Origin: Bryobacterales bacterium
GTDB lineage: Bacteria; Acidobacteriota; Terriglobia; Bryobacterales; Bryobacteraceae
DNA: 64,000 nt
Assembly (NCBI GenBank): GCA_020851655.1
Contig: JADZCI010000247.1
Location: 1-64,000 of the forward strand
Direction of reading: 5' to 3'
In this document: piece after piece, positions 1 through 64,000 of the stretch
Layout: each line of letters begins with the position of its first letter
How positions within the stretch are numbered: the stretch's first letter is position 1
Notes under the pieces: generated by a model
What the model saw: only the letters and a program-made list of their open reading frames with translations
Databases searched by the model: none
What the model was told of the DNA's origin: nothing
Program-made: the position numbers and the translations under genes

Positions 1-1395
1 TATCGCGGCTCGGTCCAGGTGATCGACATTCCCAGCCCGTCTCAACTGGCGAGCTATACCAGCGCGGTGGCGGAGAACAATCACCTGACTCTCGCCGGCA
101 ACCCGCTTCCCAAGTTGCAGCCTTCCTCGATGCCCACCGCCATCCCGGCTCGCGCCGGCGATCCGTCGCTGATCGAACACGTCGTCTTCATCGTCAAAGA
201 GAACCGCACCTACGATCAGGTCCTCGGCGGATTGGGTAAAGGGAACGGCGATCCGTCGCTGGTCATGTTCGGAGAAGACGTCACCCCAAACCAGCACAAG
301 CTCGCCCGGGAGTTTGTCGTCCTGGACAACTTCTACGCTACCGGCGGCAACAGCGCCGATGGCCACCAATGGCTGACCCAAGCCAACGAAACAGCCTACT
401 GCCTCTGGCCAGGGTACGAAGGCCGCAGCTATCCGTTCGACGGGACCGACCCCATCGCGATATCGAAAGGCGGGTTCATCTGGGAAACGGCGCTGGCCCG
501 CAAGAAGAGCGTGAAGGTGTACGGCGAATACGCGCCGCGTCTCAGCGAAGTCCGCTTTCAACAGAGAGCCGAATACCTGGCGCGATGGCGTAAGGGCGAT
601 TCATTCCGCTCCGATTTCCATTCCAAAGCCGCCATTGAACCGCTGAACTCGATTCTCGTCAGCCACTTCCCCACCTATACCATCGCCATCCCGGATGTCG
701 TGCGCGCCCGGATCTTCCTCGACGACCTGAAGCAGTGGGAGTCCGAGGGCGCAATGCCCAATCTGGTCATCATGCAGTTGCCGTCCAATCACACTTATGG
801 GACCCGGGGCGGCGCCTCCACGCCCAAAGCCATGGTGGCCGACAACGACTTGGCGCTCGGCCAGGTCGTCGAGAAACTGAGCCACTCTCGGTTCTGGAAC
901 AAGATGGCGATCTTCGTTGTGGAAGATGACGCGCAGAATGGTGTCGATCACGTGGACGGGCACAGGACGGTGGCGCTCGTGGCCAGCCCTTACGCCCGGC
1001 GCGGCATCGTGGATTCGACGTTCTACTCCCACCAGAGCATGCTCAAGAGCATCGAACTGATTCTGGGGCTGCCGACGCTCTCGCTGTTCGACCTGATCGC
1101 AAACGACATGCGCGCGAGCTTCCAGAACGCCGCGGACGCGACGCCGTACACCGCGGTCGTGCCCAAACAGTCACTCGACGAAACGAACCCGCTTCCGCAA
1201 GCACTGAACGGCGCGCCACGCCAGGCGGCGCTGGACTCCGGCAGGATGCGCTGGGATGTTCCCGATGCGGTTCCAACCGAGCGTCTCAACCGGATCCTGT
1301 GGGGCGCCATTCGCGGCTGGAACGTCCCGTATCCCGGCACGAAACGCTCGGTCTTCTCCCCACTTTCGCTGGACATCGACGACGACGACCGCTGA
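1..1395 (+). CDS. Phosphoesterase-family protein, 5' end outside window (YVTN propeller/phosphoesterase fusion)
   Basis: The reading frame is open through base 1, so the start lies upstream. The visible 464 codons begin with a segment (GSVQVIDIPSPSQLASY) like the linker that follows a YVTN/YncE-type beta-propeller in Acidobacteriota. It continues into a phosphoesterase domain of the phospholipase C/acid phosphatase type (PF04185 family). Family landmarks are the early ENRTYDQVLG motif, SADGHQW, and the late EDDAQNG...DHVDGHR metal-site region. The family is secreted and hydrolyses phosphate esters; the substrate here cannot be told. No signal peptide is visible because the N-terminus is missing. 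Confidence 0.85.
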   Translation, partial: YRGSVQVIDIPSPSQLASYTSAVAENNHLTLAGNPLPKLQPSSMPTAIPARAGDPSLIEHVVFIVKENRTYDQVLGGLGKGNGDPSLVMFGEDVTPNQHKLAREFVVLDNFYATGGNSADGHQWLTQANETAYCLWPGYEGRSYPFDGTDPIAISKGGFIWETALARKKSVKVYGEYAPRLSEVRFQQRAEYLARWRKGDSFRSDFHSKAAIEPLNSILVSHFPTYTIAIPDVVRARIFLDDLKQWESEGAMPNLVIMQLPSNHTYGTRGGASTPKAMVADNDLALGQVVEKLSHSRFWNKMAIFVVEDDAQNGVDHVDGHRTVALVASPYARRGIVDSTFYSHQSMLKSIELILGLPTLSLFDLIANDMRASFQNAADATPYTAVVPKQSLDETNPLPQALNGAPRQAALDSGRMRWDVPDAVPTERLNRILWGAIRGWNVPYPGTKRSVFSPLSLDIDDDDR

Positions 1396-1437
1396 AAACG
1401 GAGAACCTGGTCCGTTCCCGCGCACTACCTCGGTGGT

Positions 1438-1791
1438 ATGCGCCGCGTACTCCTGCTCCTAGTGCCCCTGTTTCTCACCGCACAGCCAAAAATCTCGCCG
1501 GAGATCGAGCGCACGGAGTCAATGATCCAGCAGCTTACCGAACTCAAGGCCAAAGTTTCCGCCATCGAGAGCCAGATTGACGGCTTGATCGCCGCCTTGT
1601 CCGAGCAACGGGGCGCGCTGGCCTCCACCAAGTCATACAACGCGTTGGAGCACGTCCAGGATAGTCCGGCGGACCCGAAGAAGACCTCCGTCCGCTGCGC
1701 CGCCGTCACCTCAAAAGGCGCCCGGTGCAGCCGGCCCGCGGTCGAAGGCAGCCGCTACTGCAAGCAACACCAGTTAGCGCACGCCAAGTAG
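1438..1791 (+). CDS. Small exported coiled-coil protein with C-terminal zinc-knuckle-like motif
   Basis: 117 residues. Residues 1-17 form a short signal peptide (RR then a Leu/Val-rich core and TAQ). Residues 20-60 are a predicted coiled coil rich in Glu, Ile and Leu. Residues 84-112 carry C-x7-C-x9-C-x3-H with the pattern RCAAVTSKGARCSRPA...YCKQHQ, like the DUF5763-type cysteine/histidine knuckle found in phage and bacterial proteins. That motif is expected to bind zinc. It starts 42 bases after the phosphoesterase and ends facing the aldolase gene. The function is unknown; combining an export signal with this motif is unusual. Confidence 0.7.
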   Translation: MRRVLLLLVPLFLTAQPKISPEIERTESMIQQLTELKAKVSAIESQIDGLIAALSEQRGALASTKSYNALEHVQDSPADPKKTSVRCAAVTSKGARCSRPAVEGSRYCKQHQLAHAK

Positions 1792-1815
1792 CCGCCCCGT
1801 GCCTCCGAACTCCCG

Positions 1816-2613
1816 CTAGTAAAGAGGCCGGTCCCTGGCGTCGAACCCAGACTTGCCGAGCACTTGCAGCAACGGTTTCGAACCTGCCGCCATCAGATTG
1901 ACGTCCGCCGGAGCCTGGAAGAACAAGAAGCCTTCCTCGAGATACTGCTCGATCTGTTCCGGAGTACCAGCGGGGCGGCCGGACGGCACCCCGTACTTCT
2001 TGCAGGCGGCAACGATCTTCTTGAGCGCATCGCACAGTTTGGGCGAATCCATTTGTCCACCCACGCCGAGCGAGTAAGACAGGTCGCTTGTGCCAACGAA
2101 GAGGACGTCAATTCCCGGGGTCGCGGCGATTTCGTCGATCTTGTCTACAGCGCAGGATTCTTCAACCATGGCGACCACCATGACGTTGCGGTTACCGAAC
2201 TCTCCGTAGCCTTCCGGCGCCGGCCAGCGAAAGCTCGCCAGACCAGGGCCGAACCCGCGCCGGCCTTCGGGCGGATACTTGCACGCCGCCACCGCCTGCC
2301 GCGCCAGTTCCGGTGACGAGGTGAAGGGGAAGATCACGCCAATGGCCCCCTGGTCGAGAGCGCGCTTGGCCGTCCAAAGTTCATTGACAGGGACACGAAT
2401 GAACGGCATGGCTTTCAGCCCGCGTGTCGCCAGGATCATGTTTCGCGCGGTTTCCAGCGTGATGGGCGAGTGCTCCATCTCAATCCAGAGGAAATCGTAG
2501 CCCAGGTTGGCGGCTTGCGCCGCCACTTCGGGACTGGCCACCGTGATTGTCGCTCCAATCACCGGCCTGCCCTGTTGGAGAAGCGCGCGCACCGGGTTGT
2601 GCCATTCCGTCAT
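1816..2613 (-). CDS. HpcH/HpaI family class II aldolase (2-keto-3-deoxy acid type)
   Basis: 265 residues, the usual length for HpaI-like metal-dependent pyruvate aldolases, which cleave 4-hydroxy-2-oxo acids to pyruvate and an aldehyde in the cytoplasm. Landmarks in order are WIEMEHSP (active-site region), FIRVPVN with the conserved Arg, the AMVEE metal-binding Glu, and LFVGTSDLS with the metal-binding Asp. The C-terminus is complete. The ATG start is preceded by a CATTCT hexamer six bases upstream and no clear ribosome binding site. It is transcribed away from the hydrogenase operon. The exact sugar acid is unknown. Confidence 0.88.
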   Translation of the reverse strand: MTEWHNPVRALLQQGRPVIGATITVASPEVAAQAANLGYDFLWIEMEHSPITLETARNMILATRGLKAMPFIRVPVNELWTAKRALDQGAIGVIFPFTSSPELARQAVAACKYPPEGRRGFGPGLASFRWPAPEGYGEFGNRNVMVVAMVEESCAVDKIDEIAATPGIDVLFVGTSDLSYSLGVGGQMDSPKLCDALKKIVAACKKYGVPSGRPAGTPEQIEQYLEEGFLFFQAPADVNLMAAGSKPLLQVLGKSGFDARDRPLY

Positions 2614-2704
2614 GTTTTCAGAATGTCAGATGCGCCGCGTCCGCCGCCGGGCCTGCCGGGCAAACGGTACAAAACCGTACGGCCGGAAGGCTTGCATTCT
2701 TATT

Positions 2705-2709
2705 AAGGA
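2705..2709 (+). promoter_or_regulatory. Ribosome binding site fixing the TTG start of hoxE
   Basis: AAGGA lies five bases before the TTG at 2715. It supports that start over the in-frame ATG at 2748. Confidence 0.6.
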
Positions 2710-2714
2710 TATGA

Positions 2715-3257
2715 TTGTCTGAAATTGAACAGGACAACGCGTCGTCCATGACCTCCTCAAATGAAGAAATCGACCGCGTCATAGCCCGGCACGACGGGCG
2801 TCCCGGCGCGCTGCTGAGCATGCTGGAAGAACTGCAACAGGCCCATCCGGACAAGTATCTGCCGGTTGAGACACTGGACTATCTGGCGGAAAGGACCGAT
2901 TTGCCGCGTGCGCGGATTTTCAGTGTTGCGACATTCTACGCCCTCTTCAACCTCAAGCCCCAAGGTGAACACACGGTTTGCATCTGCCGTGGCACGGCGT
3001 GCCACACCCGGGGTTCGCGCGACCTGCTGGAGCGCACCAAGCTCCAGTTGGGCTTGAAGGAGGAGGACGAAGAGGGGAGCGCCGACAAGCTATCCGTCAC
3101 GACGGCGGACAGGCAGTTCACGGTCCGCACAGTGGCCTGCTTTGGCCAGTGCGCGCTGGCGCCTGTCGTGGAGGTGGACCACGCGATTCTGGGTCACGTC
3201 AGCGAACGCACCCTCGACCGTGAGATCAACACCCTCAAGAGGGGAGGCCGCGCATGA
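2715..3257 (+). CDS. hoxE: NuoE/HoxE-type [2Fe-2S] thioredoxin-fold subunit of NAD-linked hydrogenase
   Basis: 180 residues, first gene of a five-gene hydrogenase operon. It has the NuoE fold: an N-terminal helical part (ALLSMLEELQQAHP, LPRARIFSVATFYALF) then a thioredoxin-like domain with four cluster ligands in CRGTACH and VACFGQC. In HoxEFUYH enzymes this subunit passes electrons near the NADH/FMN site. The start is TTG with AAGGA upstream; ATG at 2748 is an alternative and would remove 11 residues. Its last four bases overlap hoxF (ATGA), so the two are probably translated together. HydC-like naming would be equally valid from sequence alone. Confidence 0.9.
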   Translation: MSEIEQDNASSMTSSNEEIDRVIARHDGRPGALLSMLEELQQAHPDKYLPVETLDYLAERTDLPRARIFSVATFYALFNLKPQGEHTVCICRGTACHTRGSRDLLERTKLQLGLKEEDEEGSADKLSVTTADRQFTVRTVACFGQCALAPVVEVDHAILGHVSERTLDREINTLKRGGRA

Positions 3258-6200
3258 CGCGGATCGCCGATCTCTCCACTTTCAATACTGTCCATGAAGA
3301 CGGCCTCGCCAAACTGCTTCCGCCCAGGCCGCGGATCGCGGTGGGAATGGGGACCTGCGGAACCGGCCACGGGGCCGAGGGCGTATTTCATGCTTTCTCG
3401 GCGGAGATCGGCAACCGCGGTTTAGGCATCAGCCTGGCGCGGACGGGCTGTTTCGGCATCTGCGCTGAAGAACCGCTCGTCAATGTCTGGATACCGGGAA
3501 AACCGCTGGTCATCCTGCGCAAGGTCCAACCGCACGACGCAGGCGCCATTCTGGACGCGATCACATCAGGCGCGGTTCCGTTTGACCTGGCGCTGTGCCG
3601 GATCGAGGAATGGGACCACATCACGGCGCACATCAAGTACGGAACCGGCTTTGAGGAGATTCCGCTGTGGAGCGACGTGCCGTTCTTCAAGGGCCAGAAG
3701 AAGATTGTCCTGCGGCATTGCGGCCTGATCAGCCCCGGCGACATCGAAGAGTACATCGCCGTGGGCGGATACCAGGCGCTGTACAAGGTGCTCATTGACG
3801 GCAACCCGGTGGGGGTCATCGAGCAGATCAAAGGCTCGAAGCTGCGCGGGCGTGGCGGCGCCGGATATCAGACCGGAATCAAGTGGGAGTTCCTCCGCGC
3901 GGCGCAAGCGGAGCAGAAATACCTGATCTGCAATGCCGATGAAGGCGACCCCGGCGCCTACATGAACCGCAACGAGATTGAAGGCGACCCGCACTCGCTG
4001 CTGGAAGGCATGATTATCGGCGGGTATGTAACGGGCGCCACGGAAGGGATCATTTACATCCGGGCCGAATACCCGCTGGCGGTGCACCGCCTGCAAAGCG
4101 CCATTCAGCAGGCGCGCGACTACGGCTTGCTCGGCCAGAACATCTTGGGCCGCGGCTTTGATTTTCACGTCAGTCTTGTGGAGGGCGCGGGAGCGTTTGT
4201 GTGCGGGGAGGAGACTGCTCTCATTCGCTCGCTCGAGGGGAAGGCAGGCCGCCCGGCCCCGCGCCCTCCATATCCCGCCGAAAAAGGACTCTACGGCAAG
4301 CCAACCAATATCAACAACGTCGAGACTTGGTACAACATCGCCCCGATCATTATCAAAGGCGCAAGCTGGTTTACCGATACAGGCAGCCCCAGGAGCAGCG
4401 GGACAAAAGTGTTTTCGCTGGTCGGCAAGGTGAATTCGACGGGGCTGGTCGAGATGCCGCTAGGCACGCCACTCAAGACATTTGTCTATGCCATCGGAGG
4501 CGGCGCTCCGAACGGTAAGAGCGTCAAGGCGGTCCAGACGGGCGGTCCCTCGGGTGGATGCATTCCGCAGGAAATGCTGGACACGCCGGTCGATTACGAG
4601 TCACTGGCCGCGCTCGGGTCCATCATGGGTTCGGGCGGGATGGTCGTCATGGATGAAGACAACTGCATGGTGGATGTGGCGCGGTACTTCATCGAGTTTA
4701 CGCACTCGGAGTCCTGCGGCAAGTGCGTGCCTTGCCGCGTCGGACTCGATAAGTCGCTGGCGCTGCTCAACCGCTTTACGCGCGGCGCGGCAACCGTTCA
4801 AGACCTCGCGATGCTGGACGAACTCAGCCGCATGATTCGCGACACGTCGCTGTGCGGGTTGGGGCAGACGGCGCCCAACCCGGTGCTGACCACGATGCGG
4901 CACTTCCGGCACGAGTTCGAAGACCATATCCGGGCGCACCGCTGCCGCGCCGGCGTCTGTCAGGATCTGGCGCTCAGTCCTTGTGAGAACAGTTGCCCGC
5001 TGCACATGAACATCCCGCGCTTTCTCGAGTTGTACAAAGAGGACAAGATCGAGGAGGCGTTTCTGTCGGTTGTGCTGGACAATCCACTCCCGGCATCGAC
5101 GGGCAGAGTATGCCAGCACCCGTGCGAAAACCGCTGCCGGCGGGTAGGTATCGACGAAGCCGTGAACATGCGCGAGGTACACCGCTATATCGCCGACGCG
5201 ATTTACGCTTCCAACCGCTACCCGGCGCTGATCGAACAGGTGCGCGCGCGAATGCTTCCTCCGACAGGCAAGCGTGTGGCGGTGGTCGGCGCGGGTCCCA
5301 CGGGACTCGCCTGCGCGTATTACCTGGCGCTCCTCGGCCACGAAACAACCGTGTATGACGGCAACGCCGAAGCAGGCGGCATGCTCCGCTACGTCTTGCC
5401 CGATTACCGGCTGCCAAAAGAGGTCCTGCGGAAGGAACTGGAGCTGATTGAAGCCATCGGCGTCAAGTTCGTCTTCAACACGCAGGTGGGCCGCGACCTG
5501 AGCCTGAACGAGATCGACGCCGCTTATGACGCCGTGTTCCTGTCGATCGGCACATGGAAAGAGGCGTGGGTCTACCTGCCTGGAACGGAACTCCGCGGCG
5601 TAATCCCGGCGCTCCCCTTTCTGGAATCGGTCGCCAAGAACGAACCGGTCGCGCTGGGAAAGACTGTTGCGGTCATCGGCGGCGGGAATGCCGCCATCGA
5701 CTCGGCGCGCACAGCACTCCGGTTGGGCTCCGGCGTGACCATCATCTACCGGCGCGAACGCAAGGACATGCCAGCCATTCCGGAGGAAACTGAAGCGGCC
5801 GAGGCCGAAGGCGCCGAGATGGTGTTTCTGGCCGCTCCGCACCGCATCATCGGCAACGCCGCGGGCGGAGTCCAGGCCGTCGAAGTGGTCAGGACAACGC
5901 TGGGTGAATTCGATTCCTCGGGCCGGCGGCGCCCTGTTCCGACCGGCGAAGTTATCCGGTTTGAATGCGACACCGTGATCCTGGCGGTCGGCGAGACGGT
6001 GGACCTCGATTTCGTCAAGGCCTCGGGGCTGAAGATCAAAGAGGCCGGAACCATCGAAGTGGACCGGTATACGCTCGAGACCAGCCGTGACAAGTTCTAC
6101 GCCGGCGGCGACGTGATCTCGGGCGCTTCCAACGTCTCCAATGCCATGGGCTACGGCAAGAAAGCGGCGCGCAAGATCGACGACCGGCTGATGGGCGCGC

Positions 6201-6409
6201 ACCGGTTTGGGCAGTTGCTGCCCGAATTTGACTATGACAAGTCTCCTCCCTCATGCCCGAGCGGCAGCGGCCGGCACCGGGTGAGTGAACTCCCGGCACT
6301 GGAGAGGGTCAAGACCTTTGCCGAGGCAGTGGCCGGGCTCTCGCCGGTGGAAGCGATGGAGGAGGCCTGCCGGTGCCTCCGCTGTGATGCCAGGAACGGA
6401 GACAACTAG
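3254..6409 (+). CDS. hoxF: HoxF/NuoF-type diaphorase subunit fused to a GltD-like FAD/NAD(P) oxidoreductase module
   Basis: 1051 residues, nearly twice a normal NuoF. Order: thioredoxin-like [2Fe-2S] domain (about 25-110; GTCGTGHGA and TGCFGIC); FMN/NADH-binding NuoF core (about 180-400; [38 protein letters not shown]); SLBB region; NADH 4Fe-4S site [12 protein letters not shown] near 485; an Fer4_20 cysteine module (about 570-660; [17 protein letters not shown]); then a GltD/NfnB-like part with FAD motif [13 protein letters not shown] near 675 and NAD(P) motif [12 protein letters not shown] near 805. It ends with CRCLRC. It should oxidise or reduce NAD(H), and the extra module could add a second pyridine-nucleotide or bifurcating site. 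There is no frameshift; the fusion is continuous. Confidence 0.93.
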
Positions 6410-6413
6410 GAAC

Positions 6414-7124
6414 ATGGCGCATCAGATCTCGATTCGTATCGACGGCAAGTTGGTGAAAGTCTCCGCCGGCAGTTCCATTCTCGATGCGGCGCTGGCGGCG
6501 GGTAAAGACATCCCGGCTTTGTGCCACATGAAGGGCCTGTCCGCGGTGGGCGCCTGCCGGTTGTGCGTGGTGGAACTTGCCGGCGTCGGGCGCCTGTTGC
6601 CCGCCTGTACGACTCCCGCGGCCGACGGGATGTCGGTGACCACCGTCTCGCAAAAGCTGACCAAGTACCGGCGCATGATCCTGGAGATGCTGTTTGCCGA
6701 GCGCAACCACGTCTGTTCCGTTTGCGTGTCGAACAACCATTGCGAACTACAGGCCCTTGCCGCCAGGTTGGGCGTCACCAATGTCCGCTTCGCCTACAGC
6801 TATCCCAAGCTGAGCGCGGACACGTCCCATCCGCGTTTTGTACTCGATCACAACCGCTGCATATTGTGCACGCGCTGCGTGCGGGTATGCGCCGAACTCG
6901 AGGGCGCGCACGTGTGGGATGTGATGTCCCGCGGAACCGGCTCGCGGCTGGTTTGCGACATGAACCAGCCGTGGGGCGCCTCGAAGGGTTGCACGTCATG
7001 CGGCAAGTGCGTGCAGGCCTGCCCGACCGGAGCGCTCGCCGAGAAAGGCTGGTGCGTTGAAGAGATGGCCAAACAGCCCGCGCGCGTCAGCCGGCTGGCG
7101 GTGATTCGTGGAGGCGGACAATGA
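6414..7124 (+). CDS. hoxU: HoxU-type iron-sulfur subunit of NAD-linked [NiFe] hydrogenase
   Basis: 236 residues from the ATG at 6414, five bases after hoxF; the frame is open further upstream but that part lies inside hoxF. An N-terminal plant-type [2Fe-2S] ferredoxin domain has cysteines in [19 protein letters not shown] and ACTTPA. It is followed by the NuoG-type His/Cys cluster motif [17 protein letters not shown] and two [4Fe-4S] motifs, [11 protein letters not shown] and [12 protein letters not shown]. This is the standard HoxU architecture, wiring the HoxFE diaphorase to HoxY. Its stop overlaps the hoxY ATG (ATGA). Confidence 0.93.
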
Positions 7125-7651
7125 GCAAGGCGAAAATCGCAACCTGCTGGTTGGATGGCTGCTCCGGCTGCCACATGAGCCTGCTGGACCTGGATGAAAC
7201 GCTGATCCAGGTGGCGCGCAAGGCCGACATCGTCTTTGGTCCTTTGGTGGACGCGCAGGAGTTTCCCGAAGGCGTCGATGTCGCGCTGGTTGAGGGCGCC
7301 GTCAGCAGCTACGACGACCAGCGGCTGCTTCAGACCATCCGCAGGCGCAGCCAGGTTCTGGTGGCGCTGGGCGACTGCGCGGTCACCGGCAACGTCTCGT
7401 CGATGCGGAACGGCATTCCGGTCAAGAAGCTGCTGGAGCGGATTTACGTTCAAGGCGCGGCCGAGGCTCAGGCCGTCCCGTCCGACGGCGTCCCGGGCCT
7501 GCTCAAACAGGCTGGACCGCTGCACGAGACGGTGAAGGTCGACCTGCATATTCCGGGGTGTCCGCCGAAACCAGACGCCATCGGCTTTGCCGTCCTGGAA
7601 CTGCTGGAAGGGCGGAAACCGGACATGGCGTCAAAGGTGAAGTTCGGCTGA
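7121..7651 (+). CDS. hoxY: [NiFe] hydrogenase small subunit HoxY
   Basis: 176 residues, the short small subunit typical of group 3 cytoplasmic hydrogenases. It has no Tat signal. The proximal [4Fe-4S] cluster ligands are visible: C14 and C17 in [10 protein letters not shown] (with C9 nearby), Cys in GDCAVTGN and Cys in [10 protein letters not shown]. It pairs with HoxH and transfers electrons from the Ni-Fe site to HoxU. It overlaps the hoxU stop by four bases and is 13 bases before hoxH. Confidence 0.93.
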
Positions 7652-7657
7652 GGAGGA
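7651..7657 (+). promoter_or_regulatory. Strong ribosome binding site of hoxH
   Basis: AGGAGGA lies seven bases before the ATG at 7665. It begins on the last base of the hoxY stop codon, and it is among the clearest Shine-Dalgarno sites in the window. Confidence 0.7.
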
Positions 7658-7664
7658 ATGCGGT

Positions 7665-9086
7665 ATGGCAAAGAAGATCACAATCCCCCACGTCTCCCGA
7701 ATTGAAGGTCACGCCAAGATCACGATTCACCTGGACGATAGCGGCGAGGTCGCCGGAACGCAACTGCACGTTACGCAGGTTCGCGGGTTTGAGAAGTTCA
7801 TCGAGGGGCGCCCATTTTACGAGATGCCTTCGATCACGGCTCGCATCTGCGGCATCTGCCCGATCAGCCACCTGCTGGCATCGGTGAAAGCCTGCGACGA
7901 CATTATGGCGGTCCGAATTCCGGAAACGGCCGCCTGCCTGCGTGAGTTGCTGCACTGCGCGCAGATTGTTCAGTCGCATGCGCTCAGCTTCTTCCACCTT
8001 TCCTCGCCCGACCTGCTGCTGGGCATGGATTCCGACCCGGCGGCGCGCAACGTGATCGGGGTCCTCGAAAAGCATCCTCAACTGGCCAAGGACGGAATCG
8101 CCTTGCGCAAGTTCGGCCAGCAGACCATTGAGCGGCTCGCCGGCGAACGCGTGCATCCATCCTGGACGGTTCCCGGAGGAGTCAACGCTCCCCTGGACAC
8201 CGGGACGCGTGATCTCATATTGAGTGATTTGCCGATCGCGAAGTCCATTGTCCGCCGAACCCTGAAGTTCTTTAAGGGCGCGATCGACGGATTCCAGGAC
8301 GAGATCGCCAATTTTGGCAACTTTCCGACCCTGTACGCGGCCTTGACCGGGCCCAATGGCGAACTGCGATTGTACGACGGCAGGCTCAGGTTCCAGGACC
8401 CGGAAGGGAACACGGTTGCCGAAGTCGTCGACCCGCTCGAATATCAGCACTATATCGCCGAAGCAACGTTGAAGTTTTCATACCTCAAAGCTCCCTACTA
8501 TATTCCAGCGGGCTATCCGCAAGGCGCTTATCGCGTCGGTCCGCTGGCGCGGCTGAACGTGTGCGGCCGCTGCCTCACGCCGGAAGCCGGCGCGGAATTG
8601 GCCGAGTACAAACAACGCTTCGGCCCCGTGGCGCACAGCGCATTTCTATACCACTATGCGCGCCTGGTCGAGGCGCTGTACTGCGTGGAACGAATGGAGC
8701 AGTTACTCGAAGATCCCAAGATCACCGGCAAGCATGTGCGGGCGCAAGCCGGAGTGAATGCCTTGGAAGCGGTGGGAATCATGGAGGCTCCCCGCGGAAC
8801 GCTGATCCACCATTACAAGGTCGATGAACAGGGAGCGATGCGGTGGGCGAACCTGATCATTGCGACGGGCCACAACAATCTGGCCATGAACCGCAGCGTG
8901 GAGCAAGTCGCCAGACATTACGTGCGCGGAGATACGATTCCGGAGGGTATGCTCAACCGGGTTTCCGCGGTCGTGCGCGCCTACGATCCGTGTCTCAGTT
9001 GCTCGACCCACGCCATGGGTCAGCCTGAGCTTGACGTGCTGCTGCTGGACCCTGCCGGAGAACTTCTGGACCGGCGCCGGACCTGA
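7665..9086 (+). CDS. hoxH: [NiFe] hydrogenase large subunit HoxH
   Basis: 473 residues carrying the Ni-Fe active site. The N-terminal L1 signature [10 protein letters not shown] (residues about 59-68) and the C-terminal L2 signature [12 protein letters not shown] (about 440) provide the four Cys ligands. VSRIEGHAK near the N-terminus is also typical. About 20 residues follow the conserved His, matching the tail removed by a HoxW-type endopeptidase during maturation. Sequence and operon order hoxEFUYH place it in the NAD(P)-linked bidirectional group 3 (3d-like); subgroup assignment needs a tree. No hyp maturation genes or hoxW are in this window. Confidence 0.94.
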
Positions 9087-9110
9087 CTCCCCGCCCGAGT
9101 TCTACCGCTC

Positions 9111-9131
9111 GCGTCAGGGCTGACGCCTTTT
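9111..9131 (+). terminator. Intrinsic terminator after the hox operon
   Basis: GCGTCA (9111-9116) and TGACGC (9121-9126) form a perfect six-base stem with loop GGGC, followed by CTTTT. It lies 25 bases after the hoxH stop. Its left arm contains the stop codon of the convergent gene ending at 9114. Confidence 0.55.
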
Positions 9132-9782
9132 CAGCACCGGGTTGACCGCCGAGCGGCAGTTTTCGAACGGAACATATCCCGGCACGGGGTCGCCGTACTG
9201 CTCAAACGTCTCTTTCTTCCACCGGTACCGGATACGCTTGAAGCCGAGCGAGCATGACTCGCCTAGGCGGCGCTCCGGGTCGTAAAGGTCCAAAACGAGG
9301 GATCCTCCGTCGATGGCCAGACCTTTTAGGCCTTGGCTGAAACGGTGACCGGCTTCGAACCATGCCAGGAGTTTGGGCTTGTCGTTGTCTGTCGAGTAGA
9401 GGTAGACAATCTGCCAGCCAAGCTTCGGATTCGGACTGAAGGTCAGTACCACTGCCGCCAACTCACCTCGCAATCCGCTGACTTTGCCATATTCCGTGAA
9501 CTCATAAGTGACCAGCGGACATAGGCCCGAGTCCTGACACCCGGGAATCTCGAATCGATGGATTCCTCTCGCCAAGGTGACGGCTGAACCGTCTGAAGTG
9601 ATCTTGTGCCAGTGCAGTTCTCGTGGTAGCGAAGCGTGGCTGAGGAAAGGATACGTGAAGTTGGCCCAATCGACATTTCGCAGAGTTGTGTGTCCGGAAA
9701 GTGATGGCTGCGCTTGGATGGCTAGCGACAGCGAGGCAAGCGTGACTAGTCGGATACGACCGAGAGTCATTAAGTGAGCCAT
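9114..9782 (-). CDS. Secreted protein of unknown function
   Basis: 222 residues with an N-terminal signal peptide (IRLVTLASLSLAIQAQ). I recognise no domain. The mature part is mostly predicted beta strand with cysteines in a CQDSGLC pair and near the C-terminus. It is the last gene of the minus-strand galE-galT group, eight bases after galT. By eye its bases are less GC-rich than its neighbours. An internal ATG at 9770 is an alternative start. Confidence 0.55.
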   Translation of the reverse strand: MAHLMTLGRIRLVTLASLSLAIQAQPSLSGHTTLRNVDWANFTYPFLSHASLPRELHWHKITSDGSAVTLARGIHRFEIPGCQDSGLCPLVTYEFTEYGKVSGLRGELAAVVLTFSPNPKLGWQIVYLYSTDNDKPKLLAWFEAGHRFSQGLKGLAIDGGSLVLDLYDPERRLGESCSLGFKRIRYRWKKETFEQYGDPVPGYVPFENCRSAVNPVLKRRQP

Positions 9783-9789
9783 CCTGAGG

Positions 9790-10824
9790 TCAGATTAGAG
9801 GAGTATCGGGTAAGGCACGCAAACGTTCGGCGGCGGATTCGGCCGTAATGTCCCGCTGCGGCATCGCTAGAAGTTCGTATCCCACCATGAACTTGCGCAC
9901 GGTGGCGGAGCGGAGGAGTGGCGGCATGTAGTGTAGGTGGAAATGCCATTCTGGATGAGCTTCTCCGTCCGACGGTTGCTGGTGTATCCCCATTGAGTAC
10001 GGGAATGACACCTGGAAAAGATTGTCGTAGCGCGCCGCCGTGCTCCGGAGAATGGATGCCAAGCCAGTGCGTTCCGCAGGAGAAAGGGAATCGATCCCCG
10101 GGACGGGTCTCTTGGAGACCACCAACGTCTCGAACGGCCAAACGGCCCAAAAGGGGACCAGCACGGCAAAATGCTCGTTCTCGGCCACCATGCGGGTTTG
10201 TTCCTGCTGTTCCCATTTCAGGTAATCCGCCAGGAGCGTTCGCCTGTGGCTACTCCAGTACTCAGCTTGGGATTCCTGTTCCTTCTGCAACAGAACCGGG
10301 ATACTGGCGCTCGCCCAAATCTGGCCGTGGGGATGAGGATTACTACATCCCATCATCTCTCCGCGGTTTTCGAAGATTTGGACGTATCCCACGTACGGGA
10401 GGTTGCCGAGTGTACAGAACTCATCGGCCCAGCAGTCGACGATCGGAACGACGTCTTCCGCCTGCATCTGACCAATGGTCAAATCATGACGCGGCGAGAA
10501 ACAGACCACCCGGCAAACGCCAGGCTCACCCGCTGCCCGAACCAGTTCGTGACCCTGCCAGGATTCCTCGGGGGTAGTGTTCTTGAGCGCAGCGAAATCG
10601 TTGGTGAAGGCGAATGTCCGGGCGTAATCGGGATTCCGGACGCCTCCCGCCCGTTCATTACCGGGACAGAGATAACAGCCGGGGTCGTAGGCGGGTCTCG
10701 CAGCCTGCGCCACCTTTTCCACTTGGCCCTGCCAGGGACGCTGGGTGCGGTGGGGCGAAACGAGCACCCATTCGCGGCTCAACGGATTCCAGCGGCGGTG
10801 AGGTTCCTGCTTCAGGTCAAGCAC
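9790..10824 (-). CDS. galT: Galactose-1-phosphate uridylyltransferase
   Basis: About 344 residues from the GTG at 10824. It transfers UMP between UDP-glucose and galactose-1-phosphate in the Leloir pathway. The active-site His pair is visible in HPHGQIWA, and the N-terminal EPHRRWNPLSREWVLVSPHR block matches the family start. An ATG at 10881 is open in frame but would add 19 non-family residues inside galE. The GTG at 10824 overlaps the galE stop by eight bases and fits better. Cysteines in CYLCPGNER may bind metal, as in other GalTs. Confidence 0.9.
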   Translation of the reverse strand: MLDLKQEPHRRWNPLSREWVLVSPHRTQRPWQGQVEKVAQAARPAYDPGCYLCPGNERAGGVRNPDYARTFAFTNDFAALKNTTPEESWQGHELVRAAGEPGVCRVVCFSPRHDLTIGQMQAEDVVPIVDCWADEFCTLGNLPYVGYVQIFENRGEMMGCSNPHPHGQIWASASIPVLLQKEQESQAEYWSSHRRTLLADYLKWEQQEQTRMVAENEHFAVLVPFWAVWPFETLVVSKRPVPGIDSLSPAERTGLASILRSTAARYDNLFQVSFPYSMGIHQQPSDGEAHPEWHFHLHYMPPLLRSATVRKFMVGYELLAMPQRDITAESAAERLRALPDTPLI

Positions 10825-11800
10825 GGCCGTACCCTTCAGGATGGGATTGATGCCATTTCCAGGCGGTCTCGATAATGGCATCCAGACTTGTGAATCGGGG
10901 GGTCCAGCCGAGTTCCCGCCGTATCCTTTCGGAACTGGCGATCAGGATGCCCGGGTCGCCGGGGCGGCGGGCCTCCTCGACCGCGGGAATCGGATGCCCG
11001 GTTACCCCGCGGGCCGCATCAATCACCTCGCGGATGCTGAATCCGGCGCCGTTTCCGAGGTTGTAGATCATGCAATCTCGCTCGGCGAGCGCCTCGGCCG
11101 CCAGGACGTGCGCCGATGCCAGGTCCAGGATATGAATGTAGTCGCGGATACAGGTGCCATCCGGGGTATCGTAGTCGGCGCCGAAGATCTTGACCTGTTG
11201 GGCCGCGCCCAAAGGCACTTGAAGGATTCTCGGAATCAGGTGCGTCTCGGGCTGATGGTTCTCGCCGCGCGCCGGCGTTGCTCCGGCGGCATTGAAGTAC
11301 CGCAGGCTTGCGTAGCGCAGTCCGTGGATCCGGTGCAGCCAGCGCAGCATCTGCTCGACGATCAGTTTCGACTCTCCGTAGGCATTGGACGGCTGGAGGC
11401 GGGCGTCCTCTTCGATCGGGGTCTTCTCCGGATTACCGTACAGGGCGGCAGTCGAGGAAAAGACAAAGCGCTTTACGTTGAACTCGAGCATCGTCTCCAA
11501 CAAGACCAGCGTGGTAGCGGAATTGTTGCGGAAAAACTGCTCGGGATACTTCATGGATTCGCCGGCCTCGATGAGCGCCGCAAAGTGCAGGACGCCGTCA
11601 AAGGCGCCGCGGGCGAAAAGGCCGCGCAACAGGAACTGGTCGGCGACATCGCCTTTGACGAAGACCGCGCCCGGCGGAACCGCCGCCCGGTGGCCCTTGA
11701 GCAGGTTGTCGAGGACCGTAACCTGGTGGCCCGCTTTGATTAATTCATCCGCAACGGTGCTTCCCACATAACCGGCGCCGCCGGTGACCAGAAAACGCAA
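10817..11800 (-). CDS. galE: UDP-glucose 4-epimerase
   Basis: 327 residues, extended SDR family. The NAD-binding motif VTGGAGYVGS is at the N-terminus, the SST/Y-x3-K catalytic set is in FSSTAALYG and YGESK, and RYFNAAGA and GDGTCIRDYIHVLDLA-like blocks follow. It interconverts UDP-glucose and UDP-galactose in the cytoplasm. The start is TTG with AGGAGG about 11 bases upstream. It is followed at once by galT, giving a minimal Leloir pair without galK. Confidence 0.93.
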   Translation of the reverse strand: MRFLVTGGAGYVGSTVADELIKAGHQVTVLDNLLKGHRAAVPPGAVFVKGDVADQFLLRGLFARGAFDGVLHFAALIEAGESMKYPEQFFRNNSATTLVLLETMLEFNVKRFVFSSTAALYGNPEKTPIEEDARLQPSNAYGESKLIVEQMLRWLHRIHGLRYASLRYFNAAGATPARGENHQPETHLIPRILQVPLGAAQQVKIFGADYDTPDGTCIRDYIHILDLASAHVLAAEALAERDCMIYNLGNGAGFSIREVIDAARGVTGHPIPAVEEARRPGDPGILIASSERIRRELGWTPRFTSLDAIIETAWKWHQSHPEGYGRA

Positions 11801-11875
11801 AGAGCGCAGGACCTCCTCGTGTGAACCCTCATCTTCTCATAGCGGCGCTCGACTACACTAAGAAGTGAATCCGCT

Positions 11876-13360
11876 GTGAAGCCGCGCCTGAACGCCGCGT
11901 TAATCGCCCTCGCCCTGTCCGGCTTCCCCGCCGGAGCCCAACAAGGGCAACTCGACGCCAGCGAACCGCTTTTCACCGTCATGGCGGCGCTGAACTGCGC
12001 CGGGTTTGATGCCGAGGCCAAGTCTCCGTCCAACAGCCCCCTGCGAGCCGAAGTGGTCCGGGCGGTTGAGGCCAGGAATCCTCCCGTGCTCGCCGAGTTG
12101 AAGAAATTCTACGATGAGCATCGCCGGGACGATGCGGCGCAGGAAGTCAGCCAGTACATCTCTTACGCGCTCATCCTGGGCGACGCTCCGCTGTTCAAGC
12201 CGAAGATGAGCGGCCAGAACACCCCTCCGGATGCGCTCGCGTTGAGCGGGTTGGACCAACTCCTGGCGCGCTTCTACGAGGAAGCCGGCATCGCCGAGTT
12301 GTGGAAGCGGTCGCAACCCGCATTCGAGCAGGTCATTGCCCGGTACCACGAGCCGGTGACCCAGGCGGTCTTCGACGCAAACACCTATCTGAAGAACCCG
12401 ACCAGCGGTTTCCGCGGAAAGCGATTCCAGATCTATATCGATTTGCTGGCGCCGCCCAATCAGATCCACACCCGCAGTTACGGCGACGACTACTATGTCG
12501 TGATCACGTCTTCGGCCGAAACGAAGGTGAACGAGATCCGCGCCGCCTACCTGCACTACCTTCTCGATCCGTTGTCCATGCGCTACGCCGCGAATTGGGA
12601 AAAGAAGAAAGCTCTGGGCGACTTTGCCCAGGCGTCACCCATCTTGGACGAAGCGTATAAGACCGATTTCGTGCTGCTTGGCGGAATGTGCCTGACCAAG
12701 GCGGTCCACGCGCGGTTGAGCCCCGCTCCGCGGCGTCAGGCGCTGGTGGACCAGGCTATGCGCGAAGGCTTTATTCTCACAGACTACTTCTATCAAGCCC
12801 TACCCGCCTACGAGAAGCAGGACCAGGCGATGCGGCTGTATCTGCCGGTGATGATTGACGGCATCAATCTGGAGAAAGAAGACCAGCGCATCGCGAAAAT
12901 CGATTTCGTGTCGCAGCGCGAGGTTCACAAGATCAAGCCTCCCGCGCCGCCACCGCCTCCGGAAGTCAGCGGAATCGAAAAAGAAGTCCAAGCGGCTGAA
13001 GCGCTCTACGAGAAGCGGGACTTGCCCGCCGCCAAGGAAGCCTACCGCAAGATCGCTCAGTCCTCCGCCCCAAAGCCCGTGCATGCAAGGGCGTATTATG
13101 GTTTGGCAAGGATAGCGGCGCTCGAGAAGAATCCGGAGTTGTCGGAGCAACTGTTCCAGCGAACGCTGGAGCTGGAGCCGGAGCCCGGGGTGAAGGCGTG
13201 GGCCCATGTCTACCTGGGGCGTTTGTCCCAGGCGGCACAGGAGCCGGCTGAAGCCCGTAAGCAGTATGACGCTGCGCTCGCGGTAAGCGGCGCTTCGGAG
13301 GCGGCGGTAAACGCCGCAAGGAAAGGGCTGGCATCCATGGCTGGCCCCAGGGATAACTAA
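11876..13360 (+). CDS. Exported protein with C-terminal tetratricopeptide repeats
   Basis: 494 residues from a GTG start, with a signal peptide (AALIALALSGFPAGAQ). Residues about 25-350 have no domain I can name. After a Pro-rich hinge (PPAPPPPPE near 365), residues about 370-480 look like three TPR units (EALYEKRDLPAAKEAYRKIA, ARAYYGLARIAALEKNPE). A TACACT hexamer at 11854-11859 would give a short leader. It lies 14 bases before another exported TPR protein, and the two probably form an operon with rnc. Confidence 0.65.
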   Translation: MKPRLNAALIALALSGFPAGAQQGQLDASEPLFTVMAALNCAGFDAEAKSPSNSPLRAEVVRAVEARNPPVLAELKKFYDEHRRDDAAQEVSQYISYALILGDAPLFKPKMSGQNTPPDALALSGLDQLLARFYEEAGIAELWKRSQPAFEQVIARYHEPVTQAVFDANTYLKNPTSGFRGKRFQIYIDLLAPPNQIHTRSYGDDYYVVITSSAETKVNEIRAAYLHYLLDPLSMRYAANWEKKKALGDFAQASPILDEAYKTDFVLLGGMCLTKAVHARLSPAPRRQALVDQAMREGFILTDYFYQALPAYEKQDQAMRLYLPVMIDGINLEKEDQRIAKIDFVSQREVHKIKPPAPPPPPEVSGIEKEVQAAEALYEKRDLPAAKEAYRKIAQSSAPKPVHARAYYGLARIAALEKNPELSEQLFQRTLELEPEPGVKAWAHVYLGRLSQAAQEPAEARKQYDAALAVSGASEAAVNAARKGLASMAGPRDN

Positions 13361-13374
13361 TAGGAGAGTTCACG

Positions 13375-14145
13375 ATGAAACGACTGCTGACGGCAGGAAT
13401 TATTTTCAGCCTTTCTAGCGGGCTATTGCTCGCGCAGCCGAAACCAAAATCGCAGAAGGAACTGGATGCCGTAATGGCCATCTTCAATGCGGCGGACCAG
13501 GATTCACGGATCGCGGCGGCGCAGAACCTGATCACCAAGTTCGCCGACACCGAATTCAAGGGCACCGCGCTGCAGATCATGACGATGGCCTACTTCGAGA
13601 AGAACGATGCCGACAACGTTCTGCTCTACGGAGAAAGAACCCTCGAGGTGGATCCCAAAAATTACACCGCGATGCTGCTGATGTCGCGCGCCCTCTCCTA
13701 CCGCACGCGGGAGTTCGACCTGGACAAGGAAGAGAAGCTCGCACGCGCCGATAAACTGGCCAAGCAGGCGCTCGAAATATTGAAGACCAGCGCCAACCCC
13801 AACCCTACACAGGTGACTGCCGAACAGTGGGAGACGGCGCGCAAGGACTACGAAGCCCAAGCGTACGAATCGATGGGCATGGCTTCGATGGTCCGCAAGA
13901 AGTACGACGCCGCTATCGAGAACTTCAAGCAGGCGCTGACGCTCACCGCGCAGCCGACGCCGGAAGTCCTGGTCCAACTCGCGCTCGCCTACAACAACAC
14001 GGGCAAGTATGACGAAGCCATCGCGGCCGCCGACAAAGCGATAGCGGATCCCAACGCCAGCGGCGTCACCAAACAACGCGCGTCGCAGGAAAAGGCCAAG
14101 GCCAACCAGAACAAGGCCAAGGCCGCCGCTCCCCCGAAACCGTAA
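13375..14145 (+). CDS. Exported tetratricopeptide-repeat protein
   Basis: 256 residues; signal peptide (TAGIIFSLSSGLLLAQ) then helical repeats over most of the chain, clearest in MGMASMVRKKYDAAIENFKQ and VQLALAYNNTGKYDEAIAAADKA. The end is rich in Lys/Ala (AKANQNKAKAAAPPKP). AGGAGA lies seven bases before the ATG, a normal leadered start. It probably works as a protein-interaction scaffold in the envelope; the partner is unknown. It follows the larger exported TPR gene by 14 bases. Confidence 0.7.
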   Translation: MKRLLTAGIIFSLSSGLLLAQPKPKSQKELDAVMAIFNAADQDSRIAAAQNLITKFADTEFKGTALQIMTMAYFEKNDADNVLLYGERTLEVDPKNYTAMLLMSRALSYRTREFDLDKEEKLARADKLAKQALEILKTSANPNPTQVTAEQWETARKDYEAQAYESMGMASMVRKKYDAAIENFKQALTLTAQPTPEVLVQLALAYNNTGKYDEAIAAADKAIADPNASGVTKQRASQEKAKANQNKAKAAAPPKP

Positions 14146-14161
14146 CTTCTAGACACGACTA

Positions 14162-14887
14162 GTGCAAGGCGCTGATCTTGCCGGGCTGGAGCAACGGCTC
14201 GGGCATCGTTTCACAAACCGCGGCTTGCTGTCCCGGGCGCTGACTCACAAGTCGCACCTTGTTGAGGAACCGGGTGCGGCGCCGGCCGTGCCGGCCGACA
14301 ACGAACAGTTGGAGTTCCTCGGAGATTCGATCCTAGGCTTCCTGACCAGCGATCTGCTGCTTGCCCGGCGGCCGGAACTTCCCGAAGGACAATTGTCCAA
14401 GTTGAAATCGCACCTCGTGAGTGCTTCGCGGCTCTACGCCGTCGCTCAAAACCTTGATTTGGGCGTCTACCTGATGCTGGGCAAGGGTGAGGAGTTAAGC
14501 GGCGGACGGACCAAGCGCGGCCTGCTGTCCAATGCGGTCGAAGCCATCATTGCCGCGCTGTACCTGGACTCCGGACTGGAAACCTGCCGGCGGTTCGTCG
14601 AAGAGCGGATTGTCGGAGACCTGGATTTAGGGCAACTGGAAAAGGCGCCGGTGACCGTTGACGCCAAGAGCGCGCTGCAGGAGTACGCGCAGGCGCGCGG
14701 AATGCCGGTGCCCCGATACACGATTGTGCGCGAAACCGGTCCGGAGCATGCCAAGACCTTCACGGTGGAGGCGCGTTTGGGACGGGAGCGGGTTGCCAGG
14801 GCGGAGGGACACTCCAAGAAGGACGCGGCCCAGCGCGCCGCCCGCCACCTGTTAGCCGAACTCAAAGCCGAACCGTCAGCCTCCTGA
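14162..14887 (+). CDS. rnc: Ribonuclease III
   Basis: 241 residues. The RNase III signature NEQLEFLGDSIL (about residues 48-59) carries the catalytic acidic residues; the second Asp/Glu site is in the LLSNAVEAIIAALYLD region. A double-stranded-RNA-binding domain occupies about 165-237 (KSALQEYAQARGMPVPRYTI, HSKKDAAQRAARHLL). It cleaves dsRNA in rRNA and mRNA processing. The start is GTG, 16 bases after the TPR gene. The stop overlaps the end of convergent motB by 12 bases. Confidence 0.93.
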   Translation: MQGADLAGLEQRLGHRFTNRGLLSRALTHKSHLVEEPGAAPAVPADNEQLEFLGDSILGFLTSDLLLARRPELPEGQLSKLKSHLVSASRLYAVAQNLDLGVYLMLGKGEELSGGRTKRGLLSNAVEAIIAALYLDSGLETCRRFVEERIVGDLDLGQLEKAPVTVDAKSALQEYAQARGMPVPRYTIVRETGPEHAKTFTVEARLGRERVARAEGHSKKDAAQRAARHLLAELKAEPSAS

Positions 14888-15670
14888 GGAGGCAGTGTTC
14901 GCCACAGATGGCGCCTGTTGCGGCTCGGCCGTCCTGCCCTTGTCGTTCAATACGACGATGTCCACGCGGCGGTTGCGCGCGCGGCCTTCTTCGGTGTCGT
15001 TGGGCGCCACCGGGGACGTCTCGGCATACCCGCCAACGGCCATGCGCGTCATCGGCAGTTGGAACTCCGCGCGAAAGAGGTTGAGGACCGCGATGGCGCG
15101 CGCCGACGACAGATCCCAGTTGCTGCGGAAGCGCGCGGTCCGGATCGGGACGGAGTCGGTGTGGCCTTCCATGCGAATGGCATTTGGAAGCGAGCGGAGT
15201 TCGCGCGCAATCGTCTCGAGCATCGGCAGAGTGGAGGGCTCGATGGCGTCGGTGCCGCTCGGGAAGAATTTTCTCTGTTTCAGGCTGATAATCAGCCCGC
15301 GAGGGTCCAGGCGGACCTCCACCTCACCCGCCTCAATCTCATTCTTGAGGCTGTTGCTGAGTTGCACCAGCGAGTCCATGAGTTCGGGCGGCCCGGTGGG
15401 TTTCGCCAGATCCGTCCGCAGCGGCGGCGCCGGTTCGGCAACGTGGGGCTTGGGACCCGTCTTGAGAAACCGCGAGATCATCCCGTTCACCGGGCCTTCT
15501 TCCAGCGCCTTTCGCACCGAGACCGAAACTTGCTGCGCTTTGCGGCGGTCCGACTGGGATGAAGCGAACATCACCACGAAAAACGCAAACAGAAGCGTGA
15601 TGAAGTCCGCGTAGGATACGAGCCAGCGCTCGTGATTTTCCGGCTGCGGCGGCTTCTTCCTGCGCGTCAT
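14876..15670 (-). CDS. motB: MotB-type flagellar stator protein
   Basis: 264 residues. A single N-terminal membrane helix (WLVSYADFITLLFAFFVVMFA) carries the proton- or sodium-binding Asp in the usual ADF context. An OmpA-like peptidoglycan-binding domain covers about 125-245 (MEGHTDSVPIRTARFRSNWDLSSARA, NRRVDIVV). It anchors the MotA ring to the cell wall. It overlaps the motA stop by four bases. Last gene of the flbD-motA-motB operon; fliL, which often follows, is absent. Confidence 0.9.
   Translation of the reverse strand: MTRRKKPPQPENHERWLVSYADFITLLFAFFVVMFASSQSDRRKAQQVSVSVRKALEEGPVNGMISRFLKTGPKPHVAEPAPPLRTDLAKPTGPPELMDSLVQLSNSLKNEIEAGEVEVRLDPRGLIISLKQRKFFPSGTDAIEPSTLPMLETIARELRSLPNAIRMEGHTDSVPIRTARFRSNWDLSSARAIAVLNLFRAEFQLPMTRMAVGGYAETSPVAPNDTEEGRARNRRVDIVVLNDKGRTAEPQQAPSVANTASSGG
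14879..14893. terminator. Short perfect hairpin at the rnc/motB convergent junction
   Basis: GCCTCC and GGAGGC pair around a TGA loop that is the rnc stop codon. There is no T run, so terminator function in either direction is only possible. Confidence 0.25.
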
Positions 15671-16509
15671 ACTTGGCCTTTGGCCGGCGCCTCATGAGCA
15701 ACCGCTGTCACGGCCTTGCCCCGCGCGGGCGCCTGACCCCGCGTGAAGGCTTCCAGCTTGCTTCGGATCAGCTTCGGGTTCAGGCCTTCCATGATGCTGG
15801 TGACGCCTTCGAGCAGGAGTTCGCGGCACTGCGTTTCTTCCTGCGCCCGGGCCTTGATCTTGTTCCCGGCCGGAAGAAACAGCACGTTCGCTGAGCCGAC
15901 GCCATAGATGGTCGCCACAAACGCCACCGCGATTCCGGGGCCGACTTTCGAAGGGTCGGACACTTCCTTCATCACCTGTATCAGCCCGAGCACAGCGCCA
16001 ATGATGCCGATGGTCGGCGCATAGCCGCCCGCCGACTCAAAGACCCGGGCTTCCTTCTCCATCTCCTGCTCGGCGACATGGATCTCCAGGTCCATCATGG
16101 AGCGGACCTCCTGAATATCGGCGCCATCCACCGCGAGAGTGAGCGCTTTTTTCAGAAACGGATCGCTGATTTCGGCAACGTCTTCTTCGAGCGACACCAT
16201 CCCGTTCTTGCGCGCCTTGCTCGCAAAACCCACGATGTCTTCGATCAGCGCGCGCTGATCGACGGATCTTTCGAACACCACGGAGCGCAGCCGCCGCATG
16301 GCCGCAAACACGGTTCCCATCGGCGTGCCCACCAGCATCGCGCCCAACGTCCCCCCGAAAACGATGAATGCCGCGGTGGGTTTGATGATGTCGGTAACCT
16401 GGCCGTGTTCCAGCGCAAATCCGCCGACAATCCCGCCGAGCGCCATGACGACCCCAAGGATTGTCGCGACGTCGATCTTGCTGCGACCGCCCGAGCTAGC
16501 CGTAGCCAC
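15667..16509 (-). CDS. motA: MotA-type flagellar stator protein
   Basis: 280 residues with four predicted membrane segments: two near the N-terminus (ATILGVVMALGGIVGGFAL, AAFIVFGGTLGAMLVGTPMG) and two around 155-215 (YAPTIGIIGAVLGLIQVM, GIAVAFVATIYGVGSANVLFLP). A cytoplasmic charged loop between them interacts with FliG in this family. MotA and MotB form the ion channel that drives flagellar rotation. It sits six bases after flbD. Confidence 0.9.
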   Translation of the reverse strand: MATASSGGRSKIDVATILGVVMALGGIVGGFALEHGQVTDIIKPTAAFIVFGGTLGAMLVGTPMGTVFAAMRRLRSVVFERSVDQRALIEDIVGFASKARKNGMVSLEEDVAEISDPFLKKALTLAVDGADIQEVRSMMDLEIHVAEQEMEKEARVFESAGGYAPTIGIIGAVLGLIQVMKEVSDPSKVGPGIAVAFVATIYGVGSANVLFLPAGNKIKARAQEETQCRELLLEGVTSIMEGLNPKLIRSKLEAFTRGQAPARGKAVTAVAHEAPAKGQV

Positions 16510-16515
16510 GTTCGA

Positions 16516-16755
16516 TCACTCCTTCGGCTCCGCTGCCGCCGGCACTTCAAACTGGCGCACATCTTTCAACGCCGAGGCATAAATCCAGCGCTGGCAGTCC
16601 ATAAACTTGCTAACGACCTCCTCAGCCGTCTCGGCAACCAGGTACTTTTGGCCCGTCGTGAGCGTAATCATCGTGTCCGGCGTGCTCTCAACCAGCTCAA
16701 TCAGCCCGCTGTTGAGATAGAACGAAACACGGTTAAGACGCGTGAGCTGGATCAT
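16516..16755 (-). CDS. flbD: FlbD family flagellar protein
   Basis: 79 residues matching the short FlbD family, which is regularly encoded just before motA in flagellar operons. Typical features are the MIQLTRLN start, FYLNSGLIELVESTPDTMITLTTGQKYLV and the VVSKF segment. In this context it belongs to the flagellar stator group; its molecular role is not well defined. Confidence 0.85.
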   Translation of the reverse strand: MIQLTRLNRVSFYLNSGLIELVESTPDTMITLTTGQKYLVAETAEEVVSKFMDCQRWIYASALKDVRQFEVPAAAEPKE

Positions 16756-16802
16756 AGCCTAAGGGTCTTATCGGCCCGGGCCATGCGGCGCAAGAGCGCG
16801 GC

Positions 16803-17210
16803 TCAATTTTCGAGAAGGGAGAGTATGTCCTTGAGTTCCTTGCGGATACGGTCCACGTTCGGCGTTGCGTCGCTGAATAGTACCGCTTGGCTAGGCACGG
16901 ACGCGGGTCCTACGGGTTTGACCTGTTCGCGCTTGGCTTGCAAGTGCGCTCGCGCGCCTTCGATCGTGAACCGTTTGTCATACAGCAAGTGCTTGATTTC
17001 AAGAACCGATTCGACATCCTTCCGCCGGTACAGGCGCTGATTTGTGCCCGATTTTTTGGGTGACAGGGTGGGAAATTCGGTCTCCCAATAGCGCAGGACG
17101 TAGGCTTTGATTCCGGTCAAACGAACGACGTCGCCAATGCGGAAATAGAGCTTGTTTGGAATCTGAACCGATTCCCCATTCGAGGGTTGCATCTGTGGCG
17201 CCGTAACCAA
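16803..17210 (-). CDS. MerR family transcriptional regulator
   Basis: 135 residues. A winged helix-turn-helix occupies about 20-90: YFRIGDVVRLTGIKAYVLRYWETEF, the recognition wing GTNQRLYRRKDV, then IKHLLYDKRFTIEGARAHL. The C-terminal tail is short and ends in a helix (VDRIRKELKDILSLLEN), with no effector-binding Cys cluster. MerR proteins of this small type occur as general regulators next to translation genes. It is divergent from rlmB with 31 bases between. TTG at 17210 is used; ATG at 17192 is an alternative. Confidence 0.88.
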   Translation of the reverse strand: MVTAPQMQPSNGESVQIPNKLYFRIGDVVRLTGIKAYVLRYWETEFPTLSPKKSGTNQRLYRRKDVESVLEIKHLLYDKRFTIEGARAHLQAKREQVKPVGPASVPSQAVLFSDATPNVDRIRKELKDILSLLEN

Positions 17211-17241
17211 GTTCCTATCAACATCCTAGGGAGCATGCCCC

Positions 17242-17988
17242 GTGGAGTCAAATAAAACCGCTAGCATCAAAGGCACAATGTCGTGGATTGCCGGAATCCA
17301 TCCCGTGCGTGAAGCCCTTGCCGCGGGCCGCCCCCTCGACCGAGTCCTGGTGGCCAACGGGATGCGCAGCCCGCGCCTGCGGGAGATCATCGAACTCTGC
17401 CATGAAAAAGGAGTCCCTGTACGGTTAGAACCCCGGCAAGTGCTGGATCGTCTCGCCAAAGGCACGCCTCATCAGGGTGTCATGGCTACCGGCGCGGCCG
17501 AAAAGTACGTTGAATTGGCTGAGCTAGTAGCGGGCGCCGGGTTGCTGGTTGCTCTCGACGGCATCGAAGACCCGCACAACGCCGGCGCCATCATCCGCAC
17601 AGCGCATGCCTGCGGCGCCAGCGGCATCATTCTCCCCGAAAGGCGGGCCGCCGGATTAACGGAGGTGGTGGCCAAGGCATCGGCGGGCGCCATATCTTTG
17701 ATTCCCGTGGCGCGCGTCACCAACCTCAACCGCGCCCTCGAGGAACTCAAGCGAGCCAACTTCTGGATTTACGGATTGGATGAACGGGGCGTTTCGATTT
17801 ACTCCACACCGGAATTCGCCACTCCCACAGTCTTTGTTCTGGGCGCCGAAGGCAAAGGACTGCACCAGCAAACCAAGGCTCATTGCGACGTGCTGCTCAG
17901 TATTCCCATGGCCGGTCAGATCGCGTCGTTGAACGTGTCGGTTGCGGCGGGGGTAGTGCTCTTCGAGTGGCGCCGCCGCCGCGGATAG
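17242..17988 (+). CDS. rlmB: 23S rRNA 2'-O-ribose methyltransferase, TrmH/RlmB family
   Basis: 248 residues from GTG at 17242, which has AGGGAG eight bases upstream. ATG at 17278 matches the usual family N-terminus (SWIAGIHPVREAL) and is equally possible. An N-terminal substrate-binding part is followed by a SpoU methyltransferase domain with a trefoil knot: LVALDGIEDPHNAGAIIRTAHACG, VLGAEGKGLH and SIPMAGQIASLNVSVAAGVVLFE motifs. It methylates a ribose in 23S rRNA (or tRNA in related enzymes). Confidence 0.9.
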   Translation: MESNKTASIKGTMSWIAGIHPVREALAAGRPLDRVLVANGMRSPRLREIIELCHEKGVPVRLEPRQVLDRLAKGTPHQGVMATGAAEKYVELAELVAGAGLLVALDGIEDPHNAGAIIRTAHACGASGIILPERRAAGLTEVVAKASAGAISLIPVARVTNLNRALEELKRANFWIYGLDERGVSIYSTPEFATPTVFVLGAEGKGLHQQTKAHCDVLLSIPMAGQIASLNVSVAAGVVLFEWRRRRG

Positions 17989-17994
17989 TAAAAT
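17989..17994 (+). promoter_or_regulatory. Candidate -10 element (TAAAAT) for leaderless ggt transcript
   Basis: TAAAAT is eight bases before the ATG at 18003, where transcription would begin almost on the start codon. No ribosome binding site is visible. Confidence 0.45.
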
Positions 17995-18002
17995 CAGATT
18001 TC

Positions 18003-19664
18003 ATGCGCATTCTGGCGAGTCTCCTGCTGCTGCTGACAGGCGCGGCTTGCCTGGCGCGCGAACCGGTGCGCACTCGTCATGCCATGGTCGTGGCGCAGGA
18101 ACCGGTGGCCGCCGGCGTGGGCGTGACGGTTCTCAAGAACGGCGGAAACGCGGTGGATGCCGCGGTCGCTGTCGCATTCGCCCTGGCGGTCACGCATCCT
18201 GAAGCCGGCAACATCGGCGGTGGCGGTTTTGCCCTGGTTCGAACCCCGGACGGAGTGGCGCGTTTTTTCGACTTTCGGGAGCGCGCGCCCCGCTCGGCCG
18301 GACGGAACATGTACCTCGATGCGTCCGGAAAGGCGACCGCGGACAGCGTCGTGGGTTGGCGCGCGGCCGGGACGCCGGGAACCGTTGCCGGTCTGGAGCA
18401 CATTCACCGCATTTACGGCCGCAAGCCCTGGGCCGAACTCGTGGCGCCCGCCATCCGCCTCGCGGCCCAAGGCGTCGAACTGTCCTATTCGGAAGCCACC
18501 GCGATGAAGCAGGGCGCCCGGTTGATGGAGCGCTTTCCGGAGTCGAAACGCATCTTTCTCAAAGGCGGCGAGTTTTTCGAGCCGGGCGAGGTCCTGGTGC
18601 AGCCCGAGTTGGCGGAGACTCTGAAGCGGACCGCCCAAGACGCCGCCGATTTTTACCGCGGCGAAACGGCCAGACGCCTGGCCGAAGCGTCGCGGGCCAA
18701 CGGAGGCGAGATCACGCTCGAGGATTTGCGCGATTACAAGGTTGTCGAGCGCAAACCGCTGGAGGGCGGCTACAAGGGGTACCACATTGTTACGGCCCCG
18801 CCGCCGAGTTCGGGTGGCGTCGCCATGCTCGAAATGCTCGCCATGCTGGAAGGCTCGGGCTATGAGAAAGCCGGGGCCGGGTCGGCCGCGGCCAGCCACT
18901 ATCTGGCGGAAGTGATGCGCCGCGCCTACGCGGACCGCGCCGCCTATCTGGGCGATACCGATTTCGTCAAAGTCCCGGTAACGGGCCTGGTGAATCCCAA
19001 GTATGCGGCTACCCTGAGGGCGAGTATCGATCCCGAAAAGGCCACTCCGAGCGACAGCCTCGGCGCCGGGCAACCCGTGCCCTACGAATCGGCCGAAACC
19101 ACGCACTTCAACGTCATCGACTCCGATGGAACCGCCGTGGCTCTCACCTACACGATCAACGCATGGTGGGGCAACGGTGTCACCGTACCCGGGCTCGGAT
19201 TCCTGCTGAACAATGAAATGGACGATTTTGCCGCGAAACCGGGCGAGCCCAATGCCTTCGGCCTGGTGCAGGGCGAGGCCAACGCCATTCAGCCTTTTAA
19301 GCGGCCCCTGTCATCGATGACACCCACCATGGTTCTGCGTGACGGAAAACTCTTTATGGTCCTGGGTGCGCCCGGAGGCGCCCGGATCATCACCGGCGTG
19401 ATGCAGGTCCTGTTGAACGTGGTCGATTTCGGAATGTCCGTCCAGGAAGCCGTGGACCAACCGCGTCTGCACCACCAGTGGAAGCCCGACAAGCTGTACC
19501 TGGAAAAGGGTTTTTCACCAGACACCAAGGCGCTGCTCGAAAAACGGGGCCACGTCTTGGAGGAAGCCGACACGGTCGCGCGCACCGAGGCGATTCTCAT
19601 CGGCGAGGGCTGGCTGCAAGGCGCTCAGAACGGCCGTTCGACCGGGAAAGTGGCAGGCTACTAG
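18003..19664 (+). CDS. ggt: Gamma-glutamyltransferase
   Basis: 553 residues from the ATG at 18003. The signal peptide is RILASLLLLLTGAACLA. The protein is a self-processing Ntn hydrolase: the new N-terminal Thr is in ESAETTHFNVIDSDGTAVALT (about residue 371), and the substrate motif PLSSMTPTMV and glycine loop GAPGGARIITG follow. It cleaves or transfers the gamma-glutamyl group of glutathione and related peptides in the periplasm. The C-terminus is complete. It is followed nine bases later by an isomerase-like gene. Confidence 0.93.
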   Translation: MRILASLLLLLTGAACLAREPVRTRHAMVVAQEPVAAGVGVTVLKNGGNAVDAAVAVAFALAVTHPEAGNIGGGGFALVRTPDGVARFFDFRERAPRSAGRNMYLDASGKATADSVVGWRAAGTPGTVAGLEHIHRIYGRKPWAELVAPAIRLAAQGVELSYSEATAMKQGARLMERFPESKRIFLKGGEFFEPGEVLVQPELAETLKRTAQDAADFYRGETARRLAEASRANGGEITLEDLRDYKVVERKPLEGGYKGYHIVTAPPPSSGGVAMLEMLAMLEGSGYEKAGAGSAAASHYLAEVMRRAYADRAAYLGDTDFVKVPVTGLVNPKYAATLRASIDPEKATPSDSLGAGQPVPYESAETTHFNVIDSDGTAVALTYTINAWWGNGVTVPGLGFLLNNEMDDFAAKPGEPNAFGLVQGEANAIQPFKRPLSSMTPTMVLRDGKLFMVLGAPGGARIITGVMQVLLNVVDFGMSVQEAVDQPRLHHQWKPDKLYLEKGFSPDTKALLEKRGHVLEEADTVARTEAILIGEGWLQGAQNGRSTGKVAGY

Positions 19665-19673
19665 AACTCTTTC

Positions 19674-20504
19674 ATGGATCGCGTTCTTTCGACACATCTG
19701 ATTGTTCAACACCGGCTCAATACGGTCTGGCTTGACCGCATCTGGCAGGCCGGGATTCCCGCGGTGGAAATCTTTTGCGCCCGTCAGCACCTTGACTATC
19801 GCAGCCGGTCGCAGGTGAACGAGCTGGCATTCTGGTTCAGGGACGCCGAGCTCAAGCTGCATTCCCTGCATTCGCCCATGTATACGGACGACTGCTGGGG
19901 CAAGACCGGACCGCACGCCACGATTACCATTACCGAGCCCTCCAAACCCCGGCGCCTGGAGATGGTCGATGAGATCAAGCGCGCCCTCGACATCGCCGAG
20001 CGAATCCCGTTCAAGTACCTGATCCAGCATATTGGCACGGGGAAGGAAGAATGGACCGAGCGGAAAATGGAAGCCGCCTTTACGGCGCTGGAGGAAATCT
20101 CGTTGTTTGCGAGGAATCGTGGCGCGCGCGTGCTGGTGGAGAACATTCCAAACAGTCTGTCCAGCGCCGAGCGGCTGCGTCATTTTCGCGAGTATACGCA
20201 CCTGGACCTGCATTACTGCTTCGATGTCGGACACGCCAACATGAATGAAGGCGTGGAGACCGCTTACCAGATACTGGGCGACCGCATCCGCTCCACGCAT
20301 GTGCACGACAACAACGGGATCGAGGACTCGCACCTGTTTCCAACGCTTTCCAAAGAAGGAACGGTGGACTGGAAGAAGACAATGAGCCTGTTGCGTTCCC
20401 GTCCCGGTCAATACCCTCTCGTGCTGGAGTTGAAGGAATCGCCGGAGTTCCCCAACTCAATCGACGCCGCGGCGCAGGTTTTCGACCGGCTGGAGGCGCT
20501 CTGA
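19674..20504 (+). CDS. Sugar phosphate isomerase/epimerase-like TIM-barrel protein (AP-endonuclease 2 superfamily)
   Basis: 276 residues, single TIM-barrel domain of the xylose-isomerase-like superfamily. Metal-site residues are visible in LVENIPN (Glu), [11 protein letters not shown] (Asp/His), HVHDNNG (His/Asp) and LVLELKE (Glu). It has no signal peptide. The substrate is unknown. Its stop overlaps the asnS ATG (TGATG), so it is in the ggt-asnS-rocF-ddl transcription unit. Confidence 0.82.
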
Positions 20505-21817
20505 TGTCCGATATTCCCAGAATCACGATTGACCAATGCGGCAGCCACGCGGGCGAGACGGTAGAGATCGCCGGCTGGCTGTACAACCTCCGCAAGTCGG
20601 GCAAGATCATTTTCCCGCTCATTCGCGACGGACGCGGCATCATACAATGCGTCGGTTTGAAGAATTCTCTGCCGGAGGATCTTTTCAATGCGCTGAAGGA
20701 CCTGACACAGGAATCCTCGGTCATTGTGCGGGGCAAGATCCGCGCTGAGCAGCGCGCTCCGGGCGGATACGAATTGGACCTGGAGAGCGCTGAGATTGTG
20801 CAGCGCGTTCCGGAATCGCATCCCTACCCGATTACGCCGAAAGACCACGGCATCGAATTTCTGATGGATCACCGCCACTTGTGGCTGCGTTCGAGGAGGC
20901 AGCACGCGATCCTCCGTGTCCGCCACGAGATCATCAAGGCGATTCGCGATTACTTCGACTCCAACGGGTTCACGCTGGTGGACACGCCGATCTTTACGCC
21001 CGCGGCGTGTGAGGGCACCACCACGCTGTTCGAGGTAAACTACTTCGACGAGGAGAAGGTTTACTTAACTCAGTCCGGGCAGTTGTACAACGAGGCGACC
21101 GCGCTCGCTTTTGGAAAGACGTACTGTTTTGGCCCGACATTTCGCGCCGAGAAATCCAAAACGCGCCGGCATCTCACCGAGTTCTGGATGGTGGAGCCGG
21201 AGATGGCCTATGCGACGCTGGAAGATGTCAAGAACGTCGCCGAAGGCCTGATTTGCTTCGTCGTCCAGCGTGTGCTCGAAAACCGCAAGAACGATCTGAC
21301 AGACCTGGAGCGCGACACCGGCAAATTGGAATCCATCAAACCGCCATTCCCGCGCATCTCCTACGATCAGGCGGTGGAGATTTTGCACCGAAAGGGGAGC
21401 CAGATCGAGTGGGGCGGCGATTTCGGCGGTACCGACGAGACGCTGTTGAGCGAGGAGTTCGACCGGCCCGTTATGGTGGACCGCTATCCATCTCAGGTGA
21501 AGGCGTTCTACTTTCAACCCGATCCAGACCGGCCCGAGGTGGCGCTGGGGGTGGATGTTCTGGCGTCGGAAGGCTACGGCGAGATTGTCGGCGGCGGGCA
21601 GCGCATTCACGACCTTGCGCTGCTGGAGAAACGCTTGGAGGAGCACAACCTGCCGCGCGAAGCTTTCGACTGGTATCTCGATCTGCGCCGGTTTGGCAGC
21701 GTGCCGCACGCCGGCTTCGGCATGGGCGTGGAGCGGTGCGTGGCGTGGCTCTGCGGCATCGAGCACATTCGCGAGACGATCGCATTCCCCAGAATGCTGT
21801 ATCGCACGCGTCCCTAG
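20504..21817 (+). CDS. asnS: Asparaginyl-tRNA synthetase
   Basis: 437 residues, class IIb synthetase. The N-terminal OB-fold ([21 protein letters not shown]) binds the anticodon. The catalytic domain has motif 2 ([21 protein letters not shown]) and motif 3 ([13 protein letters not shown]). [11 protein letters not shown] separates AsnRS from AspRS. It charges tRNA-Asn directly. It is translationally coupled to the upstream isomerase gene and six bases before arginase. Confidence 0.95.
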
Positions 21818-21823
21818 GACACC

Positions 21824-22738
21824 ATGCCGTACTCTCATCTAGCCATCATCGGTGCGCCGCTAGACCTGGGCGCCGGGCGGCGCGGCGTGGACATGGGGCC
21901 GTCCGCGTTACGGCTGGCGGACTTGCACGAGCGCTTGAAGGCGCTCCACTACACGGTCGAAGACCTGGGCAACATACCCGTGGAACAGCAGGAAAGCGCC
22001 GAGCCCGGCCACGGACGGGCGCGCTACCTTTCGCAGATCACGGCGAGTTGTACGCACCTGGCGCAGCGCGTGGAACAGGCCGCCGATGAGGGCAAACTCC
22101 CCGTGGTTCTGGGAGGCGACCATTCGGTGGCGGTCGGCACGGTGTCGGGACTGGCCCAGTCTTACCGGAAGAAGGGCGAACAAATCGGGCTGATCTGGGT
22201 TGATGCGCACCCGGACATGAACACGCCGGAAACCTCGCCCAGCGGCAACGTACACGGGATGCCGCTGGCGTGCATCCTCGGCGAAGGCCCCGAGGAACTG
22301 GCGAACATTTACGGGTTCTCGCCGAAGGTCGAGGCCCGCAACGTCGTTCTGGTGGGCCTCCGGGACGTGGACGAAATCGAAGGCGAACGCGTCCGGATGT
22401 CCGGAGTCCATTACTTCACAATGCGGGATATCGACGAAAAAGGGATGCGTTACGTCATGAAGGTGGCGCTCGATCTCGCCGGCCACGGGATGGCTGGCAT
22501 CCACCTCTCGTTCGACATGGACTCGGTGGATCCCAATGAAGCGCCGGGCGTCGGGACCCCGGTTCGAGGCGGCTTGAGTTACCGCGAGGCGCACCTGGCT
22601 ATGGAGATCGCTTGCGATTCCCGGCTCATTCGGGGACTGGAAGTCGTTGAGGTGAACCCGGTCCTTGACGTTGCCAACCGCACGGCCCTGCTGGGGGTCG
22701 AATTGATCGCATCGGCCCTGGGAAAGAGGATTGTTTGA
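21824..22738 (+). CDS. rocF: Arginase
   Basis: 304 residues of the ureohydrolase fold. The Mn-binding motifs are GGDHSVAVG, DAHPDMNTP and SFDMDSVDP, and the N-terminal IIGAPLDLGAGRRGVDMGP and the NVHGMPLA loop point to arginase rather than agmatinase. It converts arginine to ornithine and urea. The last four bases overlap the TTG start of ddl. Confidence 0.92.
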   Translation: MPYSHLAIIGAPLDLGAGRRGVDMGPSALRLADLHERLKALHYTVEDLGNIPVEQQESAEPGHGRARYLSQITASCTHLAQRVEQAADEGKLPVVLGGDHSVAVGTVSGLAQSYRKKGEQIGLIWVDAHPDMNTPETSPSGNVHGMPLACILGEGPEELANIYGFSPKVEARNVVLVGLRDVDEIEGERVRMSGVHYFTMRDIDEKGMRYVMKVALDLAGHGMAGIHLSFDMDSVDPNEAPGVGTPVRGGLSYREAHLAMEIACDSRLIRGLEVVEVNPVLDVANRTALLGVELIASALGKRIV

Positions 22739-23712
22739 AGACTACGGTTGCGGTTCTGCACGGCGGGCGTAGCGGCGAGCACGAAGTTTCGCTGCGGTCG
22801 GCGGAGGCCATCATGGCCGCGCTGGACCGGGAACGGTTCGAGGTCCGTCCATTTCTCATCTCCAAAGAGGGACGGTGGAAACCGGGCCCCATCCTGCCCG
22901 AACCCGGCGCCAACCCCGGCATTGATGTGGTGTTTCCGGTGTTGCACGGGACGTTTGGCGAGGACGGCACCATACAAGGTCTGTTGGAACTGGCCGGGCT
23001 GCCTTACGTGGGCGCGGGCGTGTTTGCGTCGTCGGCGTCGATGGACAAAGAGCACATGAAGCGGCTGTTCCAGGCACGCGGGCTTCCTGTTGTCGAGTAC
23101 ATCGTGCAGCCGTCCGGGGCGCTCAACGTGGACGCCGCGCTCAAAGCTTTCGAATTGCCCGTCTTCGTCAAGCCTGCGAATCTCGGCTCGTCCGTGGGCA
23201 TTTCGAAGGCGCATACCCGGGCTGAACTGAATGACGCATTGAAGCTTGCCGCGCAGTTTGACCGCAAGGTGATTGTAGAGCGCGCCATCGCCGGGCAGGA
23301 AGTCGAATGCGCCGTACTGGGCAATGACCGTCCCGAGGCCGCGACGCCCTGTGAGATCCTGCCTTCGCGCGAGTTCTACGACTACGAAGACAAGTACATC
23401 CTCAATACTTCCAAAGTCGAACTGCCCGCGCGAATTACGGCCGCGCAGATGGCCGAGGTCCGGCGGCTTGGTGTGGAGGCTTTTCTGGCGGTCGAGTGCT
23501 CGGGCATGGGCCGCGTCGACTTCCTGCTGGAATCCGCCACGGGCAGAATCTATTTGAACGAGATCAACACCATCCCGGGCTTCACTTCGATCAGCATGTA
23601 CCCGAAAATGTGGGAGCATGCGGGCTTGCCGTTTGCGCGCCTGGTGGAACGCCTCATCGAACTGGCCCTGGAGCGCCACGCCGCACGCCAGTCGCTCCGT
23701 TACTCGCTCTAG
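22735..23712 (+). CDS. ddl: D-alanine--D-alanine ligase
   Basis: 325 residues, ATP-grasp family. The N-terminal LHGGRSGEHEVSLRSA, the central KPANLGSSVGISKA and EFYDYEDKY, and the C-terminal YLNEINTIPGFTSISMYP motifs are all present. It makes the D-Ala-D-Ala dipeptide of peptidoglycan. The start is TTG, with AGAGGA four bases upstream, inside the arginase stop overlap. It is directly followed, with no gap, by the S41 protease gene. Confidence 0.94.
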   Translation: MKTTVAVLHGGRSGEHEVSLRSAEAIMAALDRERFEVRPFLISKEGRWKPGPILPEPGANPGIDVVFPVLHGTFGEDGTIQGLLELAGLPYVGAGVFASSASMDKEHMKRLFQARGLPVVEYIVQPSGALNVDAALKAFELPVFVKPANLGSSVGISKAHTRAELNDALKLAAQFDRKVIVERAIAGQEVECAVLGNDRPEAATPCEILPSREFYDYEDKYILNTSKVELPARITAAQMAEVRRLGVEAFLAVECSGMGRVDFLLESATGRIYLNEINTIPGFTSISMYPKMWEHAGLPFARLVERLIELALERHAARQSLRYSL

Positions 23713-25200
23713 ATGCGCCACGCCGCGATCCTTGCCCTGATGTTGGCCGGCGTTCCGCTGTGGGCGCAGAAGTACGTTTCCAACGCCGAGGAATTGGAGC
23801 GCGAACTCAAGCGGATCATGAGAATCTACGCGCTCCTGGAGCGTGAGTCGGCATCGGAGATCGATCCGGATCAGGCCTTCTTCAAGGGTGCGATTCCGGG
23901 AATGCTTCGCAAGCTGGACCCGCACACCGTCTTCTTCGACAAGGAGCAGTACGACCAGCTCAAGGAGATGGAGAAGGCTGTTTCCAAGGGGTTCGGAACG
24001 GTGGTGAGCGTCATGCCGGGGCGGGTCATTGTGCTGCAAACCCTGGCCGGCGCGCCCGCGCAACGCGCCGGGTTGCAACCGGGCGACGAGATTGTAGGCA
24101 TCAACAACATCCCCCTGGCACGGCTGGACATGGACCAGTTGGTAGGCTTGCTCAGCCAAGCCCGGACTCAGCCCGTCATGCTCTATGTGCGGCGTGCCGG
24201 AACGTCCGCCCTGATGCCCTTCACCATGACGCCGGAGGAAATGCAATCGCCCAGCGTGGACCGCGTCTACAAGCTCGAATACGGCATTGGCTTTATTCGC
24301 GTCAACGGATTCGAAGCCAAGACATCGCTGGAGATCCAGCAGGCGATTGAGAAGCTCGGAGGAGAACGGCTGAAGGGGCTGGTCTTGGACCTGCGGGACA
24401 ATCCCGGCGGAGTTCTGGACACGGCGCTGCAAACCGCGGCGCTGTTTCTGAAGCCGGGGATGAAGATTCTGTCCGCCAGCGGACGTTCCGCCCCGGACAA
24501 GCCGGTGGTGGTTCCTGACGGCGCGTCTCCGTATGAATTTCCCCTGGTGGTGCTGATCAACGGCAAGAGCGCGAGCGGTTCGGAAATCGTCGCCGGAGCG
24601 CTCCAGGATCATGACCGGGCCACGGTGCTCGGTGAGCCGAGCTTTGGGAAGGGCCTGGTGCAGAGCGTGTTCTCGCTTTCCGAGGGCACGGGGCTTGCCC
24701 TGACCACGGCGTTCTATTACACGCCCAGCGGCCGCTCGATTCAGAAGCCCTTGCGGGGCGGCCAGTTGGACGAAGCGACGCAGGTGGTCAAGCGGCCGGA
24801 ATATAGGACCGACAGCGGGCGGGTGGTCCGTGGTGGCGGCGGGATCGATCCTGACGAGGTCATCTACCCGCCGCAACTTTCCCGGCTCGACTACGTGTTG
24901 GAGATGTCGGCTTCCTTTTCCGCCTTCGCCACCGAGTACCTCAGGCCCAGACGAAGTACGATCACGGCCGAGTTTGAGGTGACCCCGGCGGTACTGGATG
25001 ATTTCCAGTTGTTCTTGTCGCAACGAAACATCAGGCCGGGAGTTGCGGATTGGACGGCGGAGCGAGCCTGGATCAGCAGCCGTCTCAAGCAGGAGATCTT
25101 CAATCAGAGCATTGGCGTCGTGGCTGGCGATGAGATCGAATTGAAGCGGGATCCGGTTGTCAAGCGTGCGCTCGCCATTCTGGCCAACACGGCAAAGTGA
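23713..25200 (+). CDS. S41 family C-terminal processing peptidase
   Basis: 495 residues with a signal peptide (AAILALMLAGVPLWAQ). Residues about 90-180 are a PDZ domain (VLQTLAGAPAQRAGLQPGDEIVGINN). The S41 core follows: VLDLRDNPGGVLD, the catalytic Ser in GKSASGSEIVAGAL and the Lys in EPSFGKGLVQ. It is a periplasmic tail-specific protease that trims or degrades envelope proteins. About 150 further residues follow the core with no recognised domain. It starts on the base after the ddl stop. Confidence 0.92.
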   Translation: MRHAAILALMLAGVPLWAQKYVSNAEELERELKRIMRIYALLERESASEIDPDQAFFKGAIPGMLRKLDPHTVFFDKEQYDQLKEMEKAVSKGFGTVVSVMPGRVIVLQTLAGAPAQRAGLQPGDEIVGINNIPLARLDMDQLVGLLSQARTQPVMLYVRRAGTSALMPFTMTPEEMQSPSVDRVYKLEYGIGFIRVNGFEAKTSLEIQQAIEKLGGERLKGLVLDLRDNPGGVLDTALQTAALFLKPGMKILSASGRSAPDKPVVVPDGASPYEFPLVVLINGKSASGSEIVAGALQDHDRATVLGEPSFGKGLVQSVFSLSEGTGLALTTAFYYTPSGRSIQKPLRGGQLDEATQVVKRPEYRTDSGRVVRGGGGIDPDEVIYPPQLSRLDYVLEMSASFSAFATEYLRPRRSTITAEFEVTPAVLDDFQLFLSQRNIRPGVADWTAERAWISSRLKQEIFNQSIGVVAGDEIELKRDPVVKRALAILANTAK

Positions 25201-25243
25201 GGCCTGCGCGAACTCCGGCTGGCCGAATCGCGTAATCAAAGGT

Positions 25244-25549
25244 ATGGGCCTAAATCAGTTTGTCGAAGAAATCCAAGTTCTCGGAAAGGACCTGGTTGAG
25301 AGAGTCAAAGCGTTGATTCATGAAGGGAACGTCAACCGCATCATCATCAAAGATGAGAAGGGCAACACTTTCATGGAGATCCCGATCGCGATCGCCGCCG
25401 TAGGCGTGATTGCCGCGCCGTTGCTCGCCGGCTTGGGCGCGATTTCGGCGCTGGTGGCGAAATTCAACATCGTCGTGGAGCGCGCCTCCTCGGACCGCAA
25501 CGTGAAGCCGGAGCCCGAAGCCAGTAAGGACGCGTCTCAGCAGGTGTAG
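25244..25549 (+). CDS. DUF4342 protein
   Basis: About 101 residues from the ATG at 25244. The pattern VERVKALIHEGNVNRIIIKDEKGN followed by MEIPIAIAAVGVIAAPLLAGLGAISALVA matches the small DUF4342 family: a helix, a beta pair and one hydrophobic segment. A polar tail (ERASSDRNVKPEPEASKD) ends the protein. The frame is open farther upstream, but that part overlaps the protease gene and lacks family similarity. Probably membrane-associated; function unknown. Confidence 0.78.
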   Translation: MGLNQFVEEIQVLGKDLVERVKALIHEGNVNRIIIKDEKGNTFMEIPIAIAAVGVIAAPLLAGLGAISALVAKFNIVVERASSDRNVKPEPEASKDASQQV

Positions 25550-25570
25550 GTCATCGTGGCGCTTCCAGAC

Positions 25571-26095
25571 CTAGTCAGGTTTCAGGATCCGCAGAACAGC
25601 CAGCATCGTACTCCAGCTGCGCGTTGTGGCGGGCGCGCCGAAAATTTCGTCGATCTGACCGAGACTGCCGATCGTCTTCATGTGACGGCGGTACACTCCA
25701 TACACAAGCCGGCCCCTTGCGCCGATGATTCTTACGAACCACTCTCCATCTTTGGGAATATGTAGTGGAACCGGAACCTTTCTCTTGGCGGCACTCGAAA
25801 GCACTGTGACGAATTGCACAAGATCGGCACGCCGCGGTTCGTCGTTGAAGGGGATCTGTCGTTCGAGCCGCATGAGAGCACGGCTATCGCACGCGGCGAC
25901 AACAGTTTCGGGGGGAAGTTCCAGACGCAGATGTGATAGGAACTCCGAACGCGGGCCCGGGTTCCTGACGACGAGCGTGCCTGCCGCACCGACGCTGACG
26001 GCATCATAAAGGCTGAGTTTCTTGGCGAGGATCCTTGGACGCAGTATCCCGTGCCCTCCAACGTTGATTCCGCGGAGGAGAACGACTAGAGCCAT
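25571..26095 (-). CDS. DUF1697 family protein
   Basis: 174 residues from the ATG at 26095 (a GTG at 26101 would add two). The N-terminal LVVLLRGINVGG is the DUF1697 hallmark, and the whole protein has the usual length and a WSTMLAVLRIL C-terminus. These are small cytoplasmic proteins of unknown role. By eye the base composition is less GC-rich than that of neighbouring genes. It ends facing DUF4342 and starts divergent from the antiporter. Confidence 0.82.
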   Translation of the reverse strand: MALVVLLRGINVGGHGILRPRILAKKLSLYDAVSVGAAGTLVVRNPGPRSEFLSHLRLELPPETVVAACDSRALMRLERQIPFNDEPRRADLVQFVTVLSSAAKRKVPVPLHIPKDGEWFVRIIGARGRLVYGVYRRHMKTIGSLGQIDEIFGAPATTRSWSTMLAVLRILKPD

Positions 26096-26245
26096 GGCCA
26101 CGCAGCGATGCCTCTATCCTCGCGCCTCTCCCGGGCGGTGCGCAACGGCCATGGCGTGATTTCGCCGGCCCCTTCGCCAGCAGTACAAGGAAGCACCTTC
26201 GTGTTCCAGAGAGATGGGTGAGGCAACGTGAGATAATTTTGCCGG
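26096..26245. other. 150-base divergent intergenic region
   Basis: It lies between the DUF1697 gene and the antiporter. It holds an imperfect hairpin (26147-26170: GGCC-AT-GGCG, six-base loop, CGCC-GGCC) and the GATAAT box at 26232-26237. I see no gene in it. Confidence 0.4.
26232..26237 (+). promoter_or_regulatory. Candidate -10 element (GATAAT) of the antiporter gene
   Basis: GATAAT is eight bases before the ATG at 26246, with no Shine-Dalgarno site between. The overlapping TAATTT at 26234-26239 would leave six bases. Confidence 0.4.
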
Positions 26246-27463
26246 ATGAACTCGCCCCTCGCGCTGCTGGCAACCTCCGCCGAGTCCGCGAAGCTGCCGT
26301 TGGAGATGTTGACCGTGTTCGGCGCGGCCAAGATTCTTGGCGAGATCGCCGAGAAGATCAAGATTCCGGCCATTGTTGGCGCGCTCGTTGCCGGCGTCAT
26401 CATCGGACCTTCCTGCTTTGGGTGGATTAGCGACAACGATCTGCTTCACGCCTTGTCCGAGTTGGGTGTCATGTTCCTTCTCTTCCGCGTGGGGTTGGAA
26501 GTCAAGGCGTCGGAATTCTTAAGTGTCGGACAGGTGGCCCTCATCGTTGCGATGTTGGGCGTCGCCACTCCCATGCTGCTGGGTTGGGTCATCATGGTGG
26601 CATTCGGCCACAACTCGCTCGAATCCGTATTTATGGGGGCGGCGATGGTTGCGACGAGCGTCGGCATCACCGCCCAGGTTCTGAAGGATAAAGGCCTGCT
26701 CAGCCATCGCACAGCCAACGTCATTTTGGCCGCGGCGGTAATCGATGACGTGCTTGGCCTGCTGATTCTCGCCGTGGTGAGCAGCATGGCCGACGGAGGC
26801 GTCGACATTGCGGGACTGGCGACGACTACCATCGTCTCCGTCTTTTTCGTCGTGATCACGATCAAGTTCGGAACGCCCACCGTAAATCGCGTGCTGCCCA
26901 GGCTGATGCCGAAACTCCGCGCCCCCGAGGCCGAGTTCGGACTGGCGATGATGTTCCTGTTCGCGATGGCTCTGGTCGCCGTCTATTCCGGTGTCGCCGC
27001 CATCATCGGAGCATTTCTCGCCGGAATGGCATTGGCGGAAAGCGTGAGCCACCGTGTTCACGACCTCGCTCAAGGCGCAACCGAACTGCTGGTGCCCTTC
27101 TTTCTTGGCTCCATCGGGATGAAGCTGGACCTGAGAATCCTGGCGCAAGGCGAGGTCCTGTTGGTAGGGATACTGATCTTGGTGGCGGCTATTTTTTCGA
27201 AGTTGCTCGGGTGTGGACTCGGGGCCATTCACATGGGATGGAAGGACGCCAGCAGGGTGGGAGCGGGCATGGTGCCGCGTGGTGAGGTCGGCATGGTGGT
27301 CGCCCAGATCGGACTGGCCAAAGGCGTCGTCGGCCAGGATGTCTACGGCATCGCCGTCTTCATGGCGGTGCTGACCACCGCCATTGCTCCCTTGCTCCTC
27401 AGCATCGCCTACCGAGGCGTAATAACGCAGCCCGGCGCGGAACCGTTACAATCTGATCCATGA
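26246..27463 (+). CDS. CPA2-type cation:proton antiporter (KefB/Na+/H+ exchanger family)
   Basis: 405 residues, almost entirely membrane helices (about 11-12). Family landmarks are IKIPAIVGALVAGVIIGPS, LHALSELGVMFLLFRVGLEV, the helix AAAVIDDVLGLLILAV with the paired Asp of CPA2 transporters, and PRGEVGMVVAQIG. It exchanges Na+ or K+ for protons across the inner membrane. There is no C-terminal TrkA domain, unlike full-length KefB. The stop overlaps the next ATG (ATGA). Confidence 0.9.
   Translation: MNSPLALLATSAESAKLPLEMLTVFGAAKILGEIAEKIKIPAIVGALVAGVIIGPSCFGWISDNDLLHALSELGVMFLLFRVGLEVKASEFLSVGQVALIVAMLGVATPMLLGWVIMVAFGHNSLESVFMGAAMVATSVGITAQVLKDKGLLSHRTANVILAAAVIDDVLGLLILAVVSSMADGGVDIAGLATTTIVSVFFVVITIKFGTPTVNRVLPRLMPKLRAPEAEFGLAMMFLFAMALVAVYSGVAAIIGAFLAGMALAESVSHRVHDLAQGATELLVPFFLGSIGMKLDLRILAQGEVLLVGILILVAAIFSKLLGCGLGAIHMGWKDASRVGAGMVPRGEVGMVVAQIGLAKGVVGQDVYGIAVFMAVLTTAIAPLLLSIAYRGVITQPGAEPLQSDP
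27447..27452 (+). promoter_or_regulatory. Candidate -10 element (TACAAT) within the antiporter end
   Basis: TACAAT is seven bases before the ATG at 27460, inside the last codons of the antiporter gene. It could give the next gene its own leaderless transcript. Confidence 0.4.
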
Positions 27464-28644
27464 AATTACTCTTTCCCGTGGCGCTGGCGGCGGCTTGGTG
27501 CGCCGCGGCCGCCGATACCGGCAAACCGCCCGTTCTGCCTCCACCCTTCCACACTCCCTCGGCGAGCAACCCTCCAAAGGTGGTTCCACAGCCGGACGGA
27601 GTGCAATTGCAGATTCCGCAAGGCTTTCACGTGGAGGAGTACGCCAGTGGCTTAGAAAAACCTCGCTACATGGCGGTGGGACCGTCCGGCGAAATCATTG
27701 TTTCCAGCAGCACTCCTAAAGGGTCGGTTTATGCCTTGGTCGATCAGGACAGGAATTTCAAGCCCGGCGTGCGCAAAAAGTTGATCGAAGGACTGGACCG
27801 TCCCTACGGCGTGGCATTCTGGAACGGCTATTTGTACGTCGGCGAGCCGGGTTCGATCAAGCGCTATAAGTACGAGGCCAAGTCAATGTCCGCCGGTCCG
27901 GGTGAGGAAGTGGTTTCGCTTGCGGGGATGGAAAAAGGGCATTGGACGCGCACGATCCTGTTCGACAAGAAAGCGGCCAAGATGTACGTTGCGATCGGTT
28001 CGCAGGCCGATGTCGCGCCCGATGTTCCGGAGATGCGCGCCGCCATCTGCCGGTTCAATCCGGATGGTGGCGGCAAGGAGATCCTGGCTACCGGACTGCG
28101 GAATCCGGTCGGCATCGATTTCCACCCCGGCTCCAATGACCTTTGGGCTTCGGTCCAAGAGCGTGACAACATCGGCGATGACCTCGTGCCGGACTACTTC
28201 ACGCGCGTTCAACCGGGAAAGTTCTATGGGTGGCCTTGGGCCTATATCGGTCCAAACGAAGATCCGCGTAATAAGGGCGCCCACCCGGAACTGGTTGCCC
28301 GGACCGTCGTGCCGGACGTGGTCTTGCCGGCGCACGTGGCGGTGATGGATGCGCGCTTCTATCGCGGGAAAATGTTCCCGGCAAGGTACCGGGGCGGCGC
28401 GTTCCTGGCGTTTCGCGGGTCCTCGAACCGCGCCAAGCGCGTCGGCTACGCCGTCGTCTTTGTACCGTTCCAGAAAGGCAAGCCGGCGGGCGAACCCGAG
28501 AATCTGCTCACAGGTTTCATGCTGGGTGAAGACAAGAAGGAAGTCTGGGGCCGTCCTGTGGGGCTGCTGGAGCTTGCCGACGGAAGCCTGCTCGTTTCAG
28601 ACGATGGCGGCAACCGCATCTGGCGAATCAGCTACAGGAAATAG
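27460..28644 (+). CDS. Exported sorbosone-dehydrogenase-like beta-propeller protein
   Basis: 394 residues with a signal peptide (LLFPVALAAAWCAAAA). The rest is a six-bladed propeller of the PQQ-dependent sugar/L-sorbosone dehydrogenase type: GFHVEEYASGLEKPRYMAVGPSGEIIVSS, RPYGVAFWNGYLYVGE, GLRNPVGIDFHPGSNDLWASVQERD, LLELADGSLLVSDDGGNRIWRI. The family oxidises aldoses in the periplasm using PQQ. I cannot verify the PQQ ligands by eye, so the substrate is open. Confidence 0.85.
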   Translation: MKLLFPVALAAAWCAAAADTGKPPVLPPPFHTPSASNPPKVVPQPDGVQLQIPQGFHVEEYASGLEKPRYMAVGPSGEIIVSSSTPKGSVYALVDQDRNFKPGVRKKLIEGLDRPYGVAFWNGYLYVGEPGSIKRYKYEAKSMSAGPGEEVVSLAGMEKGHWTRTILFDKKAAKMYVAIGSQADVAPDVPEMRAAICRFNPDGGGKEILATGLRNPVGIDFHPGSNDLWASVQERDNIGDDLVPDYFTRVQPGKFYGWPWAYIGPNEDPRNKGAHPELVARTVVPDVVLPAHVAVMDARFYRGKMFPARYRGGAFLAFRGSSNRAKRVGYAVVFVPFQKGKPAGEPENLLTGFMLGEDKKEVWGRPVGLLELADGSLLVSDDGGNRIWRISYRK

Positions 28645-28669
28645 TCCGCTGTGAACCGGTAACACACAC

Positions 28670-29941
28670 ATGGCCGCTCCGGGTCAGGAAGTGCCTCGGC
28701 AATTTCACGCCGCAGTCCGGCGCGACGACGTAGCTCAGGCCAGGCAGTTGCTGGAGCAATACCCGGAGCTGAAGGCCAAGCTCAACGATCCGGCGGAGGA
28801 ATTCGATTCTCCTGTGATTCCGCATGTCCGGAGCAAGGAGATGCTTGACCTGCTCTTGGACGCCGGCGCCGATATCGATGCCCGCAGCCGGTGGTGGGCG
28901 GGAGGCTTCGGGCTGCTCGACACCGCGCCGCCCGGCATTGCCGAGTACGCCATCACGCGCGGGGCGGCGGTGACCGTTCATGCCGCCGCCCGTCTCGGAA
29001 TGCTTGCCAGGCTGAAAGAACTCGTCGAAGCCAGCCCGGCGTTGGTTCACGCCCGCGGCGGCGACGGCCAGACGCCACTCCACTTTGCCTCGACAATCGA
29101 GATCGCCGAGTATCTGCTGAGCCGCGGCGCCGGTATCGATGGGCGCGATGTGGATCACGTTTCCACGCCTGCCCAGTACATGGTGAAAGACCGGCGGGAG
29201 GTTGCCCGGTACCTGGTTGAGCGTGGCTGCGAGACGGACCTGCTAATGGCATCCGCTTTGGGCGATTTGGAACTGGCGGCTCGCCTGCTTGCGGCGGACC
29301 CTGAGTGCATCCGGGTCCGCGTCAGCGACGAATACTTTCCGCTAATCAGCCCGAAGAACGGCGGGACCATCTATCAGTGGCAGCTCGGATGGCATGTCTC
29401 GGCTTGCCAGGTGGCGCAGAACTTTGGACACCTGGATCTGTTCCGCTTCCTGATGGATCGATGTCCCGCCGAGGAAAAGCTTCTGAATGCCTGTTGGCTT
29501 CACGATGATGGGCTGGTCCGGTCGTTACTTGCTCAGTATCCGGACCTTGCCGCGCGGCTCACGCCCGCGGCGCAGCGCCACGTGGCTCACGCGGCGCGCA
29601 ACAATGACCTGGCCGCGGCTCGCCTGATGCTGGAATCAGGCTTCCCGGCCGGCCAGCACAGCCAGCACCATGCGACAGCGCTCCATTGGGCGGCGTTTCA
29701 TGGAAATGCCGGGTTGATTCAATTGCTGGTGGGCCGAAGTCCGATCGACGAAAAAGACAACGAATACGAGTCCACCCCGCTCGGATGGGCCATCTACGGT
29801 TCGGAGCATGGTTGGTTTGCCGCCACTGGCGATTATGCCCGCTCTTCGGAACTCCTGCTCGAAGCCGGTGCGGGCAAGCCCGCGGGACTGGGCGGGACGG
29901 AAGCGGTTCGGACGGTCCTGCGCCGTTTCGGTGTTTCCTGA
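28670..29941 (+). CDS. Ankyrin-repeat protein
   Basis: 423 residues with no clear signal peptide. At least eight ankyrin-like units can be seen, for example LLDLLLDAGADIDARSRWW, GQTPLHFASTIEIAEYLLSRGAGID, HATALHWAAFHGNAGLIQLLVG and STPLGWAIYGSEHGW. A stretch near 210-260 departs from the repeat. Similar proteins occur widely in Acidobacteriota; they bind protein partners. It lies 25 bases after the propeller gene. Confidence 0.82.
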   Translation: MAAPGQEVPRQFHAAVRRDDVAQARQLLEQYPELKAKLNDPAEEFDSPVIPHVRSKEMLDLLLDAGADIDARSRWWAGGFGLLDTAPPGIAEYAITRGAAVTVHAAARLGMLARLKELVEASPALVHARGGDGQTPLHFASTIEIAEYLLSRGAGIDGRDVDHVSTPAQYMVKDRREVARYLVERGCETDLLMASALGDLELAARLLAADPECIRVRVSDEYFPLISPKNGGTIYQWQLGWHVSACQVAQNFGHLDLFRFLMDRCPAEEKLLNACWLHDDGLVRSLLAQYPDLAARLTPAAQRHVAHAARNNDLAAARLMLESGFPAGQHSQHHATALHWAAFHGNAGLIQLLVGRSPIDEKDNEYESTPLGWAIYGSEHGWFAATGDYARSSELLLEAGAGKPAGLGGTEAVRTVLRRFGVS

Positions 29942-30004
29942 CGCCTTGACGGAAACTTGACGCCGCCGGTATTGATAACCAGCGTTTCCCTGTGCGCCAG
30001 ACGT

Positions 30005-30628
30005 ATGCTGGTTGCGGAAATGTTATCTGCTCTTATTCGTAGCGCCTGCCTGGCGGTGGCGCTTCTGCCTAGCGTCCATGCCGCCAAGGGTCCGTTCTCA
30101 CACAAGTATCACCGCACCCAGGTTTCCGGATGCGAGGTATGCCACAAAGTTTCGTCCGGCCCGATGACTGCTGAAAAAGAATCCTGTGTGATCTGCCACG
30201 ACGACGTCACCATCAGGGAGCACAAGCGCGCCGTACCCCGCTTCAACCATGCGCAGCACCTGAAGATGGGCAACATCGCCGCCGTCATTGCCAAGGCGAT
30301 CGACAGCGGAACCTATCTGTCACCACCCGGAAACATTCGCGCGCAGCTCGACACCAAAGACCCTTGCGGCGGCTGCCATCGAGCGGTCGAAGAGAGCGAA
30401 ACGATTACGGCTTCGCTCCATCCCCGTATGGCCGACTGCCTGGTATGCCACACTCAGGTGGAACCTGTGGAAAGCTGCGCCAAGTGCCACGAAAAGGGAT
30501 TTACGCTGAAGCCTGCGAGCCACACCGCGACTTATCTCGATGATCACGCCAGCGGCAAGGCAAAGTTCGACAAGAGCACCTGCGCGGTTTGCCACGGCCG
30601 TAAGTTTACTTGCCGCGGCTGCCATTAG
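30005..30628 (+). CDS. Exported multiheme cytochrome c with seven CxxCH motifs
   Basis: 207 residues from ATG 30005; ATG 30020 also fits and upstream TTG 29957 is less likely. A signal peptide (ALIRSACLAVALLPSVHA) leads to a mature protein of about 180 residues with seven heme c sites: CEVCH, CVICH, CGGCH, CLVCH, CAKCH, CAVCH, CRGCH. Spaced His residues (SHKYHR, FNHAQHLK, HTATYLDDHAS) could be distal ligands. This resembles class III/cytochrome c7-type chains and should transfer electrons outside the cytoplasm. The last 89 bases also encode, in another frame, the signal peptide of the next gene. No partner reductase is nearby. Confidence 0.88.
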   Translation: MLVAEMLSALIRSACLAVALLPSVHAAKGPFSHKYHRTQVSGCEVCHKVSSGPMTAEKESCVICHDDVTIREHKRAVPRFNHAQHLKMGNIAAVIAKAIDSGTYLSPPGNIRAQLDTKDPCGGCHRAVEESETITASLHPRMADCLVCHTQVEPVESCAKCHEKGFTLKPASHTATYLDDHASGKAKFDKSTCAVCHGRKFTCRGCH

Positions 30629-31499
30629 TTCCCTCACTTTGCGCGCGCAGATTCGAGGCGCGGCGGCCACCAGGCACGGCACGATCCTGACCTGGGGCAG
30701 TGAAGTGACCGAGTGGACCAACGGACACGCTCGCGTGCTCCGGCGGAACGTGAATTTCGGCGAGGGCGGGTGCGCCGCGCCGGGCGCGCTGATTGCCGCC
30801 GAAAGCCCCGGACGCTCCGCGATGATCCGCCTCCCGCTCGAAGGCGAAGGGAGTCCGGAAGTGATCGAGCCGGATACGGAGTTCTCCGACTGCCTGTGGA
30901 CACGGCTGCTCGGCCATGCCGGAGTGTTGGTCGCGCACCGTTATTCGCAAGTACGTTTCTACGAGCCCGGCGCCACGACGCCGTGGCCCTATCAGGAGAT
31001 CTACTCCATCTACACCGCGTCACAACAGGGAGGGCTGCTGGAGTCGGACGTGGACGAAGACGGCTTCCCCGACCTGTACGTGGGCAACTACTGGATGAAA
31101 AGCCCGGCGGCGTTCGAACTCCCCTGGCGAATTTTCGCGATCAATCTCTACCACGAGACCGAAACGGCGGCGCTGGCGCGGCTCGCACTGTTCGGTTCAA
31201 AGGACTTGATCTGGGCGGCCCGAACCGGCGAGCGCGTAACCTGGTTCGAGCGGCCGGCGAACGTGCGCGACCAATGGATTCCGCACCCCCTGGACCTTGG
31301 GCTCGATCACGTGAGTGGCTTAGCCGTCGATGGCGGCACGGTTTTCGCCGCGGATGCGGCGCGGGTGGTCCGGTGGCGCAACGGAACGGTGACCGAGCTT
31401 GCCGCCGGGTTCCGGACCTTGCAACTGTTCGTCATTCAAGGCGAATTGTGGTCCGTCACGCCGGGCGGCGTGCGCCGCGTCCCTCAGCGGCGCAAGTAG
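30540..31499 (+). CDS. Exported VCBS/FG-GAP-like repeat protein
   Basis: 319 residues from ATG 30540. The first 37 residues read as a signal peptide (Arg-rich start, ATAVSLLAAAAISSLTL core, RAQ cleavage end). They are encoded in a different frame over the last 89 bases of the cytochrome gene. No later in-frame start would keep a signal. The body looks like a propeller, with a calcium-type loop DVDEDGFPDLYVGNYW near 172-187 as in VCBS/FG-GAP repeats. The function is unknown. The 3' end overlaps the convergent cupin gene by 16 bases. Confidence 0.68.
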   Translation: MITPAARQSSTRAPARFATAVSLLAAAAISSLTLRAQIRGAAATRHGTILTWGSEVTEWTNGHARVLRRNVNFGEGGCAAPGALIAAESPGRSAMIRLPLEGEGSPEVIEPDTEFSDCLWTRLLGHAGVLVAHRYSQVRFYEPGATTPWPYQEIYSIYTASQQGGLLESDVDEDGFPDLYVGNYWMKSPAAFELPWRIFAINLYHETETAALARLALFGSKDLIWAARTGERVTWFERPANVRDQWIPHPLDLGLDHVSGLAVDGGTVFAADAARVVRWRNGTVTELAAGFRTLQLFVIQGELWSVTPGGVRRVPQRRK

Positions 31500-31831
31500 G
31501 CGTCGTCTCCGCGCATCCAGTCTTCGCGCTTTGGCGCGAACAGATCAACCGCCACAGAATCTTCCAGCGCCACGACGCTGTGCGGAACGTTCGGCGGGAT
31601 GGGCAGCATCTCCCCGGCGACAACGGTCACCTCCTGTTCGGGGAAGGTGAACCGCAAGCTTCCGCTCTCGACGGTTGTGATCTGCTCATTCTCGTGGTGG
31701 TGGGTCGGAACGACTGCGCCTTTCTTGAGAATCAGGCGCGCCACAGTCATGTTCTCGGTATGCAGAGCCTGGCGCTGGGCGAGAGGATTCAGTTGCTCCA
31801 GCGGCATGTTACTCCAACTCTGTTTTGTCAC
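31484..31831 (-). CDS. Small cupin-domain protein
   Basis: 115 residues forming one cupin barrel. Motif 1 is PTHHHENEQITTVESGSLRF with three His and a Glu for metal, and motif 2 is PPNVPHSVVAL with the last His. No enzymatic partner domain is fused, so it may be a small oxygenase, isomerase or ligand binder. GTG start; a TACAAT box on the minus strand ends seven bases before it and there is no ribosome binding site. Confidence 0.85.
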   Translation of the reverse strand: MTKQSWSNMPLEQLNPLAQRQALHTENMTVARLILKKGAVVPTHHHENEQITTVESGSLRFTFPEQEVTVVAGEMLPIPPNVPHSVVALEDSVAVDLFAPKREDWMRGDDAYLRR

Positions 31832-31838
31832 GGGCCGT

Positions 31839-31848
31839 ATTGTATCAT
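31839..31848. promoter_or_regulatory. Overlapping divergent -10 elements between cupin gene and rfbA
   Basis: On the minus strand TACAAT (31844-31839) is seven bases before the cupin GTG. On the plus strand TATCAT (31843-31848) is six bases before a TTG at 31855. The two hexamers share two bases. Confidence 0.45.
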
Positions 31849-31854
31849 GGAAGA

Positions 31855-32649
31855 TTGGCTAAGCTATTGAAAGTAAAAAGAGAAAAAGATCAAGCGCCCG
31901 GCGCCGGCACGAAGGGAGTGGTGCTTGCGGGCGGTACGGGCAGCCGCCTGTTTCCCCTCACCAAGATCACCAACAAGCACCTGCTGCCGATTTACGACAA
32001 GCCGATGATCTACTACCCCATCCAGACGCTGGTGGATGCGGGCATCCGGGACATCCTCATCGTCACCGGCGGCCGTAACGCGGGCGACTTCCTCCGTCTG
32101 CTGGCGAACGGCAAGGAGTTCGGATTGTCGCACCTCGACTACACCTACCAGGAAGGCGAGGGCGGCATTGCCGAAGCGCTGGCGCTGGCGGAGCATTTCG
32201 CCGACGGCCAGAAAATCTGCGTGATTCTCGGCGACAACATCATCGAGGGCAGCATTCGCGATGCCGTGGACGAGTTTCGAAAGCAGGAAGCCGGCGCCAG
32301 AATCCTGCTGAAGGAAGTACCGGACGCCGAACGATTCGGCGTTGCGGAAATCAAGAACAACCGCATTGTCAACATCGAAGAGAAGCCCAAGAAGCCGAAG
32401 TCGAATTTCGCGGTTACCGGCATCTACATGTACGATGAGACCGTCTTCGACAAGGTAAAGCGGCTCGAGCCCTCCGGACGTGGCGAGCTGGAGATTACCG
32501 ATGTCAACAACGCCTACATTCGAGAAGGCAACATGACTTTCTCACACCTGGATGGATGGTGGACTGATGCGGGCACGTTCGATTCCCTGTTGCGCGCCTG
32601 CAACCTGGTCGCCACGACGCAGGTAGACCCGGCGCGGAGTTCCGATTGA
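31855..32649 (+). CDS. rfbA: Glucose-1-phosphate thymidylyltransferase
   Basis: About 264 residues from TTG 31855; TTG 31825 and 31867 are other candidates. I chose 31855 because of the -10-like box six bases upstream. The nucleotidyltransferase motif KGVVLAGGTGSRLFPLTKITNKHLLPIYDKPM is intact, followed by VILGDNII, GVAEI and WWTDAGTFDSLL. It makes dTDP-glucose from dTTP and glucose-1-phosphate, the first step to dTDP-rhamnose and other deoxysugars. It overlaps rfbC by four bases. Confidence 0.88.
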   Translation: MAKLLKVKREKDQAPGAGTKGVVLAGGTGSRLFPLTKITNKHLLPIYDKPMIYYPIQTLVDAGIRDILIVTGGRNAGDFLRLLANGKEFGLSHLDYTYQEGEGGIAEALALAEHFADGQKICVILGDNIIEGSIRDAVDEFRKQEAGARILLKEVPDAERFGVAEIKNNRIVNIEEKPKKPKSNFAVTGIYMYDETVFDKVKRLEPSGRGELEITDVNNAYIREGNMTFSHLDGWWTDAGTFDSLLRACNLVATTQVDPARSSD

Positions 32650-33185
32650 GCGCTCCTCAAGTGGCAAAGCTGCAAAACGAGAAGGGTATCGGTAAGGTCA
32701 TCGCCACACCCAACTCGAAAGACCTGATCGAGGGTGTCCAGATCCAGCCGCTCTCGTTGTGGTCCGACGACCGCGGCTATTTTCTGGAGATTGCGCGGGC
32801 AGGCAACGGACTGATCGAGCAGTTTCCCTTGGAAACGACGCAGGTTTCGGCGGCGCTCAACTACCCGGGCGCCATCAAAGCTTTTCACATCCATCAGCAT
32901 CAGACCGATGTCTGGAACGTGGTCAAAGGCATGCTGCAAGTCGCCCTCGTCGACCTGCGGCCTCAATCGCCGGCGTATGGCTTGCGGAATACGCTCTATG
33001 CCGGTGTGCTGCGGCCGTGGCAGATCCTGATTCCTCCCGGGGTCGCGCACGGATACAAGGTCATTGGCCCCGAATCCGCGCTGCTCGTCTATCTCACCGA
33101 CCGCTTCTACAATCCCGACGACGAAGGCCGCATTCCCTATAACGACGGTGGAATCAATTACGACTGGGAGTTGCAACACAAATGA
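32646..33185 (+). CDS. rfbC: dTDP-4-dehydrorhamnose 3,5-epimerase-like protein
   Basis: 179 residues, cupin-type RmlC fold. WSDDRGYFLEIAR, the catalytic His in AIKAFHIHQHQTD, LRPWQILIPPGVAHGYKVIG and LVYLTDRFYNPDDEGRIPYND are typical blocks. It epimerises dTDP-4-keto-6-deoxyglucose, or acts as a related 3- or 5-epimerase. The start is TTG inside the rfbA stop overlap. The stop overlaps rfbB by four bases. Confidence 0.88.
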   Translation: MSAPQVAKLQNEKGIGKVIATPNSKDLIEGVQIQPLSLWSDDRGYFLEIARAGNGLIEQFPLETTQVSAALNYPGAIKAFHIHQHQTDVWNVVKGMLQVALVDLRPQSPAYGLRNTLYAGVLRPWQILIPPGVAHGYKVIGPESALLVYLTDRFYNPDDEGRIPYNDGGINYDWELQHK

Positions 33186-34192
33186 GGGTTCTGGTCACGG
33201 GCGGAGCCGGTTTCATCGGATCCGCATTCCTTAGGCTTGCTTTGAGTGAACGATGGTTCGATTCGCTCGTAAACCTGGACAAGCTCACCTATGCGGGCAA
33301 CCTCGAGAATCTGGCGGCGGTCGAGCACGACGCCGCATACCAGTTCGTGCAGGGCGATATTTGCGACGCCAGCATAGTCAACCGGTTGCTCGAAGAGCAG
33401 CGTCCCGAGGCGATCGTCCACTTTGCGGCGGAATCGCACGTGGATCGCAGCATTCTGGGCCCGGGGGCGTTCTTCGAGACCAATCTGCGTGGTACTTTTA
33501 CTCTGCTCGAAGCGGCCCGATCGGCCGGCGTGTTGCGCTTTGTGCACGTGTCCACCGACGAGGTGTACGGCAGCATCGACGCGCCCGCCGAAGCGGATGA
33601 GGCGTTTCCCCTGCGTCCCAGCAGCCCGTATTCGGCTTCCAAGGCTGGCTCCGATCTCCTGGCGCTGTCCTACTTCAACACCTACCGGCTGCCGGTGATC
33701 GTCACACGCGCATCAAACAACTACGGACCTTACCAATTTCCGGAGAAGCTGATTCCGTTGATGATCTCGAACGCTCTGGAGAACAACACGCTGCCCATCT
33801 ATGGTGACGGGATGCAGGTTCGCGACTGGCTTTTTGTTGAAGATCATTGCCGCGCGATTCAAGCCGTGCTGGAGCGCGGCGATGAAGGTGAAATCTACAA
33901 CATCGGCGGAAGCCGTTCCCTGCCGAACCGCGAAGTGGTTGAACGGATTCTGGCGCGTCTTGGCAAGCCGAAGTCGCTGATGCAAACCGTGAGCGACCGT
34001 CCGGGGCATGACCGGCGGTATGCCTTGACTAGCGACAAAATCGAGCAGGCGACCGGCTGGCGGGCGGTTGTTGCCTTCGAGGACGGAATCGCGCTGACCA
34101 TCGACTGGTATCAAAAGAATCAGGCGTGGACGCGCCGGGTGAAAACCGGCGAATATCAGTCGTACTACGCGCGCAATTACAGCGGCCGCTAG
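33182..34192 (+). CDS. rfbB: dTDP-glucose 4,6-dehydratase
   Basis: 336 residues, extended SDR. Visible motifs are VTGGAGFIGSAFLRLAL (NAD), HFAAESHVDRSI, the TDEVYG motif with catalytic Asp-Glu, the YSASKAGSD Tyr/Lys pair, and RASNNYGPYQFPEKLIP. It converts dTDP-glucose to dTDP-4-keto-6-deoxyglucose. Gene order is A-C-B; no rfbD reductase follows. Confidence 0.93.
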   Translation: MRVLVTGGAGFIGSAFLRLALSERWFDSLVNLDKLTYAGNLENLAAVEHDAAYQFVQGDICDASIVNRLLEEQRPEAIVHFAAESHVDRSILGPGAFFETNLRGTFTLLEAARSAGVLRFVHVSTDEVYGSIDAPAEADEAFPLRPSSPYSASKAGSDLLALSYFNTYRLPVIVTRASNNYGPYQFPEKLIPLMISNALENNTLPIYGDGMQVRDWLFVEDHCRAIQAVLERGDEGEIYNIGGSRSLPNREVVERILARLGKPKSLMQTVSDRPGHDRRYALTSDKIEQATGWRAVVAFEDGIALTIDWYQKNQAWTRRVKTGEYQSYYARNYSGR

Positions 34193-34205
34193 CCGTGTGC
34201 GCCTT

Positions 34206-34238
34206 GCCATGGGATTCCCGAAGCGGGAGAATCACGGC
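34206..34238 (+). terminator. Imperfect hairpin after rfbB
   Basis: GATTCCCG (34213-34220) pairs with CGGGAGAATC (34224-34233) around AAG with one bulged G, and TGCC/GGCA flanks extend it. There is no T run, so termination is uncertain. Confidence 0.25.
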
Positions 34239-34249
34239 AGGGACCTCAA

Positions 34250-35536
34250 ATGCCGGATAACCACAAGAAGAGCCACCACGGAGCTCACCCATCCACCGCG
34301 GTGCTGACCCGCGGATTCAATCCGCACCTGTCCGTCGGATCGGCGCGGCCGGCCGTCTTCCGCAGTTCGACCTATGTGTTCTCGAGTCCGGAGGCGGCGG
34401 AGCGGGCCTTCGATTTGACCAGCGGGCGGGTCGCGGCGGAACCGGGAGAGACGCCAGACCTGGTCTACTCGCGGTTCAATCACCCGAACGCGGAAATCCT
34501 CGAAGACCAGATTGTGCCTCTTGAGGATGGTGCGGAGTGGGCCGTCGTGTTCAACTCCGGAATGGCGGCCATCATGACCGCCTTGCTGTCATGCCTGAAG
34601 CCCGGTGACAGCATGATTTACACGGTGCCGCTCTATGGCGGCACGCAGGGCCTCATCCACGACCTGCTCGAACCTTTTGGAGTGCGCTGCGTTCCCGTTA
34701 TGGCCGGACGCAGCGATCAAATCGATCAGGCGATCGCATCCACCGCCGGCCTCAGAGCGGTGCTCATGGAGACGCCCGCCAATCCGACGATGGTGATGAC
34801 CGACATCAGGCGCGCGGTGGCGGCCGCCTCCAAATTGCCGGAACGTCCCGTGGTGATGGTGGACAACACCTTCCTGGGTCCCGCGTTCCAGCATCCTTTA
34901 CAGTTGGGCGCGGACATCGTTTTGTATTCGGCCACCAAGTACCTGGGCGGCTTCAGCGATCTGCTGGGCGGACTGGCTCTCGGCAATGACTCCGAACTCG
35001 GCAAGAAGATCCGTGTCAAGCGCGGCCTGCACGGCAATATTCTTCAGCCGGATGAATGCTGGATTCTCGACAGCCGCCTGCCGACCGTGTTCCTGCGCAT
35101 GAACCGGCAGAGCAAGAATGCGCAACGAATCGCCGAGAGCCTGGTTGGACGTCCCGAGATCCGGAAAGTCTATTACCCGACCTTGTTCGACGATCCTGAA
35201 CAGATTCGCATTCGCCTGTCGCAGTGCGATTACTCGGGTGCGATGATTTCGATCGACCTGCACGGCGGAAAGCCGGTGGCGTTCGAATTTCTGAGAAACA
35301 TCCAACTGGCCCGCAACGCGGTGTCGCTGGGCGGCGTGGAAACGCTGGTCTGTCATCCCAAGACCACCATCCACTCGGGCCTCTCGCCCGAGGAAATGGT
35401 GATTGCCGGCATCACCGACGGGTTGGTGAGAATCTCGGTGGGAATCGAGGACTGGCGCGACCTGCTGCGGGATTTCGAGCACGCTTTGGACGCCGCCAAG
35501 ACGGTTCAGCTTAGCGAAACAGTACCTTCCAAGTAG
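34250..35536 (+). CDS. Cys/Met metabolism PLP-dependent enzyme (methionine gamma-lyase/cystathionine gamma-synthase family)
   Basis: 428 residues, fold type I PLP enzyme. Key parts are YSRFNHPNAEILEDQIVPLE, FNSGMAAIMTALLSCLKPGD, YGGTQGL, the PLP-phosphate and Asp region VDNTFLGPAFQHP, and the Schiff-base Lys in SATKYLGGFSD. It acts on sulfur amino acids in the cytoplasm; sequence alone does not separate lyase from synthase. A weak CAGGGA site precedes the ATG. Its last 26 bases overlap the convergent CPBP protease gene. Confidence 0.88.
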   Translation: MPDNHKKSHHGAHPSTAVLTRGFNPHLSVGSARPAVFRSSTYVFSSPEAAERAFDLTSGRVAAEPGETPDLVYSRFNHPNAEILEDQIVPLEDGAEWAVVFNSGMAAIMTALLSCLKPGDSMIYTVPLYGGTQGLIHDLLEPFGVRCVPVMAGRSDQIDQAIASTAGLRAVLMETPANPTMVMTDIRRAVAAASKLPERPVVMVDNTFLGPAFQHPLQLGADIVLYSATKYLGGFSDLLGGLALGNDSELGKKIRVKRGLHGNILQPDECWILDSRLPTVFLRMNRQSKNAQRIAESLVGRPEIRKVYYPTLFDDPEQIRIRLSQCDYSGAMISIDLHGGKPVAFEFLRNIQLARNAVSLGGVETLVCHPKTTIHSGLSPEEMVIAGITDGLVRISVGIEDWRDLLRDFEHALDAAKTVQLSETVPSK

Positions 35537-36383
35537 TCACAACCAGTGCGTGGGCGACCATGGCGGCGCGGATTCCGCCGCTCTTGCGGAAGGCGATTCC
35601 ATAGAACACACCCGCCACGGCGGCCAGCAAGGCAAATCTCCAATTGGGAAAGGCGCGGAAGCCGAGGTGGACCGCTCCGAAAGCCAGCGACGCCAGCAGT
35701 AAACCGGCCCACGCTGTACCCGTCCATTCCTCGATCCACTGCTGTAGGAGTCCGCGAAAAAAGAGTTCTTCGCTGAGCGCGACGACCCAGAGAACGCCGA
35801 GAAAAGTCGCCACGGCGGTTAGCGCGACGATCCACCAGTCCTGAACCGGCCACCGGAATTCCACAAAACCGACCAGCATGCCCAGCCCAAAGCCGGCCGG
35901 GACGAAGGCGGCGTAGACGATCGCTCCCGTGCGCCATTCCGCCGCCTTGGGCCAGAACCCGAATCCGATCCCAGCCTGCTGGCGGTCCCGCAGAATGGCG
36001 GTGACGCCGGCGCGAATCCAGGCCAGATGCCCCAGCACTTCCAGTTGAACGCGCTCGTGCGGGCGGGCGTAGACCGGCGCGATCAGCTTGAAGACGAGCG
36101 GTGCGGCCATCAAGAGCACGAATCCCACGTCGGTCCAGCGGCTTGGCGGGAGCCGGAACCAGAACAACGGAACCGCGATGGCGGTGGGTATGATCAACGC
36201 CGAACGCCAGTCGAACACCCCGCCCGGAATCGAATAGATCAGGTACGGCGCCAGGGAAGACGCAATGAGGAACCATTGAGGCCAGCGCTTGCGCGGCTGC
36301 GTGAAGTAGAAAAAAAGCTCAACCAGGAGCGCGATTGCCACGGGGATGGCGATTGCGGGAGGCACCTCCAGCCAGCGGTTCAT
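35511..36383 (-). CDS. CPBP family intramembrane metalloprotease
   Basis: 290 residues with about eight membrane segments. The CPBP/Abi motif is present as ALSEELFFRGLLQQW (EExxxR), followed by LAFGAVHLGF with the conserved His and a late GIAFRKSGGIRAAMVAHAL with another His. Members cleave membrane proteins or prenylated peptides. It overlaps the ankyrin lipoprotein stop by four bases, so the two are likely coexpressed. Confidence 0.88.
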   Translation of the reverse strand: MNRWLEVPPAIAIPVAIALLVELFFYFTQPRKRWPQWFLIASSLAPYLIYSIPGGVFDWRSALIIPTAIAVPLFWFRLPPSRWTDVGFVLLMAAPLVFKLIAPVYARPHERVQLEVLGHLAWIRAGVTAILRDRQQAGIGFGFWPKAAEWRTGAIVYAAFVPAGFGLGMLVGFVEFRWPVQDWWIVALTAVATFLGVLWVVALSEELFFRGLLQQWIEEWTGTAWAGLLLASLAFGAVHLGFRAFPNWRFALLAAVAGVFYGIAFRKSGGIRAAMVAHALVVTTWKVLFR

Positions 36384-37594
36384 TTCCTCGGGGCCTTCAG
36401 CAAGTCAAGCGTCTCCTGTTGACCATTCTCTCTGGCCAAGTCGAGGGGTGTTCGCCCCTGCAGGTCCTTAGCTGTGGGGTCCGCGCAGTGCTCGAGCAGG
36501 GTCTTCACCGCCCTGGCGCGTCCCCAGGCTGCCGCCAAGTGCAGGGGGGTCGCGCCGGACTCGGAGTCCCGCGCGTCGATCTTAGCCCCCTTTTCGAGCA
36601 GCAGTTCGATCATTTTTTCGCTCCCGCCCAGCGCGGCATCGTGAAGCGGTGTGGCGCCCGCCGCGTTGCGGGCGTCGACGCGGGCGCCATGCGCAATGAG
36701 CGCTTCGGCCACGGTTCGATGCCCTTTGAGCGCCGCGTCGTGCAGTAGCGACGATTGATTCGGACCGCGCGAGTTGGCATCGGCGCCCTTGTCGAGCAAT
36801 AGCGCCACCACTTCGGAGTCTCCGCGCAATACGGCATCGTGCAACTGCCTGGGCGCCACCTGGCCCGCGCCGGAAGCCCCGCGGGCCAGCAGGAGTTCAA
36901 CCACCTTGGCATGGCGGTAGCGCAGCGCCTCGTCGAGCGGCGTTGCGCCGGCCGAGTCGCGAGCGTTCCAGTCGGCGCCCGCTTTGAGCAGCAGGTCCAC
37001 GACTTCGGCGTGGCCCTTGATGCTCGCCTCGTGCAGCGGCGTGGCGCCGGAGCTGATGTTCCGGACTTGCACTTTTGCGCCTTTCGAAAGTAGAAGTTTG
37101 ACCATCTCCACGTGGCCCTTCCACGCCGCTTCGTCAAGCGGCGTGCTCCCTGATTTGTCCGTGGCGTTCACGTCCGCGCCATTCTGAAGCAGCAGTTCGG
37201 CCATCTCCACGTGCCCGCGATTGGCCGCCAGATGCAGGACGCAAGCCCCGGAAGGGGAGCGGGCATCGATCTCGGCGCCATGTTTGAGGAGCACTTCGGC
37301 CACCTCCAGGCGGTCCATGAGCACCGCATACTGAAGCGGCGTCGAACCCGCCTCCTTGTGGCGCGCGTTTGGGTCGGCCTGGTGCCGGAGCAGCAGTTCG
37401 GCTACGCCGGCCGATCCGCTCCAGGCGGCGTCGTGCAGCGGTGTGCCGCCCAAGGCGTCGTACTCGTTGACGTTGGCTCCAGCGGCAATGAGGACGCGCA
37501 CGCGTTCGGTGTCGCCCGCGCGGGCGGCGATGTGCAGCTCGCCGCCGCACGCCGTTGCCAGAAGCGAAATTGAGGCAACAAACCAACGGGTCAA
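36380..37594 (-). CDS. Ankyrin-repeat lipoprotein
   Basis: 404 residues from the TTG at 37594, which has AGGAGG seven bases upstream; an in-frame TTG at 37615 lacks this. The N-terminus FVASISLLATACGG ends in a lipobox, so the protein should be lipid-anchored in the envelope. About eleven near-perfect ankyrin repeats follow (for example GGTPLHDAAWSGSAGVAELLLRHQADPNAR). The repeats are regular enough to form a long solenoid. It lies 27 bases after gltA and overlaps the CPBP gene. Confidence 0.88.
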   Translation of the reverse strand: MTRWFVASISLLATACGGELHIAARAGDTERVRVLIAAGANVNEYDALGGTPLHDAAWSGSAGVAELLLRHQADPNARHKEAGSTPLQYAVLMDRLEVAEVLLKHGAEIDARSPSGACVLHLAANRGHVEMAELLLQNGADVNATDKSGSTPLDEAAWKGHVEMVKLLLSKGAKVQVRNISSGATPLHEASIKGHAEVVDLLLKAGADWNARDSAGATPLDEALRYRHAKVVELLLARGASGAGQVAPRQLHDAVLRGDSEVVALLLDKGADANSRGPNQSSLLHDAALKGHRTVAEALIAHGARVDARNAAGATPLHDAALGGSEKMIELLLEKGAKIDARDSESGATPLHLAAAWGRARAVKTLLEHCADPTAKDLQGRTPLDLARENGQQETLDLLKAPRK

Positions 37595-37601
37595 CCAGGA
37601 C

Positions 37602-37607
37602 CCTCCT
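37602..37607 (-). promoter_or_regulatory. Ribosome binding site deciding the ankyrin lipoprotein start
   Basis: AGGAGG on the minus strand is seven bases before TTG 37594, which favours that start over TTG 37615. Confidence 0.65.
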
Positions 37608-37621
37608 GTCCGCAACCCGGC

Positions 37622-38944
37622 TCAGGCGGTTTGCGTTACCGCTGATTCACGCAGCGCCATCGGAACGTAGTCGCGCTTACCCGCGCCCAGGTAGATCTGC
37701 CGCGGCCGCACGATTCTCTGTTCAGGATCGAGAATCTGTTCTTCCCACTGCGACAGCCAGCCCGGCGTACGCGGAATCGCGAACAGCACCGGGAACATCT
37801 CGGTCGGGAAGCCCATCGCCTGGTAGATCAGGCCCGAGTAAAAGTCCACGTTAGGATAGAGCTTGCGCGCCACGAAATAATCGTCTTCCAGGGCGATACG
37901 TTCCAGGTCGAGCGCGATGTCGAGCAGCGGGTTCCGGCCCGTGACCTCAAACACCTGGAAGGCGACTTCCTTGATGATCTTGGCGCGCGGATCGTAGTTC
38001 TTGTAAACGCGGTGCCCGAACCCCATCAGGCGCTTTCCTTCACCGGCCTTCACACCGCGGATGAACTCCGGGATGGCATCCTTGGACCCGATCTCGACCA
38101 GCATTTTCAACACGGCTTCGTTGGCGCCGCCGTGCAGCGGGCCATACAGCGCGGCTGCCGCGCCAGAGATAGCGGTAAAGGGGTCGCAGTGCGAACTGCC
38201 AATTCCGCGCATCGTGGTCGTCGAGCAGTTCTGCTCATGGTCGGCGTGCAGGATGAACAGGACGTCGAGCGCCTTCTCCAGCACCGGATTTGGCTTGTAT
38301 TTCAGCTCGGTCGCCTTGAACATCATGTTCAGGAAGTTGCCCGTGTAGGACAGGTCTCCGTCGGGGTAGGCAAAGGGCATGCCGATGCTGTGCCGGTAGC
38401 AGAACGCCGCGATTGTGGGCATCTTGGCCACCATGCGCTCGAACTGAACCAGGCGGTTGTTGGCGTCAAAAATGTGCTTGCCCTCGCCATAAAACGTCGA
38501 CAGGGCGGCGACGGTGCTGAGAAACGCCCCCATGGGATGGGAATCGTGACGGAAGCCGTCGATGAACTTCTTGGTCTGCTCGTGAATGATGGTGTGGCTC
38601 AGGACCTGCCTTGCGAACTCGTCGATCTGCGAGCGCAGCGGCAGTTCCCCAAAATAGAGCAGATACGCCACTTCGAGAAACGAACTCTTCTCGGCGAGCT
38701 GCTCAATCGGATATCCACGATAGCGCAGGATGCCCTGGTCGCCGTCGATGAACGTGATGCGGCTCTTACACGCCGCCGTGTTCATGAAACCCGGGTCGTA
38801 GGCCATCAGGCCAAAATCGTCCGGCCCGGTCTTGATCCTGCGTAAGTCCGTGGCCTTGATCGAGCCGTTTTCTACCGGCACTTCGTAGGACTTTCCGGTT
38901 CGGTTATCCGTGATGGTTAGGGTTTCGCGGGTATTTTCAGACAA
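37622..38944 (-). CDS. gltA: Citrate synthase
   Basis: 440 residues from TTG 38944, which has GGAGAG eight bases upstream. A minus-strand TAGAAT at 38976-38971 could be its -10 box. This is a type II citrate synthase with an N-terminal beta domain and active-site blocks RGYPIEQL, HADHEQNCSTTTMRGIGSSH, GPLHGGANEAV, GFGHRVYKNYDPRA and the late LYPNVDFYSGLIY. It condenses oxaloacetate and acetyl-CoA in the TCA cycle. It heads a minus-strand unit with the ankyrin lipoprotein and CPBP protease. Confidence 0.95.
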   Translation of the reverse strand: MSENTRETLTITDNRTGKSYEVPVENGSIKATDLRRIKTGPDDFGLMAYDPGFMNTAACKSRITFIDGDQGILRYRGYPIEQLAEKSSFLEVAYLLYFGELPLRSQIDEFARQVLSHTIIHEQTKKFIDGFRHDSHPMGAFLSTVAALSTFYGEGKHIFDANNRLVQFERMVAKMPTIAAFCYRHSIGMPFAYPDGDLSYTGNFLNMMFKATELKYKPNPVLEKALDVLFILHADHEQNCSTTTMRGIGSSHCDPFTAISGAAAALYGPLHGGANEAVLKMLVEIGSKDAIPEFIRGVKAGEGKRLMGFGHRVYKNYDPRAKIIKEVAFQVFEVTGRNPLLDIALDLERIALEDDYFVARKLYPNVDFYSGLIYQAMGFPTEMFPVLFAIPRTPGWLSQWEEQILDPEQRIVRPRQIYLGAGKRDYVPMALRESAVTQTA

Positions 38945-39017
38945 AGCACACACTCTCCAATGCCTTCCATATTCTAACAATTGACCGGTGTTCCGCCCCG
39001 GGGAAGGACCGCGTCTA

Positions 39018-41225
39018 TTACCGCGCGCGGCTGAAGCCGATGTCGTCGGCTACAACGACCCCTTCGGGTGTCTGATCGAACACAAAACGGATCTTTTGCA
39101 GCGTTACGGCAGATTCCTTCAAGGCCAGCGAGTAACGCTGCGGAACAGGCTCGGAGTTCTTCCGGTACGGGTCGAATCCCGGTATGGTGACCTTCAGGTG
39201 CTTCACGGTCAGGGGAGGGTAAATGGGCCCCATGTCGCTGAGCAGCGCGCGCCGGACCGTTCCATCCCTGGCCACCAGTTCGATGCTGAGATTGATGGCC
39301 GGTTTGTCCTTCTTCTCCTCCTTATCATTCTTGCCGCTCGCATCGTCTTTCTTTGGCGGGTCTTCACCGGCGCCGGAAAGGGCAAATTCGAGGATGCCGG
39401 CCGGGTCGAGTTTCAGGTCGGGGGGCAGGTTCACGGTGTAGGACGCCTTTTCGCCCTTGCGCCAGCCGAGATAGACGCCATTGTCGTCGCGTTCGCCCCG
39501 GCGGAAACCGATCCGCTGCTCCCGCCACACTGCGAGGTTTTCGCCCTGAAGAGATGCGCCCGGCATGGTTGCGCTGGTCACGTCGTAGTCTTCGTCGAAT
39601 CCCGCGACGGGCCGGTACGACGCGTCGTCGTACCGGTTCACGTAAATCGTTGGCGGCAGCCAGCGGGCGCCCCGGCGCGCGTCTTCAAAGAGGGGCAGGT
39701 ACTCGTTACGGCCCTTGAGCGCGGCGTCCATGAACGCGGAGAAGTAGACCAGCGCGATCTTCCGCTGTTCTTCCCCGCGCAGCAGCGGGTGGAGATTCAT
39801 CAACCAGATGCCGGGAGGAGACCAGTCGTGGCGATCCCAGACTGTGTTGAACTGCCCGTGATTGGCCCGGTAAATGTACAGGTATGCCTTGAACGCGGTG
39901 GACCCTTCGCTCAAGATGGTGCGCTGATACTGCTTGGCGCCATCGAAGTTGCTGACGTCGAAATCGTGGCTGCCGTGAACGGTGAGATAGCTCACATCAT
40001 GAATCTTGCGTGGCATGCCCGCCGGCTTGTATTGGCCGTCGGCCGGCGCAATGGCGATCAGGCCCTTGATGTTGAAGCCGTAGTCGAACTTCTGGTTCGC
40101 ATCGCCCGGGTAGTTCTTCAAGCGATTGAACTCGCTCGCCGTGGCCACCGCTTCGCCGCCGCGGGAGTGACCGATCAGGCCGATTCGTTGCAGGTCGACC
40201 TTGCCCTCAAAAACGTGCCCTTTGGTCGAATTCCACTCCCGCCAGAGCTTCAAATGTTCCAGCAATAGCCAGCCTCGCGCCGCGGTTTCCTTCAGATCGT
40301 AGTTGGCTGCAAACGCGCTGTTGAGGAAGTTCTCGTCGATGGAAGCAAACAAGTAGCCGCGGCTGGCAAACAAGCGCCCCAGGTATTCGTAGCCGGGCTC
40401 GGACGCCTCCTGCGCCAGGTGGTTGCCGTGAACAATGAGTATGAGCGGAAAAGGGCCGTTTCCGCGCGGGTACCAGAGGCGCGCGTTCAACGGCAACTCC
40501 TTAGTCCCGAAGCCCCAGTACCATTTCAGGTACTTGCCTTTCCAGCCTTCGACATCCTTCAGCAGACGCGAACCGTCGACAGTGCGCGTCTTCAATGCGG
40601 CGCCGCCGGCGTATTCCGATCGGCGCTTGTCTTTGCCGGTTCCATAGGTCAGGTACCCAACCGGAAAGTTGCCAGGGTCCGAGGGGTCGGGGGCGCTCAG
40701 CAGAGCGCTTGATGGAAGCTGCGAAGGCGCCGCTTTGACCAGACCCTCGGTTGTCCCGTCCCAATACAGAAAGTAGGCGAACGTTTCGACTGCGCCCGCC
40801 GTGACCACCAGCAGGATCACGGTCACGGCTTTCTTTGTCTCCTCCATTTCGCCCCAACCGGCGACGAGCGAAACCAGGAGCCCGCCAAAGGCGGCGACGG
40901 CGAGCGCCAGCAGCGCTCCGATCCACGGCGCAGGCCACGGCAGCGCGATCATGGCCGCCGCCGTGACCACAAAACCTGTGGCGAATGGCGGCAGCTTTCG
41001 CGCCAGGACCAGAACCAGCGCGGCTACGGCTGCTCCGAGAAACAGGAGAATGATGGCGGCGGCCCCCCAGGCTATCCAGTCGAGAACTGGACCAAATCCG
41101 ATGCGCGCGCGGCTGCCAAAGTACGCCCAGTACGGAAGCACAAAGAGAGCGGAAGCCCACATGGCGCCTTTGCGGACACCTGGTCCAGGTTTGAACGCTC
41201 GCAGAAACTCACGGACGCGGTTCAT
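39018..41225 (-). CDS. Membrane-anchored alpha/beta hydrolase
   Basis: 735 residues. Residues about 20-175 contain four to five membrane segments. From about 250 an alpha/beta-hydrolase domain begins (PFPLILIVHGNHLAQ oxyanion region) with the nucleophile elbow IGLIGHSRGGEAVA near 355. The region about 590-735 is less clear and contains a Lys/Asp-rich linker (DASGKNDKEEKKDKP). It probably acts on an extracytoplasmic ester or polymer. It overlaps the rsmD stop by 17 bases. Confidence 0.78.
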   Translation of the reverse strand: MNRVREFLRAFKPGPGVRKGAMWASALFVLPYWAYFGSRARIGFGPVLDWIAWGAAAIILLFLGAAVAALVLVLARKLPPFATGFVVTAAAMIALPWPAPWIGALLALAVAAFGGLLVSLVAGWGEMEETKKAVTVILLVVTAGAVETFAYFLYWDGTTEGLVKAAPSQLPSSALLSAPDPSDPGNFPVGYLTYGTGKDKRRSEYAGGAALKTRTVDGSRLLKDVEGWKGKYLKWYWGFGTKELPLNARLWYPRGNGPFPLILIVHGNHLAQEASEPGYEYLGRLFASRGYLFASIDENFLNSAFAANYDLKETAARGWLLLEHLKLWREWNSTKGHVFEGKVDLQRIGLIGHSRGGEAVATASEFNRLKNYPGDANQKFDYGFNIKGLIAIAPADGQYKPAGMPRKIHDVSYLTVHGSHDFDVSNFDGAKQYQRTILSEGSTAFKAYLYIYRANHGQFNTVWDRHDWSPPGIWLMNLHPLLRGEEQRKIALVYFSAFMDAALKGRNEYLPLFEDARRGARWLPPTIYVNRYDDASYRPVAGFDEDYDVTSATMPGASLQGENLAVWREQRIGFRRGERDDNGVYLGWRKGEKASYTVNLPPDLKLDPAGILEFALSGAGEDPPKKDDASGKNDKEEKKDKPAINLSIELVARDGTVRRALLSDMGPIYPPLTVKHLKVTIPGFDPYRKNSEPVPQRYSLALKESAVTLQKIRFVFDQTPEGVVVADDIGFSRAR

Positions 41226-41745
41226 AGAAACTCAATGAATTATCACCCTGGCTCAAAATTCGGACACGCTGGAGGGCGCCGTAACGTTCCTGAAGGTGAT
41301 GTGTGAACTTGGATGAGTGTTGCACAATTACCAGGGGCGGCGGATCCAAACCAAGCGCTCCGAGGCACAGCTCATACTCGATCTCCCGTGGGTACGGCGG
41401 ATCGAGGAAAACGACGCCGGCCTTGAATCTCGTGATTACGGGGGCGGCGTTACCGGGGTGAATCTCGCAGCGGCCCTGTATCTCCAAGGATTCGATATTG
41501 CGCTGAAGCGCGCGTAGCGCGCCGCGGCTTTTCTCGAGGAAGACGGCATGCCGTGCGCCGCGGCTCAAGGCTTCAATGCCGACAGAACCGCAGCCGGCAT
41601 AGGCATCAAGAAACACGACTCCATGGATGCGCGGCGCCAGAATATTGAACAGCGCCTCCCGCAGGCGGTCCGGCGTAGGGCGCACATCGCGCCCCGGAGG
41701 CGACGTCAGACGCCTGCTCCGGAATTCCCCGCCAATCACCCTCAT
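41209..41745 (-). CDS. rsmD: 16S rRNA (guanine966-N2)-methyltransferase
   Basis: 178 residues from ATG 41745, which has GGAGGAGAG just upstream; TTG 41763 would overlap recG. The RsmD start RVIGGEFRSRRL and RPTPDRLREALFNIL, the SAM loop LDAYAGCGSVGIEALSRGA and the catalytic DPPY motif are present. It methylates G966 of 16S rRNA. It starts 10 bases after the recG stop and overlaps the hydrolase start. Confidence 0.93.
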   Translation of the reverse strand: MRVIGGEFRSRRLTSPPGRDVRPTPDRLREALFNILAPRIHGVVFLDAYAGCGSVGIEALSRGARHAVFLEKSRGALRALQRNIESLEIQGRCEIHPGNAAPVITRFKAGVVFLDPPYPREIEYELCLGALGLDPPPLVIVQHSSKFTHHLQERYGALQRVRILSQGDNSLSFYEPRP

Positions 41746-41755
41746 CTCTCCTCCA

Positions 41756-43858
41756 TCACGCAATCAGAGCCAAACCATAGCGCCGTTGCCAGTGGTCCCG
41801 CAAGTACCTCTTCGCCTGGTCCAGTTCGTCGGTGGCCGGCGGCGACTCCACAAAGGCCACAGCCTCCCTTCGCGCCAGCTCCAGAATCTCCTGGTCGCGG
41901 AGCAGGTTTCCAACACGGAACGCGGGCAGCCCGGACTGGCGCGTTCCCAGAAATTCACCGGGACCGCGCAGCTTCAGGTCAATCTCGGCGATGTGAAATC
42001 CATCGGACGACCCGACGAGCGTGCGAATCCGTTCGCGCGCGGCATCGTTCATCCGGTCCGTGACCAGGATGCAATGGCTCTGGGCCGCGCCGCGCCCCAC
42101 CCGTCCGCGAAGCTGGTGGATTTGCGCCAGTCCAAAGCGCTCGGCGTGCTCGATGACCATCACGCTGGCGTTGGGGACATCCACGCCAACCTCGATGACG
42201 GTGGTCGAGACCAGGATCTGCGCCTCGCCCTGCTTGAAGGCTTCCATGACCCGTTCCTTTTCTTCCGTCGGGAGCCTCCCATGCATCAGGCCGACCTTCA
42301 GCGTGGGAAAAACGTCGCGTGCCAACTCCTCGTACGCCTTCTGCGCCGCCTTCATCGCCTGTGTCTCCGACTCTTCAATCACCGGGTAGACCACATACGC
42401 CTGCCGCCCGGCGTCGACTTCCCGCTTGACGAAACTCCAGACCTGCTCGATCTCCAAGGATGTCTTGTGAACGGTCTGGATGGGCTTCCTGCCAGGAGGC
42501 AGCTCGTCAATTACCGATGTGTCCAGGTCGCCGAAGATCGTTAACGCCAGCGTTCGCGGAATCGGTGTGGCGGTCATGACGAGCACATCCGGCGTAACGC
42601 CCTTGGCCTGAAGAGCCCGGCGCTGGAGAACTCCGAACCGGTGCTGTTCGTCGATGATGGCCAACCCCAGCTTGTGGAACGCAACGTCCTGTTCAATCAA
42701 GGCGTGCGTGCCAACAGCGATCGGAACCATCCCCGATTCGATCAATTGTTTGACGGACTCCTTCTCCTTCCTGCTCATGGAGCCCACCAGCAGGGCGACC
42801 GGGTATTCGATGGGCTGAAACACCTTTCGCAGGTAGAAGAAGTGCTGGGCTGCGAGAATTTCCGTGGGCGCCAGCAACGCCGCCTGGTAGCCGTTTTCGA
42901 CCGCGATCACCGCGGCCTGCGCGGCGACAATGGTCTTTCCGCTTCCCACGTCGCCTTGCAGGAGCCGGCTCATCGGCGCGGGCGACGCCATATCGCGCGC
43001 GATCTCTCCCAGCACGCGTTTCTGCGCCGTGGTGGGCTTGAACGGCAGCATCGCTTTGATCTTTTCCCGGACACGATCGTTGAGCTCGAATGGGATGCCC
43101 ATCTCGGTGCGGGCGTTTCCGCGCTTGAGCGCCATGCCGGTTTCAAGCCAGAAAAACTCTTCAAAGATCATGCGGAACTGCGCCGGCGAGCGGAATGTAT
43201 TCAACAGCCTTAAGTCCGATTCGGGCGCCGGAAAGTGCAGCTCGCGCAAGGCCGTATTCAGATCAGGCAGCTTCCACGCTTGCCGGATGTGCCGGGGGAG
43301 CGCGTCCTCCAGCGGGGGAAGATCGTCGAGCAAACGCCTGAGAATCGTGCGGAACATCCGCGTCGAGACCTTGCCCGCCGCTTCGTATATCGGGACAATG
43401 CGGCCGGTGTGAAGGGATGCGTCGCCCTCCTCGCCGTCGTCGCGCAGGATCTCGAACTCCGGGTGAAGCATCGTCAACTCGCGCGTGTAGCTGTCAAACT
43501 CAACCTTGCCGTAAATGGCCAGCCGGAGCCCAGGCGTCAACACGTTTCTCAGGTACTGTCCGTGAAACCACTTGCCTGTCAACCGGGCGCCGCTGCCGTC
43601 GCCGAACACCGCTTCAAACATTCCCAGGTCGCGGCGCTTGAACTGTGGTGTGTGGACCTCCCGCACCTCGACCAGCGCGGTGGCCATTTCTCCGGGCGCA
43701 AGCGCGGAGAGGGGCTTGACGTTCGACCGGTCCTCGTAGCGGAACGGCGCGTAGTACAGCAGATCGGCGGCGGTTTGTAGACCTTTCGCTTCGAGTTGGG
43801 CCGCCCGTTGCGGGCCGATCCCTTTGACGTATGCCAGCGGCGTCGAAAGGTCCACCAA
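41756..43858 (-). CDS. recG: ATP-dependent DNA helicase RecG
   Basis: 700 residues. The N-terminal wedge/OB domain (about 1-190) opens with STPLAYVKGIGPQRAAQLEA. The helicase core has Walker A LLQGDVGSGKT, the DEQH box in IIDEQHRFG, TATPIPRTLAL, and the C-terminal VIEVGVDVPNASVMVIEHAERFGLAQIHQLRGRVGRG. It regresses stalled forks and branch-migrates junctions. TTG 43858 or GTG 43855 is the start. A minus-strand TACACT ends seven bases before the TTG and no ribosome binding site is visible. Confidence 0.95.
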   Translation of the reverse strand: MVDLSTPLAYVKGIGPQRAAQLEAKGLQTAADLLYYAPFRYEDRSNVKPLSALAPGEMATALVEVREVHTPQFKRRDLGMFEAVFGDGSGARLTGKWFHGQYLRNVLTPGLRLAIYGKVEFDSYTRELTMLHPEFEILRDDGEEGDASLHTGRIVPIYEAAGKVSTRMFRTILRRLLDDLPPLEDALPRHIRQAWKLPDLNTALRELHFPAPESDLRLLNTFRSPAQFRMIFEEFFWLETGMALKRGNARTEMGIPFELNDRVREKIKAMLPFKPTTAQKRVLGEIARDMASPAPMSRLLQGDVGSGKTIVAAQAAVIAVENGYQAALLAPTEILAAQHFFYLRKVFQPIEYPVALLVGSMSRKEKESVKQLIESGMVPIAVGTHALIEQDVAFHKLGLAIIDEQHRFGVLQRRALQAKGVTPDVLVMTATPIPRTLALTIFGDLDTSVIDELPPGRKPIQTVHKTSLEIEQVWSFVKREVDAGRQAYVVYPVIEESETQAMKAAQKAYEELARDVFPTLKVGLMHGRLPTEEKERVMEAFKQGEAQILVSTTVIEVGVDVPNASVMVIEHAERFGLAQIHQLRGRVGRGAAQSHCILVTDRMNDAARERIRTLVGSSDGFHIAEIDLKLRGPGEFLGTRQSGLPAFRVGNLLRDQEILELARREAVAFVESPPATDELDQAKRYLRDHWQRRYGLALIA

Positions 43859-43865
43859 AAGCCCT

Positions 43866-43875
43866 AGTGTACAAT
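43866..43875. promoter_or_regulatory. Overlapping divergent -10 elements between recG and a Gfo/Idh gene
   Basis: Minus strand TACACT (43871-43866) is seven bases before recG TTG. Plus strand TACAAT (43870-43875) is six bases before GTG 43882. They share two bases, and only 23 bases separate the genes. Confidence 0.5.
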
Positions 43876-43881
43876 GCGACC

Positions 43882-44817
43882 GTGAAGCTACTCCTTACAC
43901 TTGCCATGGCTACTGCGCTGGCGCCGGCGGCCGATTTGCGGTTGGGCATCGTGGGCACCGATACTTCGCATGCCACGGCCTTCACCTCGCTCCTGAACGA
44001 TCCAAATCACAAGGATCACCTGCCCGGCGCGCGCATAGTCGCCGCTTATAAGGGCGGAAGCGCCGACATTCCGGAAAGCGCGAATCGCGTCGAGAAGTTC
44101 GCCGAACAGATGCGCACCAAGTATGGTGTCGAGATCGTGCCGGACATTCCGTCGCTGTGCGCCAAGGTCGACGCGGTGCTGCTCGAGAGCGTGGATGGCC
44201 GGCCGCACCTGGCGCAAGCGCGCCAGATCATCGCCGCCGGAAAGCCTTTCTTTGTCGATAAGCCACTCGCTTCGACTCTCGCCGATGCGCGGGAAATCGC
44301 CCGGTTGGCGAAAGCCGCGCGAGTGCCCTGGTTCTCGTCCTCCGCGCTGCGGTTTGGCGATGGACTGGCGAGTCTGCGCATCGCCGGCCTCAACGGCGTC
44401 ATGGCCTGGGGTCCCGGTCCCCTGGAGTCTCATCATCAGCTTGATCTCACCTGGTATGGCATCCATACGGTGGAGGTCCTCTACACCTTGATGGGCCGTG
44501 GCTGCGAAGAAGTGGCCCGCGTCAGCACTCCCGACGCCGACATCATCACCGGCAAATGGAAGGACGGGCGCTCGGGCACAATTCGGGTCATTCGTCCGTA
44601 CTCGAAGTTTGGAGCGGTGGCCTTTTCGCCCAAGGAAATCGTGCAAAGTCCCCCGGAGTTGTACTCGGGTTACAAGAACCTGGTGAAGGAGATCCTACAG
44701 TTCTTCGCGACGGGAAAGCCGCCGGTTGCCGAAGAGGAGACACTGGAGATGTTCGCTTTCATGGATGCGGCACAGCGCAGCAAAGACGCGGGCGGCAAGC
44801 CCATGAGGCTCGAATAG
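43882..44817 (+). CDS. Exported Gfo/Idh/MocA-type oxidoreductase
   Basis: 311 residues from GTG 43882. A Sec-like signal (LLLTLAMATALAPAAD) precedes a Rossmann domain (RLGIVGTDTSHATAF). In this loop the usual second glycine is replaced, as in a subgroup with GTDTSHA. The FFVDKPLASTLADAREI motif contains the E/D-K-P signature. The C-terminal half is the substrate-binding domain (ESHHQLDLTWYGIHTVEVL with His residues). NAD(P)-dependent sugar or inositol oxidation is the family role; the substrate is unknown. Confidence 0.82.
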   Translation: MKLLLTLAMATALAPAADLRLGIVGTDTSHATAFTSLLNDPNHKDHLPGARIVAAYKGGSADIPESANRVEKFAEQMRTKYGVEIVPDIPSLCAKVDAVLLESVDGRPHLAQARQIIAAGKPFFVDKPLASTLADAREIARLAKAARVPWFSSSALRFGDGLASLRIAGLNGVMAWGPGPLESHHQLDLTWYGIHTVEVLYTLMGRGCEEVARVSTPDADIITGKWKDGRSGTIRVIRPYSKFGAVAFSPKEIVQSPPELYSGYKNLVKEILQFFATGKPPVAEEETLEMFAFMDAAQRSKDAGGKPMRLE

Positions 44818-44838
44818 CCGCCCCGGGGTCCCGGCCTT

Positions 44839-44844
44839 TACACT
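44839..44844 (+). promoter_or_regulatory. Candidate -10 element (TACACT) for fabI
   Basis: TACACT is nine bases before the fabI ATG. GGAAG lies between them and could still act as a ribosome binding site, so this case is ambiguous. Confidence 0.35.
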
Positions 44845-44853
44845 GGAAGATTC

Positions 44854-45624
44854 ATGCCTGACTTGCTTAAAGACAAGACTGCGCTCATCCTCGGCTTGGC
44901 CAATCGCTGGAGCCTCGCGTTTGCGATCGCAAAGGCGTTCCGCCGCGAAGGCGCCAACCTGGTATTGACCTACCAGGGCGAAAGGCAGCGCCAGACGGTG
45001 GAGGATCTGGCTTCGGAACTAGGCGTTGCCCGTGTGGTTCCGTGCGATGTAACACGTGAGGTGGAACTGGAACAACTGGCCGAGATCCTGCGCGCCGAAG
45101 GTGACAAGCTCGACAGCGTTGTTCATTCCATTGCGTTTGCCAACAAAGACGACCTGGCGCGCCCGTTTCTTGAGACCTCGCGCGACGGCTTTCTGCTGGC
45201 ACACGAAGTGAGCGCCTACTCGCTGGTGGCCGTGGCGCGCGCGGTCGCGCCGGTCATGAACGAGGGCGGAGCGATCCTGACCCTGACGTACCTCGGCTCT
45301 ACCCGGGTCATGACAAACTACAACGTGATGGGAGTGGCCAAGGCCGCCCTGGAGTCCACCGTGCGTTACCTGGCGAGCGAGTTGGGCGCGAAGAACATTC
45401 GTGTCAACGCCATCTCCGCCGGACCCGTTAAGACGGCTTCGGCGCGCGGCATCAAGGATTTCTCGCGGATTCTCGATCACGTATCCCAAACCGCTCCCCT
45501 CAAACGCAACACCGATCCCGGCGAGGTCGGCGACGCCGCTGTCTTCCTGGCGTCGGAACTCGGCCGCGGCGTCACCGGCAACATCCTCTTTGTGGATGCC
45601 GGCTACCAGATTATGGGGCTGTAA
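44854..45624 (+). CDS. fabI: Enoyl-[acyl-carrier-protein] reductase (NADH), FabI type
   Basis: 256 residues, divergent SDR. The FabI features are ALILGLANRWSLAFAIAKA (nucleotide loop), VVHSIAFANKDDL and the Y-x6-K pair in NYNVMGVAKAALESTVRYLA. The C-terminal VDAGYQIMGL is standard. It catalyses the last step of each fatty-acid elongation cycle and is the target type of triclosan and isoniazid-like inhibitors. It is followed six bases later by the sulfatase gene. Confidence 0.94.
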   Translation: MPDLLKDKTALILGLANRWSLAFAIAKAFRREGANLVLTYQGERQRQTVEDLASELGVARVVPCDVTREVELEQLAEILRAEGDKLDSVVHSIAFANKDDLARPFLETSRDGFLLAHEVSAYSLVAVARAVAPVMNEGGAILTLTYLGSTRVMTNYNVMGVAKAALESTVRYLASELGAKNIRVNAISAGPVKTASARGIKDFSRILDHVSQTAPLKRNTDPGEVGDAAVFLASELGRGVTGNILFVDAGYQIMGL

Positions 45625-45630
45625 CGCGGC

Positions 45631-47172
45631 ATGGCCTCGGCGTCCCTTTCGCGGCGCGGACTCTTGCGCCAAGCGGCGGCGGCGGTGTTTCCGGCCATCT
45701 TGCGCGGCAAGACGCGACACCGGCCGAATATCCTGTTTTGCATTTCGGACGACCAGAGCTGGATCCACACCAGCTTTGCCGGTTCGAAATTCGTCAGAAC
45801 TCCGGCGTTCGACCGCGTCGCCGGCGAGGGCGTCTACTTCCACAACTGTCACGTCTCGGCGCCGTCTTGCGGTCCGTCGCGGGCGAGCATTCTTACAGGG
45901 CAGGACTTCTACCGCCTCGGGCCCGCGGCCATCAATCATGCGGAATGGCCGCGTGGAACGTCCACCTGGCAGGACTTGCTGGCTCAAGCCGGCTATTTCA
46001 CGGGGTTCACGGGCAAGGGATGGGGTCCCGGCAACTGGAAAGCGGCCGGACGGGCCAGCCCGCCGTCCGGACGCGCGTTCAACCAGGTGCAACATAAACC
46101 CCCGGTCCCGGGACTGAGTCCGGTCGACTACGCCGGCAACTTCGAGGCCTTTCTGCGCGCCAGACCCAAGGACGCCCCGTTTTCCTTCTGGACTGGCTTC
46201 ACCGAACCTCATCGCGTGTTCGACCCCGGTTGCGGAGTGCGAAACGGCAAGCGGTTGGACGACGTCGAGGTCCCCGCCTTCCTTCCGGATACGCCGGTAG
46301 TACGCTCCGACCTGGCCGATTATGCGTTCGAGATTGAATGGTATGACCGGCAGATGAACCGGATACTCAAGTTGTTGGACGAGTCCGGAGAGGCGGCCCA
46401 TACCGTCGTCGTGATGACTTCCGACAACGGTATGGCTTTTCCTCGCGCCAAAGGAAACCTGTACGATTACGGCACTCACGTACCCCTGGCCATTCGTTGG
46501 ACCGAAGGGGCCAACGGTGGACGCAAGGTGGACGACTTTGTCACTTCGGCGGATCTTGCGCCGACCCTGTTGTGGGCGGCCGGGCTTGAAGCACCGGATA
46601 CCATGACTGGCCGGAGCCTGCGCCAGTCCCTTACCGCGAAACGCGCCTCGATCGTCGATGCGCGGCGCAGTTACGCAATCATGGGAATGGAGCGGCACTT
46701 CCCCGGCAGCCGCCCGGGCGGCGCCGGCTATCCATGCCGGGCCATCCGCACGGACCAATATCTTTACATCTGGAATTTGAATCCGGAACGCAACCCCTGT
46801 GGAGACCGCCCGGGTCCGGTGTGGCCCGCCGATGACCCGGTCGGCGGATTCGGCGACATCGACGGCAGCCCCACCAAGACGGAACTCTGGCAACAGCGCG
46901 GCAAGTTTCCCAGCCTCGCCCGTCTTGCATTCGAACCGCGGCCTTCAGAGGAACTGTACCTGGCCAGGGAAGACCCCTCCAACATGAACAACGTCATTCG
47001 CGCGCCCATGTACGCCGAAGCGCGGTACACGCTGCGAAAACAGTTGGTCTCGCGGCTGGTCAAGACCGGCGACCCGCGTGCCACGGGCAAAGACGCGGAG
47101 GTGGATGCGATTCTACGCCGGTTTCCTACCGTACCCGAAGACGTTTCCGCCGCTGAAACCAGGCGCGACTAG
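45631..47172 (+). CDS. Tat-exported sulfatase
   Basis: 513 residues. A Tat-like signal (LSRRGLLRQAAAAVFPAIL) is at the N-terminus. PNILFCISDDQSW supplies metal-binding Asp residues. Cys80 in SAPSCGPSRASILTG is the C-x-P-S-R site converted to formylglycine in active sulfatases. TSDNGMAF and a late HVPLAIRW follow. It would remove sulfate from esters such as sulfated glycans outside the cytoplasm. The formylglycine-generating enzyme is not in this window. Confidence 0.92.
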   Translation: MASASLSRRGLLRQAAAAVFPAILRGKTRHRPNILFCISDDQSWIHTSFAGSKFVRTPAFDRVAGEGVYFHNCHVSAPSCGPSRASILTGQDFYRLGPAAINHAEWPRGTSTWQDLLAQAGYFTGFTGKGWGPGNWKAAGRASPPSGRAFNQVQHKPPVPGLSPVDYAGNFEAFLRARPKDAPFSFWTGFTEPHRVFDPGCGVRNGKRLDDVEVPAFLPDTPVVRSDLADYAFEIEWYDRQMNRILKLLDESGEAAHTVVVMTSDNGMAFPRAKGNLYDYGTHVPLAIRWTEGANGGRKVDDFVTSADLAPTLLWAAGLEAPDTMTGRSLRQSLTAKRASIVDARRSYAIMGMERHFPGSRPGGAGYPCRAIRTDQYLYIWNLNPERNPCGDRPGPVWPADDPVGGFGDIDGSPTKTELWQQRGKFPSLARLAFEPRPSEELYLAREDPSNMNNVIRAPMYAEARYTLRKQLVSRLVKTGDPRATGKDAEVDAILRRFPTVPEDVSAAETRRD

Positions 47173-47179
47173 CGGTCGC
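47165..47179. terminator. Small hairpin at convergent sulfatase/deacetylase stop codons
   Basis: GCGAC and GTCGC pair around TAGCG, which contains the sulfatase TAG. There is no T run. Confidence 0.2.
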
Positions 47180-48823
47180 TTAAGCGATTGCGGGACGCGC
47201 GCCCTCGGCAAACCACAATCTGCCGCGCACACGGACCGTCTGTCCCGGTTCACAATCAGGCAGCACCGGGTCGGAGTGCATGCAGGGGCACTGCGGGTTT
47301 CCCCAAGTGCGCCCACAGCGTTCCCATTCGGTCTGCACCCATCGCCCGCCTGCGGCGGTCTGCACGGCGGCGATGGTCTTGCCGAAAATCTTGTTACCGG
47401 TCGTTTGAGAATTGAGGCCGGAAGCGCCCTTCAGCAGAACGCAGATCTGAGTTCGCAGGCCGGACAGCGGCTGCGGAGCGCCATTGCGAAGCCACAGTTC
47501 CATCCGTATTTCGCCCTCCTGGGGCGTGACACTCGCGCCGAACTCAACGTTGTCCGGCAATCGCCAGGAGGACCGCAGCCCGCCGTCCGGCAGCCGCTGC
47601 CAATCCGTGTTGTCGATGATGCGGTTCTGATCGTTCCAGATGGTTGGAATGTGTGTGTGCGCCAGGAACAGCAGGCCGAGATTGCTGAAAATCGCTTCGG
47701 GCAGGTCGATTACCACGTATTGCGAGGGCGCCCACGGCAGGAACACCGTTGCCTTGGTTCCCCGCAAGGGATCGATGGCGCCTTCGCGAAAGCCGGTCCG
47801 CAGCGGACGCCCGCCGGGATACGGACGCACTTCAAGCCCTTTGACGGGCTGGAGCGACACCTGCTTGAGGGCGTCCGAGACCCGCGGCTCACTCCAGGAA
47901 AGCACTTGGCCGATCTCAGCGTTCGAGTAGCCGTGAGGTCCGGCCATGTTGGCCAACCAGTAGCCGGAATCGGCGCGGCTGGCGGCGGTCTCCACCGGCA
48001 ACGGCAGATCAACACCGGCTGAAGGCCTGTGCCGCTTCTCCAGGAGCGGATCCGCCGGCGCCTGGCTCGAGTCGATGTAGGGCTCCAGGTCCCGCAAGGC
48101 CAACGCGCGATAGCCGTGATCTTTCAAGTAGGCCATGTACAGACGGAAATTTTCCGGGGGCGTGTGGACCCACGGATGCTTCACATCGGGAACGCCATGG
48201 AACTGGAGGATGACGGCTTGTCCCGGTTTGGCGCGCGAGACCACTTCGACAAAATGCTCCAAAGTCCACTTCGGATAAGCATCGCCCGTCGTGGGAATGA
48301 GCAGGGCATGATGCTTCCGGGGCTCAAAGGCCGGCCCGATTTGAAGGGTTCCGTACTCGACTTCGGGCGCGCCGCCGCGGCGGGCAAACTTGATGCCGCT
48401 TTCCCGAACGATCCGGATGGCCTCCGGCCCAAAGAAATTTCCCGTATAGGCGAAGCTGACCGGCTTCGGCACGCCGGCCTTCTTGAGTTCGTTCTCCACC
48501 AGGGCGATTTCACCGGCCAGGCGCGCGGCGTTCCGGGGAGACGAGAAGTCGGCATGGGTCCACGTATGGTTGCCAATCTCGAAACCCATTTCGTGGATCT
48601 CGGCGATCTCCCGCCAGGTCATGAAGTATTCCGGATCGGTCATCCATTGATGCGTTGCAAAGAAGCTGGCGCCGAATCCCAGTTCCTTCAGCAGCGGGGC
48701 GACAAACGTCCGGTGCGACTTCACCGCATCGTCGAAGGTCAGAACTACTGTCTTGGCGGGAATCTCCGGAACGGAGACCGCCGCGGCGGCCGCGGCAGAG
48801 CTGAGGAACGTCCTTCTCCTCAT
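47180..48823 (-). CDS. Exported polysaccharide deacetylase (CE4/NodB-like) with extra C-terminal domain
   Basis: 547 residues from ATG 48823; the frame stays open upstream but that part lies inside the preceding gene. The start RRRTFLSSAAAAAAVSVPEIPA is Tat-like. The NodB core (about 25-240) has VVLTFDDAVKSH with the Asp pair, GNHTWTHADF with H-x3-H, and VILQFHGVPD. About 300 residues follow with Trp-rich beta segments and a Cys-rich stretch (CGRTWGNPQCPCMHSDP) that I cannot assign. It would remove acetyl groups from glycan N-acetyl sugars. ATGA overlap with the upstream Gfo/Idh gene. Confidence 0.85.
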   Translation of the reverse strand: MRRRTFLSSAAAAAAVSVPEIPAKTVVLTFDDAVKSHRTFVAPLLKELGFGASFFATHQWMTDPEYFMTWREIAEIHEMGFEIGNHTWTHADFSSPRNAARLAGEIALVENELKKAGVPKPVSFAYTGNFFGPEAIRIVRESGIKFARRGGAPEVEYGTLQIGPAFEPRKHHALLIPTTGDAYPKWTLEHFVEVVSRAKPGQAVILQFHGVPDVKHPWVHTPPENFRLYMAYLKDHGYRALALRDLEPYIDSSQAPADPLLEKRHRPSAGVDLPLPVETAASRADSGYWLANMAGPHGYSNAEIGQVLSWSEPRVSDALKQVSLQPVKGLEVRPYPGGRPLRTGFREGAIDPLRGTKATVFLPWAPSQYVVIDLPEAIFSNLGLLFLAHTHIPTIWNDQNRIIDNTDWQRLPDGGLRSSWRLPDNVEFGASVTPQEGEIRMELWLRNGAPQPLSGLRTQICVLLKGASGLNSQTTGNKIFGKTIAAVQTAAGGRWVQTEWERCGRTWGNPQCPCMHSDPVLPDCEPGQTVRVRGRLWFAEGARPAIA

Positions 48824-50133
48824 ACGGGAGTGACTTTGTTGGTGGCGAAATCCCACCTCATCTTCCGGCCCTTGCGGTAGGCCAGGTTGGCCAGGTGCCC
48901 GGCGCCGGCGGCCGCATGCCCCTCGGTCGCATTTTCGCGGCTTGGCTTCCCTTCGAGAACGCTTTCGATGAACAGCGCCGCATGCCCCTTGCCGCGTTCT
49001 ACCGTGATCTGTTGCGGAGCGGGGCGCTCGCGTGTGGCGCCGCCCGCGGCGGCGCGCTGCCTGGCGAGGTACGCGTCGCGCTCGGCCTTGGGCCACGCCA
49101 GGCTGCCGTAGGACTGGATGTCGAGGTCCGGCGCTTCCTTGTAGTGCGTCAGGCCATTGCGGTCCCACACCAGCGTTCCGTCACTGCCCATGATGACGGC
49201 GTAAGGCGCCGGCGCGGTGGTCTTAAGGTTCACGCACATCTGCGCCAGGAAGCCTTCCTGGTATTCGAAGATCGAGTCCATCACGTCCGGAACGGTTCGT
49301 CCATCCTTGTAGAACCACAAACCGCCCTGGGACACAACCGATACGGGCGCCCGCACGTTCATAAACTCGTGCACGGTCGTGAGCAGATGAACAAAGAGAT
49401 CGGTGGCGACGCCGCCTGAATACTCCCACCAGCAGCGCCACCGGAAAAAGACCTCGGGCGAAAAAGGCCGTTTGGGCGCGCTGCCGATGAATCGAGTCCA
49501 GTCGATGGTTTCCGGAGACGCGTCGGGAGGAATCGGATACACCCACGCGCCTTCCTTGGTGTTGCGGTGATTCAACATTCGAATCTGGTGAACCTTGCCG
49601 ATCGCACCCTGTCCGATCAATTCCTTGACTTTGGCGGTCATGGTGGATGTCTTGGTTCCGCTCCCTACCTGCAATACCTTGCCGGAGCGCTTCTCGGCGT
49701 CGATGATCTCCGGACCCTCTTTGAGGCTCCAGGTCATCGGTTTCTCGATGTAGATGTGCTTACCCGCGCTGAGCGCATCGAGCGTGATGCGGCGATGCCA
49801 GTGGTCGGGAGTCGCCACGACAACCGCATCGATATCCTTGCGGGCGAGGATATCCTCGTACCGCTTGGTCGTCACCACGCTGTCCCCCATAACCTCCCGC
49901 GCATGCCGCAGGTAGCCGTCATAGAGGTCGCACGCCGCGACAAAGCGCGCCTCCGGCGACTGGGAGAATTCCTGCATGAGCTGGCTTCCCCGGATGCCTA
50001 CGCCGATGAATCCAAGACCCAGTTGGCGCGAGGACGGCGCCGCAACGGGGGTGTCCCCGCGCATGCGGGCTTCTCCGATCCGGTAGACGGCCACGGCGCC
50101 GGCCAGTTTCAACAGTTCACGACGTCCTGTCAT
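48820..50133 (-). CDS. Gfo/Idh/MocA family oxidoreductase with export signal
   Basis: 437 residues. The N-terminus (GRRELLKLAGAVAVYRIGEA) looks like a Tat signal. Rossmann loop LGFIGVGIRGSQLMQEF, VVVATPDHWHRRITLDALSAGKHIYIEKPM (EKP signature) and the central FRWRCWWEYSGGVATDLFVHLL with catalytic-region His follow. This form is common among exported dehydrogenases of Planctomycetes and Acidobacteriota. It heads a two-gene unit with the deacetylase, suggesting glycan processing (inference). Confidence 0.88.
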   Translation of the reverse strand: MTGRRELLKLAGAVAVYRIGEARMRGDTPVAAPSSRQLGLGFIGVGIRGSQLMQEFSQSPEARFVAACDLYDGYLRHAREVMGDSVVTTKRYEDILARKDIDAVVVATPDHWHRRITLDALSAGKHIYIEKPMTWSLKEGPEIIDAEKRSGKVLQVGSGTKTSTMTAKVKELIGQGAIGKVHQIRMLNHRNTKEGAWVYPIPPDASPETIDWTRFIGSAPKRPFSPEVFFRWRCWWEYSGGVATDLFVHLLTTVHEFMNVRAPVSVVSQGGLWFYKDGRTVPDVMDSIFEYQEGFLAQMCVNLKTTAPAPYAVIMGSDGTLVWDRNGLTHYKEAPDLDIQSYGSLAWPKAERDAYLARQRAAAGGATRERPAPQQITVERGKGHAALFIESVLEGKPSRENATEGHAAAGAGHLANLAYRKGRKMRWDFATNKVTPV

Positions 50134-50169
50134 GACCTTTTGGTATCACACCGGCGCGGTGTTTGGCCA

Positions 50170-50175
50170 TATAAT
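50170..50175 (+). promoter_or_regulatory. Consensus -10 box TATAAT
   Basis: A perfect TATAAT is 43 bases before ATG 50219. No good -35 box lies at the usual spacing. GGAGG at about 50208-50213 supplies a normal ribosome binding site, so this is a leadered promoter. Confidence 0.5.
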
Positions 50176-50218
50176 TGTAACAGAGTTTCAGAGTCTGTTA
50201 TCTCTTGTGGAGGCTCTC

Positions 50219-51136
50219 ATGTCACACGCATCCGCATCCCGGCGCGGCTTCCTGCAAGCCGCGGCCGGCGCCGCGGCCGCCCCGGTCCTCCGGGCTGAAC
50301 CGGCGTCGCCGAAACTACCGGCCGTACGCTTTGGTGAGCGCGAAGTCACGCGCCTGATTGTGGGTACCAACCCGTTCTTCGGCTATTCCCACTTCAACGG
50401 CCTTCTGGACAAGTTTATGCGCGAGTACATGACGCAGGAACGGCGGCTTGAGGTGTTAAGGCGCTGTGAAGAAGTTGGCATCAATACCTGGCAATTGCAC
50501 TATTCCAGCCAGACGATGGCGGACCTCAAGCTCATGCGGGCCGCGGGCGGGAAACTCAATTGGTTCCTGCTGGGCGAAGGGGAAATGCAGAAGAACTTCG
50601 ACCTGATTCCGGAGTACGCCAAGCTGGGGCCAATCGGCATTGCCCATCATGGCAACCGGACCGACGAGCGCTTTCGCGAGCGAAAGATGGACTCAGTCAA
50701 GGACTTCTGCAAGCTCGTCCGTGACGCGGGCGTGTTGGTGGGCGTTTCGATGCACAATCCGGATGTGCTGGACTACGTGGAAGACAAGGGCTGGGATGTT
50801 GACTACTACATGACCTGCATGTATCGCGTTTCCCGCACCAAGGAGGAGACGCGGGCGGTCTTCGGCGAGGCGCCCTTGGGTGAAGCCTTCTTCGAGAAAG
50901 ATCCGGAACGGATGTGCGCCAAAGTGCGGCAGACCAGCAAGCCGTGCCTGGCGTTCAAAGTTCTCGGCGCCGGGCGAAGCGTGGCCTCGCGGGAGATGGT
51001 TGAAGCGGCGTTTCGGTTTGTGTTCTCCAGTATCAAGCCCACCGACGCGGTCATTGTGGGGATGTGTCCCAAGTTCAAGGACGAACCGCTTGAAAACGCT
51101 GAAATCGTGCGTTCTATTTGCCGCGTCAACAGCTAA
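50219..51136 (+). CDS. Tat-exported aldo/keto-reductase-like TIM-barrel protein
   Basis: 305 residues from ATG 50219, chosen because GGAGG is five bases upstream; the frame extends upstream to 50132. SASRRGFLQAAAGAAAAPV is a Tat signal. The body is a TIM barrel with REVTRLIVGTNPFFGYSHFN, VLRRCEEVGINTWQLHYS and VGVSMHNPDVLDYVEDKG. It resembles exported aldo/keto-reductase-like proteins of Acidobacteriota. I do not see a full AKR catalytic tetrad, so the activity is open. Confidence 0.68.
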   Translation: MSHASASRRGFLQAAAGAAAAPVLRAEPASPKLPAVRFGEREVTRLIVGTNPFFGYSHFNGLLDKFMREYMTQERRLEVLRRCEEVGINTWQLHYSSQTMADLKLMRAAGGKLNWFLLGEGEMQKNFDLIPEYAKLGPIGIAHHGNRTDERFRERKMDSVKDFCKLVRDAGVLVGVSMHNPDVLDYVEDKGWDVDYYMTCMYRVSRTKEETRAVFGEAPLGEAFFEKDPERMCAKVRQTSKPCLAFKVLGAGRSVASREMVEAAFRFVFSSIKPTDAVIVGMCPKFKDEPLENAEIVRSICRVNS

Positions 51137-51217
51137 GTTGCCACCGCCAACGGTGAAGAGTGCCGGGTTGATTCGAGATAGACTGAGATCACAAAAAGAT
51201 AAAGTAGTCGGAAACCT

Positions 51218-53953
51218 ATGAGTATTGAACTGCCCACCAAGCCTGAGTCGGCCCACAACATTCTGACGAGCGCCCCGAATCCTCTGGACGTATTCTTCAG
51301 CCCCCACAACGTCGCGGTCATTGGCGCCACCGAAACCCCAGGTAGCGTCGGACGCACGACCCTGTGGAACCTGATGAGTTCTCCGTTTGGCGGCGCCGTG
51401 CTGCCCGTCAATCCCAAGCGCGCGAGCGTCCTGGGGATCAAGGCTTACCCCACGGTTCGCGACGTTCCGGCGAGAGTGGACCTGGCGGTTATCGTCTCGC
51501 CCGCGCCCACGGTTCCGGGAGTCATTCGGGAATGCGGTGAAGTCGGGGTGAAAGGCGCCATCGTCATTTCGGCGGGCTTCAAAGAACTGGGCGCTCCCGG
51601 CGTGAAATTGGAGCAGGAGTTGATTGCCGAGGCGCGCAAGGCGGGCATTCGCATCATCGGTCCCAACTGCCTGGGAGTCATGGTGCCGCCGACCGGGGTA
51701 AACGCGACGTTCGCCGCCGGCATGGCGCGCACCGGAAGCGTGGGCTTCCTCAGCCAGAGCGGCGCGCTCTGCACCGCGGTCCTCGACTGGTCGCTTCGCG
51801 AAATGGTCGGCTTCTCCGCGTTCATGTCGATTGGCTCAATGGTCGATGTGGGTTGGGGCGATCTCATTTACTACCTTGGCAATGACCCCAAGACGCGCAG
51901 CATCCTGATCTACATGGAATCGGTGGGCGACGCCCGTTCGTTCCTGTCCGCCGCGCGCGAAGTTGCGCTCTCCAAACCGATCATCATCATCAAGGCCGGC
52001 CGGACCGCCGCGGGCAGCAAGGCCGCGGCGTCCCATACCGGTTCGCTCACCGGCAGCGACGACGTTCTGGATGCCGCGTTCCGCCGCAGCGGGATCCTGC
52101 GCGTCAACAACATCGCCGACCTTTTCTACATGGCTGAAGTCCTGGCCAAGCAGCCTCGTCCCAAGGGCCCGCGCCTGACCATCTTGACGAACGCCGGAGG
52201 TCCTGGCGTGCTGGCGGCTGACTCGCTCCTGATCGGCGGTGGAGAACTCGCGGAAGTATCGGCAGCCGCGGTGGAAAGCATGAACGCATTCCTCCCCGCC
52301 GCATGGAGCCGCGGCAACCCCATCGATGTGCTGGGGGATGCGACGGCGGAGCGTTACGCCAAATCAGTCGAGATCGCCGTCAAGGATCCAGCGAGCGACG
52401 GTCTGCTGGTAATTCTCACACCCCAAGCCATGACGGATGCGACGCAGATTGCGGAACACTTGAAGCCGCATGCGCGCCAGACGGCGAAGCCGGTCTTGGC
52501 GAGTTGGATGGGGGGCCCCGAAGTGGCCGCCGGCGAGCAGATCCTGAATGCCGCCGGGATTCCGACCTTTCCGTACCCCGACACCGCCGCCCGCATGTTC
52601 AACTACATGTGGCGCTACACCTACAACCTGAAGGGACTCTACGAAACGCCCAAGTACGGCCCGGAACTGAGCGAGGACGCCCAGCAGAAGGCACGCGCGA
52701 TCATCGATACCGTTAAAGCGTCGGGACGCACAATTCTGACCGAGTACGAATCCAAGCAGATCCTGGCTTGCTACAACATCCCCACCGTTCCGACATCGAT
52801 CGCCGCAACCGAGGAGGAAGCCGTACGGCGAGCCGGGGAGTTCGGCTATCCGGTGGTGTTGAAGCTGTACTCGGAGACCATCACCCACAAGACCGACGTG
52901 GGCGGTGTGGTTCTCAATCTGAAGGACGCCTCAGCGGTCCGGAGTGCCTTTACGGGAATCCGCGAATCGGTGGCGGCCAAGGCGGGCGCGGAACACTTTC
53001 AGGGTGTCACCGTGCAGCCCATGGCGAAGCTCGACGGATACGAGGTGATCATTGGTTCGAGCGTTGATCCGCAGTTCGGACCGGTGATTCTGTTCGGCCT
53101 TGGCGGGCAACTGGTGGAGGTGTTCCAGGACCGCGCGCTCGGGCTGCCGCCGCTCAACAGCACGCTGGCGCGCCGCATGATGGAACAGACCAGGATCTAC
53201 AAAGCCCTGAAAGGAGTCCGCGGGCGGCCGCCTGTCGATCTGGAAGGTTTGGAACAACTGATGGTCCGGTTCAGCCGGCTGGTGGTGGATCAGCGCTGGA
53301 TCAAGGAGATCGACATCAACCCGCTGCTCGCGTCGCCGGAGCGGTTGCTGGCGCTGGATGCGAGAGTGGTGCTTCACGACCCGGCCACGGCAGAGAAAGA
53401 CCTCCCACGGCTGGCCATACGGCCCTATCCGACGCGCTACGAATCAGGCTGGACCTCGAAAACCGGGCTCAGGGTTCATATCCGGCCGATCGCACCTGAG
53501 GACGAGCCGGACATGGTGAAGTTTCACGAATCGCTTTCGGAACGCACCGTTTACCAGCGGTACCTCCAGACGCTGCGGCTAAGCCAGCGCGTGGCGCACG
53601 AGCGCCTGACGCGGATCTGCTTTATCGACTACGCGCGGCAGATGGCGCTGGTCGCCACCGCGGTCAACCCGGACTCCGGTGAAGAGGAGATCATCGGCGT
53701 GGGCCGGCTGCAAGGCCTTCGCGAGCCCGAATCGGAGTTCGCCATCGTGCTGTCGGACCGCGCTCAAGGACAGGGCCTCGGCGTCGAACTGCTGAGCCGC
53801 CTGGTCGCGGTCGCCAAGGCCGAAGGGGTGCGTGTGATCACCGCGGACATACTGGGCGAAAACATCGCCATGCAGAAGGTCTGCCAGAAACTCGGTTTCA
53901 AGCTCGCACGCGAACTCGGCGATCCGGTGGCGCAGGCCAGGCTGGAGCTATAG
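51218..53953 (+). CDS. Acyl-CoA synthetase (ADP-forming) fused to GNAT acetyltransferase, Pat-like
   Basis: 911 residues. Order: CoA-binding Rossmann domain (about 25-150; [15 protein letters not shown]), succinyl-CoA-synthetase-like domain (about 160-460) with the His-phosphorylation motif [11 protein letters not shown] near 270, ATP-grasp domain (about 490-720; [21 protein letters not shown]), and a C-terminal GNAT domain (about 755-905; [19 protein letters not shown]). Proteins of this layout include the lysine acetyltransferase Pat, which regulates acetyl-CoA synthetase. The retained His suggests that the synthetase half may still be active. No obvious ligand-binding regulatory domain is added. 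Confidence 0.9.
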
Positions 53954-53957
53954 GCGG

Positions 53958-54704
53958 CTAGAAGGTCCGGACACCCATCGCGACAATATCGTCGACGCGC
54001 AGGGTCTCCTTCACCACATACGGTTCGCCGTACCGGGCGCCGATCATGTTGCCGTAGAAGCGCGCTATCGAGCGGAGACGGTCGCGGATTTCGTCCTGCT
54101 TGGGAAACAAGGCCGCACCCGCGTCCGTCTCGCCATATTGCGACTCGTAAGCGAACAACGCCTCCATGCGTTGATCGAAGTAAGGCGTAATATCGACGAC
54201 GAACGAGGGAGTTACATTGGCGTAGAGCGAGGCGTAAATGACCTTATGAGGCCGGAACGGCTCCACCGTTTCATCCAACTTCCGCAGACCCGCCAGGAAG
54301 CAGGCTTCGAAACCGATTTGTGACGCGTGGTAGTGGTCCGGATGGCGTGCTTCCCAGTAGGGAAGAATCACGACGCGGGGTTTCACGGCGCGGATGACGC
54401 CCGTGAGGGTCATCTTGAGCCCAAGCGAGTTCTCCAAGCGCGCATCCGGCATCCGCAGGTTCTCGCGAAACGAAAGCCTCATCACTTCAGCCGCGGCGCG
54501 GGCTTCACGCATCCGCAGTTCGGGGTTTCCGCGCGTGCCCATATCTCCCGCGGTCAGGTCCAGGACTCCTGTGCGGTAGCCCATCGCGGCCATTTTCATC
54601 AGCGCGCCGCCGCAGGTCTGCTCGACGTCATCAGGGTGGGCGGCGATGGCCAACACATCGAGGGGACGAACATCAGCCAGGTCCAGGGCAGGTGGGTAGA
54701 ACAT
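53958..54704 (-). CDS. bshB1: BshB1-like GlcNAc-malate deacetylase (PIG-L family)
   Basis: 248 residues of the LmbE/PIG-L metal-dependent family. Metal motif AIAAHPDDVEQTCGGAL near the N-terminus and PYWEARHPDHYHAS are intact. GVLDLTAGDMGTRGNPELRMREA and SFVVDITPYFDQRMEALFAYESQY match BshB1, which makes GlcN-malate for bacillithiol. No bshA or bshC is nearby, so the function in thiol synthesis is a family inference. Its ATG overlaps the rhomboid stop (TAATG). Confidence 0.82.
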   Translation of the reverse strand: MFYPPALDLADVRPLDVLAIAAHPDDVEQTCGGALMKMAAMGYRTGVLDLTAGDMGTRGNPELRMREARAAAEVMRLSFRENLRMPDARLENSLGLKMTLTGVIRAVKPRVVILPYWEARHPDHYHASQIGFEACFLAGLRKLDETVEPFRPHKVIYASLYANVTPSFVVDITPYFDQRMEALFAYESQYGETDAGAALFPKQDEIRDRLRSIARFYGNMIGARYGEPYVVKETLRVDDIVAMGVRTF

Positions 54705-55369
54705 TACCAGGAAAGGTCAGCCCGGCGCTGGTAGCGCGGGCGCGTCTTCAACAGTTTGATGAGAACCATGCCGGCCACGAAACCTCCAATGTGGGCGAAG
54801 AACGCCGTGCCGCCGCGGCTCGCCTGGTAGGAGACCACCGAGCCCACACCGCTGAAAAACTGCAGCACAAACCACATGGCGAGCACGAACACCGCCGGCA
54901 GTTCGATGGTCGTGATGAAGAAGAAGAACACAAGCGTGACAACCCGGGCGTGAGGGAACTTGACCATGTAGGCGCCCATTACGCCCGCAATGGCGCCGCT
55001 GGCGCCGATCATCGGTATCGTGGAGTCCGGATCGATGGCGTACTGCGTCAAGGCGGCGATGATTCCGCAAGCCAGGTAGAAAACGACAAACAGCGGTTTG
55101 CCCAGGATATCTTCGATGTTGTCGCCGAATACCCAAAGAAACAGCATGTTGCCGATGATGTGCATCCAGCCGCCATGCATGAACATCGAGGTGATCAGGG
55201 AGACCGCCGAAAAGTGGTCCGGCACAAAGCCAAACTGGCCAACCAAGAAATTCGATTCGTAGCGGCTCAACGAGATCTGGTAGAGGAATACCAGAGTGTT
55301 GACGATGATGATGGTGAGAACGGCGACCGGCTTTGAGTAACTCGGCTGGGAATCGCGGATCGGTATCAT
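54704..55369 (-). CDS. Rhomboid family intramembrane serine protease
   Basis: 221 residues, six membrane helices. The catalytic Ser is in IGASGAIAGVMGAY and the His in FFAHIGGFVAGM. HGGWMHIIGNMLFLWVFGDNIED is the conserved first loop and helix. It cleaves membrane proteins within the bilayer. It lies between a PfkB kinase and the BshB1-like gene in a tight minus-strand run. Confidence 0.92.
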   Translation of the reverse strand: MIPIRDSQPSYSKPVAVLTIIIVNTLVFLYQISLSRYESNFLVGQFGFVPDHFSAVSLITSMFMHGGWMHIIGNMLFLWVFGDNIEDILGKPLFVVFYLACGIIAALTQYAIDPDSTIPMIGASGAIAGVMGAYMVKFPHARVVTLVFFFFITTIELPAVFVLAMWFVLQFFSGVGSVVSYQASRGGTAFFAHIGGFVAGMVLIKLLKTRPRYQRRADLSW

Positions 55370-55372
55370 CGG

Positions 55373-56320
55373 TCAACTCGTCCGGTAGCGCTGGAACTCC
55401 CGGTTCACGCGGCGCTCGCCGCGGGCAATGAGCGCATCGGCTTCGCCGCGAGGCCGGATCCCTCCCCGGGCGCCCAGGGCCGTGCAGTTGAGCGCGGCCA
55501 TCGCGTTCGAAAATTCGAGTCCCTCCGCCAGGGTCATGCCTTTGACCACAGAGTAACAGAAGGCGCCGTGAAACACGTCTCCAGCGCCCGTTGTGTCGAC
55601 GCAGTTGACCACAAAGGCGGGGGAATAGTGGAACCGGCCGTCTTCCCGGGCCAGCGCGCCCTGCGCGCCAAGCGTCATGGCGGCCACTTTCATTCCGTAG
55701 GTTTCCTGCATCGTCTCCAGCGCCTTACAGGGGTCGCGCTCGCCGGTCCAGCGCTCCGGAAACTCCGAGCTTGTGATCAGGTAGTCGACGTTGGGCAGCA
55801 CCCTTTCAAACCCCTTGTAAATGGTGTCGACATCAACCGTCACCGGAATGTTGTGGGCGCGCGCGATGTGCGCGGCGCGGGCCACCGCCGCCGTGTCGTG
55901 CCCATCGATGTGCAGCAGGGCGGCGCAGGTGATCATCTCCGGAGTGATCTCTTCCGGCTTGAGATGAAGACAGTCGGGCCGGCTCCAGAAAACCGTCCGC
56001 TCGCCCGTTGTTTGATCGATCAGAATGTATGCCGACTGGTTCGGGCAGTTCTTGCGCACCTGCACGTGGTCCAGGTTGATGCCCGTCGTCAGCAGGCTCT
56101 CGCGCTGGATTCTGCCCCGTTCATCGTCACCCATCGTGCCGATGTACTTGGTGCGCAGTCCCAGGGTGGCGCAGGTGACGACGGCGCTGGCGACCTGCCC
56201 GCCCGGACTCAGAATCTCGTCGACAAACGGCACCTTGCCGCCATAAGCGGGAAAGTGCGGGATCAGTAACAGCGTGTCGGTCGCATTGAGACCGACACCA
56301 ACAACGTCGAACTCGGGCAT
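55373..56320 (-). CDS. PfkB family sugar kinase
   Basis: 315 residues, ribokinase fold. Signature 1 region GGQVASAVVTCATLGLRTKYIG and signature 2 DTTGAGDVFHGAFCYSV with the catalytic Asp are present. The substrate could be a sugar, nucleoside or sugar phosphate; nothing in the context decides. It begins at the base after the PHP/esterase stop (TGAATG) and ends three bases before the rhomboid gene. Confidence 0.88.
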   Translation of the reverse strand: MPEFDVVGVGLNATDTLLLIPHFPAYGGKVPFVDEILSPGGQVASAVVTCATLGLRTKYIGTMGDDERGRIQRESLLTTGINLDHVQVRKNCPNQSAYILIDQTTGERTVFWSRPDCLHLKPEEITPEMITCAALLHIDGHDTAAVARAAHIARAHNIPVTVDVDTIYKGFERVLPNVDYLITSSEFPERWTGERDPCKALETMQETYGMKVAAMTLGAQGALAREDGRFHYSPAFVVNCVDTTGAGDVFHGAFCYSVVKGMTLAEGLEFSNAMAALNCTALGARGGIRPRGEADALIARGERRVNREFQRYRTS

Positions 56321-58288
56321 TCAGTTTCCTTCCGCCTGACGCATGCTGCGCAGCATCGCGTTGCTGGTTGCGTCGTTTTCATTCACGATGTGCAGAACCT
56401 CTGAAATATGGTTCTCGCGAGGCACAAAAATCAATTCCGAGCGTGCTCCGGCATCCTTCAGTTTCCGGTGCAGCGCTTCTGCCTGCTGCGGCAGGAACGC
56501 ATAATCCCACTGGCAGTAAGTAATCAGGAAGGGCGGCGCGCCGGCGCCGGCATACTCGATGGGTGAAGCCTGCCTCAGAATCTCCGGTTGCTCGCCGAAC
56601 ACATTGGGAGCTTGAACCTGCAGCGCTCCGGTCAGGTCATAGACGCCGCTGAGCGCCAGAACGCCTCGAATGTCAGCCGGTTTGATTCCGTACGGCGCCA
56701 GCCATTGCGGGTTGAGGCCCAGGCTTGCCGCCAGGTGCCCTCCGGCGGATTGGCCCGACACGTAGATGCGCTGGGGGTTTCCGCCATACTGGGCGATGTT
56801 CTTAAACGTCCATGCCAGCGCCGCGGCAACGTCTTCGAGCTGCGCCGGATGCTTGTGCTTGGGACTGAGGCGGTAGCTGGGCAACACGACAACGTAGCCT
56901 TCCTTGGCAAACCGGTTCGCCAGCGGCGGGTAGAGCTTGCGGTCGCCGCTCTTCCATGCGCCGCCGTGAATAAAGAACAGCACGGGACGCGCGCCGGGAG
57001 ATGAAGGCCGGTAGATGTCCAGCCTGTGCTTCTCCGCGTCGTCTGGGCTGCCCTCGGTGTAGGGGATGTCACGGACCGCCGAGACGCCCGCGGAGAGCTC
57101 CATCGGCGGCAGCTTCAGAACGTCCGGACCCGCCTTCTCGAGGTAGATGGGGTTCGCGTAGATCCACAACCGGGGCTCACCGTCCACCATGAGCCAGACT
57201 TCACTGCGGTAGGCGCCCGGTTCGCGCGCCTGCAACTCGAGACGGCTGGTTGTCCTCTCCTCCAGCAGGGCGCCGTTGCGGAACACTTTGATGATCCCCG
57301 GAAGCGGTGTCCGGACTGTCAGAAGCGTCGAACCAACAATCGGAATCACATCTCCCGCCTCGTAGAGTCCCAAATTGTTGGAGGCCACAAAGGCAAACCC
57401 CGTGGGGTCGCACAGCCAGTCGTGAGATACATAAGCGCGCCCCTCACGCAGCGAGGAAGCGATGCTTTCGGGCGTGAGTTCGCGCGCCAGGATGTGCGTG
57501 CTCAAGTTCCGGAAACTCACCGCGTACGGATCGAGCGTGATCTTCGGCAGCCCGGGCGCAGAAAGGATCGTATTCTGATGAGCGTCGTTGGCGCCGACGC
57601 CGGTAAAGTGGCGCGTACCCAGGATGCGATCCCAATGCTCCAGGTAGAGCGCCCCCGGATCGACTCCGGCCGCAAACACCTCATCGGGGTATTTCTCGAC
57701 CAACGCTGCAAATTCCTTCCAGCGCGCGGGGTCTTTGGCCAGCGCTTTGAGAAACGCAATCAACTCTTTGTCGTCTTCGGCATCCGCATGCCGGTTGTAG
57801 ATCTCCGTACCGTCGAACCCTTCGGCGCCGCGCCCCGGACGCTCCTCCACGTGCGAATGGAACCTCAGACCCGGCGCCGGTTCCGGATAGACGAGCGAAC
57901 CATCCTTTTCCGCGCCCGCCAGGAACAGGACTCCCTCTTTCAGCCCCCGCCACGTTTCCGGCAGCGGACCGTTGTGATCGGAAAACAGGACAATCCGCAC
58001 GCCGGCCAGCTTGGCGGCCGCCAGGACTTCAGCCCGCTTGCCCATTGTGTGAGGCGCGTCCTCGGCATGGACGTGCAGTACCGCGCGATAGTCTGTGTAA
58101 ATGCCCACCGGAGGCAGAGCCTTCCGCTGCCGGGAGAATTCCTCCCGGGCTTTTTGGGTGCTCTCCAGCCGCTCTGGAGTCAGCCGTTCCAGCGCGGTGC
58201 GCTGAGCAGGCTGATTGGGTTGCGCGCCGGCGGCGTGAATCAGCAGGCAAGCAGCGGCCAGCAGTCGAGGGAAGCAACGGACACCCAC
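56321..58288 (-). CDS. Exported bifunctional protein: PHP-like metallohydrolase fused to alpha/beta-hydrolase esterase
   Basis: 655 residues. Signal peptide (CFPRLLAAACLLIHAAGA) at the N-terminus. Residues about 60-380 resemble a PHP-type metal hydrolase: RAVLHVHAEDAPH, IVLFSDHNGPL, GVGANDAHQNT. Residues about 405-655 are a BD-FAE/lipase-like alpha/beta hydrolase with FFIHGGAWKSGDRK oxyanion loop, VSGQSAGGHLAASLG nucleophile Ser, and late CQWDYAFLPQQ and HISEVLH for Asp and His. Both halves look complete. GTG start with a minus-strand TACCCT six bases upstream and no ribosome binding site. Confidence 0.82.
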   Translation of the reverse strand: MGVRCFPRLLAAACLLIHAAGAQPNQPAQRTALERLTPERLESTQKAREEFSRQRKALPPVGIYTDYRAVLHVHAEDAPHTMGKRAEVLAAAKLAGVRIVLFSDHNGPLPETWRGLKEGVLFLAGAEKDGSLVYPEPAPGLRFHSHVEERPGRGAEGFDGTEIYNRHADAEDDKELIAFLKALAKDPARWKEFAALVEKYPDEVFAAGVDPGALYLEHWDRILGTRHFTGVGANDAHQNTILSAPGLPKITLDPYAVSFRNLSTHILARELTPESIASSLREGRAYVSHDWLCDPTGFAFVASNNLGLYEAGDVIPIVGSTLLTVRTPLPGIIKVFRNGALLEERTTSRLELQAREPGAYRSEVWLMVDGEPRLWIYANPIYLEKAGPDVLKLPPMELSAGVSAVRDIPYTEGSPDDAEKHRLDIYRPSSPGARPVLFFIHGGAWKSGDRKLYPPLANRFAKEGYVVVLPSYRLSPKHKHPAQLEDVAAALAWTFKNIAQYGGNPQRIYVSGQSAGGHLAASLGLNPQWLAPYGIKPADIRGVLALSGVYDLTGALQVQAPNVFGEQPEILRQASPIEYAGAGAPPFLITYCQWDYAFLPQQAEALHRKLKDAGARSELIFVPRENHISEVLHIVNENDATSNAMLRSMRQAEGN

Positions 58289-58294
58289 ATTGTC

Positions 58295-58300
58295 AGGGTA
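58295..58300 (-). promoter_or_regulatory. Candidate -10 element (TACCCT) of the PHP/esterase gene
   Basis: Minus-strand TACCCT ends six bases before GTG 58288. No Shine-Dalgarno sequence lies between. Confidence 0.35.
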
Positions 58301-58326
58301 AAGGAATTCGCCAGGGCGAGAGGAGA

Positions 58327-58893
58327 CTACAGCGAGCCCATCTGGTAGACGTAGATCGTGTACTTGCGGTGGTGTGCCTCATATTGCTCCACCGCCTTCG
58401 GCTTCCATCCGCGGACTTTGAAATCGAGCGACACGACGCGCGAGCCGGGCTTCAGTTCCCGCTCGAGCTTGGGACGGAGTTGGTCGTTCGCCTCGGTGAT
58501 GAGATATAGCGCGACGACATTGGCGGGCGCGACGTCCACAGTCATCATGTCGCCCTGAATCACAGTCACGTTCTCCGCCACGCCTTGCTTCTGAGCTTCG
58601 GCGCGAGCTCTCCTGACTAGTGACTCGGAGAGTTCAACTCCGACGGCCTTGGCCGAGAACCTCTTTGCCGCCGCAACGAGGATTCGCCCATCACCGCATC
58701 CCAAGTCGTACACGGTCTCGCCGGGCTTGACTTTGGCCAGTTCCAGCATCCTCTCGACGACTGCTTGGGGTGACTGAACGTACGGGGCCAGTTTCTTGGC
58801 CATCAGGTCCGGCGTGCGCATACCGGTCTGCGCCCAGCCGGAAACACCGCACACGGCCGTAGCGATTCCGAGACCCAAACTGAAGCGATACAT
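58327..58893 (-). CDS. FAM173-like class I SAM methyltransferase with N-terminal signal or anchor segment
   Basis: 188 residues. Residues 1-22 (YRFSLGLGIATAVCGVSGWAQ) look like a signal peptide or membrane anchor. The methyltransferase part begins YVQSPQAVVERMLELAKVKPGETVYDLGCGDGRILVAAAKRF and continues VGVELSESLVRRAR, VALYLITEANDQLRPKLEREL, which matches the FAM173/ATPSc-KMT lysine methyltransferase family. Mitochondrial relatives methylate a lysine of ATP synthase c or the ADP/ATP carrier. A bacterial membrane-facing target is inferred. It follows the upstream gene by three bases. Confidence 0.8.
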   Translation of the reverse strand: MYRFSLGLGIATAVCGVSGWAQTGMRTPDLMAKKLAPYVQSPQAVVERMLELAKVKPGETVYDLGCGDGRILVAAAKRFSAKAVGVELSESLVRRARAEAQKQGVAENVTVIQGDMMTVDVAPANVVALYLITEANDQLRPKLERELKPGSRVVSLDFKVRGWKPKAVEQYEAHHRKYTIYVYQMGSL

Positions 58894-58896
58894 AAC

Positions 58897-60165
58897 TCAG
58901 TCCAGAGCCGCCGTTGTGGAGCGCCTCGCTGATTTAAATCTTACAATCTTTGACATCATTTCCGTGACCGCAAACCACACATCGCGCGGCCGCGAAATTG
59001 TAAACTCTTGTCCCTTGAAATGTTTTACCGCGGCGCTGATGGAGTCGCGCCAGGGAGTCGCTTGAGGAAACAAGTTGTAGTTCATGTAGAAAATGGGGTA
59101 TTCCGGTTCGCCCACCTTCCTGAGCACATCCACCGACAGGTTCTCGTCGAGCATCGCTTTCGGGCCGGCGAAGATCACCGCATCCGGCCGCTCTGAGGCT
59201 GAGGCGCCGACCTCTTTGACCAGCAGGTCGGCCAGGAACTCCGTGTCGGCTCCCTTTTGATTGAGCCGGGTGAAGTCGACCTTGCCCAACTGCAGTCCGC
59301 GCAGGGCATCGCCGATCGCGGGAAAATCGATGCGGTCTGCTGCTTCCTGGCGATACAAGATCTTTTGTTCCTTTAAGTTAAAAGCTACCAACGAGAAAGT
59401 CGAAATCCTGGGATCTCGAGCTATGCACCGCAGTATCGACACTAATGCGGACGTGTCCAGCGGCTGTAGGGTTGCGGCCCGGGAGTTCTGTGGCGCAAAG
59501 TTGATCAAGACCTTCACGTTGAGCGGGGCATCCGACACGGTGCGCTTGACCGGTGGTTCGTCGACGAATTGTTCCACTTCGGTCGCGGCCACCTCCCCGG
59601 GACGAAGGTTCACGTTTACCTGTTTGTCTTTCGACGGCAGCGCCGCCTCGGCATCCCAGAACTGCGCGCACACGCGTTCGCTGCGGTCTCGCATGAGCCA
59701 GTCCACCTTGTAGTTGCCCTCGCCCAGGTCAAACGTCCCTTGCAAGTAAGCGTCTCCCTTAGCGTCGTCGGGCAGCGTGGGGACCTTGGTCCTCTGAACG
59801 AGATAAGTTGCGTGGCCGGGCGAGGCGGCTGGGGTGATCCTCAGAATAATGGTGAGCAGGTTCTCGCTGCCCGCCAATTCCCGGAGCGGCACTGAGATCT
59901 CGAATCCGGCGTGAAACTTCAGGTCGAATCCGAGGATTGGCTTAGTCGGTGAAACCTCGCACGGAAGGTCCTTCCGGATCTCCTTGGCCTCCAGGACGGC
60001 CAGGTCGGTGCCGACAACCGTCGGCGGTCCGCCATCGCTTCCCCTAAGGATGGTCTGGGCTTGCCCCGAGACCGCAAGCAACCCGAGGAGCGGCAGGAGC
60101 CCAACCGGGCTGCCCGCCCGAGCTTTCCATACCTCGAGAAGCGTTTTGAACTTTCCTGTTCTCAT
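58897..60165 (-). CDS. Exported protein of unknown function, acidobacterial type
   Basis: About 422 residues from ATG 60165; the frame is open to 60270 but the first 35 residues there are not family-like. A signal segment ending GLLAVSGQAQ follows a basic start. No enzyme motif is seen; the C-terminal 200 residues (SILRCIARDPRISTFSLVAFNL, AVIFAGPKAMLDENLSVDV, FTISRPRDVWFAVTEMMSKIV) resemble a von Willebrand A-like alpha/beta domain without a clear metal site. First gene of the minus-strand run to 53958. Confidence 0.6.
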   Translation of the reverse strand: MRTGKFKTLLEVWKARAGSPVGLLPLLGLLAVSGQAQTILRGSDGGPPTVVGTDLAVLEAKEIRKDLPCEVSPTKPILGFDLKFHAGFEISVPLRELAGSENLLTIILRITPAASPGHATYLVQRTKVPTLPDDAKGDAYLQGTFDLGEGNYKVDWLMRDRSERVCAQFWDAEAALPSKDKQVNVNLRPGEVAATEVEQFVDEPPVKRTVSDAPLNVKVLINFAPQNSRAATLQPLDTSALVSILRCIARDPRISTFSLVAFNLKEQKILYRQEAADRIDFPAIGDALRGLQLGKVDFTRLNQKGADTEFLADLLVKEVGASASERPDAVIFAGPKAMLDENLSVDVLRKVGEPEYPIFYMNYNLFPQATPWRDSISAAVKHFKGQEFTISRPRDVWFAVTEMMSKIVRFKSARRSTTAALD

Positions 60166-60341
60166 CTTCCCGTCACTCTTCGACCAGTATTTTACTCCTC
60201 CGCGCGGACGATCAGGGGACAAGCCACCCGTGTGTTCGCCCGCGAGGGGCATAGAGGGATCATGCGGCAAACCGCGGAGAGTTGCAAGTGTTTCGCGTGT
60301 GTACGGGCGGCACAGTGGTCCTATGCCGCCCAGCGGCCCGG

Positions 60342-60360
60342 AAATTCCCGTCCGGAATTT
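60342..60360. promoter_or_regulatory. Perfect palindrome at the ssb promoter, possible operator
   Basis: AAATTCC and GGAATTT are separated by five bases. The left arm falls where the -35 box of the ssb promoter would be, so a bound repressor could block it. Confidence 0.35.
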
Positions 60361-60367
60361 GCTGTGG

Positions 60368-60373
60368 TACTCT
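60368..60373 (+). promoter_or_regulatory. Candidate -10 element (TACTCT) of ssb
   Basis: TACTCT is ten bases before the ATG at 60384. No ribosome binding site is seen. Confidence 0.35.
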
Positions 60374-60383
60374 TGGCGTCAGT

Positions 60384-60854
60384 ATGGCAAGCCGCAGCGT
60401 CAACAAAGTCATCCTGTTGGGCCACCTGGGCCGCGACGCCGAGACCCGCTTCACTCCCGGTGGCGTGTCCATCACCCGGTTCTCGGTCGCCACCAACCGG
60501 CGCTGGAAGGACCAGCAGACCGGCGATTGGAAAGAAGAAACCGATTGGCATAACGTCAGCCTCTGGCGGTCCGAGAACATGGCCAGCTATCTGACCAAGG
60601 GCAAGCAGGTTTACGTCGAAGGACGCCTGCAAACCCGCAGCTACGAGGACAAAGACGGCCAGAAGAAGTACTCCACAGAGGTGGTGGCCGACAACGTGAT
60701 CCTGCTCGGCGGCCGCGGCGAGGGAATGGGCGACGATGCGGGCGAGTCCGTATCCCGCCCGGTCTCGGCGCCGCGCAGCGCGAGACCAAGCGCAGCGGCC
60801 CCGGCGGAACCCGACATCGACCCCGGCATTACCAACGACGACGTTCCGTTCTGA
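60384..60854 (+). CDS. ssb: Single-stranded DNA-binding protein
   Basis: 156 residues from ATG 60384; the frame is open upstream without family similarity. The OB-fold has SVNKVILLGHLGRDAETRFTPGG, FSVATNRRWKDQQTG, and VYVEGRLQTRSYEDKDGQKK. A flexible Pro/Ala/Ser tail ends in NDDVPF, the acidic tip that binds partner repair and replication proteins. It lies alone, with no rpsF or rpsR beside it. Confidence 0.94.
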   Translation: MASRSVNKVILLGHLGRDAETRFTPGGVSITRFSVATNRRWKDQQTGDWKEETDWHNVSLWRSENMASYLTKGKQVYVEGRLQTRSYEDKDGQKKYSTEVVADNVILLGGRGEGMGDDAGESVSRPVSAPRSARPSAAAPAEPDIDPGITNDDVPF

Positions 60855-60911
60855 GAGACTCCCCCGGATTGGGACGCGCAGCCCGGCTGACAGCCCGCGG
60901 CAACCATCGGA

Positions 60912-60917
60912 TATGAT
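60912..60917 (+). promoter_or_regulatory. Candidate -10 element (TATGAT) of the glycosidase gene
   Basis: TATGAT is eleven bases before ATG 60929, with no ribosome binding site between. Confidence 0.35.
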
Positions 60918-60928
60918 CGTGTCTCACG

Positions 60929-62603
60929 ATGCGTGCCGCGGCCCTTGCGCTGACTTGCGCCCTCTTAGCCCCCCTGCTTGCTCAGGACCCTGTTGTCATC
61001 CGCGTGGATCTTGACGCGCGCCGGCGCCCGTTCCCGCCGGTGTGGGCCTACTTCGGCTACGACGAGCCGAACTACACCTATATGCCTCACGCGCGGAAAC
61101 TGATTCAGGAACTCGCCGCGGCGAGCCGCGCGCCCGTTTTCTTTCGGACTCACAACCTGCTCACCACAGGCGACGGTACGCCTGCCCTGAAATGGGGCTC
61201 AACCAACGCCTACACCGAAGACGCCCAGGGCCGGCCGGTGTACGACTGGACCATCGTCGATCGCATCATTGACACATACTTGTCCGCCGGCGCCAAACCG
61301 TTCGTCGAGATCGGCTTTATGCCTCAGGCCATGTCCGTGAACCCACGGCCGTACCGGCACAACTGGACGCCCGGCGATTCGTACTCGTCCATCTACACGG
61401 GCTGGGCGCATCCGCCGAAGGACTATGCCAAATGGGAGGAACTGGTCCGGCAATGGGTCCGGCACAGCGCCGGGAAGTATGGCCGGCGGGAGGTCGAGAG
61501 CTGGTATTGGGAGGTGTGGAACGAACCGGATATCGCCTACTGGAAGGGGACTCCCGGACAGTTCAACCAACTCTACGATCATGCCGCCAAGGCGGTCAAG
61601 GAAGTCCTGCCACGGGCGCGAGTCGGCGGACCCGCGACTACCGGTCCGGCGAGCCCCAAGGCGGCGGCGTTCCTCAGGCAGTTTCTGGAACACTGTGCCT
61701 CAGGTCGAAACTACGCTACCGGACTGACCGGCTCTCCGTTGGACTTCGTCACGTTTCACGCCAAGGGAGCGCCGACAGCCGTCGATGGGCATGTGCGCAT
61801 GGGAATGGCCCGAAATCTCGCCGACGTCGCCCGGGGCTACGAAATCGTCGCCGCATTCCCGAAATTCAAGCGGCTTCCCATCATTTTTGAGCGAGGCCGA
61901 CCCGGAAGGCTGCGCCGCTTGCTCCGCGCGTGTCTATCCGCGGAACACCTATCGCAATGGCACGATGTATCCCACCTACACGGCAGTGCTGATGAAGCAC
62001 GTCCTGGGACTCGCGGAGCGCTATGGGGTCAACGTTGAAGGGATGTTGTCGTGGTCCTTCGAGTTCGAGGGTCAGCCTTACTTTGACGGCTTCCGCTCCC
62101 TGGCTACAAACGGCATCGGCAAGCCGGTTCTGAACCTGTTCCGGATGGCTGGCCTCATGAACGGCGAGTTGGTGGGCGTGGAAAGTACCGGCGCCGCCGG
62201 TATTGACCGGATCCTCGCTTCCGGCATCGGAGGTAACGGCGACATCGACGCGCTGGCAACGCGTACCACTCAAAGCGCGGCAATCCTTCTGTGGAACTAC
62301 CACGACGATAGCGTCCCCGCACCCGCTGCCGCGGTGCGCGTCCAGGTGGCCGCCTTGCCGCGGGAGGCTCGCGCGCTGCTCACCCACTACCGCATCGACC
62401 GCGACCACAGTAATGCATACACCCTTTGGAAGAACATCGGCTCGCCTCAACAACCGTCGCCGCAACAATACTCGCTCCTCGAGGCGGCCGGGCAATTGCA
62501 GTTGATGGAATCGCCTCGATGGGTGACCGCCAGGCAAGGGACGATCGACATCGACATGAATCTCCCCCGCCATTCCGTCTCCCTGCTGCTCGCTTCCTGG
62601 TAG
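60929..62603 (+). pseudogene. Family 39-like glycoside hydrolase split by a frameshift
   Basis: Two frames together make one exported glycosidase of about 558 codons. Frame one (60929 to stop near 62038) has a signal peptide (ALALTCALLAPLLA) and the acid/base site WYWEVWNEPD near 196. Similarity then jumps at a T5 run (61884-61888) to another frame that continues SEADPEGCAACSARVYPRNTYR, carrying the likely nucleophile Glu, and runs to 62603. Removing one T restores IILSEADP. Family members are beta-xylosidase-like. It could be a real mutation, a slippage site or a homopolymer sequencing error. Confidence 0.8.
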
Positions 62604-62628
62604 GCAGGCTACACTGATCGATGAACCC

Positions 62629-63486
62629 ATGCCTCGGAGGAGCGCGCTCGTCCCTTTGCTCGTGCTGCTGGCTCCGCCGGTGTGCGCCAGGATCAATGTT
62701 GAAGCCGCCGGCGCCGTGCGGCAAGGTGAAGTGCTTCGAATCGCCGCGCACGAGGCGGCGGGCGATCTGGAAGCGACTTTGGCCGGCAAGACAATCCGGC
62801 TGTTCCCGGGCGGTGATGGTGAAGCCGTGGGACTCATGCCGGTCAATGCCCTGCAGGAGCCGGGAACCTTTCCGTTGATCGTGAAGAGCACCGGCGGCGA
62901 GGAGCTGTTCCGCCGCGATGTCAACATCGAGGATGCCGGCTTTGAGAAGCAGGACATCAAGACCAGCAGAAACATGCGCGGCCTCTCGGCCAAACCCGAG
63001 GAGGTGAAGTTGATGCAGAAGTTCAACAGCACGGTCTCGGATAGGCGCTTCTGGGTGGAACCATTCGCCCGCCCGACCCCCGACTGCATGAATTCGCCGT
63101 TCGGCGTGCAGCGCCTGCACGACGGCAAGCCGAGCGGCAACTACCATCGCGGACTCGACCTGCGCTCGCCTGCTGGAAGGCCCATTCGCGCCACCGCGGC
63201 GGGCAAAGTGATGATCGCGCGCCGGATGGCAATGCCCGGCAACATCGTCGGCATCGACCACGGCCAAGGACTTCTGACCGCTTACCTGCACATGTCCCGG
63301 ATTGCGGTCAAAGAGGGAGCCATGGTCAAGCGCGGCCAGATCATCGGCTATGTGGGGTCGACCGGCTTTGCCACCGGACCTCATCTGCACTGGTCCATGG
63401 TGGCCAACGGTGTCGCCGTGACGCCCTTGCAATGGGCGCCGGAGATCAAAGCCTGCGCCGCGCGCGCGGCGGGAACGAAACCGTGA
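62629..63486 (+). CDS. Exported M23 family metallopeptidase
   Basis: 285 residues, signal peptide (ALVPLLVLLAPPVCA). The C-terminal LytM/M23 domain has NYHRGLDLRSPAGRPI (metal His and Asp), a later YLHMSRIAV and the GPHLHWSM motif. It is a zinc endopeptidase that cuts peptidoglycan cross-links. An N-terminal region of about 140 residues has no named domain. The stop overlaps the next gene's GTG (GTGA). Confidence 0.9.
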   Translation: MPRRSALVPLLVLLAPPVCARINVEAAGAVRQGEVLRIAAHEAAGDLEATLAGKTIRLFPGGDGEAVGLMPVNALQEPGTFPLIVKSTGGEELFRRDVNIEDAGFEKQDIKTSRNMRGLSAKPEEVKLMQKFNSTVSDRRFWVEPFARPTPDCMNSPFGVQRLHDGKPSGNYHRGLDLRSPAGRPIRATAAGKVMIARRMAMPGNIVGIDHGQGLLTAYLHMSRIAVKEGAMVKRGQIIGYVGSTGFATGPHLHWSMVANGVAVTPLQWAPEIKACAARAAGTKP

Positions 63487-64000
63487 TCAGCGGCCCCGAT
63501 GTGCTCGACGCGGGCGATGGGCTTGTCCTGCGGCACTTCACCTTGGACGATGCGCAAGTGATTTACGAGCACGTTCAGGCTAACCGCGAGCGGCTGCGCC
63601 GGTACTTGCCGTGGGCGGACCGCACCGTAAGCATTGAGCACACCTTCCAGTTTCTTCTCGACGCATCGGCCGCCCGGCAAGCCGGACAGTGGCTCGTCTA
63701 CGGACTCTGGCAGGACGGCGAGTTCGTTGGCGCGGCCGGCACTCACGATATCGATCGCGTGGACCATCACCTCTCGATCGGATATTGGATCAGCCAGTCC
63801 GCCGAAGGCAGGGGCATTGTGACGCGCGCCTGCCGGCGGCTGATCCGCCTCGCCTTTGAAGAACTTGGAATGGAGCGCGTTGAGATCCGCGTCGCGGTAG
63901 GAAACGATCGCAGTTGCGCCATTGCCGCGCGGCTGGGGCTCAAGCTGGAAGGAGTGCTGCGCCACGCGCAGAAGCTGCCGTCGGGGTACGCCGATATTCG
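63483..64000 (+). CDS. GNAT N-acetyltransferase (RimJ/RimL-like), 3' end outside window
   Basis: I translated this from GTG 63483; the frame runs open to the last base, giving at least 172 residues. It has GLVLRHFTLDDAQVIYEHV, LRRYLPWADRT, then VGAAGTHDI, SIGYWISQSAEGRGIVTRA (acetyl-CoA loop) and VEIRVAVGNDRSCAIAARLG, as in the RimJ/RimL type that acetylates ribosomal or other protein N-termini. The GTGA overlap suggests coupling to the M23 gene. Confidence 0.82.
   Translation, partial: MISGPDVLDAGDGLVLRHFTLDDAQVIYEHVQANRERLRRYLPWADRTVSIEHTFQFLLDASAARQAGQWLVYGLWQDGEFVGAAGTHDIDRVDHHLSIGYWISQSAEGRGIVTRACRRLIRLAFEELGMERVEIRVAVGNDRSCAIAARLGLKLEGVLRHAQKLPSGYADI

Follow-up and report, generated by a model that had tools for sequence, protein, structure and literature searches.

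The window, the whole 64,000-nucleotide stretch of Bryobacterales DNA analysed here, carries a gene with a single open reading frame of 655 codons (GTG start, TGA stop) that joins a PHP-like metallohydrolase domain to a carboxylesterase domain (Table 1). Full-length homologues with 48-58% identity occur in 22 further Bryobacteraceae genomes, and two more are cut by contig ends; the architecture and conserved sites of the fusion protein are evident from the frame and the alignments. The whole-chain fold model is confident and forms a single body (pLDDT 94.4, pTM 0.92). Because esterases fill the list returned by a fold search with the whole chain, that search is uninformative on the N-terminal half, which was therefore folded alone. 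A promoter scan found one promoter-like site against 1.4 expected, and a terminator scan found 12 terminator-like sites against 5.9 expected (sd 2.4), mostly inside genes.

Table 1. Features of the fusion gene and its neighbours in the window
Feature	Positions	Strand	Basis
BshB1-type bacillithiol deacetylase gene	53958..54704	-	conserved operon neighbour
Rhomboid protease gene	54704..55369	-	conserved operon neighbour
PfkB-family sugar kinase gene, ATG directly after the fusion stop	55373..56320	-	conserved downstream neighbour
PHP-esterase fusion gene	56321..58288	-	open reading frame and translation; homologues
Predicted BD-FAE-type alpha/beta-hydrolase esterase, residues 400-655	56324..57091	-	Pfam; 4zrs fold match; alignment
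Beta-sandwich (Ig-like) between the catalytic domains, residues ~299-385	57134..57394	-	DSSP strands; weak matches to Ig-like chains (Z ~4)
Predicted PHP-fold metallohydrolase core, residues ~30-300	57389..58201	-	AlphaFold2 model and fold search
Candidate metal ligands	57578..58075	-	alignments; motifs I-III against E. coli YcdX, weak (E 0.0073)
Signal-peptide-like leader, residues 1-22	58223..58288	-	by eye; homologues with similar hydrophobic leaders
SAM methyltransferase-like protein gene, with signal-like leader	58327..58893	-	conserved upstream neighbour
Gene for a protein without a Pfam or NCBIfam match	58897..60270	-	conserved upstream neighbour

The two catalytic halves

Proteins of the PHP superfamily are described as carrying four motifs with His and Asp metal ligands (PMC10816263). 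The candidate ligands of the window N-domain are H72 and H74 (motif I), D104-H105 (II), E127 (III), H146, E162, H167, and D235 with H237 (IV, as NDAH); in an alignment of eight N-domains, invariant His/Asp/Glu positions follow the order seen in PHP proteins, and all four motifs (HxH, DH, E and DxH) are conserved. The window N-domain alone has no Pfam match at E 1, the PHP model PF02811 included, and four of the eight aligned members match PF02811 at E 1 or better (best 3.4e-4). The best named profile is NCBIfam CehA/McbA (NF038032), which all eight members match at E 1 or better (best 6.8e-17); scores fall below its curated cut-off of 80 bits for the window N-domain (E 9.6e-7, 28.5 bits), the whole window protein (25.8 bits) and five relatives (34-48 bits). 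The named members of that family are described as carbaryl or carbamate hydrolases with important histidines, which in McbA lie in a predicted PHP-like domain (PMC8292978); the domain described here differs in being fused to an esterase. A PDB profile search aligns motifs I-III to YcdX (E 0.0073) and motifs I-II to the histidinol phosphatase HPP of Thermus thermophilus (0.025), both weak matches.

The AlphaFold2 model of the N-domain, built from 42 sequences, has a mean pLDDT of 94.0 and a pTM of 0.93, and its top structural matches are PHP proteins: 3e38 (BVU_3505; Z 12.9 over 219 residues at 6.9 Å), 2anu (TM0559; Z 12.2 over 160 residues at 2.6 Å), 7rty (Z 11.0) and 5zb8 (Z 10.7), with weaker PHP entries at Z 5.8-7.8; these are followed by Ig-like chains that fit the beta-sandwich. 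As modelled, the N-terminal half has a PHP fold, a distorted alpha/beta barrel. Both 3e38 and 2anu share this fold with the N-domain at 17-19% identity over the aligned part and are predicted phosphoesterases; 3e38 is by its title also a two-domain PHP protein, and neither title names an esterase domain. The conserved sites suggest that the N-terminal half probably binds metal and acts as a hydrolase in the window organism.

All Pfam matches of the window protein lie in the C-terminal half, which matches BD-FAE (PF20434; E 1.5e-34, 119.8 bits, cut-off 26.8) and Abhydrolase_3 (PF07859; E 6.7e-27, 95.1 bits, cut-off 25). Alignment places the triad at Ser514, Asp595 and His627 and an HGG motif at 441-443; all 27 aligned rows long enough to cover the triad, that of the window among them, have it, and HGGAW at 441-445 is presumably the oxyanion-hole motif. 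The closest fold match is the feruloyl esterase 4zrs (Z 31.7, 28% identity), a protein of 292 residues that matches the esterase half and leaves the PHP core of the window protein unmatched. This half folds like feruloyl and other carbohydrate esterases and like kynurenine formamidase, a range that does not fix the substrate; we infer a serine esterase of the BD-FAE type, active as such.

These results bear out part of the original prediction, which had described a PHP-like metallohydrolase and a carboxylesterase in a single exported chain, the metal site being distinct from the Ser/Asp/His site. The single frame, the PHP fold model and the Pfam matches support the two domains, the metal ligands and the triad are both conserved in the alignments, and the signal-like leader, read by eye, makes export probable. 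Among the Pfam and NCBIfam models matched, none covers both halves, and an annotated architecture of this order was not met there.

One fused clade and its gene neighbourhood

When genome contigs were scanned with the alignment of N-domains, 239 of 290 pattern hits were confirmed; the best 80 of the 239 comprise 28 loci fused to an esterase (27 clear, and L065 cut by a contig end) and 52 unfused loci, the latter with no esterase homologue at E 1e-5 in the other frames of the surrounding DNA examined. These 80 loci overlap with the set of 237 genomes considered below, and counts from the two are not additive. Up to residue 237, the ligand variants among the window and the 28 fused rows are limited to H72Y in L058 and H146Q in L056, with four sites missing from the table for L068, which starts in another frame; among the 52 unfused rows, D104 is replaced by N in three and D169 by E in one. 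Two spacings set the groups apart: from NDxH to DPY, the window and all 28 fused proteins have 10-15 residues and all 52 unfused ones have 48-56, and from Glu127 to His146 the figures are 18-28 against 37-45. Fused N-domains are thus shorter by about 40 residues next to metal motif IV.

In a maximum-likelihood tree the 29 fused N-domains lie on a single branch (support 100/99), which adjoins a standalone protein from the same order (L082); within this sample, the alignment-based tree yields one fused clade. Fusions occur in Bryobacteraceae and Verrucomicrobiota, the ten verrucomicrobial ones nested within the acidobacterial ones and showing one ligand substitution (H146Q in L056), with L068 incomplete. 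Some organism labels of MAGs in this set are doubtful, namely 'Acidimicrobiia' for L051 and perhaps 'Akkermansia muciniphila' for L061.

The gene order in Bryobacteraceae runs from the protein without a family through the methyltransferase-like gene, the fusion, the PfkB kinase and the rhomboid protease to BshB1. Among the 19 non-verrucomicrobial fused loci, both upstream genes are present in 17 and the kinase, 70-81% identical to that of the window, lies downstream in 13; of the six loci without it, three have short flanks (L043, L054, L065) and three have long ones (L051, L062, L063). None of the ten verrucomicrobial loci has the Bryobacteraceae neighbours in the flanking DNA examined. Outside Bryobacteraceae, conserved neighbours that would name a substrate are absent from the best 8 (verrucomicrobial) and best 14 (unfused) clusters: beside the verrucomicrobial fusions no family except the fusion is common to more than two loci, and beside the 52 unfused loci the biggest cluster apart from the gene (7 loci) is, at least in the member shown, a frame on the reverse strand of that gene, and the one after it (5 loci) comes from close relatives.

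Several minor features accompany this neighbourhood. The closest NCBIfam model to the product of the methyltransferase-like gene is an archaeal protein-lysine N-methyltransferase (157.7 bits, cut-off 200), and its signal-like leader, read by eye, is odd for a SAM enzyme. In G434 (L044/L158) a single open frame of 985 codons takes in both the methyltransferase-like gene and the fusion, possibly a triple fusion or a read-through of the gap. The conserved order in the window (53958-60270) is accompanied by a divergent SSB gene. On the forward strand, the frames 60929-62038 and 61785-62603 overlap and match positions 62-268 and 278-455 of a glycosyl hydrolase 39 profile; because they match successive parts of the profile, one GH39 gene appears to be split by a frameshift.

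Repeated erosion of the PHP half in Bryobacteraceae

A family search of 237 Bryobacteraceae genomes, in which the best five candidates per genome were scored, gave matches at E 1e-40 or better in 43: the gene itself in 39, and in four (G398-G401) more distant esterases from outside the fused clade. The N-domain is full length in 25 of the 39 genomes (in two of which a contig end truncates the esterase), eroded in 11, and absent in three that keep the esterase. Twelve positions were tabulated (72, 74, 77, 80, 104, 105, 127, 146, 162, 167, 235 and 237), and all twelve are kept in 22 of the 25 full-length genomes. The other three carry ligand changes: H72Y in G479, H72L with H74R in G139, and six changes (H72D, H74R, H80Q, H167R, D235E, H237R) in G440, where the domain is still nearly full length. 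Of the stretch from residue 60 to residue 258, 58-149 residues remain in the eroded forms, compared with 187-203 in the 25 full-length genomes (the cut row L068 aside); by eye, the N-terminal helix is kept in 10 of the 11, and the proteins are kept from about residue 258 on, with the beta-sandwich and the esterase.

All three triad residues of the esterase are kept in 36 of the 38 genomes that could be read, a count that omits G276 (esterase cut by a contig end) and a second copy in G375 (L142) and takes two contig pieces of G012 as one gene. The two losses, Ser514 to Ala in G445 (L134:5672-7375) and Asp595 to Ala in G381 (L141:6650-8050), may be real or MAG errors; since most of the sequences are MAGs, single substitutions can be errors. 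One genome counted among the 22 by its ligands (G158, L155), a single-contig assembly, has an in-frame TAA between the leader and the N-domain, so that its gene may be broken; the remaining fusion sites are intact.

Eroded genes largely stay in place: 10 of the 11 adjoin the methyltransferase or kinase gene (the exception is G143), all three esterase-only genes adjoin the methyltransferase gene, and in G005 the order is intact through BshB1 with the N-domain alone absent. These shared neighbours indicate the same gene in place rather than unrelated esterases; the second, esterase-only copy in G375 has none of them. A standalone PHP protein that might compensate for erosion was sought with the G031 protein as query (E 1e-25) and rejected: 30 of the 237 genomes match, 29 of them only at the fusion or its remnant. 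The separate copy, a standalone protein of the long type, is found in G031 itself (L031/L167) together with a heavily eroded fusion.

The number of losses was estimated from two trees. The tree of the beta-sandwich and esterase (31 intact and 12 lost rows; 11 rows omitted as long-branched, second-copy, esterase-only, cut or outgroup) requires four changes of label, three of them forced by well-supported branches; the tree of the esterase region alone, which takes in the outgroup, the esterase-only rows and the long-branched G031, requires seven, five of them so forced. In an earlier tree with fewer rows, eroded rows likewise lie among intact ones. Changes of label are taken as losses because a metal site of many ligands is unlikely to be regained; one intact row (L143) sits among lost rows in the beta-sandwich and esterase tree, and part of the tally may therefore reflect regain or exchange instead. 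By alignment and gene order, the PHP half has eroded repeatedly in Bryobacteraceae while the esterase has been retained.

Coupling of the halves and the fate of the metal site

The observations are jointly best explained, with a probability of about 0.6, by an exported two-module hydrolase with the esterase as the core that is kept and the PHP half as a second, repeatedly lost activity, the two being loosely coupled. Selection would keep the esterase activity of Ser514, Asp595 and His627; the PHP half would be a dispensable hydrolase of a phosphoester, or of a carbamate or carboxylic ester as in CehA/McbA, and the beta-sandwich would join the two catalytic modules. The fusion would have arisen once from a standalone PHP protein, with loss of the roughly 40 residues beside motif IV; afterwards, within Bryobacteraceae, repeated loss of the metal site would have left a shrunken remnant in some genomes and nothing in others. 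Loose coupling is what the pattern of losses suggests. Against this reading, the ligands are kept in 22 of 25 full-length genomes and the verrucomicrobial fusions are nearly unchanged, so that the PHP site appears to be under selection in most lineages and may be needed there together with the esterase; nor is the esterase itself untouchable, as read from the triad changes in G445 and G381.

It is possible, if tentative, that the esterase fills the place of the motif-IV loop, which would make the fusion a composite enzyme, and that the metal site has been switched off repeatedly and independently in Bryobacteraceae with the remnant staying as a non-catalytic helper. The series would then be graded, beginning with point changes of ligands (G139, G440), passing to shrunken pseudo-domains (11 genomes) and ending in absence (3 genomes), so that within a single gene a metalloenzyme would have become an accessory domain more than once. 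Selection on the remnant bears on this as well as on the doubtful proposal that the PHP domain serves the esterase mainly as a platform, whether structural or regulatory, its metal site mattering little even when intact. Ratios of dN/dS were estimated for 14 pairs (L048/L049 gave no value) and are rough, since several pairs are saturated at silent sites. In intact pairs the PHP core has 0.08-0.23 in 8 of 10, values indicative of purifying selection. The remnant core of the closest eroded pair (L125/L126) has 0.17, equal to its esterase, as a platform would predict; in three distant eroded pairs, near saturation, the remnant has 0.35-0.71, above the 0.15 and 0.22 of their esterases where computable, which speaks against strong constraint. 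The remnant is thus relaxed over long spans and not free in the close pair, so it may have a structural role.

A precedent for such a platform is the alpha subunit of E. coli DNA polymerase III, whose PHP domain is described as having lost its metal ligands and staying for stability (PMC3666897). The structure of that domain is conserved, whereas in the present family much of the core shrinks, and the partner is a probably exported esterase. The near-invariance of the ligands in the 28 fused and 52 unfused loci also counts against a metal site of little importance; reduction to 58-149 residues is more than a pure scaffold should bear, and in three genomes the esterase persists although the N-domain is gone.

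An obligatory two-step enzyme, in which a single substrate would lose one group to the PHP half and then another to the esterase, is unlikely. It would accord with a fusion kept across two phyla, with the retention of every tabulated ligand in most full-length genomes and with the confident single-body model. Against it, 14 of 39 genomes have an eroded metal site or no domain while the esterase stays, three more have substituted ligands, and a standalone N-domain relative that could substitute (E 1e-25) is present in one genome of 237, G031. Because one step is lost so often while the triad stays complete in 36 of 38, the obligatory reaction is unsupported; for the same reason the original prediction of successive action by the two halves on a shared substrate is not supported as it was put. 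An assembly or gene-calling artefact joining two neighbouring genes can be dismissed: a few MAG rows are truncated or have a broken frame (L043, L065, L068), but nothing points that way for the window, and full-length frames with the joint at the same place recur in many separate assemblies.

A two-module hydrolase with a dispensable PHP half therefore remains the preferred reading. Fusions of two enzymes are usually taken to couple their reactions, and this family offers a repeated natural deletion experiment in which one partner is lost and the other persists, for the most part within an unchanged operon. Homologues of every stage are available; they would allow a test of coupling in fused hydrolases and of what a dead metal domain does for its partner, and the family forms a natural series for the change from enzyme to non-enzyme.

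Among the literature matches listed, no title or abstract opening names a PHP-esterase fusion, most subscription papers being outside the scope of that search. The fusion is of a known kind, a hydrolase joined to an esterase, with an unusual evolutionary history. The BD-FAE proteins and 4zrs resemble the esterase half, down to the triad and HGG motif of the window protein, and the bifunctional GH43-CE protein 6mly likewise has an esterase of this fold behind another hydrolase in one chain, its partner being a glycoside hydrolase rather than a PHP domain. In another acidobacterial family, a related esterase occurs twice, fused in tandem within one frame (L128:1993-3810, L129:1893-3824).
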